Below, piece by piece: positions 1 to 30,369 of a stretch of 30,369 nt of DNA. The DNA comes from a virus. The notes beneath the pieces were generated by a model, which saw only the letters and a list, made by a program, of their open reading frames with translations, made no database searches and had not been told where the DNA came from. Numbering within the stretch: position 1 is the first letter of the stretch; every line of letters starts with the position of its first letter. Position numbers and translations under genes: made by a program. The stretch spans positions 1 through 30,369 of the IMG/VR virus record IMGVR_UViG_3300048929_000348; one strand, 5' to 3'.

Positions 1-149
1 ACGGTCAGACCCGTTGTGTATTCCAAATGAAATACATTGACGGCATGAACTGGGTTAAGATAGCGTCCAAGACAGGATATAAAGGGAACATTGATTACCC
101 AAGACTCTACATAAGAGATAAGTTCCTGAAAGAAATTGGAGTTAAGTAA
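1..149 (+). CDS. C-terminal end of a phage late transcriptional activator (ArpU/sigma-70 region 4-like), partial
   Basis: The gene runs in from the left edge; full codons begin at base 3 and the TAA is at 147-149, leaving 48 residues. The visible part reads as a helix-turn-helix end: a 'MKYIDGMNWVKIASKTGY' stretch, then 'RLYIRDKFLKEIGVK'. This resembles the C-terminal HTH of the ArpU/RinA/DUF1492 phage regulators, which look like sigma region 4 and switch on late genes in Firmicute phages. Its position just before the packaging genes fits that role. The N-terminal part cannot be seen, so another sigma-like HTH protein is possible. Confidence 0.5.
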   Translation, partial: GQTRCVFQMKYIDGMNWVKIASKTGYKGNIDYPRLYIRDKFLKEIGVK

Positions 150-321
150 AATACATCGATTATATCGGGTTTATCGTTGTATTATATAATTAGGGCAAAA
201 GGTTAGAGCCGAAAGCCCAAGCACATAAACATACACAAACATCACAAGCACATATCAAATGCAAGTCTGACTTTCCCTTACCAGACTATAATTAATAAGG
301 CGTGCCGGGAAACCGGCATAC
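150..321 (+). other. Gene-free stretch upstream of the late operon, with hairpins
   Basis: No plausible gene is present. A TATAAT at 185-190 could be the -10 of the late promoter, but the matching -35 position (162-167, ATATCG) is poor, as expected if an ArpU-type activator is needed. A 6-bp hairpin AGTCTG/CAGACT spans 264-287. A strong hairpin spans 302-319: stem TGCCGG/CCGGCA (plus one G-U pair) closed by a GAAA tetraloop. It is not followed by a T-run, so it is unlikely to be a terminator. It ends 2 bases before the tRNA and could mark the tRNA 5' processing region. Promoter assignment is a guess. Confidence 0.35.
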
Positions 322-394
322 TGTAACATAGCTCAACGGTCAGAGCACCCGGCTTATATCCGGTAGGTTCTCAGTTCGAATCTGAGTGTTACGA
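322..394 (+). tRNA. tRNA-Ile with anticodon UAU (reads AUA)
   Basis: A 73-nt cloverleaf: acceptor TGTAACA (322-328) with TGTTACG (387-393), discriminator A394; D stem GCTC/GAGC; anticodon loop CTTATAT at 353-359, giving anticodon TAT at 355-357; T stem CTCAG/CTGAG with loop TTCGAAT. The 27-43 pair (C348-T364) is mismatched and pair 1-72 is U-G. No CCA is encoded. Bacteria normally read AUA with a lysidine-modified CAU tRNA-Ile, so a phage-borne UAU tRNA would decode AUA directly. ATA codons look frequent in the phage genes here. Confidence 0.85.
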
Positions 395-450
395 TTAAAG
401 CTGGGTTCCCGAATGGGAGTAGGTAGCAATACCGAGAATTCCTTTGCTTA
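395..450 (+). other. Spacer between tRNA and tRNA-like sequence, with a GNRA hairpin
   Basis: Contains GGTA-GCAA-TACC at 422-433, a 4-bp stem closed by a GCAA tetraloop, inside a weak outer GAAT/ATTC pairing. It has no reading frame and no T-run. It may be a processing or folding element for the flanking tRNA-type RNAs; no function can be assigned. Confidence 0.3.
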
Positions 451-510
451 CGGAATGTAGCTCAATTGGAAGAGCGGCGCAGGTTGCCGGTTCGAGCCCG
501 GTCATTCCGT
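451..510 (+). pseudogene. tRNA-like sequence lacking the anticodon arm (decayed tRNA or tRNA mimic)
   Basis: The acceptor stem is perfect (CGGAATG 451-457 with CATTCCG 503-509), the D arm is intact (GCTC 460-463, GAGC 472-475), and the T arm is intact (GCCGG/CCGGT around TTCGAGC, 486-502). Between D stem and T stem only GGCGCAGGTT (476-485) remains, where 22-23 nt are expected, so the anticodon stem-loop is absent. The remnant is what slippage between a GCGCA in the 5' anticodon stem and a second GCGCA at the 3' stem/variable-loop junction would leave, a loss of about 13 nt. It cannot decode a codon. The conserved acceptor and T arm mean it could still be a substrate for tRNA-processing enzymes. 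Confidence 0.7.
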
Positions 511-541
511 ATCAGCCAGTACATCATAATTACCCTCCTTT

Positions 542-580
542 GGAAACACCTGTCTTGGATTAGCCTTGATGGGTGTTTTC
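542..580 (+). terminator. Hairpin, possible terminator or attenuator before the first late gene
   Basis: Ten pairs, two of them wobble, join 542-551 and 571-580 (core GAAACACC/GGTGTTTT) around a 19-nt loop. The T-rich side is within the stem (GTTTTCTATT), so termination would be weak. It sits between the tRNA region and the gene at 609. Confidence 0.4.
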
Positions 581-608
581 TATTACCCGGAAAGAAAGGA
601 TTAAAACC

Positions 609-893
609 ATGAGATTTAAGATGCTTGACTATAGTGATGAATGTTTTAATGATATGGAAAACCTTTTTTCCTCAACGGACATGACAAATTATTGCAAAAT
701 AAACGCTTATAAGTACGCATTACTCGACCGTAAATACAACAAGGAAGAGTACATAAGAACTGCTTTATGGTATTTGAACAAAGCGGAGTTGATCTTAGAT
801 GTGCGGAAAGCAAACAATGGGTCAATAACCATACTGGTGGAATATGCAAAAAAGAGGCTTGAAGAATACAAGCACGGCAAGGTTAAAAGATAG
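609..893 (+). CDS. Small phage protein of unknown function (DUF3310-like helical pattern)
   Basis: 94 aa. The ATG at 609 is chosen because AAAGGA lies 7-12 bases before it; an in-frame start at 573 lies inside the upstream hairpin and has no ribosome site. The central part, 'INAYKYALLDRKYNKEEYIRTALWYLNKAE', has the AIKY..R...K.EEDL.KA.WYL..E layout of DUF3310-type phage proteins (uncharacterised, often near nucleotide metabolism or packaging genes). The match is by eye and weak. It stops 14 bases before the small terminase and is probably co-transcribed with it. Confidence 0.6.
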   Translation: MRFKMLDYSDECFNDMENLFSSTDMTNYCKINAYKYALLDRKYNKEEYIRTALWYLNKAELILDVRKANNGSITILVEYAKKRLEEYKHGKVKR

Positions 894-907
894 TGAGGTG
901 GTGATAA

Positions 908-1738
908 TTGGCAAGGGCACCAGACGAAAGAATAGCAAAAGCAAAGGAAATGTATTTACAGGGTATGAAGTTAGTTGAGATTGCAAGTCAACTAAATCTC
1001 CCTGAGGGAACAGTGAGACGATGGAAGTCAACACACAAATGGGATAACGAACGTTCGGATAAGATAAGCGAGCGTTCGCATAAAGAAAGCGAACAGAATA
1101 AGGTTAAAAGAAAAACCGTGGCTAAAGAAGTTAAGTCTGTAATGAGTAATGAGGACCTAACCGACAAGCAACGGCTTTTTTGTATTTATTACAGCAAGTC
1201 ATTCAATGCAACGCAGAGTTACAAGAAAGCGTATGGCTGTGATTACATATCAGCAAGCACAAACGGAGCGAGAATGCTTGTAAATGATAAGGTCAGGGAA
1301 GAAATCACGAGATTGAAAGAGGAACGATATTCCAAGGCGTTTCTAAGCGAGGCCGATATCTTCCAGAAGTATATGGACATTGCTTATTCTGATATTACTG
1401 ATTACCTATCATTCGGCAAGAAAGATATTAAGTATACCGATAAGGCCGGAAATGAACGTACGTCAACCGTATCCTACGTTGACCTGAACGAAAGTGACGA
1501 AGTTGATGGCAGTCTCATATCCGAGGTATCTCAGGGCAAGGACGGAGTAAAGGTAAAGCTAGCTGATAAAATGAAAGCATTGCAATGGTTGTCAGACCAT
1601 AAGGATATGGCCACAGAGGAACAGCGAGCCAGAATAGCACAGATTAAGGCTCAGACAGATAAACTCACAGCGGACGATAAGGAGCAGTCAGAAAGAGTGG
1701 TGATCGTCAATGACATACCAAGACCAGAGCCAAGTTAA
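908..1738 (+). CDS. terS: Terminase small subunit
   Basis: 276 aa, starting at TTG 908 with GAGGTGGTG just upstream. Residues about 1-45 form a helix-turn-helix ('MKLVEIASQLNLPEGTVRRW') suited to pac/cos DNA recognition. Residues about 80-140 carry the Terminase_2 signature ('LTDKQRLFCIYYSKSFNATQ', then 'ARMLVNDKVREEI'). The C-terminal part is charged and helical and probably contacts TerL. In packaging, TerS binds the phage genome start and regulates the TerL motor. Its last 29 bases overlap terL in another frame, a common coupled arrangement. Confidence 0.9.
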   Translation: MARAPDERIAKAKEMYLQGMKLVEIASQLNLPEGTVRRWKSTHKWDNERSDKISERSHKESEQNKVKRKTVAKEVKSVMSNEDLTDKQRLFCIYYSKSFNATQSYKKAYGCDYISASTNGARMLVNDKVREEITRLKEERYSKAFLSEADIFQKYMDIAYSDITDYLSFGKKDIKYTDKAGNERTSTVSYVDLNESDEVDGSLISEVSQGKDGVKVKLADKMKALQWLSDHKDMATEEQRARIAQIKAQTDKLTADDKEQSERVVIVNDIPRPEPS

Positions 1739-2963
1739 ACTCACTGACTTAATCGCACCTTCCTTTTACGGGATTCACTGGGATATCGTCGACGGTAATC
1801 ATACATATTACGATCTGTACGGTGGGCGAGGCTCCACGAAATCTTCTTTTGTAGGACTTGAAATCGTTCTGGGCATGATGGAGGACCCGAACGCTAATGC
1901 GATCGTTTATCGTAAGGTTGGTAATACGATTGGTGATAGCGTGTTTGAACAGATATTATGGGCGATTGACGTACTCGAAGTAAATCACCTTTGGAAATGC
2001 ACAACAAGCCCTTACAGATGCATGTACAAACCCACTAAGCAAAGGATAGTGTTTAAGGGGTTAGACGAAGCAAGAAAATCCAAGTCTGCCAAGGTAAGCA
2101 AGGGATATTTCAAGTACTTGTGGTTTGAGGAATTAGATGAATTTTCAGGTATGGAAGAAATCCGTACAGTAGAACAATCCATTCTTAGAGGCGGTCCCAA
2201 GTTCGTTGTATTCAAGACATTTAATCCACCAATAAGCGTGGCTAACTGGGCTAACAAATATGTCCAAGAGCCGCACGAAGATTCGCTAAGATGCAAGAGC
2301 GACTATACAACGGTTCCGGTTAAATGGTTGGGCGGTAAGTTCGTAAGTGCTGCCGAACATTTAAAGAGAACCAACCCCAAGGCTTATGAGCATGAGTATC
2401 TCGGAAACCCGGTAGGGCTTGGCACAAACATCTTTGAATTTCTGGAGATTAGAACAATCACAGACGCAGAGATTGCAGAGTTTGACCGCATATACCAAGG
2501 CGTGGACTGGGGCTTTTATCCAGATGCCTATGCATTTACACGAATGTATTACAACCACAACCAGGAACGCATTTACATACTTGACGAAAATTACTGTCAT
2601 AAGCAAAGGAACGTCAAGACTGGTCAGTGGATACTTGATAAACACTACGATGATTATGTGATTATGTGTGACAACGCAGAAAACAAGTCGGTAGATGATT
2701 ACAGGGATATGGGGATCCCGGCTAGAGCTGTTACTAAAGGCCCAGGATCAGTTGAATACGGCATGAAGTGGTTACAGTCACGGTACATCGTTATAGATCC
2801 AGCGAGAACACCAAATGCCTACAAGGAATTTACAGAGTATGAGTTCGAAACTGACGGAAACGGAAATGTAATAAGCAGGTATCCGGATAAAAACAACCAT
2901 ACCATAGATAGCGTTCGGTATGGCATGACACCATTGATTGGTAGGAGGGGAAATAGTGCGTAG
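1710..2963 (+). CDS. terL: Terminase large subunit (PBSX/Terminase_3 family)
   Basis: 417 aa, full length for the family. The ATPase domain has a Walker A at about residues 38-45 (GGRGSTKS; T where many have G) and a Walker B WFEELDEF at 138-145 with catalytic Glu141. The nuclease domain begins at 'YQGVDWGFYPD' (Asp266 a likely metal ligand), with a further acidic site in 'VIMCDNAENKSVDDYR' and the C-terminal 'HTIDSVRYGM' typical of Terminase_3C. The enzyme cuts concatemeric DNA and pumps it through the portal. The gene starts inside terS and its end overlaps the endonuclease gene by 8 bases. Confidence 0.95.
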   Translation: MTYQDQSQVKLTDLIAPSFYGIHWDIVDGNHTYYDLYGGRGSTKSSFVGLEIVLGMMEDPNANAIVYRKVGNTIGDSVFEQILWAIDVLEVNHLWKCTTSPYRCMYKPTKQRIVFKGLDEARKSKSAKVSKGYFKYLWFEELDEFSGMEEIRTVEQSILRGGPKFVVFKTFNPPISVANWANKYVQEPHEDSLRCKSDYTTVPVKWLGGKFVSAAEHLKRTNPKAYEHEYLGNPVGLGTNIFEFLEIRTITDAEIAEFDRIYQGVDWGFYPDAYAFTRMYYNHNQERIYILDENYCHKQRNVKTGQWILDKHYDDYVIMCDNAENKSVDDYRDMGIPARAVTKGPGSVEYGMKWLQSRYIVIDPARTPNAYKEFTEYEFETDGNGNVISRYPDKNNHTIDSVRYGMTPLIGRRGNSA

Positions 2964-3417
2964 CGGAGCGAAAAAGAATTATCCAAGGATATACAAGATA
3001 TGGCAAGGTATGCGCCAGAGATGTAATAACCCCAATGACAAAGATTATTTAGACTATGGTGGACGTGGAATAACAGTTTGCAATGAATGGGAGGAAAGCT
3101 CTATGGCTTTCGTTGAATGGGCATTGCAGAATGGGTATGCTGACAACCTAACAATAGACCGGGTAGATGTTGATGGTGGTTACTGCCCGTCAAATTGCCA
3201 CTGGGCTACTCACACGGAACAGGCGAGGAACAAAAGAGTACAGAAAACCAATAGAACTGGTTACAGTGGCGTGCATTATGAACCAAGCAGAAACAAATAC
3301 CGCGCAGTTATATACGTAGATTCTAAAAGAGTGGATTTAGGCAGATACGAAACAGTGGAGAAAGCGGCAGAGGCAAGGCGAAGCGGTGAATTAAAGCACT
3401 GGGGTAAGACGGGGTGA
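2956..3417 (+). CDS. Free-standing HNH endonuclease with C-terminal AP2 DNA-binding domain
   Basis: 153 aa, starting at GTG 2956, because AGGAGGGG lies at 2942-2950; the in-frame TTG at 2938 precedes this ribosome site. The N-terminal half is the phage HNH layout 'RIYKIWQGMRQRCNNPND', 'YGGRGITVCNEW', 'LTIDRVDVDGGYCPSNCHWAT'. From about residue 105 an AP2 domain follows ('GYSGVHYEPSRNKYRAVI', then 'DLGRYETVEKAAEARR'). Such genes are usually mobile and spread by cutting cognate sites, though some HNH proteins beside terL assist packaging. It sits exactly in the terL-portal junction and leaves both neighbours intact, so it is not an intron ORF splitting a gene. Confidence 0.88.
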   Translation: MRSGAKKNYPRIYKIWQGMRQRCNNPNDKDYLDYGGRGITVCNEWEESSMAFVEWALQNGYADNLTIDRVDVDGGYCPSNCHWATHTEQARNKRVQKTNRTGYSGVHYEPSRNKYRAVIYVDSKRVDLGRYETVEKAAEARRSGELKHWGKTG

Positions 3418-3421
3418 TTAA

Positions 3422-4852
3422 ATGTGGATAACAGACGCAATAAGGAGGTGGTGGAATATGAAGTTCAAGAACGAAGCACTGGAAGAATTTGACGTTAAGC
3501 CCATCACCTCGCAGGAAATGGACATTGCGATAAGCCAGTGCCTTAATGTGTATCAGAATAAGCCTATCTGGTTAAGTGATAAGAATGATATACGGACTAT
3601 TGGGTTTGGTAAGGTGTTGTGTGAAGAGACCGCCCGGCTTGCTACTCTGGCTATCCATGTGACCATTGATGGATCACCAAGGGCTGAATGGTTGCAACAG
3701 CAGATTGATAAGCGATATTTTAAGTTCCGGGAGTGGCTAGAGTACGGCTGCGCCGCAGGTACATTCATATTAAAACCAAACGGGAAAGGAGTCGACTTCC
3801 TACTACCTAACAGCTTTCAAATCGTTGATTCTGACGATGACGGAAATGTGACTGGAGTCATATTCGTTGACCAGTACACAGAGAGTGGAGTGCTGGTGCG
3901 TAAGTACTTTACGAAGTTTGAATATCATCGCATTACCGATACCGGGGAATACCTTATAAGCAACAGAACATACATAAGCAACAGCGAAGGTGATAAAGGC
4001 AGACCAGTACCAATTGAAGAAACCAAGTGGGCAGGTATACAGCCTGATGTTTCTCTTACGAAACAGAATGGTGAACCACTGGAGCGTATGCTATTTGGTA
4101 TCTTCCGTACACCGCAGGCCAACAACCTAGATATCAATAGCCCGTTGGGGCTACCAATATTCCAGAATGTGCTTGAAGAGCTAAAAACGCTTGATACCGC
4201 CTACAGCCGTAACAGCGAAGAGATAAAGGATAGCCGACGTATCATATTACTGGGTGACGAACTCTTAGATGTTTCTGGTATGCCTCTCTCTCAACGTAAG
4301 GTTGGTAGTTCAGTTGATGGGTTACCGCACAACGTCAAGATGGTAGGGGGAACCAAAGGAGATAAACCTTTCTATGAAGAGATCAACCCCGAACTCAACA
4401 CAGATATAAGAATCAACGGGATCAACCATGAGTTATCACTGATCGGGTGGAAGGTAGGATTCTCAAACGGGTATTTTGTACTTGACCAAAAAACAGGCAT
4501 GGTAACAGCCACACAGGTAGAAGCAGATGACCGCCGAACAATCCAGTTTATCAAAGATGCAAGAGATAAGTTTGAGGATTGCTTAGACGGTCTTATCTTT
4601 GCCCTGAATGCCTTTGCAGACCTCTACGGGCTAGCTCCTGTGGGAGCATATGAAACTACCTATGATTTCGGTGACATTACATACAACAGGGAAGAGGATC
4701 GAGCACGCTGGTGGCAGTATGTAATGAATGGCAAGGTTCCGGCTTGGATGTACTACCAGAAATTTGAAGGAATGAGCGAGGAAGAAGCCAAGGCTATGAT
4801 TGCAGAAGCCCAAGGAGAACAGAAAGAGCCTACGCTATTCGGACAGGAGTAA
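3422..4852 (+). CDS. Portal protein (SPP1 gp6/A118 type)
   Basis: 476 aa, ATG 3422 with GGGGTGA upstream, 4 bases after the endonuclease stop. The length and the segments 'DIRTIGFGKVLCEETARLAT', 'FREWLEYGCAAGTFILKP' and 'NGYFVLDQKTGMVTATQVEA' fit Phage_prot_Gp6/A118-type portals. Twelve copies form the vertex ring through which DNA enters and to which connector proteins attach. It lies in the usual place between terL and the minor capsid gene. The C-terminus is acidic and Glu-rich, as is common in this family. Confidence 0.88.
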   Translation: MWITDAIRRWWNMKFKNEALEEFDVKPITSQEMDIAISQCLNVYQNKPIWLSDKNDIRTIGFGKVLCEETARLATLAIHVTIDGSPRAEWLQQQIDKRYFKFREWLEYGCAAGTFILKPNGKGVDFLLPNSFQIVDSDDDGNVTGVIFVDQYTESGVLVRKYFTKFEYHRITDTGEYLISNRTYISNSEGDKGRPVPIEETKWAGIQPDVSLTKQNGEPLERMLFGIFRTPQANNLDINSPLGLPIFQNVLEELKTLDTAYSRNSEEIKDSRRIILLGDELLDVSGMPLSQRKVGSSVDGLPHNVKMVGGTKGDKPFYEEINPELNTDIRINGINHELSLIGWKVGFSNGYFVLDQKTGMVTATQVEADDRRTIQFIKDARDKFEDCLDGLIFALNAFADLYGLAPVGAYETTYDFGDITYNREEDRARWWQYVMNGKVPAWMYYQKFEGMSEEEAKAMIAEAQGEQKEPTLFGQE

Positions 4853-4866
4853 AGGAGGTATTTACA

Positions 4867-4950
4867 ATGGCAGTATCAACTATAAACCTTACCATAATTT
4901 GCATTACATTGGTTGCGCTTGTAATGATTGGCAACTCTAAAAAGGGGTGA
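4867..4950 (+). CDS. 27-aa single-pass membrane peptide
   Basis: A 28-codon frame from ATG 4867 to TGA 4950 with a near-perfect AAAGGAGG at 4852-4859. Apart from the charged end (SKKG) the peptide is one hydrophobic helix ('INLTIICITLVALVMIG'). It fills the gap between portal and minor capsid genes exactly, and its stop falls 4 bases before the next start. The strong ribosome site and tight fit argue that it is translated. Function unknown; a membrane-targeted accessory peptide, or mainly a device for coupled translation of the next gene. Confidence 0.6.
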   Translation: MAVSTINLTIICITLVALVMIGNSKKG

Positions 4951-4954
4951 TTGC

Positions 4955-6178
4955 GTGCTAACTCCTGATTATATCAGAGATATCACGGAGCGGTCAGAAG
5001 CCAATGCTTCGCAATACAGGTCATCAATCATCAATCTTATTGTACGCAGAATGATGGCAAGATTGGGGCGTGGAGTTGATTATCTCTTCACAGCATCGGA
5101 CAGATGGCAGGTTGAAGTGTTGTTAGAAGCTGGAATGCTATTCGGAGATATCCAGAAAGAACTTATCAAGTTTACCAAGGTGCAAGAAAAAGAAGTCAAG
5201 TCAGCTATGGAAGAGGCCGGAATAAAGGCATTGAAGTATGACGATAAGGTGTACACTGATGCCGGGTTATCCCCTACACCATTAAGACAGTCCCCACACA
5301 TGATACGGCAGATGGAGAGGGCGTACAATGCCACGAATGGCGAGATACGCAACTTTACACGCACAACAGCCGTAGAAGCTCAGAAGACGTACATAAACGA
5401 GTGTGACAATGCTTATAGGTTGGTTACTTCCGGGGCTATGCCATACACTCAGGCAGTCAAGGAAGCTATCGACAACGCTATTTCAGACGGTGGGACAGTT
5501 AAATATCCCACGGGGCATAAAGACACACTAGAAACGGCGGTGGCACGCTCTGTAAGGACTGGAATCAGTCAAGCAACCGGAGATATCCAAATGACACGAA
5601 TGAGTGAAATGGACTGGGACATTATTCTTACCTCTGCGCACCTGGGAGCACGTACTGGGGACGGTGGGAATAACCCGTCTAACCATCTATGGTGGCAAGG
5701 CCAGTTTTTCACACGCACAGGGGCAAATAAACAATTTCCTGACTTCTATAAATCAACTGGATACGGAACAATCGAGGGATTATGCGGTATTAACTGCCGC
5801 CATAACTACGGACCAGGTGATGGAGTGAACAATCCTTTCGCTGACATTGATACAGAGGATAACGCACGCATAGAGGAATTAAACAAACGGCAACGGACAT
5901 TAGAACGTAGCATAAGGAAAACCAAACAGGGCCTTGTTGGTGCAAAAGCAGCAATAGACGTGGTAGAAGACGACGAATTAAAGTTTGAGATACAACAGAT
6001 GTATGACCGCAAGGCGGCGTTGCTAAGGCGGCAGAATGAAGCTTACAACACGTTCTGCAAAGACAACAACCTTAAGAAGCTTACAGAGCGTTTAAGCATA
6101 GCTAAGTGGAATAGAGAACAGGCAACGGCAGCAAACGGAGCCGCTACACGATATAACAACGCATTAGGAAAGGAATAG
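4955..6178 (+). CDS. Minor capsid protein (Phage_min_cap2, MuF-related)
   Basis: 407 aa, starting at GTG 4955, because AAGGGGTGA lies 5-12 bases upstream; an in-frame TTG at 4928 lies within the preceding small gene. The N-terminus 'LTPDYIRDITERSEANASQY' is typical of Phage_min_cap2. The C-terminal part carries the family's head-morphogenesis signature: 'ILTSAHLGAR', 'WWQGQFFTRTG', 'FPDFYKSTGYGTIEGLCGIN' followed by CRH, then a coiled-coil tail. These proteins are present in a few copies near the portal and are thought to help assembly or DNA delivery. Confidence 0.88.
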   Translation: MLTPDYIRDITERSEANASQYRSSIINLIVRRMMARLGRGVDYLFTASDRWQVEVLLEAGMLFGDIQKELIKFTKVQEKEVKSAMEEAGIKALKYDDKVYTDAGLSPTPLRQSPHMIRQMERAYNATNGEIRNFTRTTAVEAQKTYINECDNAYRLVTSGAMPYTQAVKEAIDNAISDGGTVKYPTGHKDTLETAVARSVRTGISQATGDIQMTRMSEMDWDIILTSAHLGARTGDGGNNPSNHLWWQGQFFTRTGANKQFPDFYKSTGYGTIEGLCGINCRHNYGPGDGVNNPFADIDTEDNARIEELNKRQRTLERSIRKTKQGLVGAKAAIDVVEDDELKFEIQQMYDRKAALLRRQNEAYNTFCKDNNLKKLTERLSIAKWNREQATAANGAATRYNNALGKE

Positions 6179-6179
6179 T

Positions 6180-6359
6180 ATGCACGATTCGGGAGCATGG
6201 GTCATTTGCCCGGTATGTGGCAGAAAGACCAAGAACAGGATAAGAGCAGATACCGAGGCTAAACGATTGCCTATATGGTGTCACATTTGTAGGCATGAGA
6301 GCGTGGTGGAGATTATGCAAGGCAAAGTAAGTAAAACCAATAATCTGCTAGGGGGTTAA
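6180..6359 (+). CDS. Cys-rich KTR-type small zinc protein
   Basis: 59 aa from ATG 6180. It has two CxxC knuckles, 'CPVCGRKT' and 'CHICRHE', with 'KNRIRADTE' between them, the arrangement of the Cys_rich_KTR family found in Firmicute phages and conjugative elements. It likely binds one zinc ion. Function in the family is not established; some relatives resemble the Mu Com translational regulator. It follows the minor capsid stop by one base and is followed 2 bases later by the lipoprotein gene, so it is an inserted accessory gene in the head operon. Confidence 0.72.
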   Translation: MHDSGAWVICPVCGRKTKNRIRADTEAKRLPIWCHICRHESVVEIMQGKVSKTNNLLGG

Positions 6360-6361
6360 GT

Positions 6362-6769
6362 ATGAAAAGAATAATGGCAGTATTGGTATGCGTGTTTTTG
6401 TTAACTGGCTGCGCTTCGCAGGTTGAACTTGACGAAGCAAAACAAAAGGAATTACAAAACCAGATTGCTTCATTGGAACAAGAAAAGGCCAGTCTGGAGC
6501 AATACATAAGCGACTACAAAAAGGATAACGACATAAAAAAGTATGTGGTCACGTTGGAAATAAAGCAGAGCCATTTCACCCTTGATATAGGAGAACACGC
6601 AAAAGACTCTATGAATAAAATTAAGCTTGAAATTCCAGTAGATAAGCAATACTTTGATAGCATTAACGAGGGAGATACTCTAGACGATAGCTTTAGGTTT
6701 GGATCATGGCTCATGAACGGAAGCTATGGAAGTTGGAAAGTTAAGATATTAAAAAAGGAAATTCGATAA
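6362..6769 (+). CDS. Phage lipoprotein with coiled coil
   Basis: 135 aa, ATG 6362 with GGGGGTTA upstream. It has a short signal peptide with a lipobox LTGC (Cys19), then a Gln/Glu/Lys-rich coiled coil (about 24-58) and a small C-terminal domain. The lipid anchor would place it on the outer face of the cytoplasmic membrane. Known phage lipoproteins include superinfection-exclusion proteins, which makes that role plausible here but unproven. A terminator-like hairpin follows directly, so the pair 6180-6769 ends a transcription sub-unit inside the head region. Confidence 0.72.
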   Translation: MKRIMAVLVCVFLLTGCASQVELDEAKQKELQNQIASLEQEKASLEQYISDYKKDNDIKKYVVTLEIKQSHFTLDIGEHAKDSMNKIKLEIPVDKQYFDSINEGDTLDDSFRFGSWLMNGSYGSWKVKILKKEIR

Positions 6770-6779
6770 AAGTTAGATT

Positions 6780-6808
6780 GAGCTGGTGCTAATGCGCTGG
6801 CTCTTTTA
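6780..6808 (+). terminator. Terminator after the lipoprotein gene
   Basis: Stem GAGC...GCTC with inner GTGC/GCGC around a TAAT loop (6780-6803), followed by TTTTATATT. An internal TG/TG mismatch weakens it, so readthrough into the capsid genes is likely. Confidence 0.5.
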
Positions 6809-6818
6809 TATTACCTTT

Positions 6819-6894
6819 TTCCTGACATCAGGAATATGGTCCACTTACCCCGCCCGTGGTCTATCGGGCAAATCCCAACCGCAGAAAGAGCGGT
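6819..6894 (+). promoter_or_regulatory. Structured 5' leader of the scaffold/capsid genes (three hairpins)
   Basis: Three successive hairpins precede the scaffold ribosome site: TTCCTG/CAGGAA (6819-6834), GCCCG/CGGGC with an 8-nt loop (6852-6869) and ACCGC/GCGGT with a 7-nt purine loop (6878-6894). The SD AGGAGG follows at 6909-6914. Scaffold and major capsid must be made in large amounts, so a stabilising or translation-enhancing leader is plausible. No clear sigma-A promoter is visible here. Confidence 0.4.
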
Positions 6895-6921
6895 CAATAA
6901 ATCATTTCAGGAGGATTGAAA

Positions 6922-7551
6922 ATGAAAGATATATATGCAATTTTAACAGGCTTAGGAATCGAGGTTCCAGATGAACATAAGGCCACTCTGGATAAGGAAT
7001 GGAAAGAGAATTACCGCACCATAGCCGAGTATGAGAAAGCAACTGCCAAGAGAGATGAATTTAAAGCGTCGCTTGATACAGTACAGGATCAGTTAAAGGC
7101 ATTTGATGGTGTGGACCTCGAGGGATATAAGACACAACTTGATACGCTCACAAAACAGCTAGATGCTGAAAAGACCGCACGCTTAGCCGATGAATCAAAA
7201 CATCAGTTAGACGCTACCGTAGAGAAATTCATGGGCGGTAAGCAGTTTGTGAATGACCTTACAGCCGAAAGCATTAGAGGTAAGCTTGCTGACGAGCTCA
7301 ATAAAGATACGGCAAAAGGGCGGTCTATTGATGATATTTTCAAATTCCTGGTATCTGACAAGGAAGGGAACCAGATTCCTAATATTCTTGTAGATGAAGC
7401 ACAGCGGACAGCACAGCTAAATACAGCAACTTTTACACAGCCAAGAATCCAGACACCACAACCAGGAAAGAAGATGGACCTAGGCGACCTTATGAAACTT
7501 AAAAATCAAAATCCTGACTTAGATGTAAGCCAGTATATGCAAAACCAATAA
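6922..7551 (+). CDS. Scaffold protein (phage minor structural GP20 family)
   Basis: 209 aa. ATG 6922 is 7 bases after AGGAGG; the in-frame TTG at 6916 is too close to it. The protein is mostly one long charged coiled coil ('ATAKRDEFKASLDTVQDQLK' to 'TARLADESKHQLDAT'), then a C-terminal domain and basic/proline segment, as in GP20 proteins. It acts as an internal scaffold for procapsid assembly and leaves before DNA entry. It lies directly upstream of the major capsid gene, as expected. Confidence 0.88.
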   Translation: MKDIYAILTGLGIEVPDEHKATLDKEWKENYRTIAEYEKATAKRDEFKASLDTVQDQLKAFDGVDLEGYKTQLDTLTKQLDAEKTARLADESKHQLDATVEKFMGGKQFVNDLTAESIRGKLADELNKDTAKGRSIDDIFKFLVSDKEGNQIPNILVDEAQRTAQLNTATFTQPRIQTPQPGKKMDLGDLMKLKNQNPDLDVSQYMQNQ

Positions 7552-7567
7552 CAGGAGGAATTAAACT

Positions 7568-8722
7568 ATGTTTTTTGATCCAGTAAATTTTAATGGGGAA
7601 GTATTTGACACAGCACTTAAAACTACACCTAATCTTAACCTTAATGCACTTTTAAAGAGCGGCGCGGTTGTACCTGCTCCACAGTATGCATCACAGTTAA
7701 AAGACCAGCAGGGCGGTCATTATGCAACTACTGTTATTAAGGCAAGAATTGGTGGAACACCAGTCAACTACGATGGTGGAACCGATATTAGCTCTACCAG
7801 CCGAGGTAACTACACTATGGGAAGAATTGTTGTAGGCCGTGCTAATGGCTGGACCGAGAAAGACTTTATTTCAGACATTTCTGGAAATGATTATGGCGCA
7901 GCTATTTCAGAAGTTGCAGAGTATTGGGACGATATAGACCAGGCCACACTGCTTTCAATCTTAAAAGGTGTGTACAGCATGACGGGGGCTAAGAACCTTG
8001 AATTTGTAAACGGTCATACATACAACGTAAGCAATGCTACAACTCCTAAATTCAGTGAAACAACTCTGAACACAGGAATTCAGAAAGCCCTTGGAGATAA
8101 CAAAGGAAAGTTTGCACTAGCTATCATGCATTCACAGATTTCCACTAACCTGGAGAACCTTAACTTACTTAGCTATATGAAATACACCGATGCACAGGGA
8201 ATTGAAAGAGACCTTACGCTTGCAACGCTTAACGGCAGAATGGTTTTAATTGATGATAACATGCCAGCAGATGAAGGATATTTTGACGCTACATCTGATA
8301 CGGTTGGTGCATTAAAGATCGTAGCATCTGGAGCAACCGCAGGACAGATCAATCTTTCTGCTGTTACACCTTATTTCGGAGATAAGACTCTTGCCGCTGA
8401 TATGTATGTTGTGAAAGATATCAGATATACCACTTACGTGCTTGGAAATGGTGCTATTGAGTATACCGATTGCGGCGCAAAGGTTCCTGCTGAAATGTTC
8501 AGAGACCCAGCTAAGAACGGTGGAGAAACAACTCTGTATTCACGTCAGAGAAAAGTTTTCGCTCCTTATGGTATCTCTTTTATCACCAACAGCATCATTT
8601 CTCCTACAAACGCTCAGTTAGAGGCAGGAGCAAACTGGTCACTGGCTTCCAACAATGCAGAGACAAAGTCTTACTACCCTCACAAAGCTATCCCAATCGC
8701 ACGTATCCAGACAAGAGGTTAA
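7568..8722 (+). CDS. Major capsid protein (HK97-type fold expected)
   Basis: 384 aa with a strong site ACAGGAGGAATTAAACT before ATG 7568. 'NLNALLKSGAVVPAPQY', 'GGTPVNYDGGTDISSTSRG' and 'ISEVAEYWDDIDQATLLSIL' match the clostridial/lactobacillal phage coat family related to the HK97 fold. The distal part ('FAPYGISFITNSIISPTNAQ') is the usual C-terminal closing region. It forms the icosahedral shell. Position after the scaffold and strong ribosome site agree with the most abundant structural protein. Confidence 0.9.
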   Translation: MFFDPVNFNGEVFDTALKTTPNLNLNALLKSGAVVPAPQYASQLKDQQGGHYATTVIKARIGGTPVNYDGGTDISSTSRGNYTMGRIVVGRANGWTEKDFISDISGNDYGAAISEVAEYWDDIDQATLLSILKGVYSMTGAKNLEFVNGHTYNVSNATTPKFSETTLNTGIQKALGDNKGKFALAIMHSQISTNLENLNLLSYMKYTDAQGIERDLTLATLNGRMVLIDDNMPADEGYFDATSDTVGALKIVASGATAGQINLSAVTPYFGDKTLAADMYVVKDIRYTTYVLGNGAIEYTDCGAKVPAEMFRDPAKNGGETTLYSRQRKVFAPYGISFITNSIISPTNAQLEAGANWSLASNNAETKSYYPHKAIPIARIQTRG

Positions 8723-8734
8723 GGAGATTAAGCC

Positions 8735-9205
8735 ATGGCGTACACAACATATGAGTTTTACACAACCACATATCACGGCACAGCCATAGCAACGCAAGGT
8801 GACTTTGAACGCCTGGAATCAAGAGCCTGTGACAAACTGGACACTATGACGTTTGATCGTCTGGTGTCCGGCCTCCCGGCTGATACACGGTCCGGTATAA
8901 AGGTACAGAAAGCCGTGTGCGCCGTGGCTGATAAACTCCAGGAGATTGAGCAGGCAGAGAGAACGGCACAGGCTGGGGGCTTTGCAACTGACGAATCAGG
9001 TAGCCTTGTAGGCAAGATAGTAACGAGCAAGTCTTCTGGGAGTGAGTCTATTTCGTTCAGTGCCACATCTTCCGTTAAGAGTGCCGTACTCAATGCGGTA
9101 GGCGATACGCAGGCACAGAACAGACTTTGTTATGACACTGCCAGGGAATACCTAACCGGAGTTACAAGCGATGATGGAACCCTATTGTTATATGCAGGAA
9201 TCTGA
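8735..9205 (+). CDS. Head-tail connector (adaptor) protein
   Basis: 156 aa, ATG 8735 with AAGGAGA upstream. An N-terminal helical part ('[20 protein letters not shown]', '[20 protein letters not shown]') and the C-terminal '[12 protein letters not shown]' helix give the size and all-helical layout of gp15/gp6-like adaptors that dock under the portal. The call rests on the helical pattern and its place directly after the major capsid gene. A run of Ser/Gly (around residues 85-110) likely forms a loop. Confidence 0.75.
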
Positions 9206-9218
9206 AAGGAATAATAAA

Positions 9219-9587
9219 ATGAGAGAATTATCAACGATTCAGAAAAGAGAAAGGTTAAATAGAGTTTTTTCGGTAGATGGTCAAGGCCCGGGCGGTGCAA
9301 ACCATGAATATTTGATTGCCGACAAAAGAACAGATAGCTGCGGATTAAAGGAATACGCTAAAATTCAGATGCAATGCGGTCCACGCAAAGAAGATTCACA
9401 GCATGGTGTTATCGATACGGATTTGCTGGAGATTGTTCGTGATAGATTAAAATGCTTCCAGGCTGGTCCGTTCTCTTCCAGGGAAAACGCTTGTGCTCTC
9501 ACTCATATCGAAGAAGCCCTAATGTGGATGAACCGTAGAGTTGAAGACCGAATCGAAAGGGAAGTCTTGGGAACCAGTCAGAAATAG
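9219..9587 (+). CDS. Tad1-like anti-Thoeris/anti-CBASS signal-sequestering protein
   Basis: 122 aa. ATG 9219 is preceded by AAAGGAA; longer in-frame starts lie within the previous gene. Residues about 16-54 form a short beta core ('[20 protein letters not shown]'), and residues 63-118 carry the family's helical hairpin: '[19 protein letters not shown]', '[20 protein letters not shown]' and '[17 protein letters not shown]'. This RENA.ALT..EEALMW pattern is the Acb2/Tad1 hairpin. Characterised Tad1 proteins bind cyclic ADP-ribose isomers made by Thoeris ThsB, and some also bind CBASS cyclic trinucleotides. The gene is inserted between connector genes, so it would be expressed late unless it has its own promoter. 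Recognition is from memory of the family. Confidence 0.7.
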
Positions 9588-9597
9588 GAGGTGATCC
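9586..9597 (+). promoter_or_regulatory. Perfect 12-nt Shine-Dalgarno sequence with no proper start codon downstream
   Basis: AGGAGGTGATCC is fully complementary to the conserved 3' end of 16S rRNA. It overlaps the stop of the Tad1-like gene. The first ATG downstream (9612) opens only ATG-GGT-TAA, and the open frame just behind the site has no start codon. It is probably a relic of a gene start lost when the neighbouring accessory genes were inserted. Confidence 0.45.
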
Positions 9598-9658
9598 AAT
9601 ATCTTCCAACTATGGGTTAAATAGCAGTTTCCAAAACCACAGAAAGTGAGCATTTTAA

Positions 9659-9868
9659 ATGAAAATTCCTAAGATTTTAAAACGTCTTTCTTGCAAACAT
9701 CAGAACATTAAATGTGTCACTAATTATTACGGGGATATGATTAACGAAGTCAGCACATGCAAAAAGATTTACCGAAGTGCCTGGATTTGTACAGATTGCG
9801 GTAAAATTATTTTCAGCGAATATCTGGAACCAAATTGTAATGTTGTAAATTATATGCCGCGTGTATAG
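9659..9868 (+). CDS. Small zinc-binding phage protein, unknown function
   Basis: 69 aa, ATG 9659 with AAGTGAG upstream. It has a Cys/His-rich front (C12, H14, C19), the 'TNYYGDMI' motif seen in small clostridial phage proteins, and a CxxC knuckle (C44, C47) in 'SAWICTDCGKIIFSEYL'. One zinc site is likely. It sits beside the Tad1-like gene as part of the same accessory insertion in the connector module. No function is known to me. Confidence 0.65.
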   Translation: MKIPKILKRLSCKHQNIKCVTNYYGDMINEVSTCKKIYRSAWICTDCGKIIFSEYLEPNCNVVNYMPRV

Positions 9869-9882
9869 AAGGGAGAGATATC

Positions 9883-10332
9883 ATGTATACCGACACAGTA
9901 ACAATATTTAACAAACTCAAAACAGCTCAGGGTACTACATGGTACCCTACTGTATTACACAATGTTGACTTGATTACTGACAAGGGCGCAAATGTGACCA
10001 AGACTGGGCTGGAGAGTGCAGACACGGCTAAATTGCACGTCAGGTATGCTTTGACTGATGGCAATATAACAATTGCAGGAAAGCCATATAAGAAGCCCAA
10101 GGAGTGGGCGGCGCAGCCCGAAACGGAATTTGCCGCATCGCTTACTTTTACCGGTGGGGTAGACTTTTTTATCCGTGGAGAGTATGCGGAAACACCCGTA
10201 AACGATGCTAGCCCATCATACAAGAACGGATTTTACGATTACATTAATAAAACCCGTGATGATGTTTACCTGATTTCTACTGTAGGCGGTCCATATAAGC
10301 TGATACCTCACTTTGAGATTGGAGGGAAGTAA
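9883..10332 (+). CDS. Head-completion/stopper-type connector protein
   Basis: 149 aa, ATG 9883 with AGAAGGGAGA upstream. It is beta-rich: 'YTDTVTIFNKLKTAQGTTWY', 'VDFFIRGEYAETPVNDASPS', 'DDVYLISTVGGPYKLIPHFE'. The pattern, size and position (second connector gene, before the minor capsid/tail-completion pair) fit gp16/stopper-like proteins that close the connector. The assignment is mainly from gene order. Its TAA is immediately followed by the next ATG, indicating translational coupling. Confidence 0.65.
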   Translation: MYTDTVTIFNKLKTAQGTTWYPTVLHNVDLITDKGANVTKTGLESADTAKLHVRYALTDGNITIAGKPYKKPKEWAAQPETEFAASLTFTGGVDFFIRGEYAETPVNDASPSYKNGFYDYINKTRDDVYLISTVGGPYKLIPHFEIGGK

Positions 10333-10818
10333 ATGGCAATGCAACACTTTGATAAATGGTCTATGGTTGATGGTGATATAAAAATCAATCTCAACCTATC
10401 ACGGTTTGATAAGCAGTACAAAGATGCCCAGTATGGTCTTGACGGTGATGTGATGACTAGTATGGTCCCCTTTATGCCTATGCAGCAAGGTGACTTTGTA
10501 AACGTAACTAGAGGTGCCAGCGCAGCTATACAGGGTTCAGGCCAAGTATATGCCGCTTATGGCCCGGCTGGTAGATTTCTATACGAAGGCAAGATTATGG
10601 TCAGTGAAGTCACTGGAAGCGCATGGGCAAAAAAAGGAGTGAAAAAGATACTTTTAAGTCAGTACAGTGAAAAAACCGACTTAAAAGAGGACCTTGTATT
10701 TAACAAGACAGCCCACCCGAATGCACAAGCTAAATGGTTTGATGCCGCAAAAGAAAAAGATGCCAAGAAGTGGGCAAAGAAAGTTAAAAAGAATGCAGGA
10801 GGTGGAAAGCGTGGCTGA
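10333..10818 (+). CDS. Minor capsid/tail completion protein (Minor_capsid_2-like)
   Basis: 161 aa, ATG 10333 with GGAGGGAAG upstream. 'DVMTSMVPFMPMQQGDFVN', 'QVYAAYGPAGRFLYEGKIMV' and 'FNKTAHPNAQAKWFDAAKEK' match phage minor capsid proteins that sit in the head-tail joint of Firmicute siphoviruses. The C-terminus is Lys-rich. It overlaps the next gene by 8 bases. Confidence 0.78.
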   Translation: MAMQHFDKWSMVDGDIKINLNLSRFDKQYKDAQYGLDGDVMTSMVPFMPMQQGDFVNVTRGASAAIQGSGQVYAAYGPAGRFLYEGKIMVSEVTGSAWAKKGVKKILLSQYSEKTDLKEDLVFNKTAHPNAQAKWFDAAKEKDAKKWAKKVKKNAGGGKRG

Positions 10819-11308
10819 TCAACCACAAGCAATAGGAAGTGATGTTACCGGATACGATGTGCTGACGGAAGCAATGAAAAGCCTACTTAATCAGTACCCG
10901 GGCCTTGACGGTGAATATATCTCCTTCGAGGATTTAGAAGACAGTGGGATAGCATTTTCTGCCGATAACGGAGCATTAGTCTACAGTGAGAAAGAGTCTG
11001 TGACAGCCCATGTGCGCCAGATATGCCGTTACCCGTTCTACATAGTGTATCGTGCAGGAGTAACCGGAGAACAGGTTAAATTAACTGTTCAGACATTTCT
11101 GGACGGTATAGGAAAATGGTTGTGTAAGGAACCCGTAGCAATTGACGGTACCGCCTATAAATTAACCGCTTACCCGAAGTTATCAGAGGGACGGATCATC
11201 AAAAAGATTACCCGTGACAACTCTTATGGCCTAGAACCAAATAAAGACAGCGTCCAAGATTGGGTGCTGCCTGTAACTGTAGAATATGAAAACGAATTTG
11301 ATCGTTGA
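10811..11308 (+). CDS. Tail terminator / Minor_capsid_3-like protein
   Basis: 165 aa. GTG 10811 follows AGGAGGTGG at 10797-10805; longer in-frame extensions only overlap the previous gene. 'QICRYPFYIVYRAGVTGEQV' and 'VQTFLDGIGKWLC' plus a beta C-terminus fit proteins that cap the tail tube and join it to the head. The position before the major tail protein supports this. Confidence 0.68.
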   Translation: MADQPQAIGSDVTGYDVLTEAMKSLLNQYPGLDGEYISFEDLEDSGIAFSADNGALVYSEKESVTAHVRQICRYPFYIVYRAGVTGEQVKLTVQTFLDGIGKWLCKEPVAIDGTAYKLTAYPKLSEGRIIKKITRDNSYGLEPNKDSVQDWVLPVTVEYENEFDR

Positions 11309-11319
11309 AAGGAAAATGA

Positions 11320-11832
11320 ATGAAATTAGAGAGAAAACATTTAGCGCATTTCCTAGACTCCACTTTTGGTAATGTTTTAGCATCTGTCACATGGTTTAAG
11401 GTCGGAATCGACATGGAAGAGTTAGCAGTAAACCTCAACCCCGATGTAGCAACATCAAAAAATGTATGGGGAGAATCCAGGGTAACTGATAATGGATATG
11501 AGCCATCTATTGATGCTGATCCTTACTATGCGAACCCTGACGAAGCCATTTATCCCAAATTAAGAGATATCGCATTAAACCGTGTAATCGGCGATGGGTG
11601 CAAGACCTTAATCTTAGAGGTTATCGTGGAGGATACGACAGATACAAACCATCTGGCCTATGTGGAAGAAGTAATTGTTAAACCTCAGAGTTACGGCGGT
11701 GGCACTTCCGGCATTAATATCCCCTACAATGTGTCGTTCAATGGAAGCCGCAAGAAAGGTTATGTGTCTGCAACGTCCCTAGCCTCTGGCACGCCAACAT
11801 TTACAGTGGGCGAAATCCCATCAGGATCATAA
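11320..11832 (+). CDS. Major tail tube protein
   Basis: 170 aa, ATG 11320 after AAAGGAAA. Beta-rich: 'SVTWFKVGIDMEELAVNLNP' and 'TLILEVIVEDTTDTNHLAYV', with a Gly/Ser-rich C-terminal tail. Conserved location (terminator gene before, chaperones after) and size fit the hexameric ring protein that stacks into the tail tube. Confidence 0.82.
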   Translation: MKLERKHLAHFLDSTFGNVLASVTWFKVGIDMEELAVNLNPDVATSKNVWGESRVTDNGYEPSIDADPYYANPDEAIYPKLRDIALNRVIGDGCKTLILEVIVEDTTDTNHLAYVEEVIVKPQSYGGGTSGINIPYNVSFNGSRKKGYVSATSLASGTPTFTVGEIPSGS

Positions 11833-11844
11833 AGGAGATACAAC

Positions 11845-12306
11845 ATGAGTAACGGACTTGTTAAAGATATTAAGCCAGTAGGCAATAAGATCAAAATCGA
11901 TGATGGCAGCAAGGTATACGACATCGAAAACATGCGAGGCGAGATCATAGGGCAGTTCACTTTTATTCCATCTGATATGGGAGTAGTCGAAAGATATAAC
12001 CACACTATTGGGGTTTTTGAAAACCTGCAGGTGAAACTAAACGGAAAAGAAAATGATTCTGACTTGATAAAAGTTAAGGAAGAGGCTGAAACAGAGATTA
12101 AAAAGGAGATTGATTATCTTTTTAATGCTGACGTTTCAGGCTCTTTTTTTAAAGGTAAAAGCCCATTCACTCCAGTAGATTCAGGCGAGTTTTATGTCGA
12201 GAATGTAATAAATGCTGTGAAGTCCGTAATTGAGTTGGAAACAGGTAAAAGATTAGGCAAAGCAAAGACCCGGGCAGACAAATATACAAAGAAATATAAC
12301 AAATGA
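11845..12306 (+). CDS. Tail assembly chaperone, first component
   Basis: 153 aa, ATG 11845 with AAGGAGATACAAC upstream. The N-terminal part is beta-like ('VGNKIKIDDGSKVYDIENMR') and the C-terminal part helical and Lys-rich ('RLGKAKTRADKYTKKYNK'). It lies between the tail tube and Gp15 genes and overlaps the latter by ATGA, which fits the chaperone that coats the tape measure during tail assembly. The functional name rests on position. Confidence 0.7.
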   Translation: MSNGLVKDIKPVGNKIKIDDGSKVYDIENMRGEIIGQFTFIPSDMGVVERYNHTIGVFENLQVKLNGKENDSDLIKVKEEAETEIKKEIDYLFNADVSGSFFKGKSPFTPVDSGEFYVENVINAVKSVIELETGKRLGKAKTRADKYTKKYNK

Positions 12307-12860
12307 CAGACTTCTATAGCCTGCCTAAGAAATTAGAGGTGGGAGGGCGGTCATACAATATCCGCACCGATTTCAGGGTCATACTTGATATACTGGCCTC
12401 ATACAGTGACCCGGAACTTGATGGGGCTGACAAAACGCAGGTGCTTGTTGAGATATTGTATATCGATCATGAAACTATCCCGTTGGAGCACATGGAAGAA
12501 GCTGTTAAAACGGCTTGCTGGTTTATCGATACCGGTATGCCAGCGAACAACAAACCTCAGCCGCGCACCATGGACTGGGTGAAAGACGCACCACTCATTA
12601 TACCGGAGATTAACAAGTACATAGGGAAAGAGGTCCGCAGTGTTAAATATATGCACTGGTGGACCTTTTTTGGTGCCTATATGCAGATTGGCGGTGAGGG
12701 GTTATATGCCTCTGTTGTTGGCGTGCGCCAGAAAAAAACCAAAGGCGAGAAGCTGGAGAAATGGGAATCTAAGTTTTGGAAAGAGAATCAAGCGTTATGC
12801 GACCTCGACTGGGAGCAGAAGCAGAAAGAACTCGAAGAAGTCAACAAGCTATTCGGATAA
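12303..12860 (+). CDS. Gp15-family protein, tail assembly chaperone second component
   Basis: 185 aa, ATG 12303 inside the previous gene's ATGA. 'VGGRSYNIRTDFRVILDILA', 'AVKTACWFIDTG', 'APLIIPEINKYIGKEVRSVK' and 'MHWWTFFGAYMQIG' are the Phage_Gp15 (PF06854) signature. The family sits directly before the tape measure gene and is taken as the partner chaperone. After its stop there is an unusual 60-nt repetitive stretch that is open in the +1 frame to the tape measure start. Confidence 0.86.
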   Translation: MTDFYSLPKKLEVGGRSYNIRTDFRVILDILASYSDPELDGADKTQVLVEILYIDHETIPLEHMEEAVKTACWFIDTGMPANNKPQPRTMDWVKDAPLIIPEINKYIGKEVRSVKYMHWWTFFGAYMQIGGEGLYASVVGVRQKKTKGEKLEKWESKFWKENQALCDLDWEQKQKELEEVNKLFG

Positions 12861-12863
12861 AAA

Positions 12864-12903
12864 TAGAGCCAGAGTCAGAGCCATAGAGCCAGAACCAGAG
12901 CCG
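12864..12903 (+). repeat. Imperfect AGAGCC-type repeat between Gp15 gene and tape measure gene
   Basis: Repeated units of AGAGCC/AGAACC/AGAGTC fill the gap. In the +1 frame relative to Gp15 they read EPEPEP and end with a TAA whose last A is the first base of the tape measure ATG (TAATG at 12919-12923). No classical slippery site is obvious before the Gp15 stop. Confidence 0.5.
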
Positions 12904-12920
12904 CAGAAAGGAGGAATATA

Positions 12921-15773
12921 ATGGCTCAGGCCGATGGAACAATCTTAATCAATACGGAAATAAAAAAAGATGGTGCTATTGATGATATTACATCACTTAA
13001 GCAAGTGGTGAGAGAGCTAACCACGGCATTAAGGGATATGACCACTACTCTTACCAATGCTTTCAACGGTACATCACAATCCAGTTCAGCCACAAAGCAG
13101 TTCGATGATATCAGCAAGTCAGCAAAAGAAGCAGAAGCTGATGTTAAGAGCCTTGAAGAACAAATGAGTAAAATCACCGTGGATCGTGGAGAACAGAACA
13201 ATACTTCAAGTGAATGGAAGAGAGAAAGTCATCCAAGTGGCGAGTTTATTAATTATGGTAACTCTGTACAGGATTTTGTTAACAAGTATGCCGCTGGAAT
13301 GGATACAGTCAATTCGAAAAACGTAGAAGTTAAACAATCAGTCAAGCAAGCAACGGCAGAGATTGAAAGCGACTTCAAGGAAGCAGAGCAATCACCGAGT
13401 ATGCTCGGGAATACCATAGGGCTTCTTAAGAACACCGTCAGCAGCTTGGTGGGTTCTGTTCGTTCGGTGGGAATTGGAATGCTTGAAAGTTTTGCATCTG
13501 GTGGTTCGCAAGTCATGAATGTTGGTCAAAAAGTTGACGCTTTGAAAGGGAAAATAGATGCCCTTGAAAAGCAAGGGCTATATTTTGGCGATAAGGAGTA
13601 CGATCAGGCTTACGCTAGTTTAAAAAAAGCGGAAACAGAACTTGAACAATACAAAAAAAGGCTTACCCAAGTAAGCGGAGAACAGAAAAAGGCAACTAAA
13701 TCCAACAAAGCAATGAATAAAGGGCTTAAGGATACAAAAAGGAATGCTGACGGTGCAAAAATGTCTCTTCTAGGAATGCTTGGCAGGTCAATACTCTTTA
13801 GCACGGTATTTCGTGGAATATCAGTAATCTCTAACGGACTAAAAGAAGGGACAGAGAATATCGCCAGATATTCCAAAACAACAAATGCGGCATTATCATC
13901 TTTAATGTCCTCGTTAACAATGCTTAAAAATAGTATTGCGGCGGCATTTGCGCCAATCCTAACGGTGGCAGCACCTGCTTTAAGCAAATTGATATCATTG
14001 CTTGCAGAGGCTAACAACTGGATTGGCCAAACAATGGCAGCACTGGCTGGAAAAGATACGTTCGTCAAGGCTGTGGCAGTTCAAGAAGACTACGCCGCCA
14101 GCCTTTCGGAAACGCAGAAAGCAATCAAAGACGCAGCAAAAGAAGCTAAGAAAGCAACATTTGCTTTTGACACTTTAATCCAGGCACAGAAACCGGAAGA
14201 TGAGAAGTACAAAGGGCCTACACCGGACCAGATGTTTAATACGGAGCAGGTTAGCACAGAGGCTAAAACACTGGCTGACAACATCAAGAAGACATTATCA
14301 GACCTGTTTCAGCCTATCAAGGAGTCATGGGATCAGTATGGACCGTCTACAATAAGCGCAGTACAAACGATGTTCGGCAGTCTAAAAAGACTTGCATCTG
14401 ATATTGGCGCATCGTTTATGAAGGTATGGAAAGACGAGGGATATGGAAAGGCAATCACTGACGATCTGCTTATCACTTTTACAAACTTTTCACTTACAAT
14501 AGCTAACCTCGCAGACCAATTTGATAAGGCATGGACAGAGGCAGAAACAGGTACCAGTATCATGCGACATCTTGGGGATTTGGTACTTGTAGTTACTGGA
14601 TTTTTCAGGGAAGCGTCTGAATCCATAAAAAACTGGGCGGCATCGTTGGATTTCGGACCGTTGTTAAGGGCATTTGACGGGTTGCTTGTAAGCCTTTTGC
14701 CTATTGTACAAAAGGTCGGAGCGGTGTTGCTGTGGTTACTTAACAACGTGTTGCTCCCACTGACGAAATGGGCATTAGAAAAAGCGATCCCTGCAATTTT
14801 TGATTTGATATCAGCCGCTCTAACGGTTCTTGATTCCGTTATCGAAGCATTGAAACCATTAGCTATATGGCTGTGGGAAGATTTTATCAAGCCTTTTGGG
14901 GAGTGGACTGGTGAGACAATAATTGGTGCATTAAAAGGCCTTACAGATAAGCTGGAAAGTTTCTCGAATTGGATCAAAGATAACAAATCAGAAGTGCAGG
15001 CTATAACAATATTGATAGTGTCGTTTTTCGCTGCCTGGAAAATTGCAACATTTATAACCGGAATTATAGCAATGATAGCAAAAATACAAGTATTAAGCCA
15101 AATATTAGGCTTGCTTGGCATTGATCTAGTTTCAATAATTCAAAAATTAGTAACTGGCGCCTTAAAGTTTGGTGCATTAACATTGGCAATTGCAGGAATT
15201 ATAAGCATGATTACTATACTTGCCTTGAACTGGGGTAAAATGTCGCCTAGCGAGAGAGTTATAAGTAGTATCCTTGCAGCGGCATCTGCGGTAGGTATTT
15301 TAGCGGTATCTATTGGTGCGTTACAAGGAGCATGGGGGGCGGCGGCTATGGCAGCGGCATTGGCGGCAGGAATCATAGCCGCACGTATAGCTATTAATGC
15401 TGGCTCGAGGACCGTTGCATCTGGTTCACAAAGTGAACTTGGTGGAGGCAGTAGGTCATTTGCAGCAACAAATTCATATGCAGCTTATTCCAACAATGTC
15501 CCACACCTAGCCACAGGAACTGTTGTTCCACCGAAAGCAGGTAACTTCCTAGCTATGCTTGGAGATAACAACAAAGATTATGAGGTTGTGTCACCACTTG
15601 GGACGATAAGGCAAGCGGTTGACGAGGCTCTTGACGCAAGAGGTGGACTTGGCGGTGGTGGTTCTATCACTGTCATAATGGAAGTAGACGGCACAAAGTT
15701 TGGGCAGGCGGTTTATAAGTATAACAACAAAGAGAGCCAGCGTGTCGGTGCAAGAATGGTAACAGGAGGTTGA
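12921..15773 (+). CDS. Tape measure protein
   Basis: 950 aa, ATG 12921 after AAAGGAGG. Residues 1-300 are mostly coiled coil ('YDQAYASLKKAETELEQYKK'). Several hydrophobic stretches follow, a group of them at about 690-830 ('FITGIIAMIAKI', 'LTLAIAGIISMITILAL', 'AAAMAAALAAGIIAARIAI'), ending in a Gly-rich tail. The protein sets tail length and is ejected with the DNA. By the usual rule of about 0.15 nm per residue it predicts a tail of roughly 140 nm, an estimate only. The size, hydrophobic patches and place after Gp15 make the call secure. Confidence 0.93.
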   Translation: MAQADGTILINTEIKKDGAIDDITSLKQVVRELTTALRDMTTTLTNAFNGTSQSSSATKQFDDISKSAKEAEADVKSLEEQMSKITVDRGEQNNTSSEWKRESHPSGEFINYGNSVQDFVNKYAAGMDTVNSKNVEVKQSVKQATAEIESDFKEAEQSPSMLGNTIGLLKNTVSSLVGSVRSVGIGMLESFASGGSQVMNVGQKVDALKGKIDALEKQGLYFGDKEYDQAYASLKKAETELEQYKKRLTQVSGEQKKATKSNKAMNKGLKDTKRNADGAKMSLLGMLGRSILFSTVFRGISVISNGLKEGTENIARYSKTTNAALSSLMSSLTMLKNSIAAAFAPILTVAAPALSKLISLLAEANNWIGQTMAALAGKDTFVKAVAVQEDYAASLSETQKAIKDAAKEAKKATFAFDTLIQAQKPEDEKYKGPTPDQMFNTEQVSTEAKTLADNIKKTLSDLFQPIKESWDQYGPSTISAVQTMFGSLKRLASDIGASFMKVWKDEGYGKAITDDLLITFTNFSLTIANLADQFDKAWTEAETGTSIMRHLGDLVLVVTGFFREASESIKNWAASLDFGPLLRAFDGLLVSLLPIVQKVGAVLLWLLNNVLLPLTKWALEKAIPAIFDLISAALTVLDSVIEALKPLAIWLWEDFIKPFGEWTGETIIGALKGLTDKLESFSNWIKDNKSEVQAITILIVSFFAAWKIATFITGIIAMIAKIQVLSQILGLLGIDLVSIIQKLVTGALKFGALTLAIAGIISMITILALNWGKMSPSERVISSILAAASAVGILAVSIGALQGAWGAAAMAAALAAGIIAARIAINAGSRTVASGSQSELGGGSRSFAATNSYAAYSNNVPHLATGTVVPPKAGNFLAMLGDNNKDYEVVSPLGTIRQAVDEALDARGGLGGGGSITVIMEVDGTKFGQAVYKYNNKESQRVGARMVTGG

Positions 15774-15777
15774 TATC

Positions 15778-16179
15778 ATGGCAAAAGGAATAGTTACAAT
15801 AGACGGTGTCGACCTTCGGTTATGGGAAATGGAAATTAAACGAGGATTTGCTGTGACTGATAGCGAGCTCAGCGGTAGGCTAAAAAACTCAGAAATGTTT
15901 CGTGACATTGTTGGAACATTTTACAATTACACATTGGGGGTAGAGCCTCACCCTGATTACAGAGAGGACTATGACACGTTTTACGATATCATTAGTGCGC
16001 CAGTCAAGTTCCATACAGTAAAATTTCCATACGGATTGCACGGCACCATTGAATATGTGGCTTATGTGACAACAGGTGAAGACTCAGACAAACCAATCGA
16101 AAACGGAGAAATAGTTGACAACCGTTGGTCGGGACTGTCTGTACAGTTTATAGCAAAAGAACCGCAAAGGAGGCCCTAA
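15778..16179 (+). CDS. Tail tip/baseplate protein (distal-tail position)
   Basis: 133 aa, ATG 15778 after AACAGGAGG. 'GIVTIDGVDLRLWEMEIKRG' and 'VKFPYGLHGTIEYVAYVTTG' are beta-rich. The place between tape measure and hub genes is that of the distal tail (Dit) protein, but it is shorter than a classical Dit and would correspond to its N-terminal ring domain only. Its stop shares a base with the next ATG. Confidence 0.68.
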   Translation: MAKGIVTIDGVDLRLWEMEIKRGFAVTDSELSGRLKNSEMFRDIVGTFYNYTLGVEPHPDYREDYDTFYDIISAPVKFHTVKFPYGLHGTIEYVAYVTTGEDSDKPIENGEIVDNRWSGLSVQFIAKEPQRRP

Positions 16180-17966
16180 TGTTTATAAAGCAATCCATAA
16201 TGTCAGATGCCGTAAATACCGAGGGGCTTAAGGTTGTATACGATGACGTGGCCCCTTATGCGAAAGAAAACAGCAATCCGCAGGTAATTGATCCGGGGTT
16301 ACGGCCCCGGGTTGGATTGCACCCAAGGAAGGGGTTGCGCCCTAGAGCCACAACGGTGAGACAGGAGTTTCCAGATTTAAAAAGAGATGATTTAGTTTAT
16401 CCGGGGTATGCCTTGTGTATGCCGGGATTTGCATTGCTCAACGGTGATTACATAAACTTCCCTGACGATCCAGACGATTATGGTTTCATTAGCGATGAAA
16501 TATCAGATGGAGCAGGTGGTTTCCAGTATACCACAAGCCAAGAGGGACTAAAACCTCATGACGGATTGTACCCTCAGATGTTCCTGTTTCCAAAATCAAG
16601 CTACACTAAATACACTGATGCACCTATGTTAACAATCACATTTAACCAGAAGTTTACAAGTGTAGGCGTACTGCTTACTTTTAATACAATGTCAGGGGAT
16701 TATGCAGACAGCATTAATGTGCAATGGTATGCAGACGATGCCCTTATATCAAGCATGGACTTTGAGCCAGACGATACAAAGTACTTTTGCAGCAACTATG
16801 TGGTACATTACGACAAAATAGTCATAACGTTTTTACATACTTCAAAACCAAATAGACCAGTATTTTTAACCCGGATAGATTATGGTATCTACCGGGAGTT
16901 TTTGTCTGACGAAGTAAGGCAAGTGTCTTGCTTACAGGAAATCAATGCGATATCCGAGAATTTAAGCATAAATACCATGAACTGTACTGTCAATGCAAAA
17001 GCAAGTATACCGTTCGATTTGCAAAAAAAGCAAAAACTAGCACTGTATTTCAACGGTGGATTAATAGGAAACTTCTACCTTAAGAACGGCGCAAAGAAGA
17101 GCAAGACAGATTACTATATGGACACTCACGATGCACTTGGCCTATTAGATGGCAATGAATACCACGGGGGTATATACACTGGTCAATTAGTGCCAACGGT
17201 TATAGCTGAAATATTTAATAATGAGGATTTTAACTATCTTCTGTCAGATGTTTTTGACAACGTAGCCCTACACGGATATATCCCCTATACCTCAAAGCGT
17301 AATGCCTTAGTACAAATTGCCTTTGCAATAGGAGCCGTTGTAGACACATCTAATTATGATGGCGTGGTAATTTACCCAAAGCAGACCATAAAAACTGGTG
17401 AATTTACCGGGGCAGAAGTCTTTGACGGGTTAACCCTAGAGCATTCAGATGTTGTCACAGGCGTGAGGCTTACAGTCCACGACTACCAGCAGTCAAACGA
17501 GATTGCAGAGATTTACAAAGGTGTTCTTAATGGTACGGCAGAAGTTATATTTACCGAAGCTTACCACGATTTGAGCATAACCGGAGGAACAATCAATTCC
17601 CACGGAGATAACTTTGCTTTCATTACCGGAACCGGGGCAGAGGTCACTTTGACCGGGAAGAAATATAGCCACTTTACATCTACGGTTATAAAGGAAAATC
17701 CAAATATCATCTACAACAAGAACATCAAAGAGGTACAGGACGCTACCCTTGTATATAAAGGTAACGCAACCGCTGTGTTAGATAGAGTCTATGAGTACTA
17801 TCAGCACGCCGAGAATGTCATTTGTGACGTATTACTTGGTGATAAAGTCATAGGCCAAGTGGTGGACATTGATACCGATTATGACGGTGTTAAGACTGGC
17901 ACGATTGAGAGCGTGTCATATAGCTTTGCAGGAAGTATCAAGGCGGAGGTAACGATCCATGAATGA
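16179..17966 (+). CDS. Baseplate hub / tail-associated protein
   Basis: 595 aa, ATG 16179 just after AAAGGAGG; the in-frame ATG at 16125 is inside the previous gene and lacks a site. An unusual basic repeat, GLRPR-VGLHPR-KGLRPR, lies near residues 43-58. The middle and end ('INTMNCTVNAKASIPFDLQK', 'YIPYTSKRNALVQIAFAIGA', 'LVYKGNATAVLDRVYEYYQH') resemble the gp27/Tal-like hub of Firmicute siphoviruses, which opens to let DNA pass. No peptidase domain is visible at the C-terminus. It overlaps the next gene by 8 bases. Confidence 0.75.
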   Translation: MFIKQSIMSDAVNTEGLKVVYDDVAPYAKENSNPQVIDPGLRPRVGLHPRKGLRPRATTVRQEFPDLKRDDLVYPGYALCMPGFALLNGDYINFPDDPDDYGFISDEISDGAGGFQYTTSQEGLKPHDGLYPQMFLFPKSSYTKYTDAPMLTITFNQKFTSVGVLLTFNTMSGDYADSINVQWYADDALISSMDFEPDDTKYFCSNYVVHYDKIVITFLHTSKPNRPVFLTRIDYGIYREFLSDEVRQVSCLQEINAISENLSINTMNCTVNAKASIPFDLQKKQKLALYFNGGLIGNFYLKNGAKKSKTDYYMDTHDALGLLDGNEYHGGIYTGQLVPTVIAEIFNNEDFNYLLSDVFDNVALHGYIPYTSKRNALVQIAFAIGAVVDTSNYDGVVIYPKQTIKTGEFTGAEVFDGLTLEHSDVVTGVRLTVHDYQQSNEIAEIYKGVLNGTAEVIFTEAYHDLSITGGTINSHGDNFAFITGTGAEVTLTGKKYSHFTSTVIKENPNIIYNKNIKEVQDATLVYKGNATAVLDRVYEYYQHAENVICDVLLGDKVIGQVVDIDTDYDGVKTGTIESVSYSFAGSIKAEVTIHE

Positions 17967-18402
17967 TTACATAGACAATCTGATATTTGATCGTGTGCAG
18001 GCTGATATTGATAATCTTACCTCTAAGGCCTTTATAGCTTACACTGACTTGAACAGAGTGGAGGCAGCCATCGCATGGGCCGCTAAGATGCTGAATAAGT
18101 ACGGATATAAAAATGTTATCTATAAGAAATGTAAAATGAACTGGAAGCCAGAGGATCGCCGTACAGACTCAGAAATGGAGAGAATAAGGTTAAACATATC
18201 CGCGCTGAGAGCGGTATACTTTACTCCTTCCAGTACACCAATGACACCTCAAAAGATCACGTATACATCAATCTATCAGGCGAACGCCATAGAAAAGATA
18301 ATTTATGACCTTGGGAAGCTGGTTGAAAGTTGTGTCCCGGGACAGCAACACTTTTCTTTCCGGCTCGGAAGCCGGGCATTAGGGAATAGGAGTGAGATAT
18401 GA
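17959..18402 (+). CDS. Phage tail/baseplate protein, unknown
   Basis: 147 aa, ATG 17959 after GGAGGTAACGATCC. A helical N-terminal half ('YTDLNRVEAAIAWAAKMLNK') is followed by a helical bundle end ('YQANAIEKIIYDLGKLVESC'). It resembles conserved tail-region proteins found between hub and fibre genes in clostridial prophages, with no defined role. Overlaps the next gene by ATGA. Confidence 0.6.
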   Translation: MNDYIDNLIFDRVQADIDNLTSKAFIAYTDLNRVEAAIAWAAKMLNKYGYKNVIYKKCKMNWKPEDRRTDSEMERIRLNISALRAVYFTPSSTPMTPQKITYTSIYQANAIEKIIYDLGKLVESCVPGQQHFSFRLGSRALGNRSEI

Positions 18403-18878
18403 ACGCTTTAAAAACAGACTATAAGAATGATATATTTACCGGACCTCGAAAATACCAAAAGACTGACAACACAGACGGTACCATCAGTTTAAATGATGTG
18501 ACAACATACGAGGTGACTGGTGATATTTATGCGGCTGCGGATATCAACGCCGCCAATCAGGCCGTAAATGAGTTTTACGTGGAGTTTAATACAACAGTGA
18601 ACAAACTTACCAATGTATTAGAAATGACGCTTCCTGCGGCAAACTGGAATAGCACAGCACCATTTATACAGACAATTACCATGCCTACAATCAAAGCAAC
18701 AGATACACCGGTTCCGGGCATCGTGTATCCTACCACACTGACCGAATCGTTGAAAGCTCAAATAGATAAAAGCGCAAACATGATTACTGACATCGAGACT
18801 CTTAACGGGTCAATTAAGGTAACTTGTCAATTTAAAAAGCCAGTTACAGATATGACTATCAGTCTTAAGGGGGTATAG
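18399..18878 (+). CDS. Baseplate/fibre-region protein, unknown
   Basis: 159 aa, ATG 18399 in an ATGA overlap with GGAGTGAG upstream. The N-terminal 'FTGPRKYQKTDNTDGTISLN' and a helical 'AADINAANQAVNEFYVEFNT' suggest a fibre-attachment head. The C-terminal beta part is Thr-rich ('TMPTIKATDTPVPGIVYPTT'). No family recognised; role inferred from position before the fibre-like genes. Confidence 0.55.
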   Translation: MNALKTDYKNDIFTGPRKYQKTDNTDGTISLNDVTTYEVTGDIYAAADINAANQAVNEFYVEFNTTVNKLTNVLEMTLPAANWNSTAPFIQTITMPTIKATDTPVPGIVYPTTLTESLKAQIDKSANMITDIETLNGSIKVTCQFKKPVTDMTISLKGV

Positions 18879-18880
18879 CA

Positions 18881-19303
18881 TTGGCACAGTTACCATTATT
18901 TTTCAAGGGAAACAGCGTTGATTACACTAACCTAACAGCCACGGAGCCGAAGGTCAGAACAGGAAAAACCTTCATAGGCCAAGGGAGCGATGATATCAGA
19001 ACCGGAACCGCACCAGAACACGCAGTCACAAGCTACAGTTTACCAGTTAATGGCACTTACAACATACCAGTGGGGATACACAATGGAGCTGACACCATAG
19101 GCCAATCTGTGCCTACTATGTCAGGTCAGACAGTAACCCCTGGAGTCGGTGAAATCATCATAGAGTGCGCAGGAAAATACTTGACCGGGGATATCATCGT
19201 AATGGCTGTTGATAACCTTTATCCCGAAAACGTTAAGCTGGGCCAAAAGGTAGGGGAGTCGCCCGGGGAAGTAACCGGAATATTTGAGGGATTTGTAGAT
19301 TAG
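18881..19303 (+). CDS. Tail fibre-like protein, short paralogue
   Basis: 140 aa, TTG 18881, with AAGGGGGT just upstream as ribosome site. The sequence 'TGKTFIGQGSDDIRTGTAPE', 'LPVNGTYNIPVGIHNG', 'VPTMSGQTVTPGVGEIIIEC' and 'GKYLTGDIIVMAVDNLYPEN' is repeated with changes in the next gene, so the two are tandem paralogues. The pattern of short beta repeats is that of tail collar/fibre units. It ends where the paralogue goes on into an extra C-terminal domain. Confidence 0.65.
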   Translation: MAQLPLFFKGNSVDYTNLTATEPKVRTGKTFIGQGSDDIRTGTAPEHAVTSYSLPVNGTYNIPVGIHNGADTIGQSVPTMSGQTVTPGVGEIIIECAGKYLTGDIIVMAVDNLYPENVKLGQKVGESPGEVTGIFEGFVD

Positions 19304-19312
19304 GAGGAAACC

Positions 19313-20179
19313 ATGGCAAGAGTACCCATACATAGAGTTGGTGGAGCGGTAGATACCACAGATTTAACCGCCGGTCCGGGCGATGTACTAACTCCCGAAA
19401 TCTTTATAGGCTCAGGCAGCGACGAAAATCAGCAAGGCGCAATACCCCTAAGAGGCAGCCCGGCTTTGACATTGCCTGTAAACGGCTCGCAAACCTTGCA
19501 GGCTGGTTATTACTCAGGCGGCACAGTATCACAGTCCCTTCCAACTATGGGAGCACAGAGCGTAGGTCCTGGGGCGCAGATGATAACCATACCCACGGCA
19601 GGAAAGTACATGACTGGCAATATTACCATCAAGACCACTAAAAACTTAATCCCGTCAGTTATTAAAAAAGGGGTTACGGTTGGAGGAGTTACCGGAACAT
19701 TCGAAGGATATGTAATTACAGACCCGAACACTCTTTACAAATACGGTACATTTAACGGTATACAGACAGTTACTGCGTTTAGATACTTCCAGAACGATTT
19801 ACCGGGCGTAATGACTCTGGAAAGAGATAATATAAAGATTTACTCTGCGACTACCTTCCGAAGCACATCAATGGTATTTGATTCGCCTGTAAATCTAACA
19901 GGGTTGAGTAAAATCACAGTGAATTACGAGAATAGTACACCTGCTGATATAGAGTTTACTTTGTACCGAAATCATGTGACAAACTATGTGCAGGACTTTT
20001 CATCTGGCGCCATGAACCCCAACATAGGTCAGTATGTTACTGGCGGACACTCTTATATGACTAGCGGTGGAAATTTTGAATTAAACGTCGCACCATATAC
20101 AGACAATGCCTATCTCTATATAAATATCATCAGGCACGAAAACCTAACAACTAGATTTTACATAGTACAATGTGAATAG
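19313..20179 (+). CDS. Tail fibre-like protein, long paralogue with C-terminal beta domain
   Basis: 288 aa, ATG 19313 after AGGAGGAAACC. Residues 1-132 parallel the previous protein ('PEIFIGSGSDENQQGAIPLR', 'LPVNGSQTLQAGYYSGG', 'GKYMTGNITIKTTKNLIPSV', 'VTGTFEGYV'). Residues about 133-288 are a separate beta-rich domain ('GIQTVTAFRYFQNDLPGVM', 'MVFDSPVNLTGLSKITVNYE', 'DNAYLYINIIRHENLTTRFY') of the kind that binds surface glycans. The layout suggests duplication followed by gain or loss of a receptor-binding module. Confidence 0.68.
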   Translation: MARVPIHRVGGAVDTTDLTAGPGDVLTPEIFIGSGSDENQQGAIPLRGSPALTLPVNGSQTLQAGYYSGGTVSQSLPTMGAQSVGPGAQMITIPTAGKYMTGNITIKTTKNLIPSVIKKGVTVGGVTGTFEGYVITDPNTLYKYGTFNGIQTVTAFRYFQNDLPGVMTLERDNIKIYSATTFRSTSMVFDSPVNLTGLSKITVNYENSTPADIEFTLYRNHVTNYVQDFSSGAMNPNIGQYVTGGHSYMTSGGNFELNVAPYTDNAYLYINIIRHENLTTRFYIVQCE

Positions 20180-20188
20180 GAGGACTAC

Positions 20189-20767
20189 ATGGCAATACCT
20201 GTAAATACATACACAAAGCATAACTGGGTTGATGATTCAAGCCCGGACTTAGATGCCGAAAACCTAAATGAGATTGAAACAGGCATTAAAGATAATAATG
20301 ATGCCATTAAGGCAATCGCTGCAGCCGTTGTAAGCCAGATTGTTAATGACCCAGATAAGATAGCGAGCATGGCGGCGTTACACGCAGTCAATCAAACATT
20401 GGGAACTTTGAACACTACGGTTACTAACATAAATAGCAATTTAAATAATCAAACTATTACATCATCTGGTTTAAACCTAACATGGGGAAGTGTAAATTCT
20501 GGCGGATATACAGTGATTGGAAACATTGTTATCATAAATATACGTATAGCGATAAATACATCACTAAGTGCAGGAACAGAGTATTTAATATCTGGATTTC
20601 CTTCACCAAAAGGCTTATCAGCTAATTCAATAGCGGTATCATGTTCGCATCATAGCCTTACGGCTATATGCTATCTTGGCGTACAAGGATTGCTGAGTTT
20701 TAATCCAAGTTCCGCAATATCATCTGGAACTTCTTTGTTTTTTTCTGCTTTTTATATAAAACAATAA
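20189..20767 (+). CDS. Tail fibre / receptor-binding protein
   Basis: 192 aa, ATG 20189 after AGGAGGAC. The N-terminus 'YTKHNWVDDSSPDLDAENLN' followed by EIETGI is the common adaptor of Firmicute phage fibres. A short helix ('NQTLGTLNTTVTNINSNLNN') leads to a C-terminal beta domain ('LTWGSVNSGGYTVIGNIVI', 'GTEYLISGFPSPKGLSANSI') typical of fibre heads. The DNA for the C-terminal third is visibly more AT-rich than the front, as often seen where receptor domains are swapped. A terminator follows. Confidence 0.75.
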   Translation: MAIPVNTYTKHNWVDDSSPDLDAENLNEIETGIKDNNDAIKAIAAAVVSQIVNDPDKIASMAALHAVNQTLGTLNTTVTNINSNLNNQTITSSGLNLTWGSVNSGGYTVIGNIVIINIRIAINTSLSAGTEYLISGFPSPKGLSANSIAVSCSHHSLTAICYLGVQGLLSFNPSSAISSGTSLFFSAFYIKQ

Positions 20768-20803
20768 AATTGCTATTTAAAGAACTAAATAAACTTATAA
20801 ACC

Positions 20804-20827
20804 AGTCCCATACCGGGGCTTATTTTT
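20804..20827 (+). terminator. Terminator after the fibre gene
   Basis: Six-pair stem AGTCCC/GGGGCT (one T-G) with an ATACC loop, followed by TATTTTT. It separates the structural block from the lysis block, though readthrough is needed unless an unseen promoter lies downstream. Confidence 0.6.
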
Positions 20828-20854
20828 ATGCCCTTATGGGCGGAAAGGAATCTA

Positions 20855-21259
20855 ATGAGTGATATGGAAAAGATCCAATTCGGCGATCAGGTATTTGACC
20901 TTGTCGCAGGTGGGGTAGACCTCAGAGATGATGGCGGTAAGATCACATTTCAAAGAGGCAACATGAGTTTTGACGATATCGAGGGGAATTTGCAGACTAA
21001 TGGTACGATTCGTCAAATCAATACGACGGGTGAAATTGATTGGAGTAGAGTTGATCTCGCCTTTGATGGATTGATAACTCAAAACCCGAACTACGATATT
21101 GGAAACGGAATGAAAGTAAAAGTATTAATTGCTAAATTCAGACTGCCTGACGTGAGAGAAGAATTAAAGGTTGCCCAGGAAGACTTAAAACAGACAAAAG
21201 CCTTAGCAAATTATCTTTCTATGATGACGGGATATGACTTAGGAGGGTTTAGATTATGA
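20855..21259 (+). CDS. Phage protein upstream of XkdX, unknown
   Basis: 134 aa. ATG 20855 follows GGAAAGGAAT; an in-frame ATG at 20828 overlaps the terminator tail and lacks a site. 'IQFGDQVFDLVAGGVDLRDD' and 'GNLQTNGTIRQINTTGEIDW' are beta-rich, and the C-terminal 'VREELKVAQEDLKQTKALAN' is a coiled coil. Its position between fibre and XkdX matches small accessory tail-tip proteins; function unknown. Overlaps XkdX by ATGA. Confidence 0.6.
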   Translation: MSDMEKIQFGDQVFDLVAGGVDLRDDGGKITFQRGNMSFDDIEGNLQTNGTIRQINTTGEIDWSRVDLAFDGLITQNPNYDIGNGMKVKVLIAKFRLPDVREELKVAQEDLKQTKALANYLSMMTGYDLGGFRL

Positions 21260-21402
21260 GCACAAGAAGTCCAAGATATGAAGAAGTAAAAATGTATTAC
21301 GATGAAAAACTATGGCCTAAAAAAGCGGTATGGAATGCAGTAGGCCGTTGGATTACAGCAGAGGAATACGAACTAATTACTGGTGAAGTGTACGTAAAAT
21401 GA
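21256..21402 (+). CDS. XkdX family protein
   Basis: 48 aa, ATG 21256 in an ATGA overlap with AGGAGGG upstream. 'VKMYYDEKLWPKKAVWNAVG' and 'RWITAEEYELITGEVY' are the XkdX signature (PF09693). The family is small, universal between tail and holin genes in Firmicute phages, and of unknown biochemical role. It overlaps the next ATG by 4 bases. Confidence 0.88.
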   Translation: MSTRSPRYEEVKMYYDEKLWPKKAVWNAVGRWITAEEYELITGEVYVK

Positions 21403-21848
21403 GAGAAAGCATGAGGAATCATAAAATGAACGAAAAAACCGCTTGTATTATATTTGGCGCACTGGCACCTATAGGGGCAAAGATGTTCGGCCCATGGACA
21501 CCTAATCTTGGTGTGGTGCTTATTATGATGGGAATTGATATGGCAATGGGATTAATTGTGGCATTGTTTTTCAAGAATTCACCAAAAACTCAAAATGGGG
21601 CTGCGAGTTCTAATGCTATGTTAAAAGGAATTATGAAAAAGTTTGGAATGATTTTCGTGATTGCTGCAGCGCACCAGATTGATGTTGCCATTGGAGTTAA
21701 CTACATAATGGTTGCTACAATATACGGTTTTATTGCGAACGAATTATTATCAATCATGGAGAATGCCGGACTTATGGGCATTGTAAAATCCGATGCGCTT
21801 ACTAACGCTATAGAAGTACTTAAAAACAAAGCAAACAAAGCAAACTAA
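21399..21848 (+). CDS. Holin (Phage_holin_4 / toxin-secretion holin type)
   Basis: 149 aa from ATG 21399. In-frame ATGs at 21411 and 21426 are alternative starts, and 21426 has its own weak AGGA; dual starts are common in holins. Hydrophobic segments: 'CIIFGALAPIGAKMFG', 'LGVVLIMMGIDMAMGLIVAL', 'GMIFVIAAAHQIDVAIG', 'YIMVATIYGFIANELLSI'. The family forms timed lesions in the membrane that release or activate the endolysin. Location between XkdX and the endolysin supports the call. A strong terminator follows. Confidence 0.88.
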   Translation: MRESMRNHKMNEKTACIIFGALAPIGAKMFGPWTPNLGVVLIMMGIDMAMGLIVALFFKNSPKTQNGAASSNAMLKGIMKKFGMIFVIAAAHQIDVAIGVNYIMVATIYGFIANELLSIMENAGLMGIVKSDALTNAIEVLKNKANKAN

Positions 21849-21856
21849 TGCTACAT

Positions 21857-21881
21857 GGCCCGGGTTATCCTGGGCCTTTTT
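21857..21881 (+). terminator. Strong terminator between holin and endolysin genes
   Basis: Eight-pair stem GGCCCGGG/CCTGGGCC with a TTAT loop, followed by TTTTT. Placed before the endolysin it may reduce its expression relative to the holin. Confidence 0.8.
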
Positions 21882-21895
21882 AGATTGGAGGATAT

Positions 21896-22738
21896 ATGAC
21901 AGCGATAGAGAAGAGAAAAACAGTAATAGATAAGTATGCATTAATCATCGGGCGCAATCTATACGATCAGACCTTACGTGATTATTGCTATAAGCCATAT
22001 AAAGATGGCAAGTTTTACAGCGATTGCAGCAGCTCTATTTGTTACGCATACAAGGAGGCTGGGTTGGGATTTGGAATACTCAATACAGCAGGAATGTATC
22101 AATCAAGCAAGCTAACAACGGTTGATGCGGATATCGCGGGTGGTATCCCTGATATTTCCAGACTTCGCCCCGGTGATATGCTTCTCTTCGTTGGTACAGA
22201 CGCAAGCAGACCACTTAAAATAGGCCATGTGGAAATGTACTGCGGTAATGGTATTATCTGCGGTCACGGAAGTGGTACGCCGTCCTATAAGGATATCGTA
22301 GCTTATTGTAAGAGCCGTTATGCTTCATTTGCTCCTGGCGGTTGGCGTAAGGGCTTAGTCTGCGTCAAGAGGTATATACAGGACGATGAACAGTCAGCTC
22401 CAGAACCGATTAAACTGTCAGGGTGGAATCAGGAACCAGACGGATATAGATTTTACTTAGGCAACTCAGGGGAACCGATCCGTAATGCATGGTATCAGGA
22501 TACTAATGGGAAATGGTACTGGTTAAACGGTGCCGGGATTATGGTTACAAATACATGGTACCGATACAATGAGGCATGGTATTATCTTGGGCCAGACGGG
22601 GCTATGTGCCAGTCTCAGCTTGTAGAAAACGAGGGGAAGATTTATGCCGTGGATAAAGACGGGAAGATGGTAACGGGTTACATAACATTATCTACTTTAA
22701 GCGACGGATCGTTAAAATACAAAGAATTATCTATTTGA
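21896..22738 (+). CDS. Endolysin: NlpC/P60-like peptidase with choline-binding-type repeats
   Basis: 280 aa, ATG 21896 after TTGGAGGA. The catalytic domain (about 10-160) has Cys44 in 'YSDCSSSICYAYKEAG', His111 in 'IGHVEMYCGNG' and a further His124 in 'CGHGSG', the NlpC/P60 triad layout. Residues about 175-270 are CW_binding-type repeats rich in W/Y/G ('GNSGEPIRNAWYQDTNGKWY', 'WYRYNEAWYYLGPDGAM', 'GKIYAVDKDGKMVTGY'). It cleaves peptide bonds in peptidoglycan while the repeats hold it to wall polymers. There is no signal peptide, so the holin must open the way. Confidence 0.92.
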   Translation: MTAIEKRKTVIDKYALIIGRNLYDQTLRDYCYKPYKDGKFYSDCSSSICYAYKEAGLGFGILNTAGMYQSSKLTTVDADIAGGIPDISRLRPGDMLLFVGTDASRPLKIGHVEMYCGNGIICGHGSGTPSYKDIVAYCKSRYASFAPGGWRKGLVCVKRYIQDDEQSAPEPIKLSGWNQEPDGYRFYLGNSGEPIRNAWYQDTNGKWYWLNGAGIMVTNTWYRYNEAWYYLGPDGAMCQSQLVENEGKIYAVDKDGKMVTGYITLSTLSDGSLKYKELSI

Positions 22739-22817
22739 TATTAGAAAACAAATGCGTTTAAATACTTATAAAATAAGGGTTTTAGAGTTGTAATTATTGG
22801 TTTTGTGTATCTACGTA

Positions 22818-22846
22818 TTGACTTCTTATTTGCTGTGGTATAGAAT
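22818..22846 (+). promoter_or_regulatory. Sigma-A promoter for the Rha-type antirepressor gene
   Basis: TTGACT (22818-22823), 17-bp spacer, TAGAAT (22841-22846). It lies in the gap after the endolysin and gives a leader of about 140 nt before the ATG at 22995. Confidence 0.7.
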
Positions 22847-22866
22847 CATGCATATGCAAAAGAAAT

Positions 22867-22989
22867 AGAAGTTCGTGCCACCTACCAAGTTTAACGAACT
22901 TCTGCAATCCAGAGGTTTTCCATCTGTTTTCGTTAGTATAGCACGTTGGGAAGCTTCTTTCAACTATTTTATTAGAAGAAAGGAAAACC
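22867..22989 (+). promoter_or_regulatory. Leader with two inverted repeats; the second can pair with the ribosome site
   Basis: A perfect 10-bp inverted repeat AGAAGTTCGT/ACGAACTTCT spans 22867-22903 (17-nt loop), starting about 15 bases after the expected transcript start; it could be an operator or a hairpin. Then GGTTTTCC (22914-22921) is fully complementary to GGAAAACC (22982-22989), which contains part of the SD (AAAGGA, 22979-22984). Pairing would hide the ribosome site. Confidence 0.5.
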
Positions 22990-22994
22990 AATTT

Positions 22995-23774
22995 ATGCAT
23001 GATTTAACAGTGTTCCAAGAGAACGGGCAACTTTTAACGGACAGTAGGGAAGTAGCAAACACTATTGAGAAAAATCACAAAGAGCTACTTCGAGACATAA
23101 GGAATTATTGCTTCCACTTAGCTGAGAGCAATTTTGCGCTCAGTGAATATTTCATTGAAAGCACATATCAAGACAGCACGGGCCGGACCCTTCCTTGCTA
23201 TTTATGTACTAAAAAGGGTTGTGATATGATAGCTAATAAAATGACCGGAAAGAAAGGCGTAATATTTACAGCAAAATACATAGATGCCTTTGAGAAGATG
23301 AAAGACTTCATAGAAAAAGGCTTACAATATAATAAGCAGGTTTCTTTCAAAGAACAGGTTGAATGTATTGGCGTAGTAGCTGAAATGTTGCGTGTAAACG
23401 ATGCCAGTAAGCTATTGATGATTGGACAGTTATACAAAAGCTACGATCTTCCATCAGAATTCCTCCCCAAATATGAGTATAACGGCAGCCGAGAAATGAA
23501 GTCTGCGACTGATTTGCTCAAACGGTACAATTTAGGTATGTCAGCAAAAAGTTTTAATTTGTTGCTTATGGAATACGGATATCTTGAAGAGCGAAGCAGG
23601 AAGTCAACATCTGAACCAGGGAAAGAAAAGAAATTCAAGGCTCTATCAAATAAAGGTCTAAAGTATGGCGAGAATGCTGTAAGCCCTCAGTGTCAGAGAG
23701 AAGTACAGCCGTTGTATTATGCAGATTCATTTGAGGAACTGTTTAACATGGTAGTTAGCCAGGAAGTGGCATAA
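22995..23774 (+). CDS. Rha-type phage regulatory protein / antirepressor
   Basis: 259 aa from ATG 22995 (AAAGGAAAA upstream). The frame stays open 40 codons further upstream to a GTG at 22875, but without a clear ribosome site. Residues about 1-110 are the Phage_pRha domain: 'LTVFQENGQLLTDSREVANT', 'KNHKELLRDIRNYC', 'LCTKKGCDMIANKMTGKKGV'. The C-terminal part has an antirepressor-like winged helix ('SATDLLKRYNLGMSAKSFNL', 'GYLEERSR', 'ALSNKGLKYGENAV'). Such proteins affect the lysis-lysogeny switch. It is unusual to find one behind the endolysin with its own promoter and terminator, so it may be a lysogen-expressed cargo gene. Confidence 0.88.
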   Translation: MHDLTVFQENGQLLTDSREVANTIEKNHKELLRDIRNYCFHLAESNFALSEYFIESTYQDSTGRTLPCYLCTKKGCDMIANKMTGKKGVIFTAKYIDAFEKMKDFIEKGLQYNKQVSFKEQVECIGVVAEMLRVNDASKLLMIGQLYKSYDLPSEFLPKYEYNGSREMKSATDLLKRYNLGMSAKSFNLLLMEYGYLEERSRKSTSEPGKEKKFKALSNKGLKYGENAVSPQCQREVQPLYYADSFEELFNMVVSQEVA

Positions 23775-23803
23775 AATACATTTAATATGAAGTTTATAGT
23801 ATA

Positions 23804-23832
23804 GGCGGTATCCTCACGGAGCCGCCTTTTTT
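23804..23832 (+). terminator. Terminator after the Rha-type gene
   Basis: Stem GGCGG/CCGCC with inner TCC/GGA around a TCAC loop (23804-23826), then TTTTTTATT. It stands between two converging genes; on the minus strand the tail is less T-rich, so it is mainly a plus-strand terminator. Confidence 0.8.
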
Positions 23833-23836
23833 ATTG

Positions 23837-24148
23837 CTACAAGACCATAACCCACTTGCACGCCACTATATAGAAGATAAGCTTAAATACATACCTTAGC
23901 CCACCGATCGCAGCTTCACAGGCATACTCATACACTCCAGACCCGTCATAACTCTTGCTGGCGGTACTTAAGACCTTTATACCACTTACTGTCTCTATAG
24001 CCCCATCGTGCCCCTCAAACTTAAGCATAAGAGGTGTGGGGGCATATCCCGGAGCATACCATGCCATGCAAGCTATCGGATATGTATTGCCCCTGATATT
24101 GCCATTGTCTCTTTTGTTGGGGTTTGTACCTATACCAAATGACGGCAT
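23837..24148 (-). CDS. Hypothetical 103-aa protein in a LexA-like-controlled pair
   Basis: Reads leftwards; the ATG at 24148 is preceded on the minus strand by AAGGAGTGG. The body 'PIACMAWYAPGYAPTPLMLK' followed by FEGHDGAIETVSGI, and the end 'LRYVFKLIFYIVACKWVMVL', look like a compact beta domain. It is not a recognised family. It lies 11 bases after the small Cys-rich gene and should be co-transcribed with it from the promoter at 24352-24380, converging on the Rha-type gene. Confidence 0.6.
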   Translation of the reverse strand: MPSFGIGTNPNKRDNGNIRGNTYPIACMAWYAPGYAPTPLMLKFEGHDGAIETVSGIKVLSTASKSYDGSGVYEYACEAAIGGLRYVFKLIFYIVACKWVMVL

Positions 24149-24159
24149 CTGACCACTCC

Positions 24160-24333
24160 TTACTTATAATATTTCTCAAACCACTTTACTTCTCTGATAT
24201 CATTAGTTTCTTTTTCTTGCCCGATCTCCATAAAAAAACTACAACCTCTTTCGGTATTTGAACAACCCTCTTTATCCGGTATAAAGTATGGGCATTTATT
24301 TATGTCTGGAGCAAAACCACACTTTCCTACCAT
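24160..24333 (-). CDS. Small Cys-rich protein, first gene of the LexA-like-controlled pair
   Basis: 57 aa. The ATG at 24333 is chosen because GGGAGGTG lies 6-13 bases before it on the minus strand; the longer in-frame start at 24387 is upstream of the promoter -10. Four cysteines (5, 14, 24, 31) in 'KCGFAPDINKCPYFIPDKEG' and 'CSNTERGCSFF' could bind a metal. The C-terminus is charged ('REVKWFEKYYK'). Function unknown. Confidence 0.62.
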   Translation of the reverse strand: MVGKCGFAPDINKCPYFIPDKEGCSNTERGCSFFMEIGQEKETNDIREVKWFEKYYK

Positions 24334-24351
24334 ATATACACCTCCCGTTAT

Positions 24352-24380
24352 ATTATAAGAACAAATGTTCTGGTTGTAAA
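24352..24380 (-). promoter_or_regulatory. Promoter with LexA-like box in its spacer (minus strand)
   Basis: On the minus strand: TTTACA (plus 24380-24375), 17-bp spacer, TATAAT (24357-24352). The last 14 bases of the spacer are the palindrome AGAACATTTGTTCT (24358-24371), matching the GAAC-N4-GTTC core of Firmicute LexA (SOS) boxes. Repressor bound there would block RNA polymerase. A phage CI-type repressor is an alternative reader. Confidence 0.68.
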
Positions 24381-24413
24381 CTACCAAAATTTGTATGTAA
24401 TAGGCAAAAGATA

Positions 24414-24443
24414 ATAAAAAAGCGGCTCCGTTAGGAAACCGCT
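24414..24443 (-). terminator. Terminator of the minus-strand membrane protein gene
   Basis: On the minus strand: stem AGCGG...CCGCT with inner TTCC/GGA and a TAAC loop, followed by TTTTTTATTATC. It lies 34 bases after the stop at 24478 and insulates the pair to the left. Confidence 0.8.
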
Positions 24444-24477
24444 ATTAATATATTATCTCTTTAGTACCACTTGCTTG

Positions 24478-25023
24478 TTAGTTCCATTTCAAACCATTCA
24501 GTATATTATAATAAGAATCCATAGTGTTGTTAAGCTCGTTCATTGCTATTCTATATTCGATATAAGGTATGATAACCCATAAGCTCCAAAACAGTATGGA
24601 CATTAGAGTGATAAGTATTCTTCCTAGTGTCGTACTTTTCTTGTAATGCCAGATTAAAAACAAACCAATAGTTCCAAGGGGAAACCCCAAAATAAAACTA
24701 ATCAATATAGCAAACAACGAGTGTTGGTAAAATTTAAACTCTGCCGGGTTATGTTCGTTGATTTCAAGCTCTTGGTTGTACTCTCTTATCAAATTAACGG
24801 TTCGTACTATTTCCTCGTTAGCTCGCTTACCAAACTCAAACCGTATTATATTATTCCCGTATCTTACAAATTCTATATATCCGGCTTCGATCCCAGAAGC
24901 GTGCATGTAATTTATTCGACTTAAGTCTGCGTAAACTATTTGCTTTTTGTTCCCCAAGAATGTAAGTATGTTAGATTCCTTTTTGCTAACATATAAAGTC
25001 TGTGAAGTACCCTTAATCCCCAT
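24478..25023 (-). CDS. Membrane protein with PH-like N-terminal domain
   Basis: 181 aa; the ATG at 25023 is preceded by AAGGGGTGG on the minus strand. Residues about 10-85 form a beta domain resembling bacterial PH/SHOCT-associated domains ('IVYADLSRINYMHASGIEAG', 'IIRFEFGKRANEEIVRTVNL'). Two membrane helices follow ('SLFAILISFILGFPLGTIGLF', shortened here to its core 'AILISFILGFPLGTIGLF', and 'ILITLMSILFWSLWVIIPYI'). The cargo position near the prophage end, its own promoter and terminator, and membrane location suggest a lysogen-expressed gene, perhaps superinfection exclusion; that is inference. Confidence 0.65.
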   Translation of the reverse strand: MGIKGTSQTLYVSKKESNILTFLGNKKQIVYADLSRINYMHASGIEAGYIEFVRYGNNIIRFEFGKRANEEIVRTVNLIREYNQELEINEHNPAEFKFYQHSLFAILISFILGFPLGTIGLFLIWHYKKSTTLGRILITLMSILFWSLWVIIPYIEYRIAMNELNNTMDSYYNILNGLKWN

Positions 25024-25054
25024 ATTCCACCCCTTAAGTTTAATATATGTATTT

Positions 25055-25083
25055 ATTATAAACGTAATTAAGTTATTTCACAA
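25055..25083 (-). promoter_or_regulatory. Promoter for the minus-strand membrane protein gene
   Basis: On the minus strand: TTGTGA (plus 25083-25078), 17-bp spacer, TATAAT (25060-25055), about 32 bases before the ATG at 25023. No operator-like palindrome lies in the spacer, unlike the two LexA-like promoters nearby. Confidence 0.6.
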
Positions 25084-25109
25084 TATTATATGCTAAATAT
25101 TACCTGAGA

Positions 25110-25137
25110 AATGGAATTATATACCAAATATTCCATT
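25110..25137. promoter_or_regulatory. Inverted repeat in the divergent promoter region
   Basis: Perfect AATGGAAT (25110-25117) and ATTCCATT (25130-25137), 12 bases apart, between the divergent genes ending or starting at 25023 and 25204. Spacing of half-sites (20 bp start to start) fits a dimeric regulator. A TAAAAT at about 25152 could be the -10 for the rightward gene. Confidence 0.4.
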
Positions 25138-25203
25138 ATTAAAAAGTGGTAAAATATCGGTACAAGATATAAACAACACCAATTTAGTGGGAGGGGTATA
25201 CAA

Positions 25204-25398
25204 ATGGAGAAGATTGTTGTTAAGGGGACGAAAGAAGAAGTTATCAAAGCCATGGAGGAAAAGGGGTATCACATGGAGGGATTTAACGAGGTATCAATAA
25301 AGGCGAGGTATTTCTACGCTTACAGACCAGACTATCAAGGGGCAGAATACTTCACTATAAAAAAGAAACCTTACGGGTACATAATTACTCAATATTAA
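25204..25398 (+). CDS. Hypothetical 64-aa protein upstream of the LytTR regulator
   Basis: ATG 25204 after GGGAGGGG. The helix 'TKEEVIKAMEEKGYHMEGF' is followed by two or three beta strands ('IKARYFYAYRPDYQGAEYFT', 'KKKPYGYIITQY'), a small alpha/beta domain rich in Tyr. It is 29 bases before the response regulator gene and probably in one transcript with it. No family recognised and no signal peptide, so it does not look like a pheromone precursor. Confidence 0.6.
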   Translation: MEKIVVKGTKEEVIKAMEEKGYHMEGFNEVSIKARYFYAYRPDYQGAEYFTIKKKPYGYIITQY

Positions 25399-25427
25399 CC
25401 ATTCAACCGGCAGCTAGGAGGGGCATA

Positions 25428-26174
25428 ATGATACCAATATATGTCTGTGAAGACGAGCCACAACAGTTAAGAATATTAAAAAAGGTAATTACCCAAATTA
25501 TTAAAAAGGAAAAATTAGAAGGGCTGAAACTAGAGTGTGCTACTAATTCTCCCCATGAAATACTTGGTAAGGTTAATGCTGGCGATGCGTCATTGTATTT
25601 TCTGGACATTGAATTAGGTGAAAATACAATGAGTGGACTTGATCTTGCCGCTAAGATAAGGGTCCTTAATCCATCAGCACGGATCATCATGGTAACGGCC
25701 TATAATTTTGCATTAGAAACATACCAGATGAAAATAGGGGTACAAGACTATATCATGAAACGCAGCATCAGCGATGTGGAAGAAAAAATAAAAGAATGTC
25801 TAATAGATGCCAGTATCTCGCTTCAAAAGATAGTGATTGACAATCGGACCTACATAACAATACAAAAAAATAAAATAGCTATAAACGAGATTATTTACAT
25901 AGAAATTGCTGCCGATATGCCACGCAAATTGGCGATACAAAAAACAGATAGGACTATGCGTCTTGTCGGTACATTGAAAGATATAGAATGCCAGGCGACC
26001 GATATTTTACTATATTGCAATAAATCGTGTCTGGTCAATATAAACCATGTGAAAGAAATCGACATGGATACTAACGAAGTAATTATGACTAATGGGATAA
26101 AGATTCCAGTCTCATGTAGATATACAAGAAAAATAAATAAAGAGGTAACGAAAGCAAAGTGTATCCAAGTATAA
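25428..26174 (+). CDS. LytTR-family response regulator (AgrA/ComE type), orphan
   Basis: 248 aa, ATG 25428 after TAGGAGGGG. The receiver domain (1-120) has the acidic pocket E8-D9, phosphoacceptor Asp60 ('YFLDIELG'), Thr90 ('MVTAYNF') and Lys111. The LytTR DNA-binding domain (about 135-245) has 'NKIAINEIIYIEIAADMPRK' and 'CNKSCLVNINHVKEI', ending 'IPVSCRYTRKINKEV'. Family members activate quorum or virulence genes by binding paired direct repeats. No histidine kinase or peptide gene is beside it, so it must be driven by a host kinase or act unphosphorylated. A perfect direct repeat lies 64 bases downstream. Confidence 0.9.
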   Translation: MIPIYVCEDEPQQLRILKKVITQIIKKEKLEGLKLECATNSPHEILGKVNAGDASLYFLDIELGENTMSGLDLAAKIRVLNPSARIIMVTAYNFALETYQMKIGVQDYIMKRSISDVEEKIKECLIDASISLQKIVIDNRTYITIQKNKIAINEIIYIEIAADMPRKLAIQKTDRTMRLVGTLKDIECQATDILLYCNKSCLVNINHVKEIDMDTNEVIMTNGIKIPVSCRYTRKINKEVTKAKCIQV

Positions 26175-26237
26175 AAGTACTTATTTATCGCAAAAATGGC
26201 AAAGGCAAAATGACGAAAAAGTTGAAAAAAACTCATA

Positions 26238-26269
26238 CATGACCGTATCAAAAGGATGCATGACCGTAT
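26238..26269 (+). promoter_or_regulatory. Perfect 11-bp direct repeat, candidate LytTR binding site
   Basis: CATGACCGTAT occurs at 26238-26248 and 26259-26269, 21 bp start to start (two helical turns), with an unrelated 10-bp spacer. LytTR regulators bind two direct repeats on the same DNA face with this spacing. The nearest promoter on the right starts 83 bp further on, more than usual for direct activation. Confidence 0.55.
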
Positions 26270-26351
26270 ACACCCCCTGTGAAAATAACCAAAAAAGGCC
26301 TTTTTTCTGGAAAAAGATGGAAAACCCCCAAAATGCTTCAAAAATCCGCTG

Positions 26352-26379
26352 TTGATTTATAATTTTTGCCAGTTATAAT
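26352..26379 (+). promoter_or_regulatory. Candidate sigma-A promoter between LytTR gene and the LexA-like promoter
   Basis: TTGATT (26352-26357), 16-bp spacer, TATAAT (26374-26379). It reads towards the 52-aa ORF at 26576, upstream of the LexA-like promoter. The remaining sequence from 26175 to 26575 holds no gene I can support, apart from a possible 26-codon frame opened by TTG 26539 after AAGGGGG. Confidence 0.45.
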
Positions 26380-26432
26380 TGAGTTATAGATCACGTGAAT
26401 ATAAAATGTTTCGAAACAAATATGTAACTTTA

Positions 26433-26461
26433 TTGACAAACAGAACATATGTTCTTATAAT
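26433..26461 (+). promoter_or_regulatory. Consensus promoter with a perfect LexA-like box in its spacer
   Basis: TTGACA (26433-26438), 17-bp spacer, TATAAT (26456-26461): a full sigma-A consensus. The last 14 bases of the spacer are AGAACATATGTTCT (26442-26455), a perfect palindrome with the GAAC-N4-GTTC core of Firmicute SOS boxes. The design matches the minus-strand promoter at 24352-24380 almost base for base. It reads right towards 26576. Confidence 0.75.
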
Positions 26462-26575
26462 TGATTAAGAGAGTAATTAAGGAGGGATACCAGTCACATA
26501 TAGAGGGGGACATCACATCAAAGACAAGGGGGTTATTTTGATTGTTACTAGAATACATAGCACCGGGGAGGGAAT

Positions 26576-26734
26576 ATGGATCAAAGAGAAAACGATAAAA
26601 AGGCAGTTGCTACAATGAAGAAAATTGCAGAAATGAGCGATGAAGAATTGCGTTTTCTTTATTACACGGCTTCACAGAATTTTGGAAAACAAGCAGCTGG
26701 CATACTTATGGAAATGGTGAATAATACGAACTGA
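26576..26734 (+). CDS. Small helical protein of 52 aa under the LexA-like promoter
   Basis: ATG 26576 after CGGGGAGGG, TGA at 26732. The peptide is helical and charged: 'DQRENDKKAVATMKKIAEMS' then 'DEELRFLYYTASQNFGKQAA' and 'GILMEMVNN'. It is not recognised. The leader from the promoter is about 105 nt and contains further G-rich SD-like stretches (AAGGAGGGA at 26479-26487, GAGGGGG, AAGGGGG), so upstream peptides may also be translated. By position and SOS-type control it may act in excision or induction, which is inference. Confidence 0.55.
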   Translation: MDQRENDKKAVATMKKIAEMSDEELRFLYYTASQNFGKQAAGILMEMVNNTN

Positions 26735-26762
26735 CTAATTGGTGAATAGTTTTATACGATGC

Positions 26763-26784
26763 CATGCGGACATTCATGCGGACA
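26763..26784. repeat. Tandem CATGCGGACA repeats, candidate integrase arm sites
   Basis: CATGCGGACA at 26763-26772 and again at 26775-26784, 12-bp period. Short direct repeats 110-140 bp inside a tRNA-type attachment site are the usual arm-type binding sites of tyrosine integrases. No gene covers this stretch. Confidence 0.45.
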
Positions 26785-26842
26785 AACTCCCTAAAATAGC
26801 AATTTGATACTTGATATTCTAAATAAAAACACGGCGCACATT

Positions 26843-26886
26843 CTAAAGACCCTAGTATTTACAATGAATTCTTGTATTTACTAGGG
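26843..26886 (-). terminator. Terminator of the tRNA-Val gene (minus strand)
   Basis: An 8-bp outer stem (CCCTAGTA 26850-26857 with TACTAGGG 26879-26886), a TT/TT internal loop and a 5-bp inner stem TACAA/TTGTA around a 7-nt loop. On the minus strand it follows the tRNA 3' end by 11 bases and is followed by TCTTTAG. Confidence 0.6.
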
Positions 26887-26897
26887 CCTTTAATAAC

Positions 26898-26918
26898 TAG
26901 AGACAACAGGATTCGAAC
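26898..26918. other. Probable attachment site (attR) in the 3' end of tRNA-Val
   Basis: The phage genes end left of here and host genes begin to the right. The T arm/acceptor end of the tRNA is the expected att core; the G-U closing pair and nearby arm-type repeats support it. The matching attL copy would lie outside the window, so core limits are unknown. Confidence 0.45.
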
Positions 26919-26970
26919 CTGCGACCTTCTACACGTCAAGCAGACGCTCTCCCAGCTGAGCTATATCTCC
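26898..26970 (-). tRNA. tRNA-Val with anticodon GAC
   Basis: Read on the minus strand: acceptor GGAGATA (26970-26964) with TGTCTCT (26905-26899), discriminator A; D stem GCTC/GAGC; anticodon loop TTGACGT with anticodon GAC in stem TCTGC/GTAGA; T arm GCAGG-TTCGAAT-CCTGT. Pair 1-72 is G-U, unusual, as if the 3' end had been replaced. No CCA is encoded. The tRNA 3' end points to the prophage, the usual geometry of a tRNA attachment site. Confidence 0.9.
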
Positions 26971-27260
26971 ATACAAGAATTGTAACTGAAAGATTACAAA
27001 AAGGCAAGTGATATTTGGGGTAAAACAGAGCATTTCCAGTCGACAAAATTCGCATCATGGACACAAGAATGAGTCTGACTTGTCAGACTCTGGCGCTGAC
27101 GCGCTGTCACTTTAGTGACATCTTCCTCTTAAGCGTCATGCGCATCCTGCAAGGAGTGCTTTTTATTGTATAGGAAAGTTCGTAGAACTTTCCTATACAA
27201 TAAAAAAATACCGGAAAATCTTATGGTTAAGATTTCCCAGCATCCGCTGATATCATTAAA
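26971..27260. repeat. Palindrome-rich non-coding element between two tRNA genes
   Basis: No gene. It contains GAGTCTGAC/GTCAGACTC (27071-27090, TT loop), TGTCACT/AGTGACA (27105-27120, TT loop), a 22-bp perfect hairpin with a GTA loop (27160-27181 with 27185-27206) flanked by T- and A-runs, and a bulged hairpin GGAAAATCTTA/TTAAGATTTCC (27214-27238). The 22-bp hairpin has the T-run/A-run form of a bidirectional terminator for tRNA-Pro. The set together looks like a palindromic repeat element. Confidence 0.55.
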
Positions 27261-27334
27261 TCGGAGTAACAGGATTTGAACCTGCGACCTCTCGGCCCCC
27301 AGCCGAGCGCGCTACCAAGCTACGCCATACTCCG
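27261..27334 (-). tRNA. tRNA-Pro with anticodon GGG
   Basis: Read on the minus strand: acceptor CGGAGTA (27334-27328) with TACTCCG (27268-27262), discriminator A; anticodon stem CTCGG/CCGAG with loop CTGGGGG, anticodon GGG; T arm GCAGG-TTCAAAT-CCTGT. No CCA encoded. Host gene. Confidence 0.92.
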
Positions 27335-27390
27335 TCTTCCTGACACTATGACATTATAGCAGAAACTTTCCTTTTGGTAAAGTATATTTC

Positions 27391-27419
27391 TTGAAATAAT
27401 TTCAATATTAGGATATTAT
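27391..27419 (+). promoter_or_regulatory. Promoter of the HAD hydrolase/aminopeptidase operon
   Basis: TTGAAA (27391-27396), 17-bp spacer, TATTAT (27414-27419), about 43 bases before the ATG at 27463. Confidence 0.6.
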
Positions 27420-27462
27420 TATAAGGACAAGATTATTAATATTTAGAAAAAGGTGAAAATAG

Positions 27463-28245
27463 ATGAAACCAATCGTAAGCTTTGATGTAGACATGACGTT
27501 GCTTGACCATAAAGACTGGGCCATACCGGCCAGTGCCATGGAAGCCATTGAACAGCTAAGGGAAAATTACACCATTGTGATCGCCACTGGCAGAGATATG
27601 GATTCGATTTTTAGCACAGCCATTCGAGATCAGGTAAAGCCAGATGCCATCATACATCTCAATGGGACAAAGGTGACAGTGGGAGATGAGATCATTTATG
27701 AACACTCTTTTGACAAGAACTTGCTAAAGCAGATATTAAAGTATACGGAGAAAACGCCCTATAGTGTTGGAACTACCGTAGAAGAATGGGATTACTATGT
27801 GAACCCGGAAGGGGTAAAAGCCCATGACATCTCACTTTGGGGCCAATCCAGAAGGAACTTCAATGATCCCTATAAGCTTTTAGAGCTAAACGTAAGAACC
27901 ATGGCTTATATGGGAGATGAAATTGGTGCCAAAGCCATGGAAGAGGAATTTCCAGAAATTCATGTTCATATGTTTGCAGATAAACAAGGTGCAGATGTGG
28001 TTGAGCGAAAGGCGTCAAAGGCAGTGGGATTACTTCGACTCTGCGAGTATTTTAAAATACCATTATCAGAGACTGTAGCATTTGGGGACAGTATGAATGA
28101 TTACGATATCATAAAAGCAGCAGGAAAAGGGATTGCCATGGGAAATGCTATGGAAGAGTTGAAACGGGCTGCTGATTATGTAACAGATCCCATCGATCAG
28201 GACGGCATACGAAATGCCTGTCTTCATTTTGGATTAATTCATTAA
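27463..28245 (+). CDS. HAD-superfamily (Cof-type) sugar phosphatase
   Basis: 260 aa, ATG 27463 after AAAGGTGA. Motif I is 'VSFDVDMTLLD' (nucleophile Asp8, acid/base Asp10), motif II 'IVIATGRD', and motif IV 'VAFGDSMNDYDIIKAAG' with 'GIAMGNAMEELKRAADYVT' behind it, all as in Cof/YidA-type HAD IIB phosphatases. The cap domain lies about 85-180. Likely a cytoplasmic phosphatase for sugar phosphates or similar; the substrate cannot be read. It is 37 bases before the aminopeptidase gene, with no terminator between. Confidence 0.92.
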   Translation: MKPIVSFDVDMTLLDHKDWAIPASAMEAIEQLRENYTIVIATGRDMDSIFSTAIRDQVKPDAIIHLNGTKVTVGDEIIYEHSFDKNLLKQILKYTEKTPYSVGTTVEEWDYYVNPEGVKAHDISLWGQSRRNFNDPYKLLELNVRTMAYMGDEIGAKAMEEEFPEIHVHMFADKQGADVVERKASKAVGLLRLCEYFKIPLSETVAFGDSMNDYDIIKAAGKGIAMGNAMEELKRAADYVTDPIDQDGIRNACLHFGLIH

Positions 28246-28282
28246 ATGGCACAAGCAATATTGAAAAAGGAGAGACATAACG

Positions 28283-30070
28283 ATGATTAAGGAAAGACTT
28301 GAGAAGCTTAGAAGTTTAATGGCTGAGCGAAATATGGATGCTTATATGATTCCTACCTCTGATTTTCATGAATCTGAATACGTAGGAAGTTACTTTAAAT
28401 GCAGAGAGTTTATGACTGGTTTTACAGGCTCTGCAGGTACGGCAGTAATTACAAAGAACGAAGCTGGACTTTGGACCGATGGCAGATACTTTGTTCAGGC
28501 GGCTAAGCAGCTTGAGGGCAGTGGCATTACTCTGCGCAAGATGGGATATCCAGGCGTTCCAACCATCGAAGAATATTTAGACCAGGTTCTTCCAGAGGGC
28601 GGTTGTCTTGGCTTTGACGGACGTGTGGTCAACGGTCAGAATGGACAGGAGCTAGAAGATTTGTTAGGGGAAAAGAACATCACTCTTTCCAATGAAGAGG
28701 ACCTTGTGGACCTGATATGGGAAGAACGCCCAAGTCTATCCGCTGAATCCGTTTGGATATTAAAAGAATCCTACGCCGGATTAGCATCCTCAGAAAAAAT
28801 CAAAGAACTGCGCAACAAGATGAAAAAAGAAAAGGCAACTGCTCATGTTTTAACAACTCTTGATGATATTGCCTGGCTTCTTAATATCAGAGGAAATGAT
28901 ATTGAGTGTACTCCTGTGGTTCTAGCATATGCTTTAATTACCCTTGATGAGTTTTCTTTATTTATCAATGATCAGGTATTAAATGAAGAAGTTAAGGCTT
29001 ATTTAAAGGAGTTAGGAGTAAGCATTTGTCCATATGATAGCATCTATGAAGCCGTTGGTATGTTAAAAGATCAAAAGATTCTTCTGGAAACTGGGAAAGT
29101 CAATTACTCCATCGTAAAGGGCATTGCAGATTCTAACAAAATTATTGATAAGATGAATCCAACGGTACTTTCTAAGGCTTTAAAAAATCCTGTTGAAGTA
29201 GAAAATATGAAAAAAGCTCACATTAAGGATGGCGTTGCTCTGGTAAAGTTTATTTACTGGTTAAAACATAATGTTGGAAATGAAAGAATCACAGAGGTGA
29301 GTGCTCAGAACTATTTGGATGAGCTTCGTTCCAAACAGGAAGGAAATCTAGGCTTAAGCTTTGATACGATTTCTGCTTATGGAGCAAATGCAGCCATGTG
29401 CCATTATAAGGCTGTTCCAGAAAATGACACAGTTATCGAGCCAAGAGGTCTATATTTGGTGGATTCTGGCGGACAGTATTATGAAGGAACTACAGACGTT
29501 ACCAGAACTATTGCAGTGGGACCTCTTACAAATACAGAACGGGAACATTTTACATTGACTGTTATGAGTATGCTGCGTCTGGGAGCAGTGAAGTTTTTAT
29601 ATGGCTGTCGCGGTCTGACTCTTGACTACGTGGCAAGAGAACCATTTTGGAGCCGTGGAATTAACTATGATCACGGAACTGGCCATGGAGTTGGTTATTT
29701 GTTAAATGTCCATGAGCGTCCCAATGGAATTCGCTGGCGCATGGTTCCTGAAAGACAGGACAATGCGATTTTGGAAGAAGGCATGGTTACCTCTGATGAG
29801 CCTGGTGTTTATATAGAAGGAAGCCATGGCGTCAGAACAGAAAATCTGATCGTTTGCAAAAAGGCAGAGGAAAATGAATACGGTCAGTTTATGGAGTTTG
29901 AGTTTTTAACAATGGCACCTATTGATCTAGAGGCTTTGGATACTTCCATAATGACAGAGGAAGATGTGAAACTTTTAAATAAGTATCATAAAGATGTTTA
30001 TGAAAAGTTATCTCCTTATCTTTCAAATGAAGAAGCTTTATGGTTAAAAGAAAACACGAAGTCAGTTTAA
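28283..30070 (+). CDS. pepP: Xaa-Pro aminopeptidase (M24B, aminopeptidase P)
   Basis: 595 aa, the usual length of the long form; ATG 28283 after AAGGAGAG. Two creatinase-type N-terminal domains ('MAERNMDAYMIPTSDFHESE', 'GFTGSAGTAVITKNEAGLWT') precede the pita-bread domain. Metal ligands are visible: Asp394 in 'LVDSGGQYYEGTTDVTRT', Asp405 in the same stretch, His468 in 'YDHGTGHGVGYL', Glu506 in 'TSDEPGVYIE' and Glu520 in 'GVRTENLIV'. A C-terminal M24_C segment ends the protein. It removes N-terminal residues next to proline, cytoplasmic. The symbol is by family; the local name may differ. Confidence 0.94.
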   Translation: MIKERLEKLRSLMAERNMDAYMIPTSDFHESEYVGSYFKCREFMTGFTGSAGTAVITKNEAGLWTDGRYFVQAAKQLEGSGITLRKMGYPGVPTIEEYLDQVLPEGGCLGFDGRVVNGQNGQELEDLLGEKNITLSNEEDLVDLIWEERPSLSAESVWILKESYAGLASSEKIKELRNKMKKEKATAHVLTTLDDIAWLLNIRGNDIECTPVVLAYALITLDEFSLFINDQVLNEEVKAYLKELGVSICPYDSIYEAVGMLKDQKILLETGKVNYSIVKGIADSNKIIDKMNPTVLSKALKNPVEVENMKKAHIKDGVALVKFIYWLKHNVGNERITEVSAQNYLDELRSKQEGNLGLSFDTISAYGANAAMCHYKAVPENDTVIEPRGLYLVDSGGQYYEGTTDVTRTIAVGPLTNTEREHFTLTVMSMLRLGAVKFLYGCRGLTLDYVAREPFWSRGINYDHGTGHGVGYLLNVHERPNGIRWRMVPERQDNAILEEGMVTSDEPGVYIEGSHGVRTENLIVCKKAEENEYGQFMEFEFLTMAPIDLEALDTSIMTEEDVKLLNKYHKDVYEKLSPYLSNEEALWLKENTKSV

Positions 30071-30075
30071 AGATA

Positions 30076-30117
30076 AAAAGAAGCAGAACCATACGAGTTC
30101 TGCTTCCTTTTATTTTC
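30076..30117. terminator. Bidirectional terminator between pepP and the XRE gene
   Basis: Perfect 10-bp stem GAAGCAGAAC/GTTCTGCTTC (30080-30106) with a 7-nt loop. Rightwards it is followed by CTTTTATTTT; on the minus strand by CTTTTTATC. It overlaps the stop codon of the converging gene. Confidence 0.85.
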
Positions 30118-30369
30118 CTGCCATTTTTTTTAGTCTTAGCAGGATTGGAAAAACTGCTTCCAAATCTTCTGTGGTCAAATGCTTCATTAAGGACACCACC
30201 TCGTTGAATAGAGGTGGTTCTTTTTTTTCCGTATTAAAAAAATCTTTGGGAGATATCTCAAGATAATCGCAAATTTCAAAAAACTGATTCATAGAAGGCA
30301 TTGACCGCCCGGAAGAGATTCCCTGAATATAGCTTTTGTTTTTTCCTAAATCAAGGCTCATCTGATACT
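30110..30369 (-). CDS. XRE-family transcriptional regulator, C-terminal part
   Basis: Reads leftwards from the right edge; the TAA is at 30112-30110. The frame stays open through the edge, so the ATG at 30361 is probably internal. The HTH continues as 'MSLDLGKNKSYIQGISSGRS' and 'MPSMNQFFEICDYLEISPKD' with FF behind, the second half of an XRE domain. A helical tail follows ('HLTTEDLEAVFPILLRLKKM'). Likely a DNA-binding host regulator; targets unknown. Confidence 0.82.
   Translation of the reverse strand, partial: YQMSLDLGKNKSYIQGISSGRSMPSMNQFFEICDYLEISPKDFFNTEKKEPPLFNEVVSLMKHLTTEDLEAVFPILLRLKKMAGK

Follow-up and report, generated by a model that had tools for sequence, protein, structure and literature searches.

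Phage tRNAs without an anticodon arm, located at the start of late operons, are probably working RNAs rather than broken genes

The window analysed here, a stretch of 30,369 nt from the IMG/VR virus record IMGVR_UViG_3300048929_000348, contains at 451-510 a 60-nt element that resembles a tRNA without its anticodon arm. The locus raises the question of whether this element is the remains of a tRNA gene or an RNA that is maintained by the phage for a role other than decoding. Phage tRNAs have so far been explained by codon supply or by the replacement of cleaved host tRNAs. A selected, non-decoding phage tRNA fits neither explanation and would thus provide a clean test of other phage tRNA roles. 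Elements of this kind are also short, easily deleted and found in cultured phages, and standard annotation may overlook or discard them.

The element, on the plus strand, possesses most of the parts of a tRNA. Residues 451-457 (CGGAATG) pair with 503-509 (CATTCCG) to form an acceptor stem with seven of seven Watson-Crick pairs, as read from the sequence. This is followed by T8A9 (458-459) and by a D arm (460-475) with the stem GCTC/GAGC and the loop AATTGGAA, which includes the GG. The T arm (486-502, GCCGG TTCGAGC CCGGT) has five pairs, one of them G-U, and the discriminator is U510. The place of the anticodon arm is taken by a 10-nt connector, GGCGCAGGTT (476-485), in which no stem of four or more pairs is possible; a normal tRNA would devote 22-23 nt to its anticodon arm and variable region at this place. 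The tRNA covariance model RF00005 recognises the element with 44.4 bits (E 1.6e-6) against a cut-off of 29 (Rfam), and its alignment deletes 13 model positions of the anticodon arm. By the standard of a canonical tRNA, then, the model score and the acceptor, D and T arms are present, and an anticodon arm with a 7-nt loop is not. ARAGORN did not report 451-510 in the window. A strict geometric detector built for armless elements recovered it together with three full tRNAs. Because the same detector found no match in 607 kb of Markov-shuffled control sequence, a chance origin can be excluded, and the description in an earlier note of a tRNA with acceptor, D and T arms and no anticodon arm is confirmed. 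The cloverleaf of the element has a computed energy of -18.7 kcal/mol, compared with -20.9 kcal/mol for the minimum, an alternative pairing of D-strand with T-strand; across the armless class the median gap between the two is 0.6 kcal/mol.

The earlier note also proposed that the junction was left by slippage between two GCGCA copies in an ordinary tRNA. This origin is not supported. There is a single GCGCA copy within 451-510, and the identical connector GGCGCAGGTT recurs in an armless tRNA of another viral contig (1385-1443 of IMGVR 3300037751_000127, hereafter L278) whose stems are quite different.

The armless form is not confined to the window. A pattern with fixed parts of the D and T arms, based on one D-arm consensus, and a free acceptor (TAGCTCAN{2,4}GGNAGAGCN{9,19}GGTTCRANYCC) matched at least 120 stretches in viral contigs. 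The analysis covers 105 distinct matches among those listed, in which families are unevenly represented and to which IMG/VR contigs may contribute some host DNA. Among these listed matches, 79 of the 105 pair at six or seven of the seven acceptor positions (65 perfectly), compared with 4.6 in shuffled sequence, and the outer T-stem is complete in 90 (14.5 when shuffled). The acceptor is unpaired in the other 26 of the 105 listed, and these may be decayed or misread. The commonest connector lengths among the matches listed are 8-9 nt, and there is another maximum at 16. An alignment of 49 armless sequences, those of the window, L145 and L158 among them, has 248 two-sided changes (70 in shuffled sequence), which affect every one of the seven acceptor pairs; the covariation score is 0.80 versus 0.13-0.15 in slid controls. 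Since members of this alignment were preselected for pairing, the unbiased test is the pairing count in the 105 matches. A single case illustrates the pattern: between the armless tRNAs of L145 and L158, a G-C pair of the T-stem has become A-T through changes on both sides.

The contigs that carry armless tRNAs range from 27% to 70% G+C, which indicates that several host groups are involved. Named phages among the carriers infect Lactobacillus brevis (LBR48, Lb and 3-SAC12), L. fermentum (JNU_P5) and Polaribacter (Danklef), and in these cultured phages the elements are either unannotated or labelled as pseudo or undetermined tRNAs. In 398 Bacillota genomes the pattern gave one match, which spans an assembly gap, and no genuine one. 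Some candidates were also rejected. Those in L029, L032, L034, L088, L090, L092, L191 and L196 overlap canonical tRNA-Met(CAT) genes and are false positives, and L177 4314-4374 is a normal tRNA matched partly by the model.

Could the class nevertheless consist of tRNA genes that have recently lost the anticodon arm and have no function? Phage tRNA genes are frequently lost, a quarter of the matches listed have unpaired acceptors, and the window copy is so far unique. Searches of the viral contigs and of 299 genomes from one related host family found neither long nor short relatives of this copy, and a bacterial full-length parent was likewise rejected on these 299 genomes. Because it has no close armless relative in the viral collection, the window copy has to be judged by its class. 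The L. brevis phage family (ACGTGCATAGCTCAACGGCAGAGC..) is present in 39 viral stretches, always in the short form, and a scan of the viral contigs for its full-length form found none. In 18 contexts of this family the armless part is 96% identical, compared with 61% and 57% for the 120-nt flanks, and in the 71 pairs in which both flanks fall below 60% identity the element still averages 96%. A full-length locus in close relatives, which the earlier note took as a mark of simple decay, was found in the viral collection neither for the window copy nor for the L. brevis family.

The covarying stems, the 39 short to 0 long forms, the 96% identity amid unalignable flanks, the absence of genuine copies from the bacterial genomes, and a form and late-gene position that recur in many phages make decay or slippage unlikely for the class. 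Simple decay is largely refuted at that level, and as an account of the locus it seems very improbable. The very recent slippage pseudogene suggested before is thus not supported. The other proposal of the earlier note, that the phage keeps a tRNA-shaped RNA with no decoding role, has good support at the level of the class and, through the class, for the window copy. On comparative evidence, armless tRNAs occur in phage DNA and selection acts on their shape within the class; for the window copy itself, selection would follow from its membership. In dozens of unrelated phages, the armless tRNA is probably a working RNA rather than a broken gene.

Genomic position argues in the same direction. 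The most frequent PHROG assignments of the 81 ORFs directly 3' of armless tRNAs are the terminase large subunit (TerL), HNH endonuclease and the terminase small subunit (TerS), in that order. The 74 ORFs directly 5' are led by late transcriptional regulators or activators, with TerL occurring only twice. Local TerL queries covered 87 loci, in 51 of which more than 3 kb of sequence follows the element. TerL was placed on the same strand at a distance of 0.4-3.4 kb downstream in 23 of them, and upstream in one. The 23 are not independent events because roughly half are L. brevis-type phages. In LBR48 the armless tRNA directly follows the activator; in Danklef it follows a terminator and lies 1.8 kb before TerS. 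The elements are co-oriented with both flanking genes in 37 of 65 loci and opposite to both in five. For 70 of 91, any canonical-type tRNA is more than 400 nt away. Extra hairpins with z<-2 occur upstream in 27% and downstream in 17%; this enrichment is only mild, and a 5'-adjacent hairpin was rejected as a defining feature. As mapped by these gene neighborhoods, armless tRNAs preferentially occupy the 5' start of the late operon, with the late activator gene before them and the HNH-TerS-TerL genes after.

The window conforms to this arrangement, with all of its features on the plus strand. It begins with the C-terminal part of an ArpU/RinA-like late transcriptional regulator (3-149; PHROG 36 transcriptional regulator, E 9.6e-7), whose homologue in L008 also matches phrog_36. 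A TATAAT at 185-190, with TATCG repeats before it, is a putative -10 element of a late promoter. It was read by eye and was not called by a consensus promoter scan; a similar sequence also precedes the arrays of L005 and L008. A hairpin, TGCCGG-GAAA-CCGGCA (303-318), is found in the window, L005, L008, L158 and L180, and its position before the first tRNA is kept in related arrays. Then come a full-length tRNA-Ile with anticodon TAT (322-394; ARAGORN; RF00005, 62.7 bits), the orphan core of a structured ncRNA (395-450, GCTGGGTTCCCGAATGGGAGTA..GAATTCCTTTGC), and the armless tRNA, with the 56-nt core exactly occupying the gap between the two tRNA units. The small-RNA leader appears to be closed by a terminator-like hairpin (542-580, GGAAACACCtGTC..GATGGGTGTTTTC; fold of 511-600, -22.7 kcal/mol), which was read by eye, was not called by a simple terminator scan, and is kept in L005, L008, L108, L158, L173 and L180. 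It is followed by a small ORF, TerS (908-1738; PHROG 2606, E 5e-97), TerL (1710-2963; PHROG 3717, E 4e-49), HNH endonuclease (2938-3417; PHROG 374, E 2.5e-55) and portal genes.

Relatives identified by TerS have the same leader slot with other contents. In L005 the slot holds tRNA-Ile and a tRNA-like sequence with a 10-nt anticodon loop. In L008/L145 and L158 it holds a 10-nt-loop tRNA-like sequence, the core, a 19-nt-loop tRNA-like sequence and a further armless tRNA (CGGAACG..CGTTCCG), which stands directly before the terminator.

The core itself is found well beyond these arrays. Its 22-mer GCTGGGTTCCCGAATGGGAGTA has exact matches in 75 viral stretches (L097-L171), and the core is also present at L093 ~3001-3056, L094 3001-3053 and L095 3051-3100; no Rfam family matched it. 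In 53 of the 75 it is convergent with a DUF3644-EC042_2821 gene (PADLOC candidate PDC-S19), about 60 nt from the stop codon; these DUF3644 genes are of the HEPN type. Some of the remaining copies adjoin SIR2_2, DUF2326 or Abi_2 genes, and the idea of an RNA specific to the DUF3644 system was rejected as too narrow. The free-standing core measures about 105 nt; often it is closed by a helix of its own and ends in a T-rich tail. Its neighbours suggest that this RNA is linked to defence loci carried by phages. Among the tRNA-like RNAs of the window, L108, L145 and L158 the core stands as an orphan, and there it may be a phage-carried regulator or decoy RNA; in L292 it abuts an armless tRNA.

Members of the class keep the pyrimidine at the Levitt position together with the acceptor stem and D/T elbow, and they lack the anticodon arm. 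The retained parts are those used by RNase P, RNase Z, the CCA-adding enzyme and elbow-binding enzymes. G1 is present in 35% of armless tRNAs, compared with 65% of full-length tRNAs from the same loci (p=3e-5). CCA is encoded by 10% of armless and 39% of full-length tRNAs; where a locus holds both kinds, the counts are 2 of 23 and 31 of 96. Judged by these base counts, the acceptor ends of armless tRNAs have drifted from the translational preference. The rarity of encoded CCA suits processing by RNase Z, and a decoy for tail-directed enzymes would as a result require CCA addition.

The element at 451-510 is best regarded as a member of a recurrent phage RNA class, for which the leading, still tentative, reading is a trans-acting decoy for enzymes that recognise the acceptor-elbow half of tRNA. 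In this scheme, the late promoter would drive transcription, and RNase P together with RNase Z or 3' exonucleases would excise a stable RNA from the late leader, some 60 nt long (63 once CCA is included). The product could not decode. It would instead occupy enzymes such as tail-cutting or tail-modifying defence effectors, and it would be immune to anticodon nucleases. Human RNase P cleaves substrates without an anticodon stem-loop (PMC4919922), and acceptor-end recognition without an anticodon arm has precedent (PMC12851939). A decoy for nucleases that attack the anticodon, as the earlier note imagined, is unlikely because the RNA has no anticodon. Against the acceptor-elbow decoy stand the rarity of encoded CCA, the difference between cloverleaf and computed minimum-energy fold in the window copy, and the fixed place in one operon, which fits a cis-acting element at least equally. 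The wider proposition, that widespread and unrecognised phage small RNAs from the late operon start act as trans decoys for immune effectors of the acceptor or CCA end, is more doubtful.

A processing signal is nearly as likely as the decoy, though itself doubtful. By analogy with tRNA punctuation and with mascRNA at the end of MALAT1, the armless tRNA would be a minimal substrate for RNase P and RNase Z whose excision separates neighbouring RNAs. In the window this would free the 56-nt core, which fills 395-450 exactly between two tRNA units and is again abutted by an armless tRNA in L292; elsewhere it would trim the leader off the late mRNA. The recurrent place 5' of the late operon, the frequent co-orientation with both flanking genes, the rarity of encoded CCA, and the mascRNA/menRNA precedent combined with RNase P cleavage without an anticodon stem-loop (PMC4919922) all agree with such a signal. 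However, 70 of 91 armless tRNAs are without a neighbouring canonical-type tRNA, most have no recognised RNA to release, and extra hairpins upstream are only mildly enriched. The trans-acting decoy is slightly favoured over this signal because the slot is one that phages use for decoding tRNAs and other small RNAs as well; the late-leader site holds full tRNAs as well as the orphan core linked to defence genes. The presence of ordinary decoding tRNAs in the slot also weighs against a cis-acting leader structure, in which the tRNA shape would work before or without excision, for instance in antitermination at 542-580 or in protecting the 5' end of the late mRNA. The array has a putative late promoter before it and a terminator-like hairpin after it, ahead of TerS, and unrelated phages retain this position; both points are in keeping with a cis role. 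Nevertheless, the D-loop GG and the TTCRA go beyond what a generic hairpin would need, although they were partly imposed by the search pattern, and a cis role seems improbable. Least credible of all is a contribution to decoding, with the arm supplied in trans or through RNA processing, or the charging of the RNA by an anticodon-independent synthetase. L278 does seem to have permuted, interrupted tRNA genes, but the armless acceptors are diverse, depart from G1-C72 and share no identity element such as G3-U70.

Comparison with known systems helps to delimit the class. The phage tRNAs proposed to counter tRNA-targeting defences (eLife 2023, PMC10264068; Nat Commun 2024, PMC11555353) are complete tRNAs in which the anticodon loop is an altered or replacement one. 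The armless element is likewise a phage tRNA gene, placed in a small-RNA region of the phage genome; it differs in lacking the whole arm, so that it would decode nothing. Key words for truncated or decoy tRNA forms returned nothing from the available eLife text (PMC10264068), and the open literature, to which the search was confined, with subscription papers outside its scope, yielded no description of arm-less or anticodon-less phage tRNAs. MascRNA and menRNA, which are made by RNase P and RNase Z (PMC4919922), are also short, tRNA-shaped, non-decoding and potential processing signals. As in that type of RNA, a tRNA shape without a decoding arm adjoins another RNA both at 451-510, which abuts 395-450, and in L292. 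Nonetheless, mascRNA and menRNA are eukaryotic, nuclear and tied to long non-coding RNAs, and the likeness drawn here is one of shape. The tRNA-like domain of YrlA (RF02553) comprises acceptor-like, D and T parts, and YrlA has a permuted topology and a Ro60-binding stem, whereas armless tRNAs have free acceptor ends and the normal tRNA order. The window has no RF02553 match at E<1 and was not assigned to YrlA; weak, sub-threshold matches were both in L278, one of them at 43 bits, below the cut-off. The tRNA-like domain of tmRNA also has an acceptor and a T arm and no anticodon arm. Unlike the armless element, tmRNA lacks a genuine D stem and contains a reading frame, and ARAGORN found no tmRNA in the window.

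Several other observations were made in these sequences. The virus carrying the window is one of gut-type bacteria. At about 25.4-30.4 kb the window contains a LytTR-like regulator, tRNA-Val(GAC), tRNA-Pro(GGG), a HAD-type hydrolase and an Xaa-Pro aminopeptidase-like gene; these host-like genes suggest that the contig probably runs from a prophage into bacterial DNA. The tRNA-like sequences with a 10-nt loop form a family conserved in the late-leader slot, with C-rich loops (AATCCCCCTG, AAACCCCCTG, AACAACCCCG, AACACCCCGG) and with members in L005 (2695-2768), L008 (1124-1197), L108, L158, L173, L174, L175, L176 and L180 (2622-2693). They could read GGGG-type codons, promote frameshifting or be non-decoding. 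The unit with a 19-nt anticodon loop (L008 ~1256-1345) also occurs in L108 and L158 and is 100% identical between L145 and L158, while the neighbouring units differ. Four armless tRNAs of one family, with the acceptor NNCGATG, are present in one phage genome (L268, IMGVR 2529292852_000001, 180 kb; also L275), each followed by a similar sequence of about 110 nt (GGAGG.CGCTTG..AGAGTT.CC), and a HEARO RNA lies nearby. Finally, the region at about 500-830 of L278 holds tRNA genes that appear to be circularly permuted, with a repeated intron-like sequence and the order T arm, acceptor 3' strand, short loop, acceptor 5' strand and D arm.
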